Source: Paraburkholderia sp. D15 (GTDB taxonomy: Bacteria; Pseudomonadota; Gammaproteobacteria; Burkholderiales; Burkholderiaceae). From it: DNA of 64,000 bases. Location of the stretch: contig NZ_CP110395.1 in the NCBI RefSeq assembly GCF_029910215.1, positions 3,844,001 through 3,908,000 on the forward strand, given 5' to 3'. This document shows, piece after piece, positions 1 through 64,000 of the stretch (its first letter is position 1; each line of letters begins with the position of its first letter). A program made the translations under genes and the position numbers. Under the pieces are notes generated by a model. That model did not search any database and was not told the origin of the DNA. It was given only the letters and a program-made list of their open reading frames with translations.

Positions 1-1249
<1,249 letters not shown>

Positions 1250-1795
1250 CTATGGCGCGGGGCGCTGCGGCATTCCGTCCCGCGGCGGCGGCGGATCCGT
1301 CACGAAACCGATGCGTTCAAGGCCGGCCTGCTGCGCTGCGCCCATGACCTGCGCGATCACCTCGTAACGGGTACCGCGCTCGGCACGTAGCTGGATTTCG
1401 GGTTGATCCGAGGCGTCCGGCGAGCTGGACTGGGCGGTTGCGCCGGGTTGCTGTCCGCCCTGTGTATTTGTTTGGGTTTGAGTCTGCGTTGCCGCCTGCG
1501 TTGCCGCCCGTTTCGCGGCTTGCGCGAAGCGGGTGCGCATCTGTTCCAGCGTGATCGGCTCACCGTTCCAATAGAGCTTGCCGGCGGCGTCGATGGACAG
1601 CGAAATGGTCTGCGGCGTCTGGCGCGCGGGCGCGGCCGCGACTTTCGGCAGATCGAGCCGGATCGCGTGCGTGAACAGCGGCGCCGTGATGATGAAGATC
1701 ACCAGCAGCACCAGCATCACGTCGATCAACGGCGTCATGTTGATGTCGGCCATCGGCGCGGCCGCCTGCTTTTTCTCGAGTCCGCCGAATGCCAT
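1250..1795 (-). CDS. exbD: ExbD/TolR-family biopolymer transport protein
   Basis: Inner-membrane partner of ExbB that couples the proton gradient to a TonB- or TolA-type periplasmic protein. The 181-residue protein has the family core at residues 15-45 (MADINMTPLIDVMLVLL), with the membrane-buried Asp expected of the proton channel, followed by a periplasmic domain. A Gln/Thr/Ser-rich stretch at about 98-131 interrupts the periplasmic domain and looks like an unstructured insertion. It starts with ATG. It follows exbB on the same strand after a 239-base gap that is GC-rich and low in complexity. ExbD and TolR cannot be separated by sequence alone here; no tonB or tolA is visible nearby. Confidence 0.88.
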   Translation of the reverse strand: MAFGGLEKKQAAAPMADINMTPLIDVMLVLLVIFIITAPLFTHAIRLDLPKVAAAPARQTPQTISLSIDAAGKLYWNGEPITLEQMRTRFAQAAKRAATQAATQTQTQTNTQGGQQPGATAQSSSPDASDQPEIQLRAERGTRYEVIAQVMGAAQQAGLERIGFVTDPPPPRDGMPQRPAP

Positions 1796-2034
1796 GTCGC
1801 CTCCGTTTGCTTGCGGTGCTTGCCGTGCTTGCGTTTGCCTGCGTTTGCTTTCGCGTTCGTGCGCCTGCTTCGCAGTTGTTGAGGTTGGGCAGCGCTCGCG
1901 CTTGTTTCTGCCTGCATGCGCTGGTTCGGCTGGCGCCTGATGGGCCCGTCAGCATCTATCCACGCTCGATCGCGCTTGCTCGCGGCGGTGCCGCCCGCGC
2001 TCGCCGGTCAGCCGTGTCGCTGCGCGAAACGGCG

Positions 2035-2745
2035 TCAGTGAGTCGAAGCCTGCTGAGACCGCGCCGGCGTCTCGCGCGGCTCGGCCGGCGCGCACACATA
2101 AGCGTGCAGATCGTGCGCGAAGCCGTCGAGTTCCTCGGACAACTGCCGTCCGATGCGTCCCAGCACGTTGTACGCGAGCACCGCCGGAATCGCGACGACG
2201 AGACCGAACGCGGTCATGATGAGCGCCTCGCCGACCGGACCGGCCACGTTCTCGATCTGCGCCTGGCCGCTCGCCGCAATACTGCCGAGCGCGTGATAGA
2301 TACCCCACACGGTGCCGAGCAGTCCGACGAACGGCGCGGTGCTACCGACCGACGCCAGCAACACCTGGCCGAATTCGAGCCGCCGCTGCGACGCGTTGAG
2401 CGCCTGGCGCAGCGCCCGCAACACGCGTTCGCCGCGTTCGACGCGCGCGAGCAACGCGCCCGGAATGTCGACCTCCGCGGCATGCAGCGCGGCTTCGGCG
2501 AGTGGCGCGAACACGCGCTCGCGATCCGCGCGCTTTAGCGCCGCGACGCCTTCGGACAGCGTGGGCGCCTGCCAGAACCGCGCGATGGCCGGCCCCGCCT
2601 GACGCCTCGCGCGCGTAAGCATCCAGCTTTTGACGATCAGAAAGCACCAGCTCGCAATCGACATGGCCAGCAGCACGTAAGCGACGCCATGTGTGATCGC
2701 GTCGCTGGTTTGCAGGTAATGGATGATGCCGCTGCTGCCCGCCAT
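2035..2745 (-). CDS. exbB: ExbB/TolQ/MotA-family proton channel protein
   Basis: Polytopic inner-membrane protein forming the proton channel with ExbD. In 236 residues there is an N-terminal membrane segment (about 18-40), a cytoplasmic loop, and the paired C-terminal helices typical of MotA/TolQ/ExbB (FGQVLLASVGSTAPFVGLLGTVWGI and the following EALIMTAFGLVVAIPAVLAYN). It starts with ATG. It lies between dapB and exbD on the same strand, so the three may be cotranscribed. The family call is secure. ExbB is preferred to TolQ because no tolR/tolA/tolB/pal genes follow. Confidence 0.88.
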   Translation of the reverse strand: MAGSSGIIHYLQTSDAITHGVAYVLLAMSIASWCFLIVKSWMLTRARRQAGPAIARFWQAPTLSEGVAALKRADRERVFAPLAEAALHAAEVDIPGALLARVERGERVLRALRQALNASQRRLEFGQVLLASVGSTAPFVGLLGTVWGIYHALGSIAASGQAQIENVAGPVGEALIMTAFGLVVAIPAVLAYNVLGRIGRQLSEELDGFAHDLHAYVCAPAEPRETPARSQQASTH

Positions 2746-2838
2746 CTGACCTCGCCGTGGAAAAGTGCCTCATTGCGCGCGCCGCAGCGCCGCAGCGTCC
2801 GCAACTCGCGCCCGGCGCATTCGCTGCGCCGGCTTCGT

Positions 2839-3645
2839 TCAGCCCGCGTCGCGCAGACCGAGCACGTCCTGCATGTCGAAGAAACCGTTTGCGTGGCCTT
2901 CGAGGAAACGCACCGCGCGCAGCGCACCTTGTGCATACGACAACCGGCTCGCCGATTTGTGCGTGATCTCGATCCGCTCGCCGATACCCGCGAACAGCAC
3001 CGTGTGATCGCCGACGATGTCGCCGCCGCGAATCGCCGAAAAACCGATGGTGGACGGATCGCGCTCGCCCGTCACGCCTTCGCGGCTATAGACCGCGCAT
3101 TCATCGAGATTGCGGCCGAGCGCGCTGGCGATCGTCTCGCCCATGGTCAACGCGGTGCCGGAGGGCGCATCGACCTTGTGACGGTGATGCGCCTCGATGA
3201 TCTCGATATCGTAGCCGGTCGCGAAATGCTTCGCCGCGAACTCCAGCAGTTTCAACGTGACGTTCACGCCGACGCTCATGTTCGACGCGAACATGATGGC
3301 GACCTTCTCCGACGCCGCCCGCAATTGCGCCTTCTGCGCATTGTCGAAACCCGTCGTGCCGATCACCATTTTCACGTTGTGGCGCTGCGCCGCTTCCAGA
3401 TGCGTCAACGTGCCCTCGGGGCGCGTGAAGTCGATCAGATAATCGGACTCGGCGAACACGCGCTCGATGTCGTCGGTCAGCAGCACGCCCGTCTGTTTGC
3501 CGAGAAACGCGCCGGCGTCCTGGCCGAGTTGCGGTGCGCCTACGCGGTCGAGCGCGCCGGACAGCGTCGCGTCGGGATCGTTGAGAACGGTTTCGATGAG
3601 CATGCGGCCCATACGGCCCGATGCGCCTGCGATGGCAATTTTCAT
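2839..3645 (-). CDS. dapB: 4-hydroxy-tetrahydrodipicolinate reductase
   Basis: Reduces the DapA product to tetrahydrodipicolinate in the diaminopimelate/lysine pathway, which supplies peptidoglycan. The 268 residues from the ATG at 3645 begin [15 protein letters not shown], the nucleotide-binding loop. The catalytic motif [15 protein letters not shown] places the catalytic His and Lys at about 153 and 157. In-frame codons upstream would add residues unlike the family, so the MKIAI start is chosen. A minus-strand terminator lies between this gene and bamE, so dapB probably has its own promoter in the 129-base gap, just upstream of its start. Downstream are exbB, exbD and leuS. Confidence 0.97.
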
Positions 3646-3662
3646 GGCTTCGAGGGTTCGAT

Positions 3663-3690
3663 AAAAACAAAAACCCCGCCAGATGCGGGG
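3663..3690 (-). terminator. Intrinsic terminator after bamE
   Basis: Read on the minus strand, CCCCGC, ATCTG, GCGGGG is followed by TTTTTGTTTTT. It lies after the bamE stop and before the dapB start, so it ends the bamE transcript. Confidence 0.8.
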
Positions 3691-3774
3691 AACAGCGGCG
3701 CCGGACAAACCGTCCGGACGCCGCGGGTCACGTCCAATCCGTCTTGATGCCTGATCAAGACAGGGACAGCGCGA

Positions 3775-4602
3775 TCAGCCGCCCGTTCCCGACGCCGGTG
3801 CGGGCGGTGCGGTCAAGGGCGCGTTATACGTCGGGCCGCCATTGGTGGTGCCTTGCGCGCCCGTCGTCGGGCCGACCGGATTGCTGTTGTCCGTATTCCC
3901 ATTCTGCGGTGGCGGCGGACGATGGAACTGGAATTGCGGCTGACCCGAGGCCGTGGGGCCCGTAGACGGGATGCCGCCACCGCTCGCGGTCGGCGCGCTC
4001 GGCACGCTGGGACGCGCGGAGCTGACCGACGGCACCGCGCCGGTCGCACGATTGGCGGCCTGCGCCGCTTCCGCGTTGGCGTCGGTGGACGGCACCGAGG
4101 CGGCGTCCGTAGCCGGCGCGGCAGCCGCGGCCGGCGTAGCCGGCGCACTAGCCGCAACCGGCGCGCTCGCGCTGCTTGCCGAGACGGCCGCCGCGGCCTT
4201 CTTCTTGCCGAGCTTGTCGCCGTCGATTTCCGCCAGCAACTCGAGGTTGGACGGCAGATCTTCGCCGCCCGTCCAGCTCGATACGCGGTCACCCGCGAAC
4301 ATCACGACGAAATCGCGCTGCTGCACGACATTGGTCGAGCCGCGCTTGAAATAGAACACGTAGTCCCAACGGTCCGCGTGGAACATGTCGGTCAGCAACG
4401 GCGTGCCGAGCAACTGCTTCACCTGGGCGCGGGACATGCCGACCTGCATCTGCGCTGCTGCTTCCTTCGAAACGAAGTTGCCTTGCACCACCGTGATACG
4501 GTACGGCGTAATGCTTTGGGCGACACGCTGTGTCAGGCTGTCGTAAGTGGAACATCCGGCAAGAACCGCGACAGTCGCAACAGCGATCAAGGTACCCCGC
4601 AT
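3775..4602 (-). CDS. bamE: BamE/OmlA outer-membrane lipoprotein with long Ala/Pro/Thr-rich tail
   Basis: Small lipoprotein of the BAM complex that inserts beta-barrel proteins into the outer membrane. The chosen ATG at 4602 has GGGGGAG just upstream. It gives a signal peptide with the lipobox LAGC (Cys at 17), then the SmpA/OmlA fold (QVGMSRAQVKQLLGTPLL and HADRWDYVFYFKRG). The fold ends near residue 130. About 140 further residues are rich in Ala, Pro, Ser, Thr, Gln and Gly, unlike the roughly 110-residue enterobacterial protein. Divergent from fur, an arrangement known for omlA-fur in pseudomonads and relatives. Fold call secure; role of the tail unknown. Confidence 0.92.
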   Translation of the reverse strand: MRGTLIAVATVAVLAGCSTYDSLTQRVAQSITPYRITVVQGNFVSKEAAAQMQVGMSRAQVKQLLGTPLLTDMFHADRWDYVFYFKRGSTNVVQQRDFVVMFAGDRVSSWTGGEDLPSNLELLAEIDGDKLGKKKAAAAVSASSASAPVAASAPATPAAAAAPATDAASVPSTDANAEAAQAANRATGAVPSVSSARPSVPSAPTASGGGIPSTGPTASGQPQFQFHRPPPPQNGNTDNSNPVGPTTGAQGTTNGGPTYNAPLTAPPAPASGTGG

Positions 4603-4760
4603 GCGGCTCCCCCGGTAGATCAATTGAGATTTTGAAATCATTTCACTCACCGTGCGGGCCCACTGACGAGCCGCGCGAGTTTCATTCCATCGAAGATGAC
4701 CAGAACGGCAAAAACACATTACTATGAGAGCCCAGCATTGTACTCTAGGGATCCCTTGTC

Positions 4761-5189
4761 ATGACCAATCCAACCGATCTCAAGAATATCGGGCTCAAGG
4801 CGACCCTTCCGCGCCTCAAAATCCTTGAGATTTTTCAGCACAGCCCGGTGCGTCACCTGACCGCCGAAGATGTGTACCGCAACCTGTTGCACGAAGAACT
4901 CGATATCGGCCTGGCAACCGTGTATCGCGTGCTGACGCAGTTCGAGCAGGCTGGCCTGCTGTCGCGCAGCAACTTCGAATCGGGTAAGGCGGTGTTCGAA
5001 TTGAACGAAGGGTCGCACCACGACCACCTCGTCTGCCTCGATTGCGGGCTCGTCGAAGAATTCTTCGACTCCGAGATCGAGAGCCGTCAGCAGTCCATCG
5101 CGAAAGAGCGCGGCTTCAAGCTGCAGGAACACGCGCTGGCGCTCTACGGCGCATGCATCAAGGAGAACTGCCCGCATCGCAAGCATTGA
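4761..5189 (+). CDS. fur: Ferric uptake regulator Fur
   Basis: Iron-sensing transcription repressor acting in the cytosol. The 142 residues show the winged-helix DNA-binding half ([15 protein letters not shown], then [21 protein letters not shown]). The metal-binding dimer half has [11 protein letters not shown], and a second potential Cys site lies near the C terminus ([12 protein letters not shown]). Normal length. It is divergent from bamE across a 158-base gap in which I could not identify a convincing Fur box. A strong terminator follows at 5262-5300. Confidence 0.98.
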
Positions 5190-5261
5190 TGCGCGTTGAT
5201 ACGCATTAGCGCTTGATGAGCGCAAGCCGGCCGCGTCGGGGTGCGCGGACTGGCGGGCAAG

Positions 5262-5300
5262 AAAAGACCCGGCCGAGTTGAATCGGCCGGGTCTTTTTTT
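5262..5300 (+). terminator. Intrinsic terminator after fur
   Basis: GACCCGGCCGA, GTTGAA, TCGGCCGGGTC, then TTTTTTT. The A run on the left side makes it potentially bidirectional, serving both fur and the converging allA transcript. Confidence 0.92.
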
Positions 5301-5334
5301 CGCATGCGATGCAAAGGCGCGCAGGCCGCAGCGG

Positions 5335-5856
5335 CTACTCCACCAACGCCGCCACCTCCGCGCTCGCTTCGAACACGAGCCGCCAGGGCTCGGTCAACGC
5401 GAGTTCGTCGCAGTTCGGCTGCGCGCCGCCGCGATCGACCACCACGAAATCGCTGACGCGATCGAGCGCCAGCAGCGGGTGGTGCCAGACGCCCTTCGCG
5501 TAATTCACACCTTGCCATGCGTCGGTCCAGAAGGCGCGCAGCTGCGCCGGATCGAACTCACCGGCCGGCGCGACCACGACGAGATAGCGTCCCGGCGTCA
5601 ACGGAATGAAAGCCTGACTGCCCAGCGGATGCCGCTCCATCATCGCGATCTCGACCGGCCACGCTCGCGGTTGCGCGCGAAAAAGATTGATCAGCGGACG
5701 GCCGCCCTGCTCCGTCACGTCGACGCACGCAAGATCGTGAAAGCGCTCGGTCGTGCCGCCATTGATCGCGAAATGGCGCGCGCCTTCCAGTTCGATCACG
5801 TCGCCGAACGGCGCGAAGGCCGCGCGCGTCAGGCGTTCCATCTGCAAGGTTTTCAT
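5335..5856 (-). CDS. allA: Ureidoglycolate lyase
   Basis: Splits ureidoglycolate to glyoxylate and urea, the last step of allantoin breakdown by the allantoicase route. The 173 residues match the AllA family throughout: start [14 protein letters not shown], centre [13 protein letters not shown] and GRYLVVVAP, end [11 protein letters not shown]. Normal length, ATG start. It lies 12 bases after the allantoicase stop and is surely translated from the same message (dctA-like, alc, allA). The expected regulator is the divergent GntR-family gene at 8492. Very confident. Confidence 0.95.
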
Positions 5857-5868
5857 CGGGCGCCTCCG

Positions 5869-6879
5869 TTATGCGAGGTCGCCCCACAGACGCAGGCGCG
5901 ACACGCCGCCGTCCGGAAAGATATTGAAACGCACATGGGTGACCGGCCCCAGCGACGCGATGCCGTCGTCGAACGTGTGCACGTGGTCCATTTGCAGCTT
6001 GCGTTCGCCGAGCAGTTCCGGCCAGAACATCGCCTGAGTGATCAACGAATCGTCGGTGCCGCCCGTTACCGAGGCCGCTTGCAGCGAACAGCGATCCGGA
6101 TAGTTGCCCTTGAAGTGCGCGGTGTCGACTTCGATCTTGCGGATCACGCCCGGCCGCGCCAGCGCGACGATCGCCCAGTCGTTGCCCGGTTCGCGACGGC
6201 GCCGCGTTTCCCAGCCGTCGCCCATGTTCACGCCACGGCCCGGCATCAACATCTGCGACGCGGGTCCGAAGTGCTGGTTGTTGGCCGCGACCAGATACGC
6301 GCCGTTCTCGACGGCGGCCAGATCCAGCAGCGTGCCGCGCTCGACGCGCTCCCAGTCGCGCTTCGGCTGACCATATACGCGCAGACGCGCGAGACCACCG
6401 TCCGGATACAGATTCACCCGCAGATGCGTGAACGCGCGCGTGTCCTGCACTTCGACGTAGTGGTGCTGGTTGCCTTGCAGCGTGGTGGCCGGCACGAGGG
6501 TTTGCCAGTCGGCGTTATCGGGCGGCACGTCGCCGTCGGCATGACACGCGTCGATCGAAGCGGCCGGCGGAAAGTTGCCGGTGAAGTGACTCGTGTCGAG
6601 ATCGACGCCGTGCACCACGCCCGGCCGCGCGAGCCGGATCACGCAGTAATCGTGGCCGGTGGTGCGCTTGCGACGGGTTTCCCAGCCGTCCATCCATTTG
6701 CCGTGATCGTCGTATTTGCCGGGGATGAACACGGCCGGCTGCGGCTCCAGCATGCGTTCCTTCGGCGCGAAGAATTCGTCGCTCGCGTGCAGTGCCTTCG
6801 CGCCCAGACGCGGATCGGCGAGGTTCATGTAGCGGCGCGTGAAAGCGGGCGCGTTGGGATCGAGAATCGGATTGGCCAT
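5869..6879 (-). CDS. alc: Allantoicase
   Basis: Hydrolyses allantoate to ureidoglycolate and urea. The 336 residues contain the two repeated beta-sandwich halves of the family, each with a WETRRKR/WETRRRR motif ([21 protein letters not shown] and [22 protein letters not shown]) and an HFTGN/HFKGN motif. Normal length, ATG start, only 23 bases after the dctA-like gene. With allA it makes a two-step pathway from allantoate to glyoxylate and two urea. No allantoinase or urease is in the window, so these steps must be encoded elsewhere. Confidence 0.96.
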
Positions 6880-6902
6880 GATGTCGCTCAGGTTGCCTCA
6901 GG

Positions 6903-8243
6903 TTACGAAAGAGATTGGAATGCCGGCGCGTGGTCGCCCGCGGCCGGTTCGAGATCCGCGCTGTCGCCGGCCGGCACGTATTGCAGCGCCGCGTCGCGAT
7001 TCAGCACGCGATGCGCGCGTACCCGGTCGATGTCGTTTTCCCAGACGGCGACCACCACCGTGGCGACGCAATTGCCGATCAGGTTGGTCAGCGCGCGGGC
7101 GATGCCGACGAACCAGTCGACCGGCAGGATCAGCACGAGGCCGAGCACGGGAATCGCCGGAATCGCGGAAAGCGTCGCGGCGAGAATGACGATCGCCGAG
7201 CCGGGAATGCCGTGCGCGCCCTTCGACGTCACCAGCGACACCAGCACCACGACGATCAGGTCATGCAGGGAGAGCGGCGTGTTGGTGGCCTGCGCGATGA
7301 AGATCACCGCAAGCGTCAGATAGATCGAGAAGCCGTCGAGATTGAACGAATAGCCGGTCGGAATCACGAGGCCGACAGTCGAATCCTTCACGCCCATCCA
7401 TTCGAGTTTGCGCATGATCTGCGGCAGCACGGCATCCGACGACGCGGTGCCGAGCACGATCGACAGTTCTTCGCGCAGATAGCGGATCAGTTTGAAGAGG
7501 CTGAAGCCGGCGAGGCGCATCACGATGCCCAGCACGACCACCACGAACACGACGCAGCTCGCGTAGAACACCAGCACCAGCATGCCGAGCTGCTTGAGCG
7601 ATTCGACGCCGTAGGTGCCGGTGGTGAACGCGATCGCGCCGAGCACGCCGAGCGGCGCGAGCTTGATGATGAAACCCATCACGCGGAAAAACACCTGCGA
7701 CAGTTCGTCGATCAAACTGCTGACGCGCTGCGCCTTATTGCCGAGCAGCGACAGCGCCGAACCGAACAGCACCGAGAACACCAGTATCTGCAGGATGTCG
7801 CCGGTTGCGAACGCGTTGATCGCGGTATCGGGGATGATCTTCAGCAGAAAGCCCGCAGTGTCCTTCAGGCTCTTCGCGTTTTCGGTGTAGGTGGACAGCG
7901 AAGCCGGATCGAGCGAATGCAGATCGATGTTCATGCCGACGCCAGGGCGCGTCACATAGGCGAGCACCGCGCCGATCACCAGCGCGATGGTGGTCATTGC
8001 CTCGAAATAAACCACCGCCTTCAAACCGACGCGGCCGACCTTGCGCAGATCGCCCGCATGCGCCATCCCGCTCACCACGACGCAGAACACGATCGGGCCG
8101 ATCACCATCTTGATCAGCTTGAGAAAGCCGTCGCCGAGCGGACGCAGCGACTGCGCGAAATGCGGATACACAGCGCCGATCACGATGCCCGCCACCAGCG
8201 CTATGACGACCCGGCCAAACAGCGAATTGAAAAACTTCAACAC
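6903..8243 (-). CDS. dctA: DctA-type dicarboxylate/proton or sodium symporter
   Basis: Polytopic inner-membrane carrier of the dicarboxylate/amino acid:cation symporter family. The 446 residues show KMVIGPIVFCVVVSGMAHAG, a Ser-rich hairpin (SSDAVLPQIMRKLE), the re-entrant VIPTGYSFNLDGFSIYLTL and the Asn/Asp-rich PVDWFVGIARALTNLIGN. It starts with GTG at 8243, preceded by AGGAG at good spacing. As first gene of an operon with allantoicase and ureidoglycolate lyase, under a GntR operator, it may import a purine-derived acid rather than plain succinate; this substrate is inference from context. Family call is firm. Confidence 0.85.
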   Translation of the reverse strand: MLKFFNSLFGRVVIALVAGIVIGAVYPHFAQSLRPLGDGFLKLIKMVIGPIVFCVVVSGMAHAGDLRKVGRVGLKAVVYFEAMTTIALVIGAVLAYVTRPGVGMNIDLHSLDPASLSTYTENAKSLKDTAGFLLKIIPDTAINAFATGDILQILVFSVLFGSALSLLGNKAQRVSSLIDELSQVFFRVMGFIIKLAPLGVLGAIAFTTGTYGVESLKQLGMLVLVFYASCVVFVVVVLGIVMRLAGFSLFKLIRYLREELSIVLGTASSDAVLPQIMRKLEWMGVKDSTVGLVIPTGYSFNLDGFSIYLTLAVIFIAQATNTPLSLHDLIVVVLVSLVTSKGAHGIPGSAIVILAATLSAIPAIPVLGLVLILPVDWFVGIARALTNLIGNCVATVVVAVWENDIDRVRAHRVLNRDAALQYVPAGDSADLEPAAGDHAPAFQSLS

Positions 8244-8277
8244 GGCTTTCTCCTGGTTGTGATGCTGATCTGTTCAG

Positions 8278-8292
8278 ACTGGTCCGACCAGT
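8278..8292. promoter_or_regulatory. Predicted FadR/GntR-type operator upstream of dctA
   Basis: ACTGGTCCGACCAGT is a perfect palindrome of the TGGTnnnACCA form bound by FadR-subfamily GntR regulators. It lies 35 bases upstream of the dctA-like start, so bound repressor should block the dctA-alc-allA operon. Confidence 0.75.
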
Positions 8293-8462
8293 ACTGTTAT
8301 GGCAGATAGTAGGAAGCCGATATACTGGCGTCAAGTTTTCAGAGAACAGTGTTTACCCGTTGTTTTTGAGGCCGTTTCCGGAACGTTTATCGCCGGATCA
8401 CAGCGGTGTCGCGGGTTTCGGAAGATCGTCGGCGCGAGCGTTTGGCTCGCGTAATACAATGC

Positions 8463-8472
8463 TGGTCAGACC
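8463..8472. promoter_or_regulatory. Second, weaker operator copy before the GntR gene
   Basis: TGGTCAGACC shares the GGTCnGACC core of the stronger site at 8278 and lies 20 bases before the regulator start. It fits autorepression. One outer base is lost, so it is probably weaker. Confidence 0.5.
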
Positions 8473-8491
8473 GCGCATCCAGTGAGCCGCC

Positions 8492-9178
8492 ATGAAGAAC
8501 GTCCCCCATACCGTCACCGACGCCGCCATCGCGACCATCCGCGAACGGATCGAAGCGGGCGTCTATCCGGTGGGCAGTTTGCTTCCGGCACAGCGTCAGT
8601 TGTCCGAGGAGCTGGCGATCAGCCGCGCGTCGTTGCGCGAAGCGCTCTCCACGCTCGAAGCGCTCGGCCTGCTGGTGATCCGGCCCGGCAAAGGCGTCTA
8701 CGTGGAAAGCGCACAAGCCACGGCCGCGCAATCGTGGCGTTTCGCCGAGCAATCGTCGCTGCCGGACACGTATCAGATGCGCTATGCGCTGGAAGGCTTC
8801 GTCGCGCGGATGGCGGCGCTAGCCGTCAGCGACGCCGATCTCGCCTGGTTCGAGGACAACATTGCGGCCATGCAGACGGCGCTCGCCTGCGACGAGCTCG
8901 ACGAAGCCGCACGCCTCGACTACGACTTTCACATGCGCGTGGTGAATATCGCCGGCAACGCGGCGATCGAATCGATTCTGAGCAGTAGCGCGGAGATCAT
9001 GAAGGAAAGCCAGCGGATGCCGTTCTACCGGCGCGAACTGGTGCTGTCCACGTACACCGAACATCGCGCGATTCTGGATGCGTTGAAGACGCGCGATTCC
9101 GCGGCGGCGGGTAAGGCGATCGAGACGCATATCGCGAACGCGGCGCAGCGCGCGGGGGTATATTTCCCGACGCCTTAA
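8492..9178 (+). CDS. FadR-subfamily GntR transcriptional regulator
   Basis: DNA-binding regulator, 228 residues. The N-terminal winged helix-turn-helix spans about 10-78 (GSLLPAQRQLSEELAISRASLREAL). The C-terminal FCD ligand domain has the metal/ligand-type residues DYDFHMRV and EHRAIL, with a late His in ETHI. ATG start. It is divergent from the dctA-alc-allA operon, and the two palindromes between them match its family's consensus, so it very likely controls that operon and itself. The effector is probably an allantoin-pathway intermediate such as allantoate or glyoxylate; that is inference. Confidence 0.9.
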   Translation: MKNVPHTVTDAAIATIRERIEAGVYPVGSLLPAQRQLSEELAISRASLREALSTLEALGLLVIRPGKGVYVESAQATAAQSWRFAEQSSLPDTYQMRYALEGFVARMAALAVSDADLAWFEDNIAAMQTALACDELDEAARLDYDFHMRVVNIAGNAAIESILSSSAEIMKESQRMPFYRRELVLSTYTEHRAILDALKTRDSAAAGKAIETHIANAAQRAGVYFPTP

Positions 9179-9226
9179 GTCGTCGACGCGCAGCAGTGGC
9201 CGCTCGATCGCACGGACTGTAGACGC

Positions 9227-9255
9227 AAAAAAGCCGCTCCAGGGAGCGGCTTTTT
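9227..9255. terminator. Bidirectional terminator between GntR gene and gap
   Basis: AAAAAAGCCGCTCC, AGG, GAGCGGCTTTTT. T runs follow the stem on both strands, fitting the convergent GntR gene and gap. Confidence 0.92.
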
Positions 9256-9318
9256 CTTTGCCTTGTCCGCCGCCGCAGGCTTTCACCTGCAACACGGACA
9301 AACCATCATGCAGCCGAT

Positions 9319-10329
9319 TTACTTGGCATTCGCCAGCGCCACAGCCGTGTCCAGCATGCGGTTCGAGAAGCCCCACTCGTTGTCGTACCAGCTCGACACC
9401 TTCACCAGACGGCCCGACACCTTGGTCAGCGTGGAGTCGAACGTCGACGAAGCCGGGTTGTGGTTGAAGTCGATCGACACCAGCGGCGCCGTGTTGTAGC
9501 CGAGGATGCCCTTGAGCGAGCCTTCCGAGGCTTCCTTCATGATCGCGTTGACTTCCTCGACCGTCGTGTCGCGCTCGGCGATGAACGACAGGTCGACGAT
9601 CGACACGTTGATCGTCGGGACGCGAATCGCGTAGCCGTCCAGCTTGCCGTTCAGTTCCGGCATCACCAGGCCGACCGCCGACGCAGCGCCGGTCTTGGCC
9701 GGGATCTGGCTGTGTGTGGCCGAACGCGCGCGGCGCAGGTCTTCGTGATAAACGTCCGTCAACACCTGGTCGTTCGTGTACGCATGGATCGTGGTCATCA
9801 GACCGTTCACCAGACCGATCTTGTCGTTCAGCGGCTTGACGAGCGGTGCCAGGCAGTTGGTCGTGCACGATGCGTTCGAGATCACCGTGTCCGATGCCTT
9901 CAGCACATGGTGGTTCACGCCGTAGACGATGGTCGCGTCGACGTCTTTGCCGCCCGGCGCCGAGATGATCACCTTCTTCGCGCCGCCCTTGATGTGCGCG
10001 CTCGCCTTTTCCTTGGTCGTGAAAAAGCCCGTGCATTCCAGCACGATGTCGACGTTCAACTCGCCCCACGGCAGTTCGGCCGGATTGCGGTTAGCCAGCA
10101 CGCGGATCCGGTCGCCGTTGACGACCAGGTAGTCGCCGTCCACCGACACTTCACCCGGGAACTTGCCGTGCGCGGTGTCGTATTGCGTCAGGTGAGCATT
10201 GGTCTTGGCATCGCCGAGATCGTTGATGGCGACGATTTCGATATCGTGCTTCTTGCCGTTTTCGTAGAAGGCGCGCAGCGTGTTGCGGCCGATCCGGCCG
10301 TAGCCGTTGATTGCGACGCGAATCGTCAT
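9319..10329 (-). CDS. gap: Glyceraldehyde-3-phosphate dehydrogenase, type I
   Basis: Oxidises glyceraldehyde 3-phosphate with NAD and phosphate in glycolysis, reversibly for gluconeogenesis. The 336 residues show NGYGRIGRN at the NAD site, the catalytic Cys155 in SNASCTTNC and the C-terminal [12 protein letters not shown]. Asp at 37 (NDLGD) points to NAD preference. ATG start. It follows tkt on the same strand after 90 bases that hold a perfect 11-bp stem-loop, so the two are probably one operon, ended by the terminator at 9227-9255. Confidence 0.98.
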
Positions 10330-10381
10330 GGTCTATCTCCTGATGGCTGAAAAAAATACGTCTCTACCCTGCTGCATTCGC

Positions 10382-10410
10382 AGTCTGGCCGCAACCGCCG
10401 CGGCCAGACT
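10382..10410 (-). other. Perfect 11-bp intercistronic hairpin between tkt and gap
   Basis: AGTCTGGCCGC, AACCGCC, GCGGCCAGACT. The stem lies 9 bases after the tkt stop and has no T run on either strand, so it looks like an RNA stability or processing element, not a terminator. Confidence 0.6.
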
Positions 10411-10419
10411 TGCCGAAGA

Positions 10420-12441
10420 TCAGCCGAGTGCGGCCTTCGCCGTCGCAACCACGTTCTCGACGGTGAAGCCGAAATGCTTGAACAGCACGCCTGCCGGGGC
10501 CGATTCGCCGAACGTGTCGATCCCGACCACGCCGCCTTCCAGGCCCACGTACTTGCGCCAGAAATCCGTCACACCCGCTTCGATCGCGACGCGGCGCACG
10601 CCTTGCGGCAACACGCGTTCACGGTACTCGGCGTCCTGCTTGTCGAAGACCGTGGTGGACGGCATCGATACGACGCGAGCGCCGATGCCTTCGCGCGCCA
10701 GCGGCTCGACCGCGTTGAGCGCCAGTTCGACTTCCGAACCGGTGGCGATCAGGATGATCTTGCGCGCGGGGATTTCGTCATTCCAGTCGCGCAGCACGTA
10801 GCCGCCCTTCTCGATGTTGGCGATCTGCGCGTCCGTGCGTTCGGAGAACGGCAGGTTCTGACGGCTGAAGATCAGGCACGACGGGCCGTGATGCTCGACC
10901 GCGTGGGTCCAGGCCACCGCCGTTTCGACCGTATCGGCCGGACGCCACACCTGCAGATGCGGAATCAGGCGCAGGCTCGCGACGTGTTCGATCGACTGGT
11001 GGGTCGGACCGTCTTCGCCAAGGCCGATCGAGTCGTGCGTGAACACGAAGATGGACGGCGCTTTCATCAGCGCGGCGACGCGCAGCGCGTTGCGGCTGTA
11101 ATCGGAGAACGTCAGGAACGTGCCGCCGAACGCCTTGAAGCCACCGTGCAGCGCGACACCATTGATCGCGGCGCTCATGCCGAACTCGCGCACGCCGTAG
11201 TTCACGTAGTTGCCGGCGGCCTGGCCTTCGGCATTCACGCGGACCGGCTTGGCCGCCTTCCAGTTGGTCAGGTTCGAACCGGTCAGGTCGGCGGAGCCGC
11301 CGAGCAGTTCCGGCAAGACGGCCGACAGACCTTCGATAGCCTGTTGCGACGCCTTGCGCGTGGCAATGGTTTCCGCGCGCTCGTTGGCGCCGGCGACGAT
11401 CGCCTTGGCCTTTTCCGCCCAGTCGGCCGGCAATTGCTTGGCCATGCGGCGCGTGAATTCGGCGGCTTCCTGCGGATACTTCGCTTGATAGGCGGCGAAC
11501 GCCTTGTCCCACTCTGACTCGACGCGCGCGCCCGCTTCCTTCGCGTCCCATGCCGCATAGACTTCCTGCGGAATCACGAACGGCTCCCACTTCCAGCCGA
11601 TCGCCTCGCGCGTGGCCGCGATTTCCTTGTCGCCCAGCGGCGCGCCGTGCGAGTCGTGGCTGCCGGCCTTGGTCGGCGCACCTTCGCCGATCACGGTCTT
11701 GCAGCAGATCAGGGTCGGCTTGTCGGATTGCTTCGCTTGCTTGATTGCGGCGTCCACCGCGTCGACGTCGTGGCCGATCACGTTCGGAATCACGTTCCAG
11801 CCGTACGCTTCGAAGCGCTTCGGCGTGTCGTCGTGGAACCAGTGCACCACTTCGCCGTCGATCGAGATGCCGTTGTCGTCGTAGAACGCGATCAGCTTGT
11901 TCAGCTTCAGCACGCCGGCGAGCGAGCAGGCTTCGTGCGAAATGCCTTCCATCAGGCAGCCGTCACCGACGAACACGTACGTGTGGTGGTCGACGATCTT
12001 CGCATCCGGCTTATTGAATTCGGTGGCAAGCAGCGACTCGGCCAGCGCCATGCCGACCGCGTTCGCCAGCCCCTGACCCAGCGGGCCGGTGGTCGTTTCG
12101 ACGCCCGGCGTGATGCCGTATTCCGGGTGACCCGGCGTCTTCGAATGCATCTGGCGGAAGTTCTTCAGCTCGTCGATCGGCAGGTCGTAGCCGGTCAGGT
12201 GCAGCAGCGAGTACAGCAGCATCGAGCCGTGACCGTTCGACAGCACGAAGCGGTCGCGGTCAGCCCATTGCGGGTTCTTCGGGTTGTGGCGCAGATGACG
12301 CGACCACAGGGCCACGCCGATTTCGGCCATGCCCATCGGCATGCCGGGGTGGCCGGAGTTCGCTTTTTGAACGGCGTCCATGGACAACGCGCGGATTGCG
12401 TTGGCCATCAGGGAGGTGGGTGCGGGAGACGGGGTCGTCAT
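10420..12441 (-). CDS. tkt: Transketolase
   Basis: Thiamine-diphosphate enzyme moving two-carbon units in the pentose phosphate pathway (and Calvin-type cycles). 673 residues from the ATG at 12441, starting [19 protein letters not shown]. Seen: [33 protein letters not shown], the ThDP motif [13 protein letters not shown] and, in the pyrimidine domain, [16 protein letters not shown]. Normal length. The frame stays open about 400 bases upstream, but that extension is Arg/Pro-rich and unlike the family, so it is not coding. Divergent from speE; gap follows downstream. Confidence 0.97.
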
Positions 12442-12821
12442 GTCGAGTCCGGAGACAGAGTCAGAAAGCGATGCGCGCTTGAGTCCCGGATGCTCGGCGG
12501 CCAGTCCGCTTCGGCGCACGGTGCGGCGCCAGGAGACGCGAAACGGGCAGAGCAAACGGACAAGGCTGAAAGCGTGACATTCTAACAGAACGTTGCCCGG
12601 GGCCTGAGCGGAAACGGGCCAGGCGCGTGGTGGCACGCGGGCGGCGGCCGTATCGCCGGGAGGCTGGCGGACCGTGGTTGCGCGGGGCGGCGAGTGACCG
12701 GCTGTCTGTCTTCCTGTGACGTGGGGGCGCGGCGGTATGGTGGCGGTATGGTGGCGAAACGGCGGAGGTATGGCGGCGGTATCGCGACGTTGTGCGCCCG
12801 CCCGCCGCTTAAAATGGAAAG
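12442..12821. other. 380-base tkt-speE divergent spacer with short GC-rich repeats
   Basis: No gene seen. At 12731-12752 GGCGGTATGGT occurs twice in tandem, followed to 12783 by degraded copies (GGAGGTATGGC, GGCGGTATCGC). The promoters of both genes must lie here, but I see no consensus -35/-10 pair I would defend. Confidence 0.5.
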
Positions 12822-13748
12822 ATGCCAACCTGCCGCGCTGCATCCACAGCCAGCCTGCCCGCCGTGAACGATCCGCTGCTGTTCCACCCGAGTCCCGACG
12901 CCGTCTACGGATTTCCGCATGCGCAACGCATTGCCTGCGTCGATTCGCCGTATCAGCGGATCGAGGTCTGGGACACGCCGCTGCTCGGCCGGCTCTTTAC
13001 GCTGGACGGCCGGCCGATGACCGCGACCGGCGACGAGTTCATCTACCACGAATGCATGGTCCACCCGATCGCGCTCGCGCACCCGTCGCCACGCCACGCG
13101 CTCGTGCTGGGCGGTGGCGACGGCGGCGCCGCGCGGCAATTGCTGCGGCACGCGAGCATCGAACGCATTGTGGTGGCCGAACTCGACGCCGACGTGGTGC
13201 GGCTGACGCGCGAGCACCTGCCCGAGGTGCACGGCGGCGCATTCGACGACCCGCGCGTCGAGCTCGTGATCGGCGACGCCGCGCAGTACGTCGCCACGGC
13301 GGAACCGGCGCGTTTCGATCTGGTGATATTCGACCTGACGCCGCCGGATTCGCCCGCGGCCGCGTTGTACACGCAGGCCTTCCACGCCCAACTCAAACGC
13401 ACGATGAGTCCAACCGCCGCCCTCTCCATGCATCTCGGCTCGCCTGACTTCCATCCGCAACGTGTCGCCGCGCTGCTCGACGGCTTGCGCGCGTCGTTCG
13501 CGCAGGTCCGCACGATGAGCGCCTTCGTCCCGCTCTACGGCGCACTGTGGATGATGGCCACCGCCAGCGACACCCTCGACGTGGCCGCCATCGACCGCGA
13601 CACGCTCGACGCACGCCATGCGCGCTTCGCCGCCCGCGGTCTGGACGCCCACCTCAAGTACTACGACAACGCAGTACATGCCGGACTGTTCTCATCATCG
13701 CGCGCCGTGCGCGATAAACTAAGTCAATTCTTAAAGCCAACGAGCTAA
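12822..13748 (+). CDS. speE: Spermidine synthase-family aminopropyltransferase
   Basis: Transfers an aminopropyl group from decarboxylated S-adenosylmethionine to putrescine. The 308 residues contain the spermidine-synthase beta-hairpin start ([17 protein letters not shown]) and [10 protein letters not shown]. The Rossmann motif is [17 protein letters not shown], the cofactor Asp lies in AELDADVV, and the catalytic region is [11 protein letters not shown]. Slightly long because of a 15-residue N-terminal stretch; a GTG at 12864 would give a shorter protein. Family call firm; exact acceptor amine not provable from sequence. Confidence 0.9.
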
Positions 13749-13866
13749 AGCGTGGGCACAATGCGCGGTTCGGTCGAACCGCGCGATCGACGACGCATCG
13801 ATCGCGCAGGTGTCCACCGCTCCCGGCAGCATGCGTCCCGCCAAACCCATCGATCCGGAGAACCCC

Positions 13867-14280
13867 ATGACCGCCTCCCGTCCAGCCGGTGTGCCCTGGT
13901 TGACCCCCTATCTGACGGTGCGCGACGCCCGTGCATCGGCCGCGTTCTTCTCGGCGGCGTTCGGCTTCGAGTTGCGCGACAGCGTGGAGGACGACGGCGC
14001 GGTCATGCATGTCGAGATGACCTACCAGGGCCAGTTGATCGTGATGTTCGCGCCGGAAGGCGCGTTCGGCTCGGCGGCCCAAACTCCGAAGAGCGCCGGC
14101 GCGATCGCGCCGCAATCGTTCTACATCTATGTCGACGACGTCGACGCGGTCTATGACCGGGCGCTCGCGGCCGGCGCCAAATCATTGAGCGAGCCCCAGG
14201 ACCAGTTCTGGGGCGACCGCTTCGCCCAGGTCGAAGATCTGGACGGCTACCGTTGGGCGCTCGCGCGCCATCTCTCCTGA
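13867..14280 (+). CDS. VOC-superfamily (glyoxalase/PhnB-like) protein
   Basis: 137 residues from the ATG at 13867, which has GGAG six bases upstream; an earlier in-frame start at 13810 lacks such a site. It carries the beta-alpha-beta-beta-beta repeat of the vicinal-oxygen-chelate fold: VPWLTPYLTVRDARASAAFFSAAFGFEL, then FYIYVDDVDAVYDRALAAGA and WGDRFAQVEDLDGYRWALA, typical of PhnB/YdcJ-like members. Substrate unknown. It ends 4 bases before rsmE, so both are probably on one message. Confidence 0.85.
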   Translation: MTASRPAGVPWLTPYLTVRDARASAAFFSAAFGFELRDSVEDDGAVMHVEMTYQGQLIVMFAPEGAFGSAAQTPKSAGAIAPQSFYIYVDDVDAVYDRALAAGAKSLSEPQDQFWGDRFAQVEDLDGYRWALARHLS

Positions 14281-14284
14281 ACCA

Positions 14285-15040
14285 ATGAGTATTTCCCTGA
14301 TGCCTCGCTTCTTCGTCGGCATGTCGCTCCAAACCGACGACATCACGCAGCTTCCTGATGACGTCGTACGCCATATTCTTGTTCTGCGCCTGCAACCGGG
14401 CGATTCGATCGCGTTGTTCAACGGCGAGGGCGGCGAATACAGCGCCGAACTCGTCGAGGTCGAACGGCGTTCGGCCAAGGTTGTCGTGCGCGAATTCCGT
14501 CCCATCGAAATCGAAACGCCCTATCACCTCACGCTTGCGCAAGGTATCGCCGGCGGCGACAAGATGGACTGGCTGATCGAAAAGGCGGTCGAACTCGGTG
14601 CGTCGTGCTTCATGCCGTTGACCACCACGCGCAGCGTCGTGCGGCTGTCCGGCGAGCGTGCGCAGCGGCGGCACGTGCACTGGCAAGGCATTGTGCGAGC
14701 GTCGTGCGAACAGTGCGGGCGTAATCGCCTGCCCGAGGTCATGCCGGTGCGCGAAATCGCCACCTGGCTCGGCGCGTTGCCGCGCATACCGGAAGACGGC
14801 GAGTTGCGGATTCTGCTGTCGCCGCGTGCGAGCATCAGTTTTTCGGCCTTGCCCACGGAACCGCCGCGAGGCCGCGTTACCGTGCTGGTCGGCCCGGAAG
14901 GCGGTTTTTCAGCCGCCGAGGAAGCCGCGGCAACCGAGCACGGCTTCACCGCCGTCGGCCTCGGGCCACGCGTGTTGCGTACCGAAACGGCGGGGATCGC
15001 CGTGCTGTCGGCGCTAGCCGCGCGCTGGGGAGGCTGGTGA
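14285..15040 (+). CDS. rsmE: 16S rRNA (uracil1498-N3)-methyltransferase
   Basis: Methylates U1498 of 16S rRNA in the 30S subunit. The 251 residues include the N-terminal PUA-like domain (MPRFFVGM, VVRHILVLRLQPGD, FNGEGGEY). The C-terminal SPOUT knot has AQGIAGGDKMDWLIEKAVELGA, VLVGPEGGFSAAEE and LGPRVLRTETAGIAVLSAL. Normal length. ATG start directly after the VOC gene; a second ATG in frame five codons later is also possible. A terminator follows at 15176-15201. Confidence 0.97.
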   Translation: MSISLMPRFFVGMSLQTDDITQLPDDVVRHILVLRLQPGDSIALFNGEGGEYSAELVEVERRSAKVVVREFRPIEIETPYHLTLAQGIAGGDKMDWLIEKAVELGASCFMPLTTTRSVVRLSGERAQRRHVHWQGIVRASCEQCGRNRLPEVMPVREIATWLGALPRIPEDGELRILLSPRASISFSALPTEPPRGRVTVLVGPEGGFSAAEEAAATEHGFTAVGLGPRVLRTETAGIAVLSALAARWGGW

Positions 15041-15175
15041 CACGGCGAGGATTACGCCGGTCATTGCGCGGGTCACCGGCGCAGCGCTCAACGCGATAAC
15101 ACGCCCAGACACCTCGACGCTCAGCATCAACCGGCTACGCGCCGCCAGGCGCACGAAGCACACCACAAAAGCAAA

Positions 15176-15201
15176 GGCCCGCCATTCGGCGGGCCTTTTT
15201 T
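15176..15201 (+). terminator. Intrinsic terminator after rsmE
   Basis: GGCCCGCC, ATTC, GGCGGGCC, TTTTTT. It lies between convergent rsmE and the barstar-family gene. Confidence 0.92.
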
Positions 15202-15241
15202 CTCAACCGCTGCGGCCAGAAAGCCGCCGGCTAAATCAACG

Positions 15242-15802
15242 TCAAGCGAACGAGTAGAACACCCGGAACGCGACCTTGCGTTCCGCCCAGAACTCGGCCG
15301 CTTCGCGGAACACGTCGAGCAGGGTCTCGCGGCCTTCCTTGTCGAATTTCTGCGCAATCGGCAACTGTTCGAGCACGATCACGAAGCCCGGTTGTTCGCC
15401 GGCCTTCTGCACGAGATCGGTCAGGCAGTCGTACAGCGCGTCGTAATTCTTGCCGAAGTGCTTCGGAAACAGGAACGAGGTCGCGATGGTCTCCAGCACT
15501 TCCTGCTTGGACAGCGCGTTCGCGCAGTACGCATAGAGAAAATGCTGACCGAGCTGGTTCGCCTCGTCGGCCAGATCCTGCACGCGAAACGCGCGGATGG
15601 ACTGTACGATGTTCGGTCGTACGGTCTTGAAAAGACTCATGGGCTCCTCGTTCGATGAAACCACAGTGCCTGTTTCGCTCTGGTTCTCGCGGCCCTGATC
15701 GCCGGCGCGCATCTGCATGACGCGTTGGAACAAATTGCCGTCGCCGGCCGCGAAAAGATCCGTCGCGACTCCGGTGTCGTGCGCGTAGACGTTGTCGCTC
15801 AT
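15242..15802 (-). CDS. Barstar-family ribonuclease inhibitor
   Basis: Predicted cytosolic inhibitor of the ribonuclease encoded just upstream. 186 residues from the ATG at 15802. The barstar core occupies the C-terminal half: FLFPKHFGKNYDALYDCLTDL aligns with barstar's YGxNxDALWDxL, whose Asp residues fill the nuclease active site, and it ends KVAFRVFYSFA. The first 60 residues are not barstar-like. A second in-frame ATG at 15640, beginning MSLFKTVRPNI with GAGGAG just before it, would give a barstar-only protein. It begins 16 bases after the RNase stop. Confidence 0.85.
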   Translation of the reverse strand: MSDNVYAHDTGVATDLFAAGDGNLFQRVMQMRAGDQGRENQSETGTVVSSNEEPMSLFKTVRPNIVQSIRAFRVQDLADEANQLGQHFLYAYCANALSKQEVLETIATSFLFPKHFGKNYDALYDCLTDLVQKAGEQPGFVIVLEQLPIAQKFDKEGRETLLDVFREAAEFWAERKVAFRVFYSFA

Positions 15803-15818
15803 GCCGTTCATCCCGATG

Positions 15819-16235
15819 TCATTCAACAATACGATTAAAACTGGTGTAGTGGTCGTCCGAGTAGTAACAATTGTCGGTTCGCCTTAGCGGACCGCCGCAG
15901 ACGATGCGACGTGCCCCGCGATTGCGTGCGCGAGGCGTGGGTACGGTGTATTCGTGGTAGTAACCGCGCCGATGGGGCGGCAGCAACCGTTCGCGGTTGC
16001 CGAATACGATGCCGTCCTTCTCATATGGGTAAGGCCCGCCGGCGGCGATCAAGTTCAACGTATTGACCGCTTCGCGCGGCAATTGCGCCAGCGCAATGGT
16101 GCCTTGCACCTGAGCGTTCGTCGTGCCGGGCGCCGTGGTGTCGCGCGCCAACGCGCCAGGCACGGAACCGGATAAAACGCACAGCGTTACAGCACCGATC
16201 AGCACGCCTTTCATGCCAAGCCACTTGCGTGCCAT
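15819..16235 (-). CDS. Secreted guanyl-specific ribonuclease, RNase Sa/barnase superfamily
   Basis: 138 residues. The N-terminal signal peptide is MARKWLGMKGVLIGAVTLC... with a likely cleavage after ALA at 30. The mature part follows Streptomyces RNase Sa closely (LPREAVNTLNLIAAGGPYPY, DGIVFGNRE, GYYHEYTVPTP). The RNase Sa catalytic residues Glu54, Arg65, Arg69 and His85 correspond to Glu95, Arg106, Arg110 and His129, so it should be active. The N- and C-terminal cysteines of RNase Sa are absent; instead Cys113 and Cys123 could bridge the active-site loop. It is followed by its presumed barstar inhibitor. Confidence 0.93.
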   Translation of the reverse strand: MARKWLGMKGVLIGAVTLCVLSGSVPGALARDTTAPGTTNAQVQGTIALAQLPREAVNTLNLIAAGGPYPYEKDGIVFGNRERLLPPHRRGYYHEYTVPTPRARNRGARRIVCGGPLRRTDNCYYSDDHYTSFNRIVE

Positions 16236-16583
16236 GTCTCAGGGTTCCCCGCTGTTAGATCACGAGTTTGACGACCATGAAAGTCGTAAGGGTATCGCTA
16301 ATAGCCTTTGGAATCAACGTTCACCGGGCGGCCGAGCCGCTTCGATCGCGCGAAACGGGCCACCAGACTGACTTTGACGACTTTTGACAGAATTGTTATC
16401 CCAACCGGGCTAAACTTTAGCCCGATTCGGCCAACACGCGCGGATCGCGCTGAATCCGGCTTGCGATTCGGCTGCGCGATCAACCGGCCGCTCACCTGAC
16501 GGCGGGCGTCCGGATGGTCGAATGCGTTGAAGGCTGGATTGTGCGGATTGCCATTTCCGGGTGACTTTCCCCAGTTCACCCAA
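16236..16583. other. Intergenic region with a palindrome, no protein gene seen
   Basis: Between two minus-strand genes. It contains CGGGCTAAA-C-TTTAGCCCG at 16406-16424, a weak plus-strand promoter-like pair (TTGACG at 16374, 17 bases, TATCCC at 16397) and a stem GGGTGA/TCACCC at 16559-16581. With the plus-strand terminator at 16584 this could be an unannotated RNA gene. Confidence 0.4.
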
Positions 16584-16614
16584 GGCGTGCCCATTGCGGG
16601 CACGCCATTTTTTT
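16374..16614 (+). ncRNA. Candidate small RNA ending at an orphan plus-strand terminator
   Basis: The strong plus-strand terminator at 16584-16614 serves no visible gene: both neighbours are on minus. A transcript starting near 16409 would begin inside the 9-bp palindrome and be about 205 bases long. The promoter match is poor (TTGACG-17-TATCCC). No known RNA family was recognised; it does not resemble 6S RNA or tmRNA to my eye. Confidence 0.3.
16584..16614 (+). terminator. Orphan plus-strand intrinsic terminator
   Basis: GGCGTGCCC, ATTGC, GGGCACGCC, A, TTTTTTT. The T run follows the stem on the plus strand only. Confidence 0.85.
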
Positions 16615-16708
16615 GCGCGACGCCGGACCACCCGCGCCGCTCCGGTTCAACCGGGCGGCACGACGAAGGCCGTCGCGCCGCTCGGCATCCCGCTCGATGT
16701 GGGCCCGC

Positions 16709-19003
16709 TCAGCGTGCCGCGATCACGTCCGCGACCAGCAGCGCCGTCATGTTGACGATCCGGCGCACCGTCGCCGATGCGGTCAGCACGTGCACCGGCT
16801 GAGCCGCGCCCAGCAGCATCGGACCGATCGCGATGTTGTTGCCGGCCGCCGTCTTCAGCAGGTTGTACGAGATGTTCGCCGCATCGATGTTCGGCAGTAC
16901 CAGCAGGTTCGCGTCGCCTTCCAGCGTCGAGTCGGGCAGCACTTCGCGGCGCAGGTTCGCGTCGAGCGCCACGTCGCCGTGCATTTCGCCGTCCACGTGC
17001 AGCTCCGGCGCGCGTTCGCGCAGGATCTCCAGCGTATCGCGCATCTTCTGCGCGGTCGGCGCGTTGCTCGAACCGAAGTTCGAGTGCGACAGCAGCGCGA
17101 CCTTCGGCTCGATGCCGAAGCGGCGCACTTCTTCGGCCGCCATGATGGTGATTTCGGCCAGTTGCTCGGGCGTCGGGTCGACGTTCACGTGCGTATCGAC
17201 GAGGAAAATCTGGCGGTTCGGCAGCACCAGGCCGTTCATCGCGCCGTAGACCTTGCGGCCTTCCTTCTTGCCGATCACCTGATCGATGAAGTGCAGGTGA
17301 CGGTGCGTGGTGCTGACCGTGCCGCAGATCATGCCGTCCGCCTCGCCCTTCTTCACCAGCATCGCGCCGATCAGCGTGGTGCGGCGGCGCATTTCGAGCT
17401 TCGCCATCTGCTCGGTGATGCCCTTGCGCGACATCATCTTGAAGTATTCCTGCCAGAAGTCGCGGTAACGCTCGTCATGATCGGTGTTGACCACCGTGTA
17501 GTCCTGACCCGCGATCAGCCGCAGACCGTAACGCGCAATGCGCTGCTCGATCACCGCCGGACGGCCGATCAGGATCGGCTTGGCCAGCTTTTCGTCGACG
17601 ATGATCTGCATGGCGCGCAACACGCGCTCTTCCTCGCCTTCCGCGAACACGATCCGCTTCTTCTCCGGCTCGACGCCACGCGCGACCTGGAAGATCGGCT
17701 TCATGGTCGTGCCGCTGTGATACACGAATTGCTGCAGATGCTGCTCGTACGCATCCATGTCTTCGATCGGACGCTCGGCGACACCCGAGTCCATCGCGGC
17801 CTTCGCGACAGCCGGCGCGACCTTGACGATCAGACGCGGATCGAACGGCTTCGGAATCAGATATTCCGGACCGAACGACAGATCCTGAATGCCGTACGCG
17901 GTCGCGACGATATCGCTCTGCTCCTGACGCGCCAGTTCGGCGATCGCATTGACCGCCGCGATTTCCATTTCCCGCGTGACCGTCGTCGCGCCCGCATCCA
18001 GCGCGCCGCGGAACAGGAACGGGAACACCAGCACGTTGTTCACCTGGTTCGGATAGTCGGTGCGGCCCGTGCACAGCACGGCGTCCGGACGCACTTCGAG
18101 CGCGAGTTCCGGCAGGATTTCCGGCGTCGGATTGGCCAGCGCGAGGATCAGCGGCTTGTCGGCCATCTGCTTGACCATGTCCTGCTTCAGCACGCCGCCG
18201 GCCGACAGGCCGAGGAAAACGTCCGCGCCCGGAATGGCTTCGGCGAGCGTGCGGGCGTCGGTTTCACGCGCGAAGCGCTCCTTGTCCGGGTCCATCAACT
18301 CGACGCGGCCCTTGTAGACGACGCCGGCCAGATCGGTGACGGTGATGTTTTCGAGCGGCAGGCCGATATCGACCAGCAGGTCCAGACAGGCCAGCGCCGC
18401 GGCGCCCGCGCCGGACGACACCAGCTTGACGTCCTTGATGTCCTTGCCGACCACCTTCAGCCCGTTGGTGATCGCCGCCGCCACGACGATCGCCGTGCCG
18501 TGCTGGTCGTCGTGGAAAACCGGAATCTTCATGCGCTTGCGGCATTCGCGTTCGACGATGAAGCAGTCCGGCGCCTTGATGTCTTCCAGGTTGATCCCGC
18601 CGAAGGTCGGCTCCAGCGCGGCGATCACGTCGACCAGCTTGTGCGGATCGGATTCGTTCAGCTCGATATCGAACACGTCGATGCCGGCGAACTTCTTGAA
18701 CAGCACCGCCTTGCCTTCCATGACCGGTTTCGACGCGAGCGGCCCGATGTTGCCCAGACCGAGCACGGCGGTACCGTTCGTGACCACGCCGACAAGATTG
18801 CTGCGCGCGGTGAAACGCGCGGCATTCAGCGGATTCTCGACGATTTCCTCGCACGCGAACGCCACGCCCGGCGAATACGCCAGCGCGAGATCGCGCTGGT
18901 TGATCATCTGCTTGGTCGGGGCGATCGCGATCTTCCCCGGGGTGGGGAACTCGTGGTAATCGAGAGCGGCTTCGCGGAGTTTGCTATTGACGGGAGTCGA
19001 CAT
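16709..19003 (-). CDS. maeB: NADP-dependent malic enzyme with phosphotransacetylase-like C-terminal domain
   Basis: Decarboxylates malate to pyruvate, making NADPH. 764 residues from the ATG at 19003 (MSTPVNSKLREAALDYHEFP). The malic-enzyme half has LALAYSPGVAFACEEI, NGTAVLGLGNIGPLASKPVMEGKA, FHDDQHGTAIV and SSGAGAAALACLDLL. The C-terminal 330 residues resemble phosphate acetyltransferase, the usual regulatory domain of MaeB. An ATG at 19048 would add 15 residues and has GGGG upstream, so the start is uncertain. Divergent from thiL. Confidence 0.95.
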   Translation of the reverse strand: MSTPVNSKLREAALDYHEFPTPGKIAIAPTKQMINQRDLALAYSPGVAFACEEIVENPLNAARFTARSNLVGVVTNGTAVLGLGNIGPLASKPVMEGKAVLFKKFAGIDVFDIELNESDPHKLVDVIAALEPTFGGINLEDIKAPDCFIVERECRKRMKIPVFHDDQHGTAIVVAAAITNGLKVVGKDIKDVKLVSSGAGAAALACLDLLVDIGLPLENITVTDLAGVVYKGRVELMDPDKERFARETDARTLAEAIPGADVFLGLSAGGVLKQDMVKQMADKPLILALANPTPEILPELALEVRPDAVLCTGRTDYPNQVNNVLVFPFLFRGALDAGATTVTREMEIAAVNAIAELARQEQSDIVATAYGIQDLSFGPEYLIPKPFDPRLIVKVAPAVAKAAMDSGVAERPIEDMDAYEQHLQQFVYHSGTTMKPIFQVARGVEPEKKRIVFAEGEEERVLRAMQIIVDEKLAKPILIGRPAVIEQRIARYGLRLIAGQDYTVVNTDHDERYRDFWQEYFKMMSRKGITEQMAKLEMRRRTTLIGAMLVKKGEADGMICGTVSTTHRHLHFIDQVIGKKEGRKVYGAMNGLVLPNRQIFLVDTHVNVDPTPEQLAEITIMAAEEVRRFGIEPKVALLSHSNFGSSNAPTAQKMRDTLEILRERAPELHVDGEMHGDVALDANLRREVLPDSTLEGDANLLVLPNIDAANISYNLLKTAAGNNIAIGPMLLGAAQPVHVLTASATVRRIVNMTALLVADVIAAR

Positions 19004-19192
19004 AAGGCGGGCTTCGAAGGGCAGATTAGAATAGACGTTCGACGGCATTGTAGCCCCAATCGCCGGGCCAATTCCTTCAAAACGGGTACAACTGCCGCGA
19101 CCGTAATAGAGCGAAAGGCGGATGTCGCCACTTTGTACAATGCGCGCCGTTCGCCGCGGTTCACGGCATTTATCCGCTCACCTACCGTCACC

Positions 19193-20206
19193 ATGCTCTC
19201 CGAGTTTTCCCTGATCGACCGTTTTTTCGCGCGCCGCGCGGCCACAGCAACCACTCGTTCGTCCGACGCCGCGAGCGGCACACTCGGCATCGGCGACGAC
19301 TGCGCGCTCTTCGCGCCGCCGGCAGGTGAAATGCTGGCGATATCGACGGACATGCTGGTGGAAGGCCGTCATTTCTTCGCCGATGTCGATCCTGAGGCGC
19401 TGGGCCATAAAGCGCTCGCGGTGAATCTGTCGGATCTCGCGGCAATGGGCGCGCGCCCGCAAGCCTTCACGCTGGCGTTTTCGCTGCCGAAGGCCGACGA
19501 AGCCTGGCTGGCCGCGTTCAGTGAAGGCCTCTTCGCACTGGCCGAACGCCACGCTTGCGCGCTGATCGGCGGCGATACGACCGGCGGCCCGTTGAATCTG
19601 TGCATCACCGTGTTCGGCAGCGTGCCGCCGCGAATGGCGCTGCGCCGCGACGCCGCGCAACCCGGCGACGACATCTGGATCTCCGGCGTGCTCGGCGACG
19701 CGCGCGCCGGTCTCGGCGTGCTGCGCAACGAATGGACCGCCGCCCATGCCGCCGACGCCGTGTCGTTTCGCCGCGCGCTCGAACGTCCCGAGCCGCGCGT
19801 CGCGCTCGGTCTGGCGCTGCGTGGCATCGCGCACGCGGCGCTCGATCTGTCGGACGGACTCGCGGGCGATCTGCTGCATATCCTCGAACGCTCCAACGTA
19901 CGCGCCACCGTCGATGCCGACGCGGTGCCGCGCTCGGACGCGCTGCGCCGTCTGCCGCCCGAGATCCAGCGGCGTTGCACGCTCGCCGGCGGCGACGACT
20001 ACGAACTGTGTTTCACGGCGCCTGCGTCGGCGCGGGCCGCGGTCGAAGCAGCCGGTCACGAGGCAGGCGTGGCGGTCACGCGCATCGGTACAATAAGCGC
20101 TCCCGGCGCGGCAACCCCGGCAGCCCCAGCGATCGACTGGCGCGACGCCGCCGGCGCGCCGCTCACTTTGACCTTGCAAGGCTTCGACCACTTTCATGCA
20201 GACTGA
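19193..20206 (+). CDS. thiL: Thiamine-monophosphate kinase
   Basis: Phosphorylates thiamine monophosphate to the cofactor thiamine diphosphate. 337 residues from the ATG at 19193. N-terminal FSLIDRFF, LGIGDDCALF and ISTDMLVEGRHF are the metal/ATP-binding motifs of the AIR-synthase-like fold; LAVNLSDLAAMGARP and CTLAGGDDYELCF follow. An open frame continues far upstream on this strand, but only because it runs opposite maeB. It overlaps pgpA by 11 bases, the usual thiL-pgpA pairing. Confidence 0.96.
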   Translation: MLSEFSLIDRFFARRAATATTRSSDAASGTLGIGDDCALFAPPAGEMLAISTDMLVEGRHFFADVDPEALGHKALAVNLSDLAAMGARPQAFTLAFSLPKADEAWLAAFSEGLFALAERHACALIGGDTTGGPLNLCITVFGSVPPRMALRRDAAQPGDDIWISGVLGDARAGLGVLRNEWTAAHAADAVSFRRALERPEPRVALGLALRGIAHAALDLSDGLAGDLLHILERSNVRATVDADAVPRSDALRRLPPEIQRRCTLAGGDDYELCFTAPASARAAVEAAGHEAGVAVTRIGTISAPGAATPAAPAIDWRDAAGAPLTLTLQGFDHFHAD

Positions 20207-20783
20207 TCCTCCGCTCGGTCCCGCCGACGAACTCATCGGCGGCCAGCCTCCACGGGCGCCGCAAGAGCCGAGCGCACCCGATCCGCAGGCACCGCGCCCG
20301 CCGCGCCGTGCGAGCGCGCGTTTCATGCTGTCGCATCCGCTGCATATTCTGTCGCTCGGTTTCGGCAGCGGCCTGTCGCCGGTCGCGCCGGGCACCGTCG
20401 GCACGCTGTTCGCGTGGGCGTCGTTCATCGTATTGAGCCGCTATCTGACCGTGACCGAATGGGGCGTGCTGATCGTGCTCGGTTTTATCGGCGGCATCGC
20501 GCTGTGCGGCTTTACCGCGAAGCGGCTCGGTATCGACGATCCGTCGCCGGTCGTGTGGGACGAGATCGTCGCGTTCTGGCTCGTGCTGCTGATGGTCACG
20601 CCCGCCACGCTGACCGATCAGTTGTGGGCGTTCATCGTGTTCCGCTTCTTCGACATGGTGAAACCGCCGCCCATCGGTTATTTCGACCGCCGCCTGAAAG
20701 GTGGCTTTGGCATCATGTTCGACGACCTGGTCGCCGCATTTTTCACGCTGCTCGTGATAGCGCTCTGGCGCATGTCGGTCTGA
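20196..20783 (+). CDS. pgpA: Phosphatidylglycerophosphatase A
   Basis: Inner-membrane enzyme removing phosphate from phosphatidylglycerophosphate to make phosphatidylglycerol. 195 residues: a Pro-rich N terminus of about 45, then FGSGLSPVAPGTVGTLFAW, DPSPVVWDEIVAFW and PPPIGYFDRRLKGGFGIMFDDLVA, with several membrane segments. The Asp/Glu motif DEIVAF is the family signature. ATG start inside the thiL end, so translational coupling is likely; pncC follows after 90 bases. Confidence 0.96.
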   Translation: MQTDPPLGPADELIGGQPPRAPQEPSAPDPQAPRPPRRASARFMLSHPLHILSLGFGSGLSPVAPGTVGTLFAWASFIVLSRYLTVTEWGVLIVLGFIGGIALCGFTAKRLGIDDPSPVVWDEIVAFWLVLLMVTPATLTDQLWAFIVFRFFDMVKPPPIGYFDRRLKGGFGIMFDDLVAAFFTLLVIALWRMSV

Positions 20784-20873
20784 TCGCCTGACTTCACCCG
20801 GCGGCCGCCCGATGCCGCCGGACTTCGCCCGCTGCCTCGTAACTCCGTTACTCCGTCACTCCGGATAGACGCC

Positions 20874-21374
20874 ATGCCTACCGATTCCGTCGTTCACCAA
20901 CTCGCGATCCGCGTGAGCAACCGTCTGCGCGACGAACGCCTGATGCTCGTCACCGCCGAGTCCTGTACCGGCGGCATGGTGGCGACCGCGATCACCGATA
21001 TTTCCGGCAGCAGCGGCTGGTTCGAACGCGGCTTCGTCACGTACTCGAACCAGGCGAAGAGCGAAATGATCGGCGTCCCCGCCGACATGATCGACAAACA
21101 CGGCGCGGTCAGCGAGCCGGTTGCGCGCGCGATGGCCGAAGGCGCGCTGCGCAACAGCCGCGCGCAGGTGTCGCTGTCGATTACCGGCGTCGCCGGCCCT
21201 GGCGGCGGCACGGAGACCAAGCCGGTCGGCATGGTGTCGTTCGGCTGGAGCAACCGGCTGCATACGTCGGTGGAAACGAAGATTTTCAAGGGCGATCGCG
21301 AACAGATCCGCGTGCAGGCCGCGGCCCATGCGCTGCGCGGCGTGCTGGCGCTGCTCGACGAACGCGAACATTGA
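20874..21374 (+). CDS. pncC: Nicotinamide-nucleotide amidase (CinA C-terminal domain protein)
   Basis: Deamidates NMN to nicotinate mononucleotide in NAD recycling. 166 residues covering only the CinA C-terminal domain: LVTAESCTGGMVATAITDISGSSGWFERGFVTYSN with the catalytic Ser and Lys/Tyr region, then VSLSITGVAGPGGGTETKPVG. Normal size for stand-alone PncC. It follows thiL-pgpA in the same direction. Confidence 0.94.
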   Translation: MPTDSVVHQLAIRVSNRLRDERLMLVTAESCTGGMVATAITDISGSSGWFERGFVTYSNQAKSEMIGVPADMIDKHGAVSEPVARAMAEGALRNSRAQVSLSITGVAGPGGGTETKPVGMVSFGWSNRLHTSVETKIFKGDREQIRVQAAAHALRGVLALLDEREH

Positions 21375-21436
21375 TCGAATCGAACTGAAACGAATCCACC
21401 GGGCGTCCGCGCGGACGCGCTTGCAGGGAAGAAACC

Positions 21437-21955
21437 ATGTCCGAATCGCACGCGAACGTCGCCAAAGACGAACTGATTCGCCGCTTCGATCTGAAGCCGC
21501 ATCCCGAGGGCGGATTTTTCCGCGAGACGTACCGGTCGGCGGAGCGGGTAACGCGTGAAGGGAGCGCGGCGCAGACGCGCTCGGCATCCACGGCGATCTA
21601 TTACCTGTTATGCGATGGCGCGCATTCCGCGTGGCATCGGATCAAGTCCGACGAAGTCTGGCATTTCTATGCCGGCGCGCCGCTGAACGTTCATGTGCTG
21701 GATGAAAGCGGCGCGCTGGTCACGCATCGGCTGGGAAATCCGTTGACGCATCCGGATGCGGTGTTTCAGGCCATGGTGCCGGCCGGATTATGGTTCGCCG
21801 CCGAATGTGCCGATCCCACGACTTACGCGCTGGTGGGCTGCACCGTCGCGCCGGGGTTCGAATTCAGCGAATTCGAACTGGCGGAGATGGATGCGTTGAA
21901 GTCGCGCCATCCGCGACATTCAACCTTGATCGAAAGGCTGGGGCCGGCTGCCTAG
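21437..21955 (+). CDS. DUF985-family cupin
   Basis: 172-residue single-domain cupin of the DUF985 family. Seen: LIRRFDLKPHPEGGFFRETYRS at the start, STAIYYLL, SAWHRIKSDEVWHFYAG and the end VGCTVAPGFEFSEFELA. The conserved Glu and His residues could bind a metal. Function is not known; some relatives bind sugar nucleotides or auxin-like ligands. ATG start with a purine-rich region before it. Its TAG stop is inside the following terminator hairpin. Confidence 0.88.
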   Translation: MSESHANVAKDELIRRFDLKPHPEGGFFRETYRSAERVTREGSAAQTRSASTAIYYLLCDGAHSAWHRIKSDEVWHFYAGAPLNVHVLDESGALVTHRLGNPLTHPDAVFQAMVPAGLWFAAECADPTTYALVGCTVAPGFEFSEFELAEMDALKSRHPRHSTLIERLGPAA

Positions 21956-21967
21956 CCGGCCTTTTTT
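21942..21967 (+). terminator. Terminator overlapping the cupin stop codon
   Basis: GGCCGGCT, GCCT, AGCCGGCC, TTTTTT. The TAG at 21953-21955 is part of the loop and right arm. Confidence 0.88.
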
Positions 21968-22058
21968 GAAGCGCAAGTGGGCGGTGCCATTGCACGGCGC
22001 GGCGGCGCTTTGAGCGAAGAACCACTGCCCTCGCGCGGCCCGCTCTCCGCCCACACAC

Positions 22059-22874
22059 TCAACGAAACGCGTTGATCCGATCGCGCGTTTCCATCGCGGC
22101 TTTCGCGGCCGCGTCGGCGAAATCATCGCCCTTGCTCGCATAAATGATCGCGCGCGACGAATTGATCAGCATGCCCGTGCCGTTCGCGGTGCGGCCGGCA
22201 TTGACGGTGGCCTGCACGTCGCCGCCTTGCGCGCCGATGCCGGGAATCAGCAACGGCATATCGCCGACGATCCCGCGCACCACTTCGATTTCCTTCGGGA
22301 AGGTCGCGCCGACCACCAGCGCCAGCTGTCCGCTCGCATTCCACTTGTCCGCCGCCAGTTGCGCGACGACCTGATACAGCGGGCGTCCACCGGTTTCGAG
22401 GAATTGCAGATCGGAGCCGCCCGCGTTCGACGTGCGGCACAGCACGATCACGCCCTTGCCCTCGTGCTCCAGATACGGCTGGATCGAATCGAAGCCCATG
22501 TACGGATTTACCGTCACCGCGTCGGCCCGATAACGCTCGAAGGCCTCACGCGCGTATTGCTCGGCGGTGCTGCCGATGTCGCCGCGTTTCGCGTCCAGAA
22601 TCACCGGCAGGCCCGGATGGTTCGCGTGAATGTGCGCGATCAACGCTTCGAGCTGATCTTCCGCGCGATGCGCGGCGAAGTACGCGATCTGCGGCTTGAA
22701 CGACGACGCGTACGGCGCGGTCGCATCGACGATCGTGCGGCAGAACTCGAAAATCGCATCGGCGCGGCCGGCGAGCGCGCCGGGGAATTTGCTGGGCTCG
22801 GGATCGAGGCCGACGCACAACAGCGAATTCGTGCGCAGCCAGGCGTCGTTGAGTGTCGGGATGAAATGGGACAT
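22059..22874 (-). CDS. pyrF: Orotidine 5'-phosphate decarboxylase, type 2
   Basis: Makes UMP, last step of pyrimidine synthesis. 271 residues. The catalytic motif [18 protein letters not shown] gives Asp94, Lys96 and Asp99, and the longer chain marks the type 2 family found in mycobacteria and Burkholderiales. Also [13 protein letters not shown] and [16 protein letters not shown] at the phosphate site. ATG start. The gene stands alone, convergent with the cupin and separated from the next minus-strand gene by 192 bases holding a 9-bp tandem repeat. Confidence 0.97.
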
Positions 22875-22950
22875 GGGAGTCTCGCGGCGAGCAGGTGAAC
22901 GGAAGTGGCCGGTATTTTACCCGTCCTGCACGGCGAGCCGCGACGGGCGC

Positions 22951-23013
22951 GGCATCAGCGGCATCAGCGGCATCAGCGGCATCAGCGGCATCAGCAGCAT
23001 GAGCGGCATCAGC
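22951..23013. repeat. 9-bp tandem repeat, seven units of GGCATCAGC
   Basis: Six exact units of GGCATCAGC and one variant (AGCATGAGC, sixth position), in the pyrF-epimerase gap. The unit length is a multiple of three, but no convincing gene covers it. Confidence 0.9.
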
Positions 23014-23066
23014 GCGGCACCGGCAACATGAGCGCGGCGCCAGCGCACCGCGCCCCCTGCCTTCCG

Positions 23067-24125
23067 TTAGCGCCGCTTCGCTCCGCGCGCGCCCGGCATC
23101 GACCGCAATCCCGTCCGTTCCACGGTGAAGCGGAACGTGCGCGTGAGCCGTTCGCCGCGCGCGAGCATCGTCATGCCGTTTTCACTCGCGCCGCCGGCGA
23201 GGTTCATCGCATTGATCGGATGATCGACCGGCTCGAAGCAGAAGAAGTCCTGGCCGGGCGGCGTGTACAGCACGTAGTAGTCGGTATCGGCGGCGATGTT
23301 CAGCGACAGACGCCGCTTCGGCCACACGACCGCCGCCTGTCCGCTCCAGCCGGTGAACGCGTGATTGACCATCGTCTCCGGCAACGGATACGCGACGCCG
23401 AATTGCCATGCGGGCGGCGCCGGCACGTGGCGCTGCGGCAGCCAGTCGTCGCCGGACAGCCACAGCCCGCCCGCCGCCGCCGATAGTTCGGTGTCCGCAT
23501 CGCGCACGAAGAACGGATGCACGCCGAGCCCGAACGGCAACGCCTCGCGGCCCGCATTTTCGATTTCCAATGCAATGACGAGCGTCGGGCCGTCGAGCGT
23601 GTAGGTCTGGCTCGCGCGATACGCATACGGCTTGCCGTCGCGCCGATCGAGCGTCAGCCGCACGTTTTCGCGCGTGGCCTCGGCCACCTGCCACGCGGAC
23701 TGCCAGCCGTCGCCGTGAATCGGCAGCGGTTCGTCGGCGCGATTGCGCGGCACCTCGACGCGCCGCCCCGCCACATGAAAATGCCCGCCGCCGATGCGGT
23801 TCGAGTACGGCAACAACGGATAGCAGGCCAACTGGTTCGGCTGCGTGTCGGCCGTGACGTGACGGCAGCGCCGGAACACCGGCGTCAGCGCGCCGTCGTT
23901 GCGCCAGTCGAAGCGGGTGATGCCACCGCCGAGGGTCGGCGCGACGTCGAGCCGCAAATGCGCGTTGGCGAGCGTGATGCAGGCGACATCGCCGCCGCTG
24001 CTTTCGCCGACCGCCACCGCCGACGTGCTCGGCCCCGGCAGTACCGGATTGGCCGCCGCCGCGAGTCGCGAGCGTCGGCTCTGGGTGGTCGGCGGTGCGC
24101 CGGAAACAAGATTCGCAACAGTCAT
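23067..24125 (-). CDS. Aldose 1-epimerase (galactose mutarotase-like)
   Basis: Interconverts alpha and beta anomers of aldoses. 352 residues from the ATG at 24125, which has GGAG six bases upstream. The first 45 residues are Ala/Ser-rich and not family-like. The domain then shows LRLDVAPTLGGGITRFDW, CYPLLPYSNRIGGGHF, PIHGDGWQSAWQV and LGVHPFFV, with the His residues expected for catalysis, and FFCFEPVDHPINAMNL. Last gene of the galactose/arabinose operon, where it would supply the anomer used by the dehydrogenase. Confidence 0.9.
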   Translation of the reverse strand: MTVANLVSGAPPTTQSRRSRLAAAANPVLPGPSTSAVAVGESSGGDVACITLANAHLRLDVAPTLGGGITRFDWRNDGALTPVFRRCRHVTADTQPNQLACYPLLPYSNRIGGGHFHVAGRRVEVPRNRADEPLPIHGDGWQSAWQVAEATRENVRLTLDRRDGKPYAYRASQTYTLDGPTLVIALEIENAGREALPFGLGVHPFFVRDADTELSAAAGGLWLSGDDWLPQRHVPAPPAWQFGVAYPLPETMVNHAFTGWSGQAAVVWPKRRLSLNIAADTDYYVLYTPPGQDFFCFEPVDHPINAMNLAGGASENGMTMLARGERLTRTFRFTVERTGLRSMPGARGAKRR

Positions 24126-24421
24126 ATCTGGCTCCATCGAGAGGCTTGTGACATTGCCGTCATGGCTGACGGATGCTGTTGGGCGATTTTCTTGAACCGG
24201 TCGCCTCGAGGTACTTCCTGCATGCCGACGTTCTGCTGGCACTGGAATCGCGGCATCTGCTACTGATTCAATACGACTCGTTCGAATGCGTCGGCATGCA
24301 TCGGTTTGCTGCTATTTGCTGCCGTTTGTCGCCGCTTGCCGCGGTTGGCTTCCAACTACGCAAGCGGCATGGAGCGCCGCCCGCCGCCGCATCCTGTCGA
24401 AAGCGGCTGCGTCATTCTGCG
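24126..24421. other. 296-base gap between epimerase and lactonase genes
   Basis: No gene, repeat or terminator seen. Its size leaves room for a separate promoter for the epimerase gene. Confidence 0.5.
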
Positions 24422-25375
24422 CTATGCCGGCGCGCCTTGGAACACCGGTTCGGGCAAACCACGCCGCGCGACCGTCGCAACGAACACGCCGCCCGCGTGC
24501 GGATCGCCGCTCAGCGCCGCTGCGTCGAGGTCGCAGCGGGCGCTCGTCACGTACAGCGTGCCGAGTTGCGCGCGCCCAACACGTTGCGTCGGCGCCGCGC
24601 CGCCCAATGCGACACAGCTAGGCTGCGCGGTCGGTACGTCGACGCGCTCCGTTTCCACGCCGTCCGGACCGTAGCGCACCACGCGCCGGCCCCCCCATTG
24701 CGCATTCCACAAGCCGCCATCGCGATCGACGGTCGAGCCGTCGGGTTCGCCGGTCGCATCGGTCAGGCGTACGAACAGGCGGTCGTTGGCGACGCTGCCG
24801 TCGGCGCGGTAGTCGCACGCGCGGATTTCGCGCGTCGGCGAATCGCAGTAGTACATCGTCGCGCCGTCCGGACTGAACGCGATGCTGTTCGAAATCGCGG
24901 GCGCCGGCAGCGCGAGACGCTCCAGCGACAGATCGCGATTCAGACGGTAGAAGCCGCCCACCGCCTTGAGCGGCGAGCCTTCGTCCTTGGTGCCGAATAC
25001 GAAACGGCCCTGACGGTCGCAACGGCCGTCGTTCACGCGCGTATTCAGCCCCGGCTCCACGTCGACGATGCGGCGCATTTCGCCGGTCGCCAGATCGAAG
25101 AACGCGAGGTGGCTGGCGAGCCCGAGCAGCAAATAATGCGGATCGGCACACAGCGCGAATGTGGCGAGCCGTTCCGGCATGCGCCAGAACGTGCTGCGGC
25201 CGTCGGCGGGATCGTGACGCCACAACCGCGCGCCTTCGATATCGACCCAGTAGAAACGGCCCGTCGCGGCGCACCACGTCGCGCCTTCGCCGAGCGTGCA
25301 TTTCGTGTCGAGCAGCAGCGCGGCCGGCTGCGTCCCGCGAACGCCGGACTCGGCGTGGTTGGCGTCCCCGCTCAC
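24422..25375 (-). CDS. SMP-30/gluconolactonase-family sugar lactonase
   Basis: Hydrolyses the aldonolactone made by the adjacent dehydrogenase, probably L-arabinono- or D-galactonolactone. 317 residues starting at GTG 25375, which overlaps the SDR stop as GTGA. The six-bladed propeller signatures are CTLGEGATWCAATGRFYWVDI (metal Glu), RVNDGRCDRQGRFVFGT, SNSIAFSPDGATMYYCDS and PDGSTVDRDGGLWNAQWGG with metal Asn/Asp. Upstream in-frame codons lie inside the SDR gene and are not used. Which sugar lactone is preferred cannot be read from sequence. Confidence 0.9.
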   Translation of the reverse strand: MSGDANHAESGVRGTQPAALLLDTKCTLGEGATWCAATGRFYWVDIEGARLWRHDPADGRSTFWRMPERLATFALCADPHYLLLGLASHLAFFDLATGEMRRIVDVEPGLNTRVNDGRCDRQGRFVFGTKDEGSPLKAVGGFYRLNRDLSLERLALPAPAISNSIAFSPDGATMYYCDSPTREIRACDYRADGSVANDRLFVRLTDATGEPDGSTVDRDGGLWNAQWGGRRVVRYGPDGVETERVDVPTAQPSCVALGGAAPTQRVGRAQLGTLYVTSARCDLDAAALSGDPHAGGVFVATVARRGLPEPVFQGAPA

Positions 25376-26172
25376 GCCCAACCTCCGTCGACGATCACGT
25401 CCTGCGCGGTGATCATGCGGCTGTCGTCGGCGGCGAGGAACAGCGCCATGCGCGCGAGATCGGCGGGCTCCAGCTCCGCGTCGATGCACTGGCCCTCCTT
25501 GATCGACCGGCGGCCCGCGTCGTCGAGCCACAGACGCTTCTGCTTGTCCGTCATCACCCAGCCCGGCACCAGCGAATTGACGCGGATATCGAAATGCCCG
25601 AGATCGCGCGCGAGGCCGCGCGTCAAACCCTGCACGGCCGCCTTCGACATCACGTAGACCGGATAGCCGCCGTTCTTCAGCATCCAGCTGATGGAGCCGA
25701 GGTTGATGATCGAGCCGCGCCGCGCGGCCTTCATGTCTTCCATCACCGCCTGCGCCGCGAAGAACTGGTGACGGATGTTCACCGCGATGCCCGCGTCGAA
25801 CGACTCGCGCGTGACTTCGCCGATCGTATGACGCCGGTCGTTCGCGGCGTTGTTCACCAGCACCTCGATCGGGCCGAGCGCGGCCTTGACGTCGGCGATC
25901 GCTTTTTGCAGCGCGTCAATGTCGGTCAGATCGCAGGCGAGGAACAGCGGCTTGTGCTTCGAATCGCCGAGTTGATCGGCAAGCGCTTCGCCCGCGCTCG
26001 CATCGATATCGAAGAACGCGACGCGCGCGCCCTGCGCCGCGAAATGTTCGACGAACGATGCGCCGATGCCGGTCGCGCCGCCCGTGATCAACACCGTACG
26101 GTCGACGAGACTCGGATAGCGGGCGAACGCGGTATCCGCGAGACGGGCGTTTGCATTGGCCGGAGACGACAT
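25372..26172 (-). CDS. SDR sugar dehydrogenase, probably L-arabinose/D-galactose 1-dehydrogenase
   Basis: 266-residue classical short-chain dehydrogenase. It has the cofactor motif LITGGATGIGASF, an acidic FFDID after beta-2 suggesting NAD, VLVNNAAND, catalytic Ser in IINLGSIS and YVMSK. ATG start with GGAA upstream. It is coupled to the lactonase by a 4-base overlap, so its product is most likely a lactone. The araFGH importer just upstream and the dgoK/dgoA kinase-aldolase pair in the same operon point to galactose or arabinose. The substrate is inference. Confidence 0.85.
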   Translation of the reverse strand: MSSPANANARLADTAFARYPSLVDRTVLITGGATGIGASFVEHFAAQGARVAFFDIDASAGEALADQLGDSKHKPLFLACDLTDIDALQKAIADVKAALGPIEVLVNNAANDRRHTIGEVTRESFDAGIAVNIRHQFFAAQAVMEDMKAARRGSIINLGSISWMLKNGGYPVYVMSKAAVQGLTRGLARDLGHFDIRVNSLVPGWVMTDKQKRLWLDDAGRRSIKEGQCIDAELEPADLARMALFLAADDSRMITAQDVIVDGGWA

Positions 26173-26216
26173 CGTTCGATTCCTTTAGAGCTATTTCTGT
26201 TTAACGGACCGGCAGT

Positions 26217-27233
26217 TCAATCCCGCGAGCCGCGGTTCTTCAACTGGTCGAGCAGCACGGCGGCCAGCAGGATCGCGCCGCGCACGAGGTACTGATAGAA
26301 CGCGTCGATGTTCATCAGGTTCATCACGTTCTCGACCGTGCCCATGATCAGCACGCCGATCACCACGCCGGAAATCGTCGCGCGTCCGCCGAGCAGCGAC
26401 ACGCCACCCAGCACGCACGCCGAAATCACGTTCAGCTCGAAGCCTTCGGCGGCGTTCGGCTGACCCGACGTGATACGCGAGGCCAGAATCACGCCGGCCA
26501 GCGCCGTCACCGCGCCCTGGATCAGGAAGATGTAGACACGCGTGCGTTCCACGTTGATACCGGCGAGACGCGACGCTTCCGGATTACCGCCGATCGCGAG
26601 CGTATTGCGGCCGTACACGGTCTGGTTGAGCATCACGCCGAACACGATGAAGCACAGCAGCGTGACCCAGATCGGCAGCGACACGCCGAAGAAGCTCAGG
26701 CCGCCGAGCGCGATGAACGTGTCCGACGACACGCCGACCGCCTGGCCGTGCGAGACGATGAAGCCCAGGCCGCGGACGATTTCCATCGTCGCGAGCGTGG
26801 TGATCAGGGCGTTGATGCGCAGATACGCGATCACCGCGCCGTTGACGAAACCGATCACCGCGCCCGCCGCCACCGCGGCGATGATCGCGATGAAGGTGTT
26901 GCCGGTGGCGTTGAGCACCATCGCGCACAACACGCCGGCGAACGCGACCGTCGACCCCACCGAAAGATCGAAGTCACGCGACGCGAGACAGAACATCATC
27001 GTGCACGCGACCATGCCGATCTGCGAGATCGACAGCGCGAGACCGAGCATGTTCTCGATCGAGAAGAAGTGATCGACGGTCAGCGACATCGTGACGAACA
27101 TCACGACGAAGATCACGATCAGGCTGTATTCGGTGATCTGCTGCCACCATTTCGCCTTGTCGTTGGACTGCGGAATCAGCGCATCGGCGGCGCCTTTGGC
27201 GGCCTGTTGCGCGAGGTTTTCTCTGGCTTGCAT
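26217..27233 (-). CDS. araH: Sugar ABC transporter permease, AraH type
   Basis: Inner-membrane permease of the L-arabinose-type (CUT2) importer. 338 residues with 8-10 hydrophobic segments and the CUT2 signature region ANPEASRLAGINV-like (GGNPEASRLAGINVERTRVYIF), then GFELNVISACVLGGVSLLGGRATISG. ATG start. It follows araG after 54 bases. Relatives import arabinose, galactose or fucose, so the specificity rests on the binding protein. Confidence 0.93.
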   Translation of the reverse strand: MQARENLAQQAAKGAADALIPQSNDKAKWWQQITEYSLIVIFVVMFVTMSLTVDHFFSIENMLGLALSISQIGMVACTMMFCLASRDFDLSVGSTVAFAGVLCAMVLNATGNTFIAIIAAVAAGAVIGFVNGAVIAYLRINALITTLATMEIVRGLGFIVSHGQAVGVSSDTFIALGGLSFFGVSLPIWVTLLCFIVFGVMLNQTVYGRNTLAIGGNPEASRLAGINVERTRVYIFLIQGAVTALAGVILASRITSGQPNAAEGFELNVISACVLGGVSLLGGRATISGVVIGVLIMGTVENVMNLMNIDAFYQYLVRGAILLAAVLLDQLKNRGSRD

Positions 27234-27287
27234 GTTGAAGACTCCTCCCGTTCCCCACGGGTTGCCGGACTTGCGTCCAAATAAGGT

Positions 27288-28823
27288 TCAGGCTGCCTGT
27301 TCGGCGGTCTGGGTTCCGGGTAATGCGGTTGAACTTTGCGGCAGCGCGAGACCCAGCACCGCCTGTTCGGTTGCGTCCTTGCGCGCCAGTTCGCCGGAGA
27401 TCCGGCCCTGGCGCATGACGACGATCCGGTCCGAGACGCCGAGCACTTCCGGCAACTCCGACGAAATCATCACGATCGCGCAGCCGCGTTCGGCCAGCTG
27501 GTAGATCACGTTGTAAATTTCGTGCTTCGCGCCGACGTCGATCCCGCGCGTCGGTTCGTCGAGAATCACGACCTTCAGATCGGGCTCCGCCAGCCAGCGC
27601 GACAGAATCGCCTTCTGCTGATTGCCGCCCGACAGGAAGCGGATCTTTTGACGGCGGCTGGGCGTCTTGATCTTTAGCAGCTTGATGAAGCGGTCGGCGG
27701 TCTCGGCTTCCTTCTTGCGGTCGAGGAACATGCCCGCGCGCAGATAGTGGCGGCGGCAACTGATGTTGATGTTCTCCGACACGGTCGCCATCGCGACGAT
27801 GCCTTCTTCCTTGCGGTCTTCCGGACACAGCACGATGCCGTGGCGAATCGCCTCGCCGGCGCTGCGTACCTTGATCGGCTTGCCGTCGAGCGTGATTTCG
27901 CCGCCTTTCTTGTGATCGGCGCCGTACACCAGATGCATCAGTTCGCTGCGGCCCGCGCCCACCAGGCCGAAGAAACCGACGATCTCGCCGCGCCGCACCT
28001 CGAAGCTGGCCGGCTGCGCGAGCGCGTGACCCTCGATCGCTTTGGCCGCGAAGCGCACTTCGCCGAGCGGCCGCGCCGAGTAGTTATAGATATCGGCAAT
28101 CTCGCGCCCCACCATTTCGCTGACGATGGTGTCGCGCGACACGCCTTCGAGCGTCGGATGCGATGCCACCTTGCGGCCGTCGCGGAAAATCGTGCACGCG
28201 TCGCACAGTTCGTAGATCTCGTCCATGCGGTGCGAGATGTAGATCATCGCGCGGTTGTCAGCGCGCAGATCGCGCACCAGCTTGAACAGCACCTCGGTCT
28301 CGCGGTGCGACAGCGAGCTGGTCGGTTCGTCGAGCGCGATCACGCGCGCGTTGCGCAGCAGCGCCTTGCAGATTTCGACCATCTGCCGTTGCGCGATGGA
28401 GAGCTTGCGCAGCTTCGCGTTCGGATCGAGCGCCACGCCCATCGCTTCGAGACGTTCGCGCACGAAGCGTTTCGCCTCGCGCTTGTTGACCCAGCCGAGC
28501 GAGTTCGGCAGCTGGCCGAGCAGCAGGTTTTCCGCGACCGTAAGGTCGGGCACGTATTGCAGTTCCTGGTGAATCACCGCGATACCCGAGGCAATCGACG
28601 AGGCCGCGCTCGTGAAGCGCACCTCGTTGCCGTCGATCATCACGCGGCCCGAGTCGGGCTGGTATTCACCGCCGAGAATCTTCAGCAGGGTCGATTTGCC
28701 CGCGCCGTTTTCGCCCATCAGGCCGTGCACCTGGCCGACGTTGACGTCGAAGGACACACCGTCGAGCGCGCGCACGCCTGGAAAAACCTTACCGATATTG
28801 TCAAAACGTAGCGTCGCTGACAC
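27288..28823 (-). CDS. araG: Sugar ABC transporter ATP-binding protein, AraG type
   Basis: Double-ATPase subunit (511 residues) energising the AraFGH importer. First domain: Walker [17 protein letters not shown], signature LSIAQRQM and Walker [12 protein letters not shown]. Second domain: degenerate Walker [14 protein letters not shown], signature LSGGNQQKA and [12 protein letters not shown]. Start is GTG at 28823 with AGGAGG at good spacing. Three tandem hairpins separate it from araF and probably lower its expression relative to the binding protein. Confidence 0.95.
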
Positions 28824-28838
28824 TTCGCCTCCTGTGTC

Positions 28839-28976
28839 GACGGGAGTTAGCGCTTTAGCGCTTACTCCCGTCCCATGCCGCGTAGCGGCGGTCGATCAGA
28901 GTCGGCGCTTTAGCGCTGACTCTGATCCCATGCCGCACCGCGGCGGTCAACCGGAGCCGGCGCTCGCGCCGACTCC
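28839..28976 (-). repeat. Three tandem stem-loops between araF and araG
   Basis: Stem 1 at 28839-28872 (GACGGGAGT/ACTCCCGTC around AGCGC-TTTA-GCGCT), stem 2 at 28894-28927 (GATCAGAGTC/GACTCTGATC around GGCGC-TTTA-GCGCT) and stem 3 at 28953-28976 (GGAG-C-CGGCGC/GCGCCG-A-CTCC). The spacers CCCATGCCGC...GCGGCGGTC repeat too, making about 2.5 units of roughly 57 bases. No T run follows on the minus strand. Confidence 0.9.
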
Positions 28977-28994
28977 AGCCCCATCTCCAACCGC

Positions 28995-29993
28995 TTAGTT
29001 CGCCGCAAGACCCATCTTCTGACGCACGTCCGCGACGTTGTCACGCGTGGCCAGCATGCCGGTCGTCAGCGTGAGCATCGGCGGTTCCTTGCCTTGCGTG
29101 ATCCAGTCGTACATCAGCGTCGAGGTTTCTTCGCCGTGGCGCTTCGGGCTGATGATGACCGTGCCGTAGAAGCCCGTCGGCGTCGGCTTCTTGAACTCGT
29201 TGAGCGCCGAGTCCGAACCGCCGATGCCGATGCCGATCATGTTGTCCGCCTTGAAGCCGCGGCCTTCCGCTGCGCGCACCGCGCCGAGCACGCCTTCGTC
29301 GTTCAGCGCGTACGCCACCCAGTGCTTGAACTGCGGGTTCTTGGTCAGCGCGATGTTGGCGGCGTTGAACGCGTTTTCCGTGTCGGTCTTCGCTTGCGGC
29401 GCGGCGATGATGTTCGCCTTCGGGAAGCCGGCGGCGACCAGCGCGTCGGTCGCGCCGCTGGTGCGGTCATGCGCGGTCGGCAGCTGTTCGTAGGTCACGT
29501 CGATCGCGCCCACGTCCTTCATGTCCCAGCCGCGCTTCTTGATTTCCGCCGCGAGGCCGTCGCCGACCTGCTTGCCGATGTTGTACGCCGAGATGCCCAT
29601 ATGCGGCACCGACGCGATCGGCTTGCCCGAGCCGTCGACCAGACGGTCGTCGACCGTCATCATCTTCAGGCCGTCGGCCTTCGCCTTCGCGACGATGCCC
29701 GGTCCGAGCTTGACGTCGGGCGTGCAGATCACGAAGCCCTGGGCCTTCTGGGCCGACAGGTTATCGATCGCGCTCATGACCTTCTCGCCCGACGGCGCAC
29801 CGATCTTCACCAGCGTGAAGCCTTTCTCCTTGGCGGCGATTTCGGCGAACTTCCATTCGTCCTGGAACCACGGCTCTTCCGGCTGCTTCACGAGGAAGCC
29901 GATCTTGACCGGATCGGCCGCCTGCGCGACCGGCGCGTTGAAGAGCACACCTGCCGCCGCTGCTGCCAGCGTGAGGAAAATTCTACGTTTCAT
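28995..29993 (-). CDS. araF: Periplasmic sugar-binding protein, AraF type
   Basis: Captures an aldose (L-arabinose by family, possibly D-galactose) in the periplasm for AraGH. 332 residues with a signal peptide cut after VAQA (about 25), then DPVKIGFLVKQPEEPWFQDEWKFA, the ligand-binding start typical of AraF. Also PHMGISAYNIGKQVGDGLA and YALNDEGVLGAVRAAE. ATG start with AGGAG. It stands after the SDR at 30188 and before the hairpin array and araG. Confidence 0.94.
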   Translation of the reverse strand: MKRRIFLTLAAAAAGVLFNAPVAQAADPVKIGFLVKQPEEPWFQDEWKFAEIAAKEKGFTLVKIGAPSGEKVMSAIDNLSAQKAQGFVICTPDVKLGPGIVAKAKADGLKMMTVDDRLVDGSGKPIASVPHMGISAYNIGKQVGDGLAAEIKKRGWDMKDVGAIDVTYEQLPTAHDRTSGATDALVAAGFPKANIIAAPQAKTDTENAFNAANIALTKNPQFKHWVAYALNDEGVLGAVRAAEGRGFKADNMIGIGIGGSDSALNEFKKPTPTGFYGTVIISPKRHGEETSTLMYDWITQGKEPPMLTLTTGMLATRDNVADVRQKMGLAAN

Positions 29994-30187
29994 GATGCTG
30001 TCTCCTGACTAATTGGTAACGAGAAGGTAGTGGCCGCGTCTTCTTGTTCCGGGCGTGACACACGCGGCCAGCGCGTCGTCCGGTGAAACGGTGGTGCCTT
30101 TGCTGCGGGTGCTGCGGTTTCTCGGTGATGCGGTTTCTGGTGCTGCGTTGCTGTCGAGTTGCGATTTCGTCGTGGATCAGTCGTGAC

Positions 30188-30964
30188 TCAGTCGTGATAA
30201 AGCGCCGAGCGTCCACCATCCACGGTGATGCAGCTCGCGTTGATGAACGGCGCCTCGTCGGAGGCGAGAAACACGGCCGTCATCGCCACTTCTTCCGGCC
30301 GGCCGATGCGTTTCATCGGCTGCAGATCCAGCGTTGCCTGCTTTGCCGCCGCCGGATCGGCCTGTTCGTTCCACCAGTCGAGCGTCAATTGCGTTTCGAT
30401 ATAGCCCGGCGCGATCGCGTTGACCCGCACGTTGCGCGGCGCGTACTCGATGCCGAGCGCGCGCGTCAGGCCGATCACGCCGTGCTTCGCGACCGGATAC
30501 GGGAAGCAGCCCGGAATGATCTTGAACGCGTGCGTCGACGCGATATTCACGATGCTGCCCGCGCCGCGTTCGACCATGCCCGGCAACACCGCGCGGCAAC
30601 CGTTCCACACGCCGTCGAGATCGACCGCGAAGCAGCGGCGCCAGTCGTCGTCGGTCATCGTCAGCGGATCGCAGAACACGTTGATGCCGGCGTTGTTCAC
30701 CAGCACATCCAGCTTGCCGAACGCCTGCTCGCCCTCGCTCACCGCCTGCTGGACCGAAACCGACTGCGTGACGTCGGTGCGCACCGCGATCACCGGCGCG
30801 CCGGTTTGCGAGCGGATGCGCTCCGCCGTTTGCCGCGCGGTGTCGATATCCAGTTCCGCCAGCACGACAGCCGCCCCTTCGCGAGCGAACGCGAGCGCGA
30901 TCGCCGCGCCGATGCCGCGTCCGGCGCCGGTGATCAGAGCCGCTTTGCCGGCGAGCCGTGTCAT
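30188..30964 (-). CDS. SDR-family oxidoreductase of the sugar operon
   Basis: 258-residue classical SDR: LITGAGRGIGAAIALAFA, ELD after beta-2 favouring NAD, VLVNNAGINVF, catalytic Ser in NIASTH and YPVAK, ending ITVDGGRSALYHD. ATG start overlapping the dgoA stop as ATGA, so the two are co-translated. Likely a second aldose 1-dehydrogenase (galactose, fucose or arabinose) or a uronate/ketose reductase; context only. It differs clearly from the SDR at 25372. Confidence 0.85.
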   Translation of the reverse strand: MTRLAGKAALITGAGRGIGAAIALAFAREGAAVVLAELDIDTARQTAERIRSQTGAPVIAVRTDVTQSVSVQQAVSEGEQAFGKLDVLVNNAGINVFCDPLTMTDDDWRRCFAVDLDGVWNGCRAVLPGMVERGAGSIVNIASTHAFKIIPGCFPYPVAKHGVIGLTRALGIEYAPRNVRVNAIAPGYIETQLTLDWWNEQADPAAAKQATLDLQPMKRIGRPEEVAMTAVFLASDEAPFINASCITVDGGRSALYHD

Positions 30965-31641
30965 GCCTTCGCTCCAGCGCGGGCAATCCGCAGACCTTCG
31001 ATGAACGCCTTCGCATGCGAGGCCGTCGTCGCCACGTCTTGACCGGGCTTGTACAACGCCGAGCCGAGGCCGAAGCCATTCGCGCCCGCGCTGAGGAACG
31101 GCCCCATGTTGTCAGGCGCGACGCCGCCGACCGGCACCAGCGGCACCTGCGCCGCGATCACCGCGCGCCAGGCTTTCACCACATGCGCGCCGAGCTGTTC
31201 GGCGGGGAACATCTTGAGCACGTCCGCGCCGTTCTTCAGCGCGATGAACGCTTCGTTGGGCGTCGCGACGCCCGGCGCGCAGGCCATGCCCTGCGCCTTC
31301 GCGGCAATCACGACATCGGGGTCGCTATGCGGCATCACGATCAGTTCGCCGCCCGCCGACTTCACTTCGTTGACGAAGCTCGGATGCAGCACGGTGCCCG
31401 CGCCGACGATCGCATCGGCCGGCAACGCGTTGCGGATCGCCGCGATGCTGTCGAACGGCTGCGGCGAATTCAGCGGCACCTCGATGATGCGAAAGCCCGC
31501 TTCATAGAGCGCCTGGCCATGCGCCGCGGCGTCGGCGGGCGTGATGCCGCGCAGGATCGCGATCAGCGGACACGCGTCGAAGGCGGCGGCGAGGCCCGCG
31601 TGCGGCAGGTACGGTGCGGGCAGATTGATGTGAGGTTGCAT
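30961..31641 (-). CDS. dgoA: 2-dehydro-3-deoxy-6-phosphogalactonate aldolase
   Basis: Cleaves KDPGal to pyruvate and glyceraldehyde 3-phosphate, the end of the De Ley-Doudoroff galactose route. 226 residues of the KDPG/KDPGal aldolase fold: LIAILRGITPADA with catalytic Glu in IIEVPLNSPQP, GAGTVL, APGVATPNEAF and Schiff-base Lys143 in ADVLKMFPAEQ. The IEVPLNSP motif favours the galactose-type enzyme. ATG start with AAGGAA. It sits between dgoK and an SDR. Confidence 0.94.
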   Translation of the reverse strand: MQPHINLPAPYLPHAGLAAAFDACPLIAILRGITPADAAAHGQALYEAGFRIIEVPLNSPQPFDSIAAIRNALPADAIVGAGTVLHPSFVNEVKSAGGELIVMPHSDPDVVIAAKAQGMACAPGVATPNEAFIALKNGADVLKMFPAEQLGAHVVKAWRAVIAAQVPLVPVGGVAPDNMGPFLSAGANGFGLGSALYKPGQDVATTASHAKAFIEGLRIARAGAKA

Positions 31642-31686
31642 GTCGATTCCTTGTTTCGTGAGCGGTGCGTGCGCGTCGGCGCGGCG

Positions 31687-32811
31687 TCAGCCGGCCCGTG
31701 CCGCGTGAGCGGCCGGATTGACGAGCCCCGCCTGCGAGGCGACGCGCCACAGACCGCGCTCGGTGGCGTGCTTGACCAGCTCCGCCCGGGTGCAGCCGAA
31801 TTGCGCCAGCGCGAGGCGATAGCGCTCGCACAGCGCTTCGTTGCCGATCAGACGCAGGCTCTGGCCCGCGACCGAGTTCTGTTGCTGCATCAGCACGGCT
31901 TCCAGGCCGGCCAGTTCGTGTCCGATCAGCAGGCCCGACAGATAGTCGGGTTGCTGTTCACGCGACAGTTCGCCGGTGAGACCGAGCGTGCGCGTGCTGA
32001 AGATGGTCGCGAGGACGCCGGCCTGTCCGCGGTCGCGCGCGATCTTCACGCCGCGCAGGAACGCGGCGGTGTCCGGCCGGTCCGGCGTGAGCATCGTGCG
32101 GCCGAGGATCGTGTGTTCGCGCAGCGCCGCGAAGACTTCGCCGGTCATGAAGGTGTGAAAACGTTCGATGCGGTCGGCTCGCACCACGGCCCATTTCGCG
32201 TGCGTGCCGGGGAGACCGATCAGGGTGCTGGATGCCAGGGGCGATGCGTTTGCCGTGGACGATGCGCCTTCCGGGTTCGATGCGTGCACCGGATGCCGAG
32301 CCTGTCCGGCGTAGCTCTCGCCAATCTCGCTGCTGCCCGTGTCCGATGTGTTCGCCGGCTGGGCGAGCGCGCCGAAAATCTGCGTCTCTTCGCCACGCAT
32401 CACGTTGGGCAGTTCGCCGCGTTGCAGGACGCCCGGCACGATGTGCAGCGTCACGCCGCACGCCGCCTTCACACGGACGATGCCCGCCACCAGCGCATCG
32501 GCGCTGGCCGGCGCTTCGACGTACGGCGCTTCGACCCAGCCTTGCGCGCTGCCGACCATGCCGGCCGCAATCACCGGCACGCCGGGCGCCTGTGCGAGCC
32601 ACGGGCCGCAGGCGTCCTCGAAGGCGGCGTCGAAGCCGCCCTCCTCGGCCGGGCGCGGCAGGTTCATGATGCCGGCCGTCGATGCATGCGTCGCCAGCAC
32701 GTGACCTGCTGCGTCGAACAGGTAGGCACGCAGCGATGTCGTGCCCCAGTCGAGCGCGATCAATACCGCGGACGGACGGTTGGCCGAAGAGGGAGAACCC
32801 GCTTGCGTCAT
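31687..32811 (-). CDS. dgoK: 2-dehydro-3-deoxygalactonokinase
   Basis: Phosphorylates 2-dehydro-3-deoxy-D-galactonate to the DgoA substrate. 374 residues, longer than the roughly 290-330 usual. Family motifs: ALDWGTTSLRAYLFD, AGMVGSAQGWVEAPYV, VMRGEETQIFGAL and LIGLPGTHAKWAVV. Between the last two lies an inserted stretch of about 45 residues rich in Ser, Ala, Gly, Asn and His. The ATG overlaps the IclR-gene stop (ATGA). A kinase role is supported by position before dgoA. Confidence 0.93.
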   Translation of the reverse strand: MTQAGSPSSANRPSAVLIALDWGTTSLRAYLFDAAGHVLATHASTAGIMNLPRPAEEGGFDAAFEDACGPWLAQAPGVPVIAAGMVGSAQGWVEAPYVEAPASADALVAGIVRVKAACGVTLHIVPGVLQRGELPNVMRGEETQIFGALAQPANTSDTGSSEIGESYAGQARHPVHASNPEGASSTANASPLASSTLIGLPGTHAKWAVVRADRIERFHTFMTGEVFAALREHTILGRTMLTPDRPDTAAFLRGVKIARDRGQAGVLATIFSTRTLGLTGELSREQQPDYLSGLLIGHELAGLEAVLMQQQNSVAGQSLRLIGNEALCERYRLALAQFGCTRAELVKHATERGLWRVASQAGLVNPAAHAARAG

Positions 32812-33815
32812 CGTTTGATCCTGCGGGTAGTCGGTTGCGGGGCACGCCAGCCGAGTTCTTCCGAGATCGCGCGGGCTTCGCGCTGCACGACGGGAATCAG
32901 TTCGTCCATGCGTTCCAGCGACATGTACGGGATCGTGCTGGCCACCGACAGCGCCGCGACCACCGCACCCGACGCATCGCGCACGGGTGCCGCGACGCAG
33001 CGGATCGACGCCTCGTTTTCCTCGAGGTCGAAGGTATAGCCGCCGGCCGCATAGGCCGCCATGCGCTGCATGAAAGTGGGCGCGTCGGGACGGTTATCCG
33101 GCTTGAAGCTGACGCCGGCGAGCGCGCGGCGCGATGCGTCGAACAGCGACTGCCAGGTCTCCGGCTTGAGGTCGAGCATCATCGCCTTGCCGATGCCCGT
33201 GGACGCGAGCGGCATGCGATGGCCGACACGCGAACGCATTTCGAGGCCGCGCGTGCCGGGGATCTTGTCGATGTACAGGACGTCGTCGCCATCGCGGACG
33301 CCGAGGTGGATCGTGTCGAGCGTCTGTTCCGCGAGCGATTCGAGATGCGGACGCGCGACGGCGGTGAGCGGCATCTGTTCGAGCGCGATGGTGCCGAGTT
33401 CGATCAGTTTGGGGCCGAGCAGGTAGCCGCCTTGCACCTGACGGAGGTAGCGCGCCTGAACGAGGCTACTGACCAGCCGATGCGTGGTGCTGCGGGTCGT
33501 GCCGAGCGCGGCGCCGAAAGTGCGCAGATCGCGGACGCCGGCGGCGGCCGCTTCGAGGATGGCGAGACCACGCAGGAGCGTTTGCGTGCCCGCTTGCTGG
33601 GGGGTGATGTCCAGCAGCGTGCTGGGCAGCGCGATTTCGTCGGCGGCTGGGCGCGGGTGGGCGCTGGGCGCGGGGCCGTTGACAGCGCGTTGCGGTTTCG
33701 CGGGTTGGGCGGAGACTGCTGGCAATGCCAGATCGGTGTCCGCGGTGGTGTCCGCTGCCTCGGCTGTTTCTACGCTGGCCGCGCTTGCGGCGTGAGTTGG
33801 CATCGCTTTGTTCAT
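32808..33815 (-). CDS. IclR-family transcriptional regulator of the galactose/arabinose operon
   Basis: 335 residues from the ATG at 33815. The first 75 residues are Ala/Pro/Thr-rich without fold. The helix-turn-helix follows (LLRGLAILEAAAAGVRDLRTFGAALGTTRSTTHRLVSSLV), then the IclR effector domain (HLGVRDGDDVLYIDKIPG, GHRMPLASTGIGKAMM, IRCVAAPVRDASGAVVAALSV). It is the first gene of the operon it presumably controls. A GTTGGATTCATATAATGGGA stretch at about 34033-34052 is the most AT-rich spot upstream and could hold the promoter. Confidence 0.9.
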   Translation of the reverse strand: MNKAMPTHAASAASVETAEAADTTADTDLALPAVSAQPAKPQRAVNGPAPSAHPRPAADEIALPSTLLDITPQQAGTQTLLRGLAILEAAAAGVRDLRTFGAALGTTRSTTHRLVSSLVQARYLRQVQGGYLLGPKLIELGTIALEQMPLTAVARPHLESLAEQTLDTIHLGVRDGDDVLYIDKIPGTRGLEMRSRVGHRMPLASTGIGKAMMLDLKPETWQSLFDASRRALAGVSFKPDNRPDAPTFMQRMAAYAAGGYTFDLEENEASIRCVAAPVRDASGAVVAALSVASTIPYMSLERMDELIPVVQREARAISEELGWRAPQPTTRRIKR

Positions 33816-34129
33816 GGCGATTCGCTTTCGATGGCGTTCTTTTTTGCGCTTACAGCGCGGGGCCGGAGAGGTGGCCTTGATGTGCCGGCGTGCCTGTGGC
33901 GTGGCTTTGCGCTCGTAGCGCGGGCTGGTGGCTTCGCGGCATGGTTGGGTTTGTCTCCGGTTTTTTGCGCGTTCGCGCTGTTGTTGTTGTGGATTGTAGG
34001 GGGGTTTTTTTGAAAGCTCCAATATGTGAGTGTTGGATTCATATAATGGGATTTGGGTTGCCGTGGGCTTGGGGTTTGGTGGTTTTTCTGGCTTTTCCTT
34101 GTTTTCTGGCTTTTTGGCTTTTCCTTGTC
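33816..34129. other. Upstream region of the IclR gene, low GC and T/G-rich on plus strand
   Basis: No gene supported. T/G-biased runs and an AT-rich spot (TATAAT at 34042-34047 on plus) suggest a promoter zone. It adjoins the inverted-repeat element. Confidence 0.4.
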
Positions 34130-34337
34130 TGGCTCTTTGGCCTTTCCTTGATTTGTTAGTGGCTATTGGCGTCGCCCCTGTGCGGGGCAGGCACTTACTT
34201 TCTTTGCCTGCCGCAAAGAAAGTAAGCAAAGAAAGCGGCTTCACACCGCTAACTCTTAAGCGGGTCCCCCGCACAGCCACAGTAGTGGCCCATCTGGAAT
34301 CCGTGCTCCCGCACACTCCACCTCAGTGACAAAGCCA

Positions 34338-34547
34338 TCATTCATCCCGACTCGCGCACGCGCTCGCCGGAGCGGTTCGCTCAGGAACAGTGGCTTCGTT
34401 TGGGTTGGGTGGGGCCGTCGGCTGCGCCTCGGCGAGGCGCCGGAAAAATCGAGGGGATTGAAATGCCGCGGTCAGAACGACGGAGGGCGGTGTTTGATGG
34501 ACCCGGGGGCGCGCGAAGCGCTGCCGGAAGCATGACTGCTGTGTCAC
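34338..34547 (-). CDS. Doubtful 69-residue protein in the repeat loop
   Basis: An open frame starting MTQQSCFRQRFARPRV across the loop and inner arm of the repeat. It is Pro/Ala/Arg-rich with no domain. It lies opposite another frame of the same length (34326-34535, plus), so at most one can be real. Frames like both are often annotated in this group as hypothetical, probably because the element is repeated. Confidence 0.15.
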   Translation of the reverse strand: MTQQSCFRQRFARPRVHQTPPSVVLTAAFQSPRFFRRLAEAQPTAPPNPNEATVPERTAPASACASRDE

Positions 34548-34660
34548 GGAGGCGGAATGTGCGAGAACACGGATTCCAGATGGGCCACTATCGGGACTGT
34601 GCGGGGGCTCCGCTTAAGAATTAGCGGTGTGAAGCCGCTTTCTTTGCTTACTTTCTTTGC

Positions 34661-34666
34661 GGCGGT
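34661..34666. repeat. Target-site duplication, left copy
   Basis: CGGCGG directly before the IS end TGTTTAGACC; the same six bases follow the other end at 35945. Confidence 0.75.
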
Positions 34667-35944
34667 GTTTAGACCGGAGACATAGGTAACAGATGTGCGG
34701 AGACATGGGTAACACATGATCCGCTCATTCCTGCTGGTTCAGGTTGATGGTTCCGAAGCGGTGATGCGCAAAAAACAGGTCGTAGCAGTTCTCTTCATCG
34801 ACGCGCGCGCGGATGGCCACGGGCAGGTTCTGCAATGCATTTGATACCTTGAATCGCCGGTTCCTGAAGCGTAGTTCGCCGTTCCACTTCACGCACTGCA
34901 CGTGATCGTTTTCGCCGTACTCGATTGGCGGCAGGATCTCCGGATAGGCGCGCGGACTCGGTCGATAACGCGTAACCGGGGTCGCCATGTCCAGCGCCTG
35001 ATGTGGGCGCTGATGGTTGTAGACCGTGCGCCACTCATCGAACGCCTGCTGCGCGCTGGACAGATTCCTGAAGTGGCGTCCGGCGATCACCTCGGCCTTC
35101 AGCGTGCGGTGAAACCGCTCCTCCTTGCCGTTGGTCTGCGGATGCGCCACGCGGCTGTGTGACAGGCGCACACCCAGCCGGATGAGCCAGATGGCCAGTT
35201 CGGTCAACTGGCCCGGCTGGCTGGGGCTGCCCCACGGCGAACCGTTGTCCGCGTTGATGCGCCGCGGCAGCCCATAGCGGCGGAAGGTGCGCTGCAGATG
35301 ATGCTGCACGATCCGGGTGTCGGTGCGAATGCAGGCATCGAGCGTCACGTTGTAGCGCGAATGATCGTCCAGCAGGGTCAGGGGCGAACAGTGGCGGCCG
35401 TCCTGCAGGTCGAACCAGCCCTTGAAATCCATCTGCCAGAGATCGTTGGGCTGTGCATGCTCGAAGCGCTGCCAGGCCGTGGCGGCCTCGGAGGCAGCCG
35501 GGTCGATGAGCCCGTGACGATGCAGGATGTCCGTCACGGTACTCGGGGCCGGCACGTCCCTGTGGCCCAGGTCGCACAGACGCCGGCTGATCTTGCGTCC
35601 ACCCCAGGCGGGGTGTGCCCGCCGCAGTTCGACTACCTGCTGCTCGACTGACGGTGGCGTGCGCGCCGGATTCTGCAGGGGGCGGCGCGAGTGATCTGTC
35701 AGCGCGGCAACGCCGCCCTGCGCGTGGCGCTCAAGCCACTTGTAGCCGGTCTTCGGACTGATGCCAAAGCGCCGGCACAGGTCGCGACGGTTGGCGCCTT
35801 CCTGCAAGGCCAGATGGACGAATTCCAGACGCAGATTCATGGTGTCTCTCGGATTCCAGGGCATGACCGGCTCCAGGCGATTCGCTCGCCAAGAGTGTTA
35901 CCCATGTCTCCGTACACCCGTTACCTATGTCTCCGGTCCATACA
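34667..35944. mobile_element. IS481-family insertion sequence, 1278 bases
   Basis: Ends in imperfect inverted repeats of about 50 bases: TGTTTAGACCGGAGACATAG at 34667 and, reversed, TGTATGGACCGGAGACATAG from 35944. Within each arm the motif CGGAGACAT recurs (AGGTAAC after the first copy, GGGTAACAC after the second). Flanked by a 6-bp duplication and carrying one intact transposase, so it is complete and possibly active. Inserted into the right arm of the inverted repeat. Confidence 0.9.
34725..35864 (-). CDS. IS481-family transposase
   Basis: DDE integrase-type transposase, 379 residues. Helix-turn-helix at about 20-48 (DLCRRFGISPKTGYKWL), a second HTH-like stretch (VEQQVVELRRAHPAWGGRKISRRL), then the rve catalytic core with Asp146 in WQMDFKGWF, Asp206 in ADNGSPW and Glu249 in NGKEERFHRTL, then YNHQRPHQALDMATP. 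All three acidic residues are kept and the frame is unbroken. ATG at 35864; MNLRLEFV, eight codons later, is an alternative start. Confidence 0.95.
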   Translation of the reverse strand: MPWNPRDTMNLRLEFVHLALQEGANRRDLCRRFGISPKTGYKWLERHAQGGVAALTDHSRRPLQNPARTPPSVEQQVVELRRAHPAWGGRKISRRLCDLGHRDVPAPSTVTDILHRHGLIDPAASEAATAWQRFEHAQPNDLWQMDFKGWFDLQDGRHCSPLTLLDDHSRYNVTLDACIRTDTRIVQHHLQRTFRRYGLPRRINADNGSPWGSPSQPGQLTELAIWLIRLGVRLSHSRVAHPQTNGKEERFHRTLKAEVIAGRHFRNLSSAQQAFDEWRTVYNHQRPHQALDMATPVTRYRPSPRAYPEILPPIEYGENDHVQCVKWNGELRFRNRRFKVSNALQNLPVAIRARVDEENCYDLFFAHHRFGTINLNQQE

Positions 35945-35950
35945 CGGCGG
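35945..35950. repeat. Target-site duplication, right copy
   Basis: CGGCGG after the IS end CCATACA, matching 34661-34666. Removing the IS and one copy restores TTTGCGGCGGCAAAG, close to the TTTGCGGCAGGCAAAG read at the reversed left arm. Confidence 0.75.
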
Positions 35951-36062
35951 CAAAGAAAGTAAGTGCCTGCCCCGCACAGGGGCGACACTAATAGACCACT
36001 AAGAAAACAAGGAAAGGCCAAAGAGCCAAAAAAAAACCCCAATCAGAAAAAACCGAAAAATA

Positions 36063-36785
36063 TCAATCCGGCAATTCCGCCGCCCCCATCCTTTGCGCAA
36101 TAACCCGCGCCCTCTGCGCAAGATATCCCGACTTCCGATGTTCATCAAAATACTTAGGCTGCGGCAACATAACCGCCAACCTCGCAGACTGCCCACCCGT
36201 CAGCTTCGCGGCCGAAGTCTTATAATAATATCGAGCTGCAGCCTCAGCCCCATAAACCCCATTCCCCCACTCAACGGAGTTGAGATAAATCTCGAATATC
36301 CGCTGCTTGTCCATCAACGTCTCAAGCATCCACGTAATAATCAGCTCCTGCCCCTTCCGGATATAACTCTTCTCCCGGGACAAAAACAGATTCCGTGCTA
36401 ATTGCTGTGTAATCGTCGACCCACCCCGAACAATCTTGCCCTTGGCCTTATTCCGCTCCCAAGCCTGCAAAATCGCATCGGTTTCATATCCGTTGTTATT
36501 AACGAAATTCGCATCCTCCGAAGCAATAATCGCCCGCTTCAGATTATGCGAAATCTGCTCATACGGCACCCACGTCCGTTGTAACGTCAAGCCCGGTTTA
36601 TCCTGCGACAATCGCCACGCATCCGACCGCATAAACGCCGTCGAAGACGGATTCACGTAATTCCAGATCGCGATCTGTGCAAAGTAAAAAGCCTGCGTCG
36701 CCAACCACGCGATCGCCACCACCATGCCCAGATAAAACATCCATCGCACCGGTCCTGGCCGGGTCGCGCGCCGCGTCACCGTCAT
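36063..36785 (-). CDS. mtgA: Monofunctional peptidoglycan glycosyltransferase
   Basis: Membrane-anchored GT51 enzyme that polymerises lipid II into glycan strands in the periplasm. 240 residues from the ATG at 36785: one N-terminal membrane segment (about 14-36), then [16 protein letters not shown] with the catalytic Glu, [17 protein letters not shown] and [30 protein letters not shown] at 36839 would overlap aroE and is less likely. Codon use is odd for the window: GGG, GCT, TAT, ATA and ATT are frequent. It is close to the repeat element, whose arm ends 34 bases away. Confidence 0.95.
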
Positions 36786-36831
36786 CTGCTTACCCGTCCT
36801 CGAATCCGTGAACCGCCCCACGCGTCGCGCT

Positions 36832-37695
36832 TCAGGCAACCGGCGGCGCCGTCAACAACGCCCGCAACTCCGCCAGCACCGGCGCGCCGTCCGGCCGCAC
36901 ACCACGCCACACGTAAAACGCCTCGGCGGCCTGCTCGACCAGCATCCCCAACCCATCCGCGCCGCGCGCGCCCAACTTGCGCGCGTGCTCCATGAACACC
37001 GTGGGCTGCGCGCCGTACATCATGTCGTAGGCCAACGTGCCGTCGCCGAACGCACTGTCGTCGCACTCCGGCAGCGACGCGTCGAGACTCCCCGCCGTCG
37101 CGTTGACGATCACGTCGTACCTGCCCGCTTCGATCGCCCCCGCGCTGCCGCCGTTCAACCGGCACGCGGCATCGCGCGCGGCCTGCGCGAACTGGTCGAT
37201 CAGCGCCTGCGCCTTCGCCGCTGTGCGGTTGACGATCGTCAACGTATGCGGCGCGCGATCCAGCATCGGCAACACCACGCCGCGCGCGGCGCCGCCCGCG
37301 CCCAACAGCAGAATGCGCGCGCCCTTCAGCGACACGCCCAGATTCACCTCGATGTCGCGCACCAGACCAAAGCCGTCGGTGTTGTCGCCATACACGCCGT
37401 TCGCGTCGAATCGCAAGGTGTTCACCGCGCCCGCCGCCGCCGCGCGCGGCGATAACGTGCCGGCGAAAGCGTGGGCTTCCAGCTTGAACGGCACCGTCAC
37501 GTTCAGGCCGCGTCCGCCCGATTCGGCGAACGCCCGCACGTGCGGCACGAATTCGTCCACCGGCGCGAGCAGGTGACCATACTCGACCGGCTCGCCCGTC
37601 TGTGCGGCAAACCGTCCATGGATGAACGGCGATTTGCTGTGACCGACCGGATTGCCGATCACCGCATAACGGTCGCGTGCAGCCGTCGTGCTCAT
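36832..37695 (-). CDS. aroE: Shikimate dehydrogenase
   Basis: NADP-dependent reduction of 3-dehydroshikimate in aromatic amino acid synthesis. 287 residues: shikimate site [16 protein letters not shown], catalytic Lys71 in [12 protein letters not shown], nucleotide motif [15 protein letters not shown] and [11 protein letters not shown] start overlapping the stop of the RNase II-family gene by 4 bases, and followed by mtgA. Normal length. Confidence 0.97.
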
Positions 37696-39851
37696 CGTCC
37701 CGGCTCCGCGACATGGCGGTTTGCGTCGGCATCGGTTGAAGCATCCGTCGAAGCGCCGGTCGCGGCATCGACATCCGCGGCCGCGCTTTCCGCGCCACCT
37801 GCGTCGCCATCCGCTTGCGCTTGTGTACCGTCGAGCGCCGCTTCGGCTTGCGCCTCGGCTTCGGATTCGGCGCCGTCGTCCGCCGCGTCGATCAACTCTT
37901 CCTCGCTCTCGTCGGCTTCTTCCGCTTCGCCGCCGCTCGTCACGGCCGGCGCGTCGAGCACATGCAGCAGACGCACGGAAGCTTCGACGGTCAGTTCGTC
38001 GATCGACATCACTTCCATCTGCAAACGCGTACCGCGCGCATGCACGCCGAGCCCCGGCACATGCAGCAGCAACGGGATCTCTTCAAGACGCACCAGGTCG
38101 CCCTTCACCACCGACGCCACCACCTGCTTGCGGTTCTCCTGCTTCAGCCAGCGCAAACACCAGAAGTACTCCATGCGACGCTGATGATCGGCGTACGCGG
38201 TGTAGGTGTCGTCGAAGCCTTGCACGACGGCGAACAGATCGGCGTCCTTCGGCTTGAACGGCGCGGCCAGCTTCGCCGTCACGCCATGCTGAACGCACGC
38301 GATCAATTGCCACTGATTCACCAGGTCGACGTAGCGGCGCAGCGGCGACGTGCTCCACGCGTATTGCGTGACGCCGAGGCCTTCGTGCGGCGCGGCATTG
38401 GTCTGCATGCGGGTGCGCTTCGGACCGGTCGGCGCGCCGAACGCGCGCTGCGTGCGGTAGATGCCGGGCACGCCGTGGTCGTGCAGGAACGCGCCCCACG
38501 ACGAATTGGCGAGAATCGCCAGCTCGGCGACGATCGTGTCGAGCGGCGAGCCGCGACGGCGCGGCGTAATCGTGATGTGCTCGCCGTCGACGTAGAAATT
38601 GAAGTCGGTATTGCGCTGCACTTCGCGGCGCAGACCATAACCAGCGCGCGCGGTCTGGCGCTTTTCGAACAGCGCCTGCGCGAACGGCCATAGCACCGCG
38701 ATGTCGTCCTTGTGCGCGTAGTCGCCCGTGCCCGCGGCGAGCGCTTCTTCGGTGACCAGCTCGTCGAGCGTGTTGTGGCGCAGGTTGTTCTTCACGAACA
38801 CGCGCTCGGCGCGCGTTTCGCTCGCGACGATTTCCTGCGTCTCGCGATTGACGATCACATACAGCGACAGCGCCGGACGCAGGCCGCCCTCGGCCAGCGT
38901 GAACGCTTCGACGACGCTGTCGGGCAGCATCGTGATCTTGTCGCCCGGCATGTAGACGGTGGACAAACGCGCACGCGCGATCGCATCGACCTCGTCGCCG
39001 CGCTGAATGCCAAGCGCCGGCGCGGCGATATGCACGCCGATCCGCACGCGGCCGTCGGCCAGATGCTCGACGGAGAACGCGTCGTCGATTTCCGTGGTGG
39101 TGATGTCGTCGATCGAGAAAGCCTGCACGTTCGCTTCCGGCAGATCCTCGGGCAGCACGCCCGGCGTGACCGGCGGGAAGCCCGTGCCGTGCGGGAAAAA
39201 CTCCGACAGGAATTTCGCCTCGTGCAGCGCGCGCGCCGACGGAATCGCGCCGTTGTCGAGCATCAGCCGCGCCTGCGAAATGCCGCGCGCGGCGGCCGCC
39301 GCTTCGAGCGCCTTGTATTCGATCGTGTTCTTGTCCGGCCTGGTGAGCAGCCCGAGCGCCTTCGCGCCGGTGAAGCCTTCCGGCAGACGGCCGGCCTTCA
39401 GCTCGTCCTCGTAGCCCGCCTGCACCAGCGCCTGCTGACGCTTGCGCTCCAGACCGGCCAGCGCCATCTTCAACTGCTCTTGCGGCGCGCGCTGATACAT
39501 GCCGCGCCCCTTGCGGCGGAAATACACCGGCGCGCCATGCATGCGCAGCACCAGCGCGGCCCGTTCGATCGCGCCGAAGCCCTCGCCGAAATACTCCGCG
39601 CCCAGCGTGGCGAACGGAAATTCGTCCTCAGGCGCGCATTCCCACAGGAAATCCAGATCGATGTCCTGCGCCGCGGCGTCGGCCTGCTGCATCAGTTCGG
39701 CGGCGCTCGGCTTTTCGAATTCGATCAGGACGTCCTTGGCGCGCACCTTCGCGCGCCGGCCGCCCGGCAATTCCACCTGAAAAGCGTCGCCCTGGCGCGA
39801 CAGCACGCTGCCCGCCTTGAAACTGCCCGATTCCTCGAAGAAAACGTTCAC
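37692..39851 (-). CDS. RNase II/R (RNB)-family exoribonuclease
   Basis: 3'-to-5' exoribonuclease, 719 residues. RNB catalytic motif IDDITTTEIDDAFSVE carries the metal-binding Asp cluster; MPGDKITMLPDSV and YAWSTSPLRRYVDLVNQWQL are further RNB signatures. The N-terminal part differs from E. coli RNase II and the C-terminal S1-like region is short, then comes a tail of about 90 residues made of Glu, Asp, Ala and Ser. GTG start at 39851. Which transcripts it degrades is unknown. Coupled to aroE by a 4-base overlap. Confidence 0.9.
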   Translation of the reverse strand: MNVFFEESGSFKAGSVLSRQGDAFQVELPGGRRAKVRAKDVLIEFEKPSAAELMQQADAAAQDIDLDFLWECAPEDEFPFATLGAEYFGEGFGAIERAALVLRMHGAPVYFRRKGRGMYQRAPQEQLKMALAGLERKRQQALVQAGYEDELKAGRLPEGFTGAKALGLLTRPDKNTIEYKALEAAAAARGISQARLMLDNGAIPSARALHEAKFLSEFFPHGTGFPPVTPGVLPEDLPEANVQAFSIDDITTTEIDDAFSVEHLADGRVRIGVHIAAPALGIQRGDEVDAIARARLSTVYMPGDKITMLPDSVVEAFTLAEGGLRPALSLYVIVNRETQEIVASETRAERVFVKNNLRHNTLDELVTEEALAAGTGDYAHKDDIAVLWPFAQALFEKRQTARAGYGLRREVQRNTDFNFYVDGEHITITPRRRGSPLDTIVAELAILANSSWGAFLHDHGVPGIYRTQRAFGAPTGPKRTRMQTNAAPHEGLGVTQYAWSTSPLRRYVDLVNQWQLIACVQHGVTAKLAAPFKPKDADLFAVVQGFDDTYTAYADHQRRMEYFWCLRWLKQENRKQVVASVVKGDLVRLEEIPLLLHVPGLGVHARGTRLQMEVMSIDELTVEASVRLLHVLDAPAVTSGGEAEEADESEEELIDAADDGAESEAEAQAEAALDGTQAQADGDAGGAESAAADVDAATGASTDASTDADANRHVAEPGR

Positions 39852-40073
39852 TCAATACTCTCGTTCTGACTTGCATCTGCCGGCGCGCCCGATCCGGTTC
39901 GGCGATCGGTCACTGCGTGCGCGGCACGACAACGTGTTCGTGGTAGTGGATCCGTGGCGCGATACCGGCGCGCTCGCGGATTGAATCTGGGGTAAAGCCT
40001 GTGCATCCATTTCGTGCGGCGCGACCGCCGGATCGCCTGGATCGAGTGGATCGCCGCCGCACGCGCCTCGCCG

Positions 40074-40676
40074 TCAGGCCGCTTCGCGCGGCGCGGGAGG
40101 CTCGACGTCGTCGGCGTCGCAAAACGCCAGCACGTCGTCGACGTATTGCGCGAACTCGCTGATCGCGTGATCGCTTCCTTCGATCAGCGTAGTGCGTGCG
40201 CCCGGATAGTGCGCGAGCATTTCGCGGTAGTCGAGCACCTCGTCGCCGGTCGCGGCAAACAGATAATAGCGTTCGGGGCGCGTGATCGACGCGACGCCCA
40301 GCGCGCGCAGCTCGTCCAGATGATGCGGCTCGACGACGATGCTGCCGCCGCCGTGCCACAACGGCTGCTCGCCGAGATAGGCGCTGAGATCGCGCTGCGG
40401 CACCACCGCCGGGTTCAGCAGCAACGCCGGCCAGCCGTGCTTTTCGGCGAGATGGGTGGCGAAATAGCCGCCGAGCGAACTGCCGATCAGCGTCACGCGC
40501 TGCGCGCCGGCCTGCTCCACCAGCGATTCGGCGAGCGCCACCGCCTCGAACGGCGACACCGGCAACAGCGGACAGCACCATTCGTCCGCACGGCCCAGCT
40601 CGACCATGCGCGCCGCCAGCAGGCGCGCCTTGAACGAATTGGGCGACGAGCGGAACCCGTGCAGATAGAGAATCAC
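40074..40676 (-). CDS. YqiA-type alpha/beta-hydrolase esterase
   Basis: 200-residue small serine esterase of the YqiA/UPF0227 group: ILYLHGFRSSPNSFKARLL at the start, nucleophile Ser67 in LIGSSLGGYFATHLA, acid in ATGDEVLDY and His in EGSDHAISEF. GTG start overlapping the mpl stop as GTGA, so it is translated with mpl. Substrate unknown. Confidence 0.9.
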   Translation of the reverse strand: MILYLHGFRSSPNSFKARLLAARMVELGRADEWCCPLLPVSPFEAVALAESLVEQAGAQRVTLIGSSLGGYFATHLAEKHGWPALLLNPAVVPQRDLSAYLGEQPLWHGGGSIVVEPHHLDELRALGVASITRPERYYLFAATGDEVLDYREMLAHYPGARTTLIEGSDHAISEFAQYVDDVLAFCDADDVEPPAPREAA

Positions 40677-42067
40677 GCAGCGCCTCGCGCGGAAAGGGCG
40701 TCGAGCAGCTTTTGATGCACGCCCCCGAAGCCGCCGTTGCTCATCACCAGAATCTGGTCTCCGGGGCGCGCCGCGTGCACCACCGCTTTGACCAGCGCGT
40801 CCAGATTGTCGAATGCCTGCGCCTTGCCGCCGAGCGGCGCGAGCGCTTCGCCGAGATTCCAGCCGAGCGCGTCGCGGCCGGCCGGCGCGCCGTAGCCGAA
40901 TACGAGGTCGGCGTCGGCAAGGCTGGCCGGCAGTTGCGCCTTCATCACGCCCAGCTTCATCGTGTTCGAGCGCGGTTCGAGCACCGCCAGAATGCGCGTA
41001 TTGTCGCGGCCGACGCGCGCGCGCAGGCCGGCCACGGTCGTGTCGATCGCCGTGGGATGGTGCGCGAAGTCGTCGTAGACGGTCACGCCGTCGACGCTGC
41101 CGCGCACTTCCATGCGCCGCTTCACGTTACGGAAGCTGGCGAGCGACTTCGCTGCCTGCGCCGGCGGCACGCCGACATGGCGCGCGGCGGCGATCGCGGC
41201 CAGCGCGTTCATGCGGTTGTGCTCGCCCTGCACCTGCCATTCCACCACGCCGACGCGCTCGCCGCCGTGATACACGGCAAAGCGCTCGTCGACGGGCACG
41301 CCATCTTCCGCCGCACGCGTTTCCCAGCCGCCCTGCACGCCGAAACGCTCCGCTTCGCTCCAGCAACCGCGCGTCAGCACACGCTCCAGCGCGTCTTCGC
41401 GGCCGTTCGTCACGACGCGGCCGATGCCGGGCACGGTGCGGATCAGATGGTGGAACTGCGTTTCGATCGCAGCGAGATCCGGGAAGATGTCGGCATGATC
41501 GAACTCAAGATTGTTCAGGACGGCCGTCTTGGGACGGTAGTGAACGAACTTCGACCGCTTGTCGAAGAACGCCGTGTCGTATTCGTCCGCCTCGATCACG
41601 AAGAAGCTCGAATCGGTCAGCCGCGCCGACACGCCGAAATTGAGCGGCACGCCACCGATCAGGAAACCGGGATTGAGGCCGGCGTCTTCCAGCAGCCAGG
41701 TCAGCATGGAGCTGGTGGTGGTCTTGCCGTGCGTGCCGGCCACCGCCAGCACCCATTTGCCGTTCAGCACGTGCTCGCCGAGCCACTGCGGACCGGATAC
41801 ATACGGCAGGCCGCGGTCGAGAATCGCCTCCATCAGCGGATTGCCGCGCGAGACCACGTTGCCGATCACGAACAGATCGGCGTTCAGTCCGTTCAACTGG
41901 TCCGCGTCGTAACCTTCGGTCAAACCGATACCCTGAGCCTCGAGCTGGGTGCTCATCGGCGGATAGACGCCGGCGTCGCAGCCCGTCACGGTGTGCCCCG
42001 CGCCGCGCGCGAGCACCGCGAGACCGCCCATGAACGTGCCGCAGATACCGAGGATGTGGATGTGCAT
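40673..42067 (-). CDS. mpl: Murein tripeptide ligase Mpl
   Basis: UDP-MurNAc:L-Ala-gamma-D-Glu-meso-DAP ligase, which recycles cell-wall tripeptide. 464 residues: MHIHILGICGTFMGGLAVLARG, ATP loop VAGTHGKTTTSSMLTWLLED, EADEYDTAFFDKRSKFVHYRP (typical for Mpl rather than MurC) and DDFAHHPTAI. ATG start. AmpD at 57741 belongs to the same recycling pathway but is distant. Confidence 0.96.
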   Translation of the reverse strand: MHIHILGICGTFMGGLAVLARGAGHTVTGCDAGVYPPMSTQLEAQGIGLTEGYDADQLNGLNADLFVIGNVVSRGNPLMEAILDRGLPYVSGPQWLGEHVLNGKWVLAVAGTHGKTTTSSMLTWLLEDAGLNPGFLIGGVPLNFGVSARLTDSSFFVIEADEYDTAFFDKRSKFVHYRPKTAVLNNLEFDHADIFPDLAAIETQFHHLIRTVPGIGRVVTNGREDALERVLTRGCWSEAERFGVQGGWETRAAEDGVPVDERFAVYHGGERVGVVEWQVQGEHNRMNALAAIAAARHVGVPPAQAAKSLASFRNVKRRMEVRGSVDGVTVYDDFAHHPTAIDTTVAGLRARVGRDNTRILAVLEPRSNTMKLGVMKAQLPASLADADLVFGYGAPAGRDALGWNLGEALAPLGGKAQAFDNLDALVKAVVHAARPGDQILVMSNGGFGGVHQKLLDALSARGAA

Positions 42068-42262
42068 AAGCCTGTCGTGCCGCGCGGGCGTTTTTGCGAG
42101 GGATGGGAGTGCGCAGCAGCGGCCGGAACGACCGTCTGCGAAGGACGCTATTGTAACCGACGGCTCTCCATCGCCCTACGCGGCCCTGGCCGTTCGGCCA
42201 GCGTGGCGGCTTGCGGCCGGGCGGCGGAAAGTCGCGTCATCAATCTCTAGTATGATTGCCGG

Positions 42263-42916
42263 ATGGTTCGCAAATCACATTTCGATCCCCAGCGCGTGCG
42301 CGAGGAAATCGCCATCGCGGCTGCCCGGATGATCGCCGAAGACGGTCTCGACTACGCCACGGCCAAGCGCAAAGCGGCCCGGCAAGTGGTCGGGGAAAGC
42401 CGTGTTGCCGGCGAATGGCTGCCGGATAACGACCAGATCGAGGAAGAAATCCGTGAATATCAGTCGCTCTTTCAGGGCGACAGCCAGCCGGCGCTGCTGC
42501 GGCGGCTGCGTCGCGTCGCGGTCGACTGGATGGAGCGGCTCGCGCCGTTCAATCCGTACCTGACTGGCGCGGTGCTCGGCGGTACGGCCGGCGAGCACTC
42601 GGACATTCATCTGCAAGCCTTCTGCGACAACCCGAAGGAAGTCGCGATCTACTTCCTGAACGCCGACATCCAGTATGACGTCTCCGAAACGCGGCACTTC
42701 GCCGGGCGCGGCTACGTCGAGACGCTGAGCTTCCTGTGGCGCCCGCCCGAAGAGGGGCGCGACGCGGAATCGATCGGCGTTCACGTCGCGCTGTACGAAA
42801 CCGACGACCTGCGCGGCGCGGTGCGCGCCGACGCGCGCGGCCGCACCGCCCGGGCGAATCTGCAGGCGGTTCAGGCGCTGCTCGATAACAGCGAAGCCAC
42901 CCCTTCTACTAATTAG
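42263..42916 (+). CDS. Conserved protein, possible degenerate nucleotidyltransferase
   Basis: 217 residues, no firm family. The N terminus (residues 1-45) is a helical stretch RVREEIAIAAARMIAEDGLDYATAKRKAARQ. The centre holds LTGAVLGGTAGEHSDIHLQAFCDNPKEV, which looks like the G-G-T/S...S-D-x-D motif of polymerase-beta-type nucleotidyltransferases but has His where the second Asp should be, so it may be inactive. The ATG is only 6 bases after a TATGAT box (42251-42256), so the message may be almost leaderless. Divergent from mpl; 10 bases before the TlpA-type gene. Confidence 0.7.
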   Translation: MVRKSHFDPQRVREEIAIAAARMIAEDGLDYATAKRKAARQVVGESRVAGEWLPDNDQIEEEIREYQSLFQGDSQPALLRRLRRVAVDWMERLAPFNPYLTGAVLGGTAGEHSDIHLQAFCDNPKEVAIYFLNADIQYDVSETRHFAGRGYVETLSFLWRPPEEGRDAESIGVHVALYETDDLRGAVRADARGRTARANLQAVQALLDNSEATPSTN

Positions 42917-42926
42917 ACTCACGACC

Positions 42927-43475
42927 ATGAATACGAGACGGATTCTGGCAGGCGCGCTCGTCGCGATCGTCGCCGCTTGCGGCGGTGTGCTGGCCAATCA
43001 CTGGTTCAACGGCGACGCCGAAGTCGCCCACGCGGCGCAAGCCGCCGCCGCGCCGAGCGCGGTTCAGCAGTTGTGGACCGCCCCGGTCACGAGTGTCGAC
43101 GGCAAGCCGCAATCGCTAAGTTTGCTTAAAGGGCACCCAATCGTCGTCAACTTCTGGGCGTCGTGGTGCGGCCCCTGCGTCGAGGAAATGCCGGCCTTGT
43201 CGCAACTTCAGCGTGAATACGCGAAGAAAGGAATCCAGTTCGTCGGACTTGGCGTCGATTCAGAGAAAAACGTGCAGGCGTTCCTGCAGAAGGTGAAGGT
43301 CGCGTACCCGATCTATATCACCGGTTTCGGCGGCGCCGACCTGGCGCGGGCCTTCGGCAACAACGCGGGCGGCCTGCCGTTCACCGTCGTGATCGACGCC
43401 AAGGGCAACGTCCGCTCGACAAAATTAGGCCAGATCGACCCGGCAGCGCTGAAACAGACCCTCGACGCGCTTTAA
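42927..43475 (+). CDS. TlpA-type membrane-anchored thioredoxin
   Basis: Periplasmic thiol-disulfide oxidoreductase, 182 residues. N-terminal membrane anchor or signal at about 5-24 (ILAGALVAIVAACGG), then a thioredoxin fold with the active site WASWCGPC (Cys81, Cys84) and the cis-Pro loop GGLPFTVV. Similar proteins keep cytochrome c maturation or other periplasmic thiols reduced; the target is unknown here. It follows the gene at 42263 by 10 bases, so they share a message. Confidence 0.92.
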   Translation: MNTRRILAGALVAIVAACGGVLANHWFNGDAEVAHAAQAAAAPSAVQQLWTAPVTSVDGKPQSLSLLKGHPIVVNFWASWCGPCVEEMPALSQLQREYAKKGIQFVGLGVDSEKNVQAFLQKVKVAYPIYITGFGGADLARAFGNNAGGLPFTVVIDAKGNVRSTKLGQIDPAALKQTLDAL

Positions 43476-43669
43476 ATCTCACATTCTTTTGACGTTCGAT
43501 TACCGGCGAAACGCGCGAAATTGCGCGCAAATCGCATAGGTTTGGGAGAAGTTGACCGTCCCGCAAGAGCGCCGCGCGCCGCCGGAATCGATCCGTACAT
43601 CCGGGAAACTAGACAAGTTTCTCTAATCAGCGCTAAAGTGCGCCCAATTCCACGGAAAAAGAAGCGACC

Positions 43670-44125
43670 ATGACGCGACTGCTGGTACTGCACGGACCTA
43701 ACCTCAACCTTCTCGGCACCCGGGAACCCGAGGTTTACGGTCGCGTGACCTTGCCGCAGATCGATCAGGCGCTGGCGGACCGCGCAGCGGATGCCGGCGT
43801 CGAACTCGCGTCGTTCCAGAGCAACCATGAAGGCGCGCTGGTCGATCGCATCCAATCCGCCCGGACCGAGAAAACCGATTTCGTACTGATCAATCCCGCC
43901 GCGTACACGCACACCAGCGTGGCCATTCGGGACGCACTGGCGGGGGTCGGCATCCCGTTCGTCGAGATTCATCTGTCGAACGTGCATCGTCGCGAACCGT
44001 TCCGGCATCACTCGTATTTTTCCGACCAGGCGGAGGGCGTCATCTGCGGCCTCGGCTGGAAGGGTTATCTGTACGCGCTCGAATTCGCGCTCGACCGGCT
44101 TGCGGCCGGCTCGTCGCGCGGCTGA
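43670..44125 (+). CDS. aroQ: 3-dehydroquinate dehydratase, type II
   Basis: Dehydrates 3-dehydroquinate in the shikimate pathway. 151 residues: [18 protein letters not shown] (Asn11, Arg18, Tyr23 region), [31 protein letters not shown] and [18 protein letters not shown], all type II signatures. ATG start. The 194-base gap before it is promoter-sized. It leads a block with accB and accC. Confidence 0.97.
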
Positions 44126-44194
44126 TTCCAAACACGTCTAATTTGAGCCGGCCGCACGCGCGCCGGCACTTTACGCATTGAAAGGGGCTTCCTG

Positions 44195-44662
44195 ATGGAT
44201 CTACGTAAACTGAAAACTCTGATCGACCTGGTCTCGGAGTCGGGTATCTCCGAACTCGAAGTGACCGAGGGCGAAGGCAAGGTGCGCATCGTCAAGAACG
44301 CGCCGCCGGTTTACGTGCAACCGTCCGCCTCGTACGCGCCGCAATACGCGCAGCCGGCTCCGGCTGCGGGCGGCGAAGCGCCGGCCGCTGCTGCCGCGCC
44401 GGCCACGCCGGCTGCCGCCGCGCCGCAAGGCCACGTGGTGACGTCGCCGATGGTCGGCACGTTCTACCGCGCACCGTCGCCGGGCGCCGACCCGTTCGTC
44501 CAGGTGGGCGACACGGTCAAGGAAGGCCAGACAATCTGCATCATCGAAGCGATGAAGCTGCTCAACGAAATCGAGTCGGACAAGTCCGGCGTGGTGAAGG
44601 AAATCCTCGTCGAAAACGGTCAGGCGGTCGAGTACGGCCAGCCGCTGTTCGTGGTCGGCTAA
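44195..44662 (+). CDS. accB: Biotin carboxyl carrier protein of acetyl-CoA carboxylase
   Basis: Carries CO2 on biotin for malonyl-CoA formation in fatty acid synthesis. 155 residues: N-terminal [31 protein letters not shown], an Ala/Pro-rich linker of about 45 and the biotinyl domain, with Lys121 in the [10 protein letters not shown] site. ATG start with AAAGGGG upstream. Between aroQ and accC. Confidence 0.98.
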
Positions 44663-44792
44663 CGCGGCACGCTTCGCGCTTCATTTCGCGCCTGCCGCCC
44701 GCGCGCCCGCCTTGCCGGGGCGCGCGACCGATCCTCAGAGGCAGCCCGCGCCGGCTCCGGCCGGGCGCCCATTGATGAGTCGAAAACCCGCT

Positions 44793-46160
44793 ATGTTTGA
44801 AAAAATCCTCATTGCCAATCGTGGCGAGATCGCGCTCCGTATCCAGCGCGCGTGCCGCGAACTCGGCGTCAAGACGGTCGTCGTCTATTCGGAAGCCGAC
44901 AAGGAAGCCAAGTATGTGAAGCTCGCCGACGAGGCGGTCTGCATCGGCCCGGCGCCTTCGAACCTGAGCTACCTGAACATGCCGGCGCTGATCAGCGCGG
45001 CCGAAGTCACCGACGCCGAAGCGATCCACCCCGGCTACGGCTTCCTGTCGGAGAACGCCGACTTCGCCGAACGCGTCGAGCAATCCGGCTTCACCTTCAT
45101 CGGCCCGCGCCCGGAAACGATCCGGATGATGGGCGACAAGGTCACGGCCAAGCAGACCATGATCAAGACCGGCGTGCCGTGCGTGCCGGGTTCGGAAGGC
45201 GCGTTGCCGGACGATCCGAAAGAGATCGTGAAAATTGCCCGCCAGGTCGGCTATCCGGTCATCATCAAGGCCGCCGGCGGCGGCGGTGGCCGCGGCATGC
45301 GCGTGGTCCACACCGAAGCGGCGCTGGTCAACGCGGTCAACATGACGCGCGAGGAAGCCGGCCGCGCGTTCGGCAATCCGCAGGTCTACATGGAGAAATT
45401 CCTGGAGAACCCGCGGCATATCGAAATTCAGGTGCTGTCCGACTCGTTCAAGAACGCGGTCTGGCTCGGCGAGCGCGACTGCTCGATGCAGCGCCGTCAC
45501 CAGAAGGTGATCGAGGAAGCGCCGGCGCCGGGTATCGCGCGCCGCCTGATCGACCGGATCGGCGACCGTTGCGCGGATGCGTGCAAGAAGATGGGCTATC
45601 TCGGCGCGGGCACGTTCGAGTTCCTGTATGAAAACGGCGAGTTCTACTTCATCGAAATGAACACGCGCGTGCAGGTCGAGCACCCGGTGACCGAGTTGAT
45701 CACGGGCGTCGACATCGTTCAGGAACAGATCCGTATCGCGGCCGGCGAAAAGCTCGCGTTCCGTCAGCGCGACATCGTGTTCAAGGGTCATGCGATCGAA
45801 TGCCGGATCAACGCGGAAGATCCGTTCAAGTTCACGCCGTCGCCGGGACGTTTGACGTCGTGGCACATGCCGGGCGGCCCCGGCATCCGCGTCGATTCGC
45901 ACGCCTACAACGGCTATTTCGTCCCGCCGAACTACGATTCGATGATCGGCAAGCTGATCGCTTACGGCGCGACGCGCGAACAGGCGATCAAGCGGATGCG
46001 CATCGCGCTGTCGGAAATGGTGGTGGAAGGCATTTCGACCAACATCCCGCTGCATCGCGATCTGATGCTGGACGCGAAGTTCGTCGAGGGCGGCACCAGC
46101 ATTCACTACCTCGAAAACCGGTTGGCGGCGAAGCAGCAAGCCGCGCCGGAAGAAGCGTAA
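44793..46160 (+). CDS. accC: Biotin carboxylase of acetyl-CoA carboxylase
   Basis: ATP-dependent carboxylation of AccB biotin. 455 residues from the ATG at 44793 ([20 protein letters not shown]); an earlier frame extension is not conserved-looking. ATP-grasp motifs: [34 protein letters not shown] and [19 protein letters not shown] with metal Glu and catalytic Arg. Normal length. prmA begins 3 bases after its stop. Confidence 0.98.
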
Positions 46161-46163
46161 GTC

Positions 46164-47066
46164 ATGAGCTACCGGGAACTGATCGCCGAGCTGGCACGCG
46201 AGCACGCGGAAGAATTCTCCGACGCGTTGCTCGAGTTGGGCGCGTTGTCCGTGTCGGTCGAAGATGCGGACGCCGACACGCCCGACGAGCAGCCGCTGTT
46301 CGGCGAACCCGGTCTCACGCCGGATCGCACCGCCTGGCAGCGCTCGCGGGTGATCGCGCTGCTCGCGCCGGAACACGAGCCGGCGGTGCTGTTGACGGCC
46401 GCGGCCAATGAAATCGGCCTCGCGAACGCGCCGTCGTTCAGCGTGCGCGAGGTCGAGGAGCAGGATTGGGTGCGGCTCACGCAGTCGCAGTTCGATCCGA
46501 TCAAGATCGGCGAGCGCATCTGGGTCGTGCCGTCGTGGCACGACGCACCGGACCCCGAGGCGCTCGTGCTCGAACTGGACCCGGGCCTCGCGTTCGGCAC
46601 CGGCAGCCATCCCACCACGCGTCTGTGCATGGAATGGCTCGAGCAATCGGTGCAGGCCGGCCAGTCGGTGCTCGACTACGGTTGCGGCTCCGGCATTCTC
46701 GCGATCCTCGCGAAGAAATGCGGCGCGAATCCCGTGTTCGGTATCGACATCGACCCGCAGGCGGTCGAGTCCGCGCGTCACAACAGCGAGCGCAATCGCG
46801 CGGAGGTCACGTACGGTCTGCCGGACGCATGCCCGAGCGGCGAGTTCGATATCGTGGTCGCCAACATCCTGAGCAATCCGCTCAAGCTGATGGCGTCGAT
46901 GCTCGCGTCGAAGGTCAAACCGGGCGGACGGATCGCGCTGTCCGGCATTCTCGCGCGCCAGGCCGACGAAGTCGCGCAGGTCTACGCGCGCTGGATCGAC
47001 ATCGGCATATGGCGTGAACACGAAGGTTGGGTATGTCTGTCGGGAACGCGCCGCGAAAGCCATTAG
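46164..47066 (+). CDS. prmA: Ribosomal protein L11 methyltransferase
   Basis: Trimethylates several amino groups of L11. 300 residues: N-terminal L11-recognition domain, then SAM motifs [58 protein letters not shown] and [14 protein letters not shown] start immediately after accC, a frequent gene order. Confidence 0.97.
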
Positions 47067-47114
47067 AATAAGGCGTATTGTCCAACCAACGGCCTTCCGG
47101 CTTATCGGCTCAAT

Positions 47115-48488
47115 ATGCTCCTGGCGACGCGTTGCCCCTTCTGCGAAACCGTCTTCCGCCTGCAACCGGCGCAGCTCGCGCTGCGCCGCGGTCTCGTGCG
47201 TTGCGGTCATTGCCATGAAGTATTCGACGCATCGAGCAGCCTGTTCGACGTCACCGAGGGTGGCGACTTTTCCACCGCGAAACCGGTCGAAGCCGCCGCC
47301 GCGATCGAAGCCCTTTCCGGCGTGCGCGCCAAAAGCCCCGACTTCAGCGCCGAAGCCTGGGACCCGTGGGCGCCGGCGCCGGACGCCGCGATCGACGACC
47401 GTCTGCTGCACAACGCCGACAATGTTCCGCTCGCGCCGGCCGCCGCTCATGCCGGCGTAGCGGTCACGCCGCATCACGCGAGCGAAGCCGGATCGGCGGC
47501 GGCCACAACCGGCACGCCGCTCTCCGACGAACATCCACACGATCAAGATCACGAAAACGAATCGGCACTCGCCGATGCACCGCTCGAACCGTTCGCGTAC
47601 CGCAGCGAGCCGGCGGCGGAAGAAGCGCCGCGTGTCTGGCACAAGACCGAACGCTCGGCCGATCCTTCGTTCGACGAACCGGTTCTGCCCGAGTCGGCCA
47701 GCCTGCACGGCATGCCCGACAATGAGCCGCGCTTCGGCGCAACGGCTTTTGGCGCCGAAGCAGAACTCGGCGCGGCGGCCGGCGCGCAAGCCTATGCAAC
47801 CGAGGACGCCACGACATCGCGCCACAGCTACAGCGCCAGCGCCGGTGCCAACGCGACGAGCGCGCACGCAACCGCCGACGCCGACGACCCCACCGCCTTC
47901 TCCCCCGCATCCGTTGCCTCCAGCGGCGAGCCCTTCTCCGTTCAGCCGGTCAACGACGGCGTCGATCCTTTCCCGGTGGTACGCGAAACCCGTCCGGCGG
48001 AACCGCGCCGGCTCGGCTGGCTCATCGGCGGCGTGGTGGTGGCGGTGCTGCTGGTGCTCGCGCTGCTCGCGCAACTCGCCTGGTGGCAACGCGAAACCGT
48101 GCTGGTGTACTTCCCCAGCACGCAGACGCTCTACGCCAAAGCCTGCGCCAAACTCGGCTGCATCGTCACGCCGCCGCACGACATCGACGGCTTGCAGGTC
48201 GAGCCGTCCGATCTGCGGCAGATCGACGGTCCGCACAAGCTCGAACTGAAGATGCCGCTGCGCAACCGCTTCAACGTCGCGCTCGCCTATCCCGCCATCG
48301 AACTCACGCTGCTCGACGATCAGAACAACGTCGCCGTGCGCCGCGTGCTGTGGCCGCAAGACTACGTACCACCCGGCACCGCGATCGCGGCCGGCCTGCC
48401 GGCCCGCACCACGCAGACGATGATCGTCCATCTCGATACCGGCAACGCGGTGGCCTCCAATTTCCGCGTACAGATTTTCTATCCTTAA
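47115..48488 (+). CDS. Zinc-ribbon (MJ0042-type) membrane protein with DUF3426 domain
   Basis: 457 residues. N-terminal zinc ribbon RCPFCETVFRL...VRCGHCHEVFDA (two CxxC pairs, residues 7-36), a long acidic, Ala-rich, probably disordered middle (about 60-290), one membrane helix at about 300-325 (WLIGGVVVAVLLVLALLAQLAWW) and a C-terminal DUF3426 domain (LEL, YPAIELTLLDDQNNVAVRRVLWPQDYVPPGTAIAAGLPA pattern). The ribbon is probably cytosolic and the DUF3426 part periplasmic. Function unknown. Same strand as prmA and tpx. Confidence 0.88.
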   Translation: MLLATRCPFCETVFRLQPAQLALRRGLVRCGHCHEVFDASSSLFDVTEGGDFSTAKPVEAAAAIEALSGVRAKSPDFSAEAWDPWAPAPDAAIDDRLLHNADNVPLAPAAAHAGVAVTPHHASEAGSAAATTGTPLSDEHPHDQDHENESALADAPLEPFAYRSEPAAEEAPRVWHKTERSADPSFDEPVLPESASLHGMPDNEPRFGATAFGAEAELGAAAGAQAYATEDATTSRHSYSASAGANATSAHATADADDPTAFSPASVASSGEPFSVQPVNDGVDPFPVVRETRPAEPRRLGWLIGGVVVAVLLVLALLAQLAWWQRETVLVYFPSTQTLYAKACAKLGCIVTPPHDIDGLQVEPSDLRQIDGPHKLELKMPLRNRFNVALAYPAIELTLLDDQNNVAVRRVLWPQDYVPPGTAIAAGLPARTTQTMIVHLDTGNAVASNFRVQIFYP

Positions 48489-48582
48489 CGCGCTCTCGCG
48501 GCCGATCGCGCATCCTCGCGCGACCGGCCACGGCCGGGCGCATTTCCCGTCATCACTGACGAATTTTCCGGAGCACTGAAAC

Positions 48583-49083
48583 ATGAGCCAAGTCACGCTA
48601 GGCGGCAACCCGATCGACGTAGCCGGCACGTTCCCGACGGTGGGTCAAAGCGCCCCCGCCTTCTCGCTGGTCGGCAAGGATCTGAAGACGCTGTCGCTCG
48701 CCGATTTCGCCGGCAAGCGCAAAGTGCTGAACATCGTCCCGAGCCTCGACACGCCGACCTGCGCGACGTCGACCCGCAAGTTCAACGAAGCCGCGGCCAA
48801 GCTGACCAACACGGCGGTGATCGTCGTGTCGGGCGACCTGCCGTTCGCCGCGTCGCGCTTCTGCACGACCGAAGGCATCGAAAACGTCGTCACGGCATCC
48901 ACGTTCCGCGGCCACGAGTTCGCGCAAGCGTACGGCGTCGACGTGACGAGCGGTCCGCTGACCGGCCTGACGGCGCGCGCCGTGGTGGTCGTCGACGAGA
49001 ACGACAAGGTCGTGCACGCCGAACTGGTCGGTGAGATCAAGGACGAACCGAACTACGACGCAGCCCTCGCCGCGCTGAAGTAA
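48583..49083 (+). CDS. tpx: Thiol peroxidase Tpx
   Basis: Atypical 2-Cys peroxiredoxin reducing peroxides. 166 residues: peroxidatic Cys60 in [17 protein letters not shown] and resolving Cys94 in [17 protein letters not shown], matching the E. coli pair. ATG start with GGAG upstream. Between the zinc-ribbon gene and a PfkB-family kinase. Confidence 0.97.
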
Positions 49084-49176
49084 CACCTTCGCGCATGAAC
49101 CCCGGCGCCGCGCTTCATGCGCGGCGCTGTCGTATCGTCGTGCGCTTTCTTCATTGTTTTTACGGGAACACTCGCC

Positions 49177-50115
49177 TTGGCTACGCTCATTTGCGGCTCG
49201 CTCGCCTACGACAACATCATGACCTTCGAAGGCCGCTTCCGGGAGCACATCCTGCCGGAGCAGGTCCATATCCTGAACGTCAGCTTCCTCGTGCCGACCA
49301 TGCGCCGCGAGTTCGGTGGCTGCGCGGGCAACATGGCCTACTCGCTGCATCTGCTTGGCGGCGACGCGCGCATCATGGGCACGCTCGGCTCGGTCGACGC
49401 GCAGTTGTACATGGATCGCTTCAAGCAGCTCGGTCTGTCGACGGAAAACGTGCTGGTGGTGCCGGACACGCACTCGGCCCAGGCGATGATCACCACCGAC
49501 CTCGAGAACAACCAGATCGCCGCGTTCCATCCGGGCGCGATGATGCAGTCGCATCTGAATCGCGCGGACGAGGCGAAGGACATCACGCTCGCGATCGTCG
49601 GGCCGGACGGCTTCGACGGCATGGTCCAGCATTCCGAGCACCTGGCGGCGGCCGGCGTGCCGTTCATCTTCGACGTCGGCCAAGGTCTGCCGCTCTTCGA
49701 CGGCGCGACGCTGCGGCGCATGATTGAACTTGCCACTTACGTAGCTGTCAACGATTACGAAGCCAAACTGGTGAGCAACAAAACGGGCTGGTCGATCGAA
49801 GAGATCGCCGGCAAGGTCGACGCACTGATCGTCACGCTCGGCGAACACGGCTCGCAAATTCATCACGCGGACGGCATCGAAGAGATTCCGCCGGTCAAGG
49901 CGAAGCAGGTGCTCGATCCCACCGGTTGCGGCGACGCGTTTCGCGGCGGCCTGCTGTACGGCATCGAGAACAAGCTCGGCTGGGCGACCACCGGCCGTCT
50001 CGCGAGCCTGATGGGCGCGCTGAAGATCGAGTGCCAGGGTCCGCAAAACTATGCGCCCACGCGGGCGGAGATCAACGAACGGTTCAAGCAGGCGTTTGGA
50101 TATGACCTGCCGTAA
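49177..50115 (+). CDS. PfkB-family carbohydrate/adenosine kinase
   Basis: 312 residues starting at TTG 49177 (translated MATLICGSLAYDNIMTF) with GGGAA upstream; an ATG at 49117 in frame would add 20 hydrophobic residues that relatives do not have. Motifs: GGCAGNMAYSLHLLGGDARIMGTLG (substrate site), VNDYEA, and the ATP/anion-hole motif DPTGCGDAFRGGLLYG with catalytic Asp. Close to bacterial adenosine kinases; ribokinase-like activity is also possible. Confidence 0.88.
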   Translation: MATLICGSLAYDNIMTFEGRFREHILPEQVHILNVSFLVPTMRREFGGCAGNMAYSLHLLGGDARIMGTLGSVDAQLYMDRFKQLGLSTENVLVVPDTHSAQAMITTDLENNQIAAFHPGAMMQSHLNRADEAKDITLAIVGPDGFDGMVQHSEHLAAAGVPFIFDVGQGLPLFDGATLRRMIELATYVAVNDYEAKLVSNKTGWSIEEIAGKVDALIVTLGEHGSQIHHADGIEEIPPVKAKQVLDPTGCGDAFRGGLLYGIENKLGWATTGRLASLMGALKIECQGPQNYAPTRAEINERFKQAFGYDLP

Positions 50116-50140
50116 TGCCGGGAGCTATTGGAGTTAGGCA

Positions 50141-50617
50141 ATGAGAACAATGAGTCGCATGGTGGTGGCCGCCTTGATCGCGGGTTCACTGGCCATGTCG
50201 GGGTGCGCGTATAACAGCAGTTCCGCCGACGTCTACACGGCGTCGCAGGCACAACGTGAAGAGACGGTCCGCATGGGCACCGTCGACAGCGTGCGCGCGG
50301 TGAAGATCAGCTCGAACAACGGCCAGCCGAGCGGCATCGGCGCGATCGGCGGCGGCGCCCTGGGCGCGGTGGCCGGTAGTGCGCTCGGCGGTGGTCGCGG
50401 CTCGATCGTCACGGGCATCATCGGCGGCCTGGCGGGTGCGGTGGCCGGCAATGCCGTCGAGAACGGCGTCGCGGTCCACGACGGTCTCGAGATCACCGTG
50501 CGACTCGACAACGGCGACCTGCGCGCCATCACGCAAAGCGCGACCGGCGAAATCTTCCGCGCCGGCGACCGCGTGCGCTTGCTCTCGAGCGGTGGCGTCA
50601 CGCGCGTCACGCACTAA
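50141..50617 (+). CDS. Glycine-zipper outer-membrane lipoprotein (SlyB/Pcp-like)
   Basis: 158 residues. Lipoprotein signal with lipobox MSGC (Cys at 22), then a region GSVDSV-like (MGTVDSVRAVKI) and the glycine zipper IGAIGGGALGAVAGSALGGG and GIIGGLAGAVAGNAVENG, then EITVRLDNGDLRAITQ. Typical of the SlyB/Rick 17-kDa antigen group. Function not established. Followed by terminator 50659-50690. Confidence 0.92.
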   Translation: MRTMSRMVVAALIAGSLAMSGCAYNSSSADVYTASQAQREETVRMGTVDSVRAVKISSNNGQPSGIGAIGGGALGAVAGSALGGGRGSIVTGIIGGLAGAVAGNAVENGVAVHDGLEITVRLDNGDLRAITQSATGEIFRAGDRVRLLSSGGVTRVTH

Positions 50618-50658
50618 AGTTTTCCCCTCTCGCGCGGCCTGGCCGCGGCGACCTCACA

Positions 50659-50690
50659 CGCATGCCCTCCCCTGTGCATGCGTTTTTTTT
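50659..50690 (+). terminator. Terminator after the glycine-zipper lipoprotein gene
   Basis: CGCATGC, CCTCCCCTGT, GCATGCG, TTTTTTTT. Confidence 0.88.
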
Positions 50691-50821
50691 CGCCTGCGCC
50701 TGGGTCGGTGTTGGTGTCGTCGAGCTCGAGTTTAAGTTTGAGTCCAGCAACACGCGCCGCTATACGAACAGCGCGAACGGAACGGCTCGATAAACGCCAG
50801 GAAGCGCTAAAGCGCCAGGCG

Positions 50822-50860
50822 AAAAAAATCCCGTCGCCGTGGAGAAACCGGCAACGGGAT
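50822..50860 (-). terminator. Terminator after the H1-like gene
   Basis: Minus strand reads ATCCCGTTGCCG, GTTTCTCCA, CGGCGACGGGAT, TTTTTT; one G.U pair in a 12-bp stem. Confidence 0.88.
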
Positions 50861-50958
50861 CCTGACCGCGTAGCGCTCGCCCAACCAACCGCAAGCGCTA
50901 CCCGATCATCGGACACATCAGGCGATGTGTCGAAGTACTGCCAACGCTCGGCGAGCGC

Positions 50959-51624
50959 TTACGGACGGCTGCCCGTCGGGAACGGCCATGCCGCTGCCGG
51001 GTTCAGCGCGGTCTTCACCGTCGCTGCCGGCGCTGCGCTCGTCACAGCCGTTGCTGCGGGTGCCGGCGCTGCCTTCTTGGCGACAGCCTTCTTCGCAGGT
51101 GCAGCCTTCTTCGCGGGAGCGGCAGCCTTCTTCGCAGGTGCGGCCTTCTTCGCAGCAGGCGCAGCCTTCTTGGCAGCAGGCGCGGCCTTCTTCGCGGCAG
51201 CCTTCTTCGCAGGCGCAGCCTTTTTAGCAGCAGCCTTTTTCGCAGGCGCAGCCTTCTTCGCAGCAGCCTTCTTAGCCGGTGCAGCCTTCTTCGCTGCGGC
51301 CTTCTTCGCCGGTGCTGCCTTCTTCGCTGCAACCTTCTTCACTGCGGCTTTCTTTGCCGGTGCTGCTTTCTTCGCCGGCGCTGCCTTCTTCGCTGCAACC
51401 TTCTTCACTGCGACTTTCTTTGCAGCGACTTTCTTCGCCGGTGCAGCTTTCTTCGCTGCAACCTTCTTCGCCGGCGCTGCCTTCTTCGCTGCAACCTTCT
51501 TCACCGCGACCTTCTTCGCAGCGACTTTCTTCGCCGGAGCGGCCTTCTTGGCCGGTGCTGCCTTCTTCGCTACGGCCTTCTTCGCTGCGGGTTTCTTAGC
51601 TGCCGCTTTCTTGATCGTTGCCAT
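50959..51624 (-). CDS. Histone H1-like Lys/Ala-repeat DNA-binding protein
   Basis: 221 residues from the ATG at 51624, chosen over the adjacent ATG at 51627 because GGAG is then six bases upstream. Nearly the whole protein is repeats of AAKKAAPAKKA/AAKKVAVKKV type, a strongly basic, H1 C-terminal-like chain related to HctB/AlgP/BpH1 proteins. Expected to bind DNA non-specifically. No folded domain seen. It follows a doubtful small gene and nrdB on the same strand and ends at the terminator 50822. The repeat is prone to length variation by recombination or slippage. Confidence 0.9.
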   Translation of the reverse strand: MATIKKAAAKKPAAKKAVAKKAAPAKKAAPAKKVAAKKVAVKKVAAKKAAPAKKVAAKKAAPAKKVAAKKVAVKKVAAKKAAPAKKAAPAKKAAVKKVAAKKAAPAKKAAAKKAAPAKKAAAKKAAPAKKAAAKKAAPAKKAAAKKAAPAAKKAAPAAKKAAPAKKAAAPAKKAAPAKKAVAKKAAPAPAATAVTSAAPAATVKTALNPAAAWPFPTGSRP

Positions 51625-51627
51625 CAT

Positions 51628-52067
51628 TTTCTCCTTCAGGTTTTCAGATGAGAGTCAGTTCAAACTACACCCTTCGTCAAAACCCGCTTCCCGCGGACGC
51701 TTCTCAGGGCGCGCGCTACGAAGCGGGCTATTCATCGGCGTACGCAGGTGCCGCGCGCTTACGCTAATGAATGCGGTAAGGCGCGCCGTGCCAAAAGGCA
51801 CCGCGCGCCAGATCTGTTCGGCGTCGAATCCCGACGCCGGCAATTGCTTGATCGAGCCGCCGGCGACAACGCCAACGGCTTTTTCCGGGGGGAAGTTTGC
51901 CCATCCCACTGAAGGGTTCGCAAAGTGCCAGTCATGTTTGTGGGCCGCGAAGGCACGCGGCGCACCGGGCAAGCTTTGCATCAGGCGGTTTTGCTCCTAA
52001 CCAAAATTGCCGCGGCGAAGGCCTGCGGCATCCCCATCGATGAATGCATCTGCGGTACGAACCCGGA
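51628..52067. other. Gap between nrdB and the H1-like gene
   Basis: 440 bases. Holds one plausible small minus-strand frame at 51655-51981; otherwise GC-rich sequence without terminators after nrdB. The H1-like promoter should be here or further upstream. Confidence 0.4.
51655..51981 (-). CDS. Possible 108-residue protein, unknown
   Basis: Starts MQSLPGAPRAFAAHK at the ATG at 51981. Codon choice looks fairly gene-like (GCG, GGC, CGC, ACG at third-base G/C). It ends about 30 bases before the H1-like start, as an operon member would. No domain recognised and the Shine-Dalgarno match is weak (GGAG too far upstream). Could be chance open frame. Confidence 0.3.
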   Translation of the reverse strand: MQSLPGAPRAFAAHKHDWHFANPSVGWANFPPEKAVGVVAGGSIKQLPASGFDAEQIWRAVPFGTARLTAFISVSARHLRTPMNSPLRSARPEKRPREAGFDEGCSLN

Positions 52068-53303
52068 TCACTCCCAGGTCAGCGCGCCGCCAGTCTGATA
52101 TTCGATCACTCGCGTCTCGAAGAAGTTGCGTTCCTTCTTCAGGTCGATCATCTCGCTCATCCACGGGAACGGGTTTTCCTCGTTCGGGTACAGCGGATCG
52201 AGACCGATCTGCTGGCAACGGCGGTTGCAGATGAAGCGCAGATAGCTCTTGAACATCGAAGCATTGAGGCCGAGCACCCCGCGCGGCATCGTGTCTTCGG
52301 CGTAGCGATATTCGAGTTCGACCGCTTGCTGGAAGATCTCGCGGATTTCCGCGCGGAACTCGGCCGTCCAGAGTTGCGGGTTTTCGAGCTTGATCTGGTT
52401 GATCAGGTCGATGCCGAAATTGCAGTGCATCGACTCGTCGCGCAGGATGTATTGGTACTGTTCCGCCGCGCCGGTCATCTTGTTCTGACGGCCCAGCGCC
52501 AGGATCTGCGTGAAGCCGACGTAGAAGAACAGGCCTTCCATCACGCAGGCGAACACGATCAGCGAGCGCAGCAGCGTCTGGTCCGTCTCGAGCGTGCCGG
52601 TCTGGAAAGCCGGATCGGTCAGCACGTTGATGTACGGAATCAGGAATTCGTCTTTCGCGCGGATCGAGGTGACCTCGTGATACGCGTTGAAGATTTCGCC
52701 TTCGTCGAGGCCCAGCGATTCGACGATGTACTGGTAAGCGTGCGTGTGGATCGCCTCTTCGAACGCCTGGCGCAGCAGGAACTGGCGGCATTCGGGCGCC
52801 GTGATGTGGCGGTAGGTGCCCAGCACGATGTTGTTGGCGGCGAGCGAGTCGGCCGTCACGAAGAAACCGAGGTTGCGCTTCACGATGCGGCGCTCGTCTT
52901 CGGTCAGACCGTTCGGGTCTTTCCACAGAGCGATGTCGCGCGACATGTTCACTTCCTGCGGCATCCAGTGGTTGGCGCAGCCTGCCAGGTATTTTTCCCA
53001 GGCCCACTTGTACTTGAACGGCACCAACTGATTGACGTCGGTCTGGCCGTTGATGATGCGCTTGTCGGCGACGTTGACTCGCGCTTCCGAAACGGCGGCC
53101 GTGCCATTCGCGGCAGCGGCGCCGTGAGTCACGGGAGCGACTGCGATGTCGTTCGCGAACACGTCTTGAGCCGAGGGAGCATGAGGAGCGGAACGCATTC
53201 CGACTTGCGAACCGACAGCCGATCCCGCAGCGCTGCGCAACACATCTTGTTGCGCGCCGCTCGAGGGAGGTACGGCAGTGATCTCGTCATCCCAGTTAAG
53301 CAT
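52068..53303 (-). CDS. nrdB: Ribonucleotide reductase beta subunit, class Ia
   Basis: Carries the diiron-tyrosyl radical that activates NrdA for dNTP synthesis. 411 residues from the ATG at 53303 (MLNWDDEI), which has GGTGA five bases upstream. A Ser/Ala-rich N-terminal tract (about 15-80) precedes the ferritin-like core: ligands and helices in [28 protein letters not shown] and [12 protein letters not shown]. nrdA lies upstream on the same strand but 885 bases away, so nrdB likely has its own promoter. Confidence 0.96.
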
Positions 53304-54188
53304 AAATGTCACCATCAATTTAGAACGGTTTGTACCATCTTTTCACGAGCGATAAAAGAGTTCGCTGATGAAAAATCCTGTTTTCGATTCGCGTTGCTAC
53401 GTTCATACAACACTTTGTTCGACGGACTGTGTGAGTGGTCTCACATGAAGCGAGTTGAACGTGTGTCGTCGAGGTGCTTCGCGAGCTCGAAGCGCAACGT
53501 CTTCACGAGACGTTTCGCTGCTCTATCTATCTGTATTGCGGAGCGCGCTCGCGGCAACCTGCGTTTGCTTTGCGCCGTCGCGGTGTTCGCTGCGTTGCGC
53601 TTCGCGTTGCTCCCGGCGGTGCTCTTCACCGTGCTCATCGCGAAGGTCCCGCGATGATTCGCGTGGCCTTGCGCGCGTCCCGCTTTCGCCTCTGCGTGTT
53701 GCCTTCACTTGCCCTGTTCGTCAGTGCCGACGCGGTGAAGTTCAATGCGGTGTCGAACGAAGCATCGGCCGGCTGCGTTGCTCGGCCTCTCGATCGAAGC
53801 GTTTGCTCTGGCGCGCTGTGCCGCGCGCTACGTCGGGTGTTGCCGACTGCTGACTGCTGATCTACTACCGGGGCGCCGTCGCACTGGCTGCTCACCGCGC
53901 ACGTGCAAGTCACCTGCGAGGTATTCGCGAGCCGTGCCGTCGTCGTGTCGTACACCTGCTTCGACTCGCTGCCCGCACGTCGCGAGGTTCAACCACTCGC
54001 CCTGCTTCGCTACCCGCCGACGAGCGGCGCGGTTCTGTTTCACATCGCCGCACCACCCGTCTACTTCTCTACTGCTTCGACTTCTGCTTCGACTTCATTT
54101 GCCGCGCTGCTCACCCGCATGCGGGTCTTCACCTACGACCCATCAGCAAGCAGCGCTCCTGCCATCAACTTCGCGTGAATCGCGACGC
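53304..54188. other. 885-base nrdA-nrdB gap, no gene supported
   Basis: No frame here looks like a gene. The nrdB-proximal 200 bases are richer in A and T and include a perfect CRP-type palindrome at 53430-53445. The middle, 53450-53900, has low-complexity GC/GCGTT runs on plus. No terminator follows nrdA. Confidence 0.5.
53430..53445. promoter_or_regulatory. Perfect palindrome TGTGAGTGGTCTCACA, CRP-like
   Basis: TGTGA-N6-TCACA matches the CRP/FNR-superfamily half-sites exactly, about 127 bases upstream of the nrdB start. It could also be an RNA stem (TGTGAG/CTCACA). Confidence 0.45.
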
Positions 54189-57185
54189 TTACTGGCAGGC
54201 TTCGCACTCGTCGAAGCCGGGGTCGCCCGGACGCATCATGCACACCGGACCATCCGCTTCCGGCGCCGCTTCGACCGCGATCGCCGGCGCTGCCGCCGCC
54301 GCTTGCAGACCACCCGTCGACGCACCGCCGTTCGCACCGAAGCCACCGGCCGCACCACCTGCCGCGCCGCCCGAACCTTCGCCGCCGCCCGAGCTCACTG
54401 CATTCAGCGCGCCGTGCGCGACCGTCGACTTCTCGACGTGCGTCGCCGCCATCGTGCGGAGGTAGTAGGTCGTCTTCAGACCGCGCACCCATGCGAGCTT
54501 GTAGATCTCGTCGAGCTTCTTGCCCGACGCGCCGCCCATGTAGATGTTCAGCGACTGCGCCTGGTCGATCCACTTCTGACGACGCGACGCCGCCTCGACC
54601 AGCCACACCGGATCGAGCTCGAACGCGGTCGCGTAGATCGCGCGCAGGTCGGCCGGAATGCGGTCGATGCGCGACAGCGTGCCGTCGAAGTACTTCAGGT
54701 CGGCGACCATCACTTCGTCCCACAGACCGCGTTCCTTCAGGTCGCGCACCAGGTAGTCGTTGACCACCGTGAATTCGCCCGACAGGTTCGACTTCACATA
54801 CAGGTTCTGGAACGTAGGCTCGATGCAAGCCGACACGCCGATGATGTTCGAGATCGTCGCCGTCGGCGCGATCGCGACGCAGTTCGAGTTGCGCATGCCG
54901 TACTGGGCGATGCGCGAACGCAGTTCGGTCCAGTCCATCGATTCGCTCGCGTCGACTTCGACGTAGCCGCCACGCGCTTCGGCCAGCAGCTTCAGCGAGT
55001 CTTGCGGGAGGATGCCGCGATCCCACAGCGAACCGCGGTAGCTGGAGTAACGGCCGCGCTCCTGCGCCAGTTCCGTCGACGCGTAGTACGCGTAGTAGCA
55101 GACCGCTTCCATCGACGTATCGGCGAACTTGACCGCTTCTTCCGACGCGTACGGCGTGCGCAGCAGATGCAGGCAGTCCTGGAAGCCCATGATGCCCATG
55201 CCGACCGGACGATGCTTCAGGTTCGAATTACGCGCCTTGGCGACCGCGTAGTAGTTGATGTCGATCACGTTGTCGAGCATGCGCATCGCGACGCTGACGG
55301 TGCGCTTGAGCTTTTCGTGGTCGAGCGCCAGCGTGCCGTCGGCCTGTTCCTTCAAGTGCGCGACGAGGTTCACCGAGCCCAGGTTGCAGACGGCGATTTC
55401 GGCGTCGCTGGTGTTCAGCGTGATTTCCGTGCACAGGTTCGACGAGTGGACGACACCGACGTGCTGTTGCGGCGAGCGCACATTGCACGGATCCTTGAAC
55501 GTGATCCACGGGTGGCCGGTTTCGAACAGCATGCCCAACATCTTGCGCCACAGTTGCGCGGCCGGAATCTTCTTGAACAGCTTGATGTCGCCGCGCGCAG
55601 CTTTCTCTTCGTAAGCCGTGTACGCCTTTTCGAAGTCCGCGCCGAACAGGTCGTGCAGGTCCGGGCAGGTGGACGGCGAGAACAGCGTCCAGTCGCCGCC
55701 TTCCATCACGCGCTTCATGAACAGGTCGGGAATCCAGTTCGCCGTGTTCATGTCGTGCGTGCGGCGGCGGTCGTCGCCGGTGTTCTTGCGCAGCTCCAGG
55801 AATTCCTCGATGTCCAAATGCCACGATTCCAGGTACGCGCACACCGCGCCCTTGCGCTTGCCGCCCTGGTTCACCGCGACTGCCGTGTCGTTCACCACCT
55901 TCAGGAACGGCACGACGCCTTGCGACTTGCCGTTGGTGCCCTTGATGTGCGAGCCGAGCGCGCGCACGCGGGTCCAGTCGTTGCCGAGGCCGCCGGCGAA
56001 CTTGGAGAGCAGCGCGTTTTCCTTCAGGGCTTCGTAGATGCTGTCGAGGTCGTCGGCAACGGTCGTCAGATAGCACGACGACAGTTGCGAGCGGTGCGTG
56101 CCCGAGTTGAACAGCGTCGGCGTGGACGACATGAAGTCGAACGACGACAGCACGTTGTAAAACTCGATCGCGCGCGCTTCGCGGTCGATCTCGTTCAGCG
56201 ACAGGCCCATCGCGACGCGCATGAAGAATGCTTGCGGCAGCTCGATGCGCACGCCGTCGTGATGCAGGAAGTAGCGGTCGTACAGCGTTTGCAGACCGAG
56301 GTAGCCGAACTGGAAGTCGCGGTTCGCGTCGAGCGCGGCGCCCAGACGCTTCAGGTCGAACTGTTGCAGCTTGTCGTCCAGCAGGCCGGCGTCGACGCCG
56401 CGCTTGATGAACTGCGGGAAGTACTCGACGTAGCGCTCGCCCATTTCGGCCTGCGTGACTTCCTCTTCGAGGATCTCGCGGCGGATGGTGTGCAGCAGGA
56501 TGCGCGCGGTGACCTGGCTGTATGCCGGGTCCTTCTCGATCATCGTGCGGGCGGCCAGAATCGCCGAGTCGTAGACCTGGCTCATCGGCACGCCGTCGTA
56601 CAGATTCTTGACCGTTTCCGCGATGATCGGATCGGCGCTCACCGCGTCGCCCAGGTTCGCGCACGCGGATTCGATGATGCCGCGCAGCGCGGCCAGATCC
56701 AGCGGACGCGTGACGCCGTTGTCCGTGACGTTCAGACCCGGCGTGCTGGCCACCACCTGCTCGTCGTGACCGCGCGCCTGCGTGCGCTTCTCGCGATACA
56801 GCACGTACGCACGCGCGACGTTGTGCTCGCCGCCGCGCATGAGCGCGAGTTCGACCTGATCCTGAATGTCTTCGATATGGAACGTGCCGCCGTTCGGACG
56901 GCTGCGCACCAGCGCGCGCACCACGTTCTGCGTGAGTTGCTCGACCAGTTCGCGCACCCGCGCCGACGCCGCGCCCTGACCGCCGTTGACGGCGAGGAAC
57001 GCCTTCGTCACGGCGATCGCGATTTTCGACGGCTCGAACGACACGACGCTGCCATTGCGGCGGATCACCCTGTAGTCGGCGTAGGTCGCTTGCGGCGCGA
57101 GCGCCGGAGCGCCTTGTGCCTGGCCGAAGGCCTGGCCAGTCGATGAACCCTCGTAGCGGGTCGTCGCGTTGTCGGTGGTTTGCAT
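54189..57185 (-). CDS. nrdA: Ribonucleotide reductase alpha subunit, class Ia, with ATP cones
   Basis: Reduces NDPs to dNDPs with NrdB. 998 residues from the ATG at 57185 (AGGAG eight bases upstream). An N-terminal ATP-cone (VIRRNGSVVSFEPSKIAIAVTKAF to about 140) is followed by a probable second cone (about 155-250), as in long Pseudomonas-type NrdA. The catalytic barrel follows with NLCTEITLNTSDAEIAVCNLGSVNL. The tail is a Gly/Ala linker ending in FDECEACQ, the redox-active Cys pair. Longer than E. coli NrdA (761). A frame continues upstream but is leader RNA. Confidence 0.96.
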   Translation of the reverse strand: MQTTDNATTRYEGSSTGQAFGQAQGAPALAPQATYADYRVIRRNGSVVSFEPSKIAIAVTKAFLAVNGGQGAASARVRELVEQLTQNVVRALVRSRPNGGTFHIEDIQDQVELALMRGGEHNVARAYVLYREKRTQARGHDEQVVASTPGLNVTDNGVTRPLDLAALRGIIESACANLGDAVSADPIIAETVKNLYDGVPMSQVYDSAILAARTMIEKDPAYSQVTARILLHTIRREILEEEVTQAEMGERYVEYFPQFIKRGVDAGLLDDKLQQFDLKRLGAALDANRDFQFGYLGLQTLYDRYFLHHDGVRIELPQAFFMRVAMGLSLNEIDREARAIEFYNVLSSFDFMSSTPTLFNSGTHRSQLSSCYLTTVADDLDSIYEALKENALLSKFAGGLGNDWTRVRALGSHIKGTNGKSQGVVPFLKVVNDTAVAVNQGGKRKGAVCAYLESWHLDIEEFLELRKNTGDDRRRTHDMNTANWIPDLFMKRVMEGGDWTLFSPSTCPDLHDLFGADFEKAYTAYEEKAARGDIKLFKKIPAAQLWRKMLGMLFETGHPWITFKDPCNVRSPQQHVGVVHSSNLCTEITLNTSDAEIAVCNLGSVNLVAHLKEQADGTLALDHEKLKRTVSVAMRMLDNVIDINYYAVAKARNSNLKHRPVGMGIMGFQDCLHLLRTPYASEEAVKFADTSMEAVCYYAYYASTELAQERGRYSSYRGSLWDRGILPQDSLKLLAEARGGYVEVDASESMDWTELRSRIAQYGMRNSNCVAIAPTATISNIIGVSACIEPTFQNLYVKSNLSGEFTVVNDYLVRDLKERGLWDEVMVADLKYFDGTLSRIDRIPADLRAIYATAFELDPVWLVEAASRRQKWIDQAQSLNIYMGGASGKKLDEIYKLAWVRGLKTTYYLRTMAATHVEKSTVAHGALNAVSSGGGEGSGGAAGGAAGGFGANGGASTGGLQAAAAAPAIAVEAAPEADGPVCMMRPGDPGFDECEACQ

Positions 57186-57495
57186 GTGCAAAGCTCCTGG
57201 TCCTGGAAATGGTGCGGGGGAAGGCCGCGGATTAAAACGAACGCTGCGCCGCCGCGAGCGCAAGCGATGAGGTGCAGGAAGAAGGCCGGCCAAGCCAGCT
57301 GGCGGGATGCGACTGCGATGAAGCCTGATTCGAATTGACGACGGTCTTCAACGTGCGTGTCGCGATCACTTGCCAAGCCCCTTTCCTGAATGCTTCTTGG
57401 ATGCCGCCGGTGGTCTCGCCGGCCGCGCGACAGGAATCTTTTTTCTCTGCCCGGAATGCTTGCGGCGCCGTACTCGGAGAGCGGGGCGCCGCGAC
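57186..57495 (-). other. Long untranslated nrdA leader
   Basis: From the predicted start near 57588 to the nrdA ATG the leader is about 400 bases. A 103-codon frame at 57065-57376 runs into nrdA and lacks gene-like features. No clear terminator or riboswitch fold seen. Confidence 0.4.
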
Positions 57496-57555
57496 TTATC
57501 CACTCAGTTGTGCACCCGGTTATTCACACGGTTATGCACACGGTTATGCACAGCA
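57496..57555 (+). promoter_or_regulatory. Array of five DnaA-box-like sites with a 12-bp period
   Basis: TTATCCACT (57496), TTGTGCACC (57508), TTATTCACA (57520), TTATGCACA (57532) and TTATGCACA (57544), each starting exactly 12 bases after the last and separated mostly by CGG. Three match the consensus TTATnCACA. All point the same way, against nrdA transcription, and lie downstream of the predicted nrdA start site. Confidence 0.8.
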
Positions 57556-57557
57556 CC

Positions 57558-57573
57558 ACACAAGATGTAGTGC
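57558..57573. promoter_or_regulatory. NrdR box 1 upstream of nrdA
   Basis: ACACAAGATGTAGTGC agrees with the NrdR consensus ACACAATATATTGTGT at 12 of 16 positions by hand count. It starts exactly 31 bases from box 2, the spacing expected for NrdR. Confidence 0.75.
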
Positions 57574-57588
57574 AAAACTGATTTCTCG

Positions 57589-57604
57589 GCACCAAGTATA
57601 GTGG
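57589..57604. promoter_or_regulatory. NrdR box 2, overlapping the nrdA -10
   Basis: GCACCAAGTATAGTGG, 10 of 16 to the consensus by hand count. It covers the predicted -10, so NrdR binding should block RNA polymerase. Confidence 0.7.
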
Positions 57605-57622
57605 ATATTCAAGACAGGTCAA
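57595..57622 (-). promoter_or_regulatory. Predicted sigma-70 promoter of nrdA
   Basis: Minus strand: TTGACC (57622-57617), 16 bases, TATACT (57600-57595). Start site expected near 57588. Confidence 0.7.
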
Positions 57623-57683
57623 ATCGATTTATTTGGCCCGCCGGGGTTGACTTTTCATATCGCGCGCGGCGACGGGACCTCGC

Positions 57684-57710
57684 GGAGAACGAGGCTGCGC
57701 CTTGTTCTCC
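57684..57710. other. Strong hairpin after ampD
   Basis: GGAGAACGAGGC, TGC, GCCTTGTTCTCC: a 12-bp stem with one G.U pair. It lies 31 bases after the ampD stop but has no T run on minus; perhaps a terminator without the usual tail. Confidence 0.5.
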
Positions 57711-57740
57711 GAGCATCGCGCGCGATTGCGCGAAGTGCCG

Positions 57741-58397
57741 TTACGGCGTCGCGGAAAACTTGAGATAGGGGAAATACCGAGCGTCGAGCGCGGTGTCCCG
57801 CTGCAGACGTTGCCACTCGAAATGGGGACCGGGATCGGTCTTGCGGCCAGGCGCGATGTCCGAGTGACCGGCGAGCGCCGCGACCGGATAGCGGGTCTTC
57901 AACGCGTTCACGAGCGTGCCGAGGGTGCGGTATTGCGCCGCTTCGAAGGCCGTGGTGTCACTGCCCTCCAGCTCGATGCCGATGGAGAAATCGTTGCAGC
58001 GCTCGCGGCCGAAAAAATTCGACGGCCCCGCGTGCCACGCGCGCTCGTTGCACGACACGAACTGCTCGAGCGTGCCGTCGCGATGAATCACGAAGTGCGC
58101 GGAGACGCGCACGCCGCGCAGATGGGTGTCGTAGTACGGGTGCGCGTCGCAGTCGAGCGTGTTGAGGAACAGCTCGGCGATCGCCGTACCGCCGAACTCG
58201 TTCGGCGGCAGGCTGATGTTGTGCACGACGATCAGCGTCGGCTCGGCGCCGGCCGGTCGCGCTTCGAAATTCGGCGAGGGGAGTTTGCGGGCGGCGTCGA
58301 CCCAGCCGCCGGCATCGACGGTGAAGCCGGTGTCGGCGCTGACGTCGGGATTGACTTCCGGATTGATGCCGGCGCCGACGTTCGCGTCGACGCTCAT
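57741..58397 (-). CDS. ampD: 1,6-anhydro-N-acetylmuramyl-L-alanine amidase AmpD
   Basis: Cytosolic zinc amidase that removes the peptide from 1,6-anhydro-muropeptides in cell-wall recycling; its loss often derepresses AmpC-type beta-lactamase. 218 residues from the ATG at 58397. Zinc ligands: His59 in LIVVHNISLPP and the His/Asp of AGHSDIAPGRKTDPGPHFEW; also VSAHFVIHRDG, SCNERAWHAG and FSIGIELEG. It overlaps the PP0621-like gene by 4 bases, so it is last in a three-gene message with the CcsA-type gene. Confidence 0.96.
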   Translation of the reverse strand: MSVDANVGAGINPEVNPDVSADTGFTVDAGGWVDAARKLPSPNFEARPAGAEPTLIVVHNISLPPNEFGGTAIAELFLNTLDCDAHPYYDTHLRGVRVSAHFVIHRDGTLEQFVSCNERAWHAGPSNFFGRERCNDFSIGIELEGSDTTAFEAAQYRTLGTLVNALKTRYPVAALAGHSDIAPGRKTDPGPHFEWQRLQRDTALDARYFPYLKFSATP

Positions 58398-58720
58398 CGA
58401 GCGTCGCGGCCCGACGGTCGCGCGCCGTGACGCTGAGCGTGCGCCGAGCTGCAGAACGCTTGCCCGGCCACCACCACGGAATCGCTCTTCGGCGCGTGCA
58501 CGCCGCATTCGGTGCAACGGATCATCGGCTCGGCGAGTTGCGGCTGCGCGGCGCCGTTCGGTCCGGCATGGCCTCTACTATTAGTAGCACCCGCGGCGCC
58601 ATTCGCGCCGCTGCCCGCGTTACCCGAACGCTGCGCGGTTTGCGCGTCGTGACGGCGCAGCGCCTTGACCAGCCATTGACCGACGATGAACAACAGGATC
58701 AGCAGAAAAATTTGTCGCAT
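58394..58720 (-). CDS. PP0621-family small membrane protein with Cys motif
   Basis: 108 residues: one N-terminal membrane segment (IFLLILLFIVGQWLV), a Gly/Asn/Ala-rich middle and a C-terminal zinc-ribbon-like part MIRCTECGVHAPKSDSVVVAGQAFCSSAHAQRH with a CxxC and a Cys/His pair. Function unknown. ATG start 10 bases after the CcsA-type stop; overlaps ampD. Confidence 0.85.
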   Translation of the reverse strand: MRQIFLLILLFIVGQWLVKALRRHDAQTAQRSGNAGSGANGAAGATNSRGHAGPNGAAQPQLAEPMIRCTECGVHAPKSDSVVVAGQAFCSSAHAQRHGARPSGRDAR

Positions 58721-58729
58721 GGAACACGC

Positions 58730-59656
58730 TCACACTACGGCACGGTGCAACAGCACCTCGAAGACGAAACGGCTGCCCACGTACGCCAGCAACAACGCGA
58801 CGAACGACGCCAGCACCCAGCGCAAGGCCGCACGGCCGCGCCAACCCGACACCTTGCGCGCGGTCAGCAGCGCGCCGAACATCACCCACGAGAGAATCGC
58901 GAACACGGTCTTGTGATCGAGCTGCAACGCGCGGTCGACCAGTTGCTCACTAAATAGAATGCCGGACACGAGGGTCAGCGTGAGCAGCACGAAGCCCGCG
59001 CCGATCAGACGGAACAGCAGTTTTTCCAGCGTCAGGAGCGGCGGCAGCGTATCGAGCCAGCTCGACAGCCAGCCGTTGCTCGCCGCGGCAACTTGCCGCT
59101 GTGCGGCGCCGCCGCGCATTGCATGCAGACGGCGCTCGACCAGCAGCATCAGAATCGCGTGCAGCGCCGCGATCGCGAACAGCCCATACGCGATGTTGGC
59201 GATCAGGAAGTGCAGCTTGAACAGCGGCGCCGCCGAGTACGGCAACACGCGCACGCCGTTGAACGCGAGCGGCAGCAGCGACGCCACGCAGGCGAGCGGC
59301 AGGACCAGCAGACGCAGACCGTCGAGCGGGAAGAAGAAACTCTCGATCCAGTAGATACCCGCGCCGAGCCAGAACATGGCCGACAGCGCGAACGCGAAGC
59401 CGAACACCATCGCGTTCTGCGGGAAGATCGTGGTATGCAGCAGCACGCCGTGCGCGAGCAGCGCGACGAACAGCAGCGCGCGACCCGACGAACTCATGCC
59501 GGACGCGGCCGGCGCACCCGCGGCGATCGGCACCGGGGGCACCGGCGGCACGCTCTCGAGCATGGGGCGCACGGCGGCGTGGCGATGCGAGCGCCAGCCG
59601 GCCACGGCGAGACCGCCGTAGAGGAGCGCAGTGAGGGCATACAGTACAATATCCAT
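58730..59656 (-). CDS. CcsA/HemX-type cytochrome c assembly membrane protein
   Basis: 308 residues with about eight hydrophobic segments. Family features: HGVLLHTTIFP, the PLACVASLLPLAF segment, LPYSAAPLFKLHFLIANIAYGLFAIAALHAILMLLVERR (conserved His), LSGILFSEQLVDRALQLDHKTVFAILSW. Relatives handle haem or copper (CorE/YpjD-like) rather than CcsBA itself; no ccsB is near. Heads the ampD operon and is divergent from ffh across 81 bases. Confidence 0.85.
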   Translation of the reverse strand: MDIVLYALTALLYGGLAVAGWRSHRHAAVRPMLESVPPVPPVPIAAGAPAASGMSSSGRALLFVALLAHGVLLHTTIFPQNAMVFGFAFALSAMFWLGAGIYWIESFFFPLDGLRLLVLPLACVASLLPLAFNGVRVLPYSAAPLFKLHFLIANIAYGLFAIAALHAILMLLVERRLHAMRGGAAQRQVAAASNGWLSSWLDTLPPLLTLEKLLFRLIGAGFVLLTLTLVSGILFSEQLVDRALQLDHKTVFAILSWVMFGALLTARKVSGWRGRAALRWVLASFVALLLAYVGSRFVFEVLLHRAVV

Positions 59657-59737
59657 ATTCGAAGTTTACACTAGGCCCCTCCTCCGCGACGTCTTCCACT
59701 TCGCGCACCGGCCGGGCCGCACTGTTCATCGCTCCCC

Positions 59738-61105
59738 ATGCTCGACAATCTGACTCAACGGATGGCGCGCGTCGTCAAGACGCTGCGCGGCGAAGCCCGG
59801 CTCACCGAGGCGAACACCCAGGAAATGCTGCGCGAAGTTCGCCTCGCATTGCTCGAAGCCGACGTGGCACTGCCGGTCGTGCGCGAGTTCATCGCCAGGG
59901 TGAAGGAGAAGGCGCTCGGCGAAGAAGTGATCAGCAGCCTGTCGCCAGGTCAGGCGCTGGTCGGCGTGGTGCAGCGCGAGCTGACCGCGATCATCGGCGG
60001 TGACTACGAAGGCAAGGCGGTCGAGCTCAATCTCGCCGTCACGCCGCCGGCCATCATCCTGATGGCGGGTCTGCAGGGCGCGGGTAAGACCACCACGGTC
60101 GGCAAGCTCGCCAAGCTGCTGCGCGAAAAGTACAAGAAGAAGGTGCTGACCGTTTCGTGCGACGTCTATCGCCCTGCCGCCATCGCGCAGTTGAAGACGG
60201 TGACCGAGCAGGTCGGCGCGGACTTCTTCCCGTCGGAGCCGGATCAGAAACCGGTCGACATCGCGCGCGCCGCGGTGGATTGGGCCAAGCGTCACTATCA
60301 TGACGTGCTGCTCGTCGACACGGCCGGCCGTCTCGGTATCGACGAAGCGATGATGCAGGAAATCGCCGCGCTGCACGGCGAGCTGAAGCCGGCGGAAACG
60401 CTCTTCGTCGTCGACGCGATGCTCGGCCAGGATGCGGTCAACACCGCCAAGGCCTTCAGCGACGCGTTGCCGCTCACCGGCGTCGTGCTGACCAAACTCG
60501 ACGGCGATTCGCGCGGCGGCGCCGCGCTGTCCGTGCGTCACGTCACCGGCAAGCCGATCAAGTTCGTCGGCGTCGCGGAAAAGCTCGACGGCCTCGAAGT
60601 GTTCTACCCGGATCGCATGGCGAACCGGATTCTCGGCATGGGCGACATTCTCGCGCTCGTCGAGGAAGCCCAGCGCGGCGTCGACGTGCAGGCCGCGCAG
60701 AAGCTCGCCGACAAGGTCAAGAAGGGCGGCGACTTCGACCTCAACGATTTCCGCGCGCAGCTCACCCAAATGAAAAGCATGGGTGGTCTGTCGTCGCTGA
60801 TGGACAAGCTGCCCGCGCAATTCCAGCAAGCGGCCGCGGGCGCCAACATGGGCATGGCCGAATCGCAGATGCGCCGCATGGAAGGCATCATCAACTCGAT
60901 GACGCCGCTCGAACGCGCCAAACCCGAACTCATCAAGGCGACCCGCAAACGCCGCATCGCGGCCGGCGCGGGCGTGCAGGTGCAGGAAGTGAACCGCATG
61001 CTGAATCAGTACGACCAGATGCGCACCATGATGAAAAAGCTCAAGGGCGGCAATCTGCAGAAGATGATGCGCGGCATGAAGGGCATGTTGCCCGGCATGC
61101 GCTAA
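59738..61105 (+). CDS. ffh: Signal recognition particle GTPase Ffh
   Basis: With 4.5S RNA it guides inner-membrane proteins to FtsY. 455 residues: N domain (helical, VRLALLEADVALPVV), G domain with GLQGAGKTTTVGKLAKLL, DTAGRLGIDEAMM and TKLDGDSRGGAALSV, and the Met-rich M domain (MGGLSSLMDKLP, MRRMEGIINSMTPLER, GMKGMLPGMR). Normal length, ATG start. Promoter must be in the short divergent gap. Confidence 0.98.
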   Translation: MLDNLTQRMARVVKTLRGEARLTEANTQEMLREVRLALLEADVALPVVREFIARVKEKALGEEVISSLSPGQALVGVVQRELTAIIGGDYEGKAVELNLAVTPPAIILMAGLQGAGKTTTVGKLAKLLREKYKKKVLTVSCDVYRPAAIAQLKTVTEQVGADFFPSEPDQKPVDIARAAVDWAKRHYHDVLLVDTAGRLGIDEAMMQEIAALHGELKPAETLFVVDAMLGQDAVNTAKAFSDALPLTGVVLTKLDGDSRGGAALSVRHVTGKPIKFVGVAEKLDGLEVFYPDRMANRILGMGDILALVEEAQRGVDVQAAQKLADKVKKGGDFDLNDFRAQLTQMKSMGGLSSLMDKLPAQFQQAAAGANMGMAESQMRRMEGIINSMTPLERAKPELIKATRKRRIAAGAGVQVQEVNRMLNQYDQMRTMMKKLKGGNLQKMMRGMKGMLPGMR

Positions 61106-61277
61106 GCTTGATCAAGACGGCGCGCCTGTTTTGCGTGCGCACATCGGAAAGCGCTGACTTCCGGTTTGTGCGGGTTTATTCTGTACCGCGCCGCCGTCCC
61201 CTGGAGGTTCGCCTTTGGCCTTTGCCTGGAGGCATCCTCATTCACACTATGTATACAGTAACCGCTCGTCAGACGTC

Positions 61278-61829
61278 ATGAACCGCGAAGAAGCTCTCCA
61301 CATTTTTAGCCACTCCGAAGAAATCGTTTCGGCCGACGACGTCAACGCGTCGATCAGCGGCATGGCAACCGCCATCCGCAACGAAATGAGCGAGGACTTC
61401 CCGCTCGTGCTGTCGGTCATGGGCGGCGCGGCGGTGTTCACCGGCATGCTGCTGCCGCACCTCGATTTTCCGCTCGAGTTCGACTACATCCATCTGACCC
61501 GCTACCGCAACACCACCAAGGGCGGCGCCGAGATGCAGTGGCGCGTGGCGCCGGCCGAGTCGGTCAAGGATCGCGTGGTGCTGGTGCTCGACGACATTCT
61601 CGACGAAGGCGAGACGATGGCCGCGATCCGCGACCGCATTCTCGCGATGGGCGCGAAGCGCTTCCTGAGCGCGGTGCTGTGCGAAAAGATCATTCCGAAG
61701 GCGAAGCCGCTGCGTCCGGATTACTGCGGGTTCGAAGTGCCGGACCGCTATGTGTTCGGCTGCGGGATGGACGCGAAGGGTTACTGGCGCAACCTGCCGA
61801 CCATTCGTGCGCTGACCGAAGGGGCTTGA
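61278..61829 (+). CDS. hpt: Hypoxanthine-guanine phosphoribosyltransferase
   Basis: Salvages hypoxanthine/guanine with PRPP. 183 residues from the ATG at 61278. PRPP motif VVLVLDDILDEGETMAAI; also LSVMGGAAVFTGMLLPHLDFPLEFDYIHLTRY and YVFGCGMDAKGYWRNLP, which marks this betaproteobacterial type. A frame extension upstream (61215) is not family-like. Terminator at 61885. Confidence 0.95.
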   Translation: MNREEALHIFSHSEEIVSADDVNASISGMATAIRNEMSEDFPLVLSVMGGAAVFTGMLLPHLDFPLEFDYIHLTRYRNTTKGGAEMQWRVAPAESVKDRVVLVLDDILDEGETMAAIRDRILAMGAKRFLSAVLCEKIIPKAKPLRPDYCGFEVPDRYVFGCGMDAKGYWRNLPTIRALTEGA

Positions 61830-61884
61830 AGTCCTTGTGTTTTGGGTCTGTTTGGCTACCGCCCATGGGCAGTAGCCAGAAAGC

Positions 61885-61912
61885 AAAAAGCGGCCTCGCG
61901 GGCCGCTTTTTT
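61885..61912. terminator. Terminator after hpt
   Basis: AAAAA-GCGGCC, TCGCG, GGCCGC-TTTTTT; T runs on both strands, so it may also end the convergent MarC transcript. Confidence 0.92.
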
Positions 61913-62010
61913 GTTTGCAACGATTCGTCGTCATGGTCAGTGGGTGAGGAAGCGCGCTGACCTTGCCGCGCGACGGTTCAGAGCCAGCGACCCTGGTTAC
62001 CTCATCCGCC

Positions 62011-62610
62011 TCAAAGCTGGTGCACGAACGACCGGATACCGCCCAGCATCATCTCCACCGAAATCGCCACCAGCACCAGCCCCATCAATCGCTCGAACGC
62101 CATCATCGCGCGTTCGCCGAGCCAGGCCTGAATCCGCTCGGCCAGCATCAGCACGATCGCGCAGACGATCATCGTGACGGTCAGCGCGCCGATCCATTCG
62201 AACATCTTGCCCGGCGCCTGCGACGTCAACAGCATCACCGTGGCCAATGCCGACGGACCGGCCAGCGCGGGAATCGCGAGCGGCACGATCAGCGGTTCGC
62301 CGCCGCGCGTGTCGCCGCCGAACGGTCCGTCGGGATGGGGAAACACCATTCTGAGCGCGATCAGAAACAGCACGATGCCGCCGCCGATGCGCAGCGACTG
62401 GTCGGTCAGGCTCATCATGCGCAGAAAGCCCTGACCGACCACCATGAACACCAGCAAAATCGCGAACGCGATCGCCACTTCGCGCAGAATCACGATCGTG
62501 CGCCGCTGCGGCGCCACGCCGCGCAGACAACTGATGAAGAGCGGAATGTTGCCGAGCGGATCGGTGATCAGGATCAGCAGGATCGTCGCGGACAGGAAGG
62601 TGTACTCCAC
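62011..62610 (-). CDS. MarC-family inner-membrane protein
   Basis: 199 residues with six hydrophobic segments: LLILITDPLGNIPLFISCL, ILLVFMVVGQGFLRMM, SLRIGGGIVLFLIALRMV, LIVPLAIPALAGPSALATVMLL and MMAFERLMGLVLVAISVEMMLGGI. These are the MarC/YchE signatures. Function not established. GTG start at 62610 with GGAG upstream, 12 bases after the proS stop, so it is probably translated with proS. Confidence 0.92.
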   Translation of the reverse strand: MEYTFLSATILLILITDPLGNIPLFISCLRGVAPQRRTIVILREVAIAFAILLVFMVVGQGFLRMMSLTDQSLRIGGGIVLFLIALRMVFPHPDGPFGGDTRGGEPLIVPLAIPALAGPSALATVMLLTSQAPGKMFEWIGALTVTMIVCAIVLMLAERIQAWLGERAMMAFERLMGLVLVAISVEMMLGGIRSFVHQL

Positions 62611-62622
62611 CGTCCGCTCCGC

Positions 62623-64000
<1,378 letters not shown>

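Follow-up and report, generated by a model that had tools for sequence, protein, structure and literature searches.

The nrdA control region in a large group of soil bacteria likely holds a row of docking sites for DnaA, the initiator of DNA replication. On the sequence evidence, this row is a real and constrained array of DnaA-type boxes, and represents a lineage-specific and strongly conserved variant of the known DnaA control of ribonucleotide reductase. Its sites are set at a regular pitch and in a fixed geometry, are constrained, are nearly unique in the genomes that hold them, and are spread throughout one clade in a pattern that fits a single gain. The most probable role of the array, to which we assign a probability of about 0.6, is that of a DnaA operator in the predicted transcribed leader of nrdAB, at which an assembly of ATP-DnaA would brake nrdAB beside NrdR.

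Layout of the nrdA control region

The array lies in the window (the whole 64-kb stretch of DNA that was analysed) between nrdA and the ORF that precedes it at 57741-58517, which by eye resembles an AmpD-type amidase. The predicted promoter and the NrdR boxes are found in the same interval, and the region is composed of the following features:

54189..57185, minus strand: nrdA, encoding the large subunit of class Ia ribonucleotide reductase (998 aa; start codon ATG at 57185; name recognised from sequence)
57186..57588, minus strand: predicted nrdA 5' leader, about 403 nt, placed from the predicted promoter and start
57462..57492, minus strand: GC-rich hairpin of the leader, GCGGCGCC..GGCGCCGC, adjoining the array on its downstream side
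57496..57504, plus strand: DnaA-like box unit 5, TTATCCACT, 1 mismatch
57508..57516, plus strand: DnaA-like box unit 4, TTGTGCACC, 2 mismatches
57520..57528, plus strand: DnaA box unit 3, TTATTCACA, nonamer match
57532..57540, plus strand: DnaA box unit 2, TTATGCACA, specified positions intact in 71/71 arrays
57544..57552, plus strand: DnaA box unit 1, nearest the promoter, TTATGCACA, specified positions intact in 70/71 arrays
57558..57573, minus strand: NrdR box 2, GCACTACATCTTGTGT, NrdR-like 16-mer 31 bp from box 1
57589..57604, minus strand: NrdR box 1, CCACTATACTTGGTGC, NrdR-like 16-mer overlapping the -10
57595..57600, minus strand: predicted -10 hexamer TATACT, invariant in 142/142 leaders
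57617..57622, minus strand: predicted -35 hexamer TTGACC, varying within the genus

The earlier note had described five DnaA-box-like nonamers facing one direction at a 12-base step, and both their coordinates (57496-57552) and their exact pitch were confirmed. The nonamers lie on the plus strand, with nrdA itself on the minus strand, and on the sense strand of nrdA they read TGTGNATAA. Three of them match TTATNCACA exactly, one differs at one position and one at two, and TRF reports a repeat of period 12 with 4.8 copies across the same interval. The array begins 5 bp beyond NrdR box 2, downstream of the predicted promoter, a sigma-70-like TTGACC-16-TATACT on the minus strand (57622-57595; 10/12 consensus matches). 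Transcription is predicted to start at about 57588, which would place the array at about +37 to +93, in line with the earlier suggestion that the DnaA sites lie past the start in a leader of roughly 400 bases. A mapped nrdA start for Burkholderia was sought in the main text of PMC4603805, where a word search for "nrd" gave no match.

The two NrdR-like boxes, previously said to lie 31 bases apart with one covering the -10, were recovered at 57558-57573 and 57589-57604. NrdR is encoded in the same genome (C1:723718; TIGR00244, 195 bits against a cut-off of 125), and the combination of two predicted boxes, a 15-16 bp linker, a ribonucleotide reductase promoter and an NrdR gene is that of a putative NrdR-regulon promoter.

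The hairpin bordering the array was predicted in 28/28 folded leaders chosen from the 142 described below, all from outside the G026 type, whose sequence differs at this site; its loops were altered and some stem pairs changed. It was found in leaders with the array and in leaders lacking it. An Rfam search of 56900-57800 returned no family at gathering score, and a mir-228 match outside the array (23.8 bits against a gathering score of 45) was taken as chance.

Rarity, distribution and constraint of the boxes

Exact TTATNCACA nonamers occur four times in the window, three of them in the array, as compared with 0.18 expected, and none of 100 shuffles reached four; a lone exact box, TTATGCACA, occurs at 42061-42069 on the minus strand. 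A search for box pairs at a 12-bp step that allowed up to 3 mismatches likewise gave four matches, all of them in the array (0.03 expected; 0/100 shuffles reach four). Across the whole 8.33-Mb genome, two exact same-direction boxes 0-30 bp apart were found nowhere except in the array, and four further 12-bp box pairs carry 1-2 mismatches each (L033, L034, L036 and L037). Two of these, L034 and L036, have TGTGGATAACT(C/T)TGTTGAGAAC in common; L036, which by eye sits between priA-like and hemE-like ORFs about 100 kb from dnaA, is perhaps an origin-like site. The 1,999 bases scanned at the dnaA start for the origin of this genome hold one box (up to 1 mismatch) and no such array.

Units 1 and 2 face the same direction, match TTATNCACA and are separated by a 3-bp spacer, and thus form a double box, which is perfect in 70/71 arrays. 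When 144 genomes of the genus were searched for this perfect 12-bp double box, TTATNCACANNNTTATNCACA, with no mismatch allowed, 72 matches were found, 71 of which sit in the nrdA leaders of 70 genomes (the genome of the window has two that overlap); a reversed-pattern control gave 0 matches. In these 70 genomes, therefore, the nrdA leader has the sole perfect 12-bp double box. The remaining match lies elsewhere in G146, whose nrdA leader is array-less and which is alone among the array-less genomes in having a perfect double box at another place. G110, in which the first unit has one mismatch, falls outside this count.

Leaders were located in the same 144 genomes by the -10 motif ACTATACTT, with one mismatch allowed, and 142 were analysed (G145 gave no match and G146 no start-codon anchor). 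The motif is unchanged in 142/142 leaders, the cores of both NrdR boxes are retained, and the core letters of NrdR box 2 are kept in all of them, bar one letter in one genome; the NrdR boxes are offset by 31 bp according to the alignment columns, with the box motif matched in 140/142 leaders. The array is present in 71/142 leaders, P. xenovorans LB400 (L048) among them, and not in the other 71. It has 3 units in 43 leaders, 4 in 22, 5 in 4, 6 in one and 7 in one, numbers that take in weak units, since arrays were called from a perfect box as seed with later units allowed up to 3 mismatches. All 71 arrays keep the 12-bp step between units 1 and 2, and all begin at a distance of 4-6 bp from the NrdR core. 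Because calling needs a perfect seed box, decayed arrays are scored as absent, and apparent degenerate traces of an array are seen in the array-less G029, G113 and G155. In most other array-less leaders a few bases separate NrdR box 2 from the hairpin; in G059, G082 and G098 some additional bases of unrelated sequence follow NrdR box 2.

Outside the genus, the 12-bp TTATNCACA array is absent from 60 loci in 20 other genera of the family, a sample made up of 20 leaders of 4 genera and 40 loci of 18 genera; the promoter motif was found in 20/20 of the leaders and 36/40 of the loci, and in none of the other 4/40. A further 10 loci sampled together with the 20 leaders belong to the same genus as the window and are outside this count. 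An array ancestral in the family is unsupported by these loci. The comparison across Burkholderiaceae that the earlier note had called for shows an array that is not family-wide and that half of the genus lacks. In 2 of the 3 genomes examined of one other genus, g40 (L347 and L371; G182 and G217), NrdR box 2 is immediately followed by about four GGGATAA-like repeats at an 11-bp pitch, as counted by eye, which could be an independent but weaker DnaA array.

On an IQ-TREE phylogeny built from 966 nrdA columns, in which many inner branches are weak, the array label requires 5 changes, as compared with a mean of 47.7 for shuffled labels, and 0/500 shuffles were as low. A FastTree phylogeny that included 12 rows from four other genera also gave 5 changes. 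Here the 71 array genomes fall within a clade of 75, in which the only array-less members are G004, G029, G113 and G155, so the simplest history that fits is one gain and four losses. Counts of fewest changes cannot by themselves separate gain from loss; the gain is read from the array-less state of the other genera, whose rows do not group as a single clade in this phylogeny. Loss of the boxes in close relatives, which the earlier note regarded as evidence against its idea, is thus seen in part, both in the half of the genus without the array and in the four losses inside the array clade.

Substitutions counted on the tree in the 71 arrays reveal which positions of the boxes are held (unit 1: 1,0,0,0,17,0,0,0,0, linker 1,12,19; unit 2: 0,0,0,0,14,0,0,0,0, linker 0,10,10). 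Whereas the N and the final two bases of the linker vary freely, the eight specified positions of each box are frozen and the linker's first base nearly so; the 16 specified positions of units 1-2 took 1 substitution and their six free positions 82. A profile based on the FastTree phylogeny was almost equal. By comparison, the 5 bases of the spacer preceding unit 1 took 8, 19, 17, 15 and 10 steps (mean 13.8), a scale limited to these five columns because columns -6 to -25 are out of register between genomes with 5-bp and 6-bp gaps and were left out, and the 277 downstream leader columns took a mean of 3.3 steps, with 28.5% unchanged. Since units 1-2 comprise only 18 different 21-mers in the 71 genomes, tree changes and not raw frequencies were taken as the test. 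The contrast of 1 with 82 substitutions, together with the near-uniqueness of the double box, indicates that units 1-2 are under selection for DnaA binding and are not a neutral repeat. The expectation that the 12-bp phase would be kept while other bases drift is thus borne out for units 1-2. Unit 3 is looser (11,0,0,0,11,2,12,0,4), the commonest nonamer from unit 3 on is a weaker box, AGTGCATAA (37/108), and past unit 3 the step sometimes slips (10 bp in G030). The regularity reported earlier therefore stands for the exact pitch in the window and not for the units, which are unequal: from unit 3 on the sequence, the number and sometimes the step vary, and only the two units adjoining NrdR are invariant.

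Domain IV of the DnaA encoded by the same genome aligns to that of E. coli (1j1v; E 8.3e-31), with identical ARPRQ and GGRDHTTV segments, which we take to be those that contact the box. Four identical-scoring weak Bac_DnaA matches in this genome (C1:14896, 258612 and 2678679; C3:479988) lie in 276-aa frames that are probably repeated insertion-sequence helper genes of the IstB type.

Three-box 12-bp arrays were also sought in GTDB species contigs, which gave at least 116 stretches. Among the matches listed, 21 lie at nrdA, 20 of them in records with Paraburkholderia in the title and one in a Burkholderia record; the fetched stretch includes a dnaA-like gene in 31 cases and neither gene in 64. 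One or two neighbouring genes were examined for 28 of these at least 64 stretches: three adjoin nrdD and one more an nrdG-like ORF (all four in Clostridial MAGs), one is next to dnaN, and the rest have varied neighbours, such as alkaline phosphatase (three Chryseobacterium records) or conjugation genes, or none that was recognised. Since such arrays are also found next to unrelated genes in other phyla, the presence of one is by itself no proof of origin function or of control of ribonucleotide reductase. The Clostridial cases consist of three perfect TTATCCACA boxes at a 12-bp pitch (L038:1941-1973, L118:2983-3015, L074:677-709 and L088:5828-5860, in Mogibacterium and Clostridiales MAGs). They lie directly past nrdD in L038, L118 and L074, and in L038, L118 and L088 they precede a small ORF, judged by eye, and a radical-SAM ORF that resembles nrdG. 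These arrays by class III ribonucleotide reductase genes appear to link DnaA arrays with ribonucleotide reductase a second time, independently of the nrdA leaders.

Possible roles of the array

In the reading that we favor, units 1-2 would act as a high-affinity double DnaA box on which a dimer of DnaA would sit, at 5 bp from NrdR box 2, and the units from the third onward as weaker sites along which ATP-DnaA would extend head to tail, away from the promoter. When ATP-DnaA is plentiful, the resulting assembly, spanning about +37 to +93, would block the departing RNA polymerase and/or stabilise repression by NrdR; a roadblock action has been described for DnaA bound within transcribed DNA (excerpts of PMC11317965), and nrdAB of E. 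coli is repressed by high DnaA-ATP (excerpts of PMC8203912). As ATP-DnaA falls after initiation, the brake on nrdAB would be released, and nrdAB would read the nucleotide state (through NrdR) and the replication state (through DnaA) side by side. In this account we infer DnaA binding, its ATP dependence, repression as the sign of the effect, and the start site. Half of the genus is without the array, and control of nrdAB therefore does not need it. The array may couple dNTP supply to the initiation of replication, as suggested earlier; in E. coli, DnaA seems to set the level of nrdAB, not necessarily its timing, and whether DnaA control of ribonucleotide reductase provides such coupling is unsettled (excerpts of PMC8203912).

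An unlikely but serious alternative is that the array is an activating DnaA operator, in which DnaA on units 1-2 displaces NrdR or aids RNA polymerase and thereby raises nrdAB. Some of the data from E. coli, taken by analogy, point this way and speak against a brake: nrdA is listed there among the positively regulated DnaA targets (excerpts of PMC11317965 and PMC12371093), and nrdAB is activated by low DnaA-ATP or by DnaA-ADP (excerpts of PMC8203912). Moreover, unit 1, at 4-6 bp from the NrdR core, is near enough for exclusion. In E. coli, however, the NrdR boxes come after the DnaA pair, and sites within a transcribed region would fit a block better.

We consider it improbable that the array serves to titrate DnaA or, like datA, to inactivate it, came to lie at nrdA by chance and acts on replication timing, not on nrdAB. 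All its boxes face one direction, as do the essential DnaA boxes of datA (excerpts of PMC5742627), and it is nearly the sole perfect double box in these genomes, but three to seven boxes seem few for titration, and a mere sink would not need a start fixed at 4-6 bp from the NrdR core in 71/71 arrays. An action in the RNA leader, as a binding site or structure, and not in DNA is more improbable still: the array is probably within the transcript and beside a conserved hairpin, but its constraint profile is that of a DnaA box with a free N, its surroundings gave no Rfam family at gathering score, and the hairpin is present with or without the array. Least credible is a neutral tandem repeat of 12 bp with a chance likeness to DnaA boxes. 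The variation in unit number (3-7) and the four identical units in a row in G111 show that slippage does occur, and the explanation may be partly true from unit 3 onward; slippage, however, cannot spare exactly the positions read by DnaA while the N varies, and the substitution profile contradicts the explanation for units 1-2.

If the array is a brake, it is a tentative possibility that the Paraburkholderia clade has rewired nrdAB, with an ATP-DnaA track behind the NrdR operator forming a composite leader brake tunable by unit number, and that ribonucleotide reductase genes have recruited such arrays repeatedly. The suggestion of repeated recruitment comes from the Clostridial class III arrays and the 11-bp-pitch repeat of g40; if true, it would be a case of convergent evolution of replication control over dNTP supply. 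The genus also offers a natural experiment, in which a candidate DnaA operator is present in 71 nrdA leaders and absent from 71 others while the promoter is largely unchanged, and to which the four apparent losses inside the array clade add. Leaders with the site, for example that of P. xenovorans LB400, and leaders without it would allow the coupling of DnaA to ribonucleotide reductase to be compared.

Comparison with known DnaA and NrdR systems

In vivo, most binding of E. coli DnaA is to paired boxes with 2 or 3 bp between them, and it binds such a pair, TTATCCACAaagTTATGCACT, at nrdA (excerpts of PMC11317965). That DnaA reads boxes in pairs with a 3-bp spacer is a rule to which the constraint on units 1-2 adds evolutionary support. 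The claim that the array was undescribed accordingly falls for the 12-bp step, which is already known from the E. coli double DnaA box (excerpts of PMC11317965), and holds for its place past NrdR box 2, its 3-7 regular units and their reversed direction: in the open-licence literature, mostly as titles and abstracts, we found no description of this arrangement. For DnaA with ribonucleotide reductase in Paraburkholderia, no paper was found in the open-licence literature.

As in the arrays of oriC and datA, same-direction boxes lie 2-4 bp apart and strong sites have weaker neighbours (excerpts of PMC5742627). Unlike them, the array of the window lies in the leader of a metabolic gene, and one of its flanks is a GC-rich hairpin.

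The NrdR pair resembles that of E. coli in its two 16-bp boxes, its 15-bp linker and its position at the promoter (boxes 1 and 2 of E. coli nrdAB are 15 bp apart; excerpts of PMC12176259), and differs from it in that box 1 of the window coincides with the -10. In MG1655, the best NrdR-like box upstream of nrdA is at -93 and a weak second one (10/16 matches) at -62, 31 bp further, and the DnaA pair spans -162 to -142 relative to the ATG. Three DnaA boxes, one of them specific for DnaA-ATP, are described for E. coli nrdAB (excerpts of PMC8203912); the third, DnaA-ATP-specific box was not found at MG1655 nrdA with up to 1 mismatch.

With E. coli nrdAB the window thus shares the gene, the 12-bp pitch with its 3-bp spacer, near-identical boxes, and NrdR boxes 31 bp apart nearby. 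The order of these parts differs: in E. coli nrdAB control the DnaA pair comes before the NrdR boxes and the promoter region, a layout not shown by the array, which is downstream of the predicted promoter and of NrdR box 2. The E. coli pair also faces the opposite way relative to nrdA, and is a single pair where arrays of the window type have 3-7 regular units beyond NrdR box 2. The MG1655 positions therefore indicate that the window has the same parts reordered: a promoter with NrdR boxes, followed by reversed and extended DnaA boxes.
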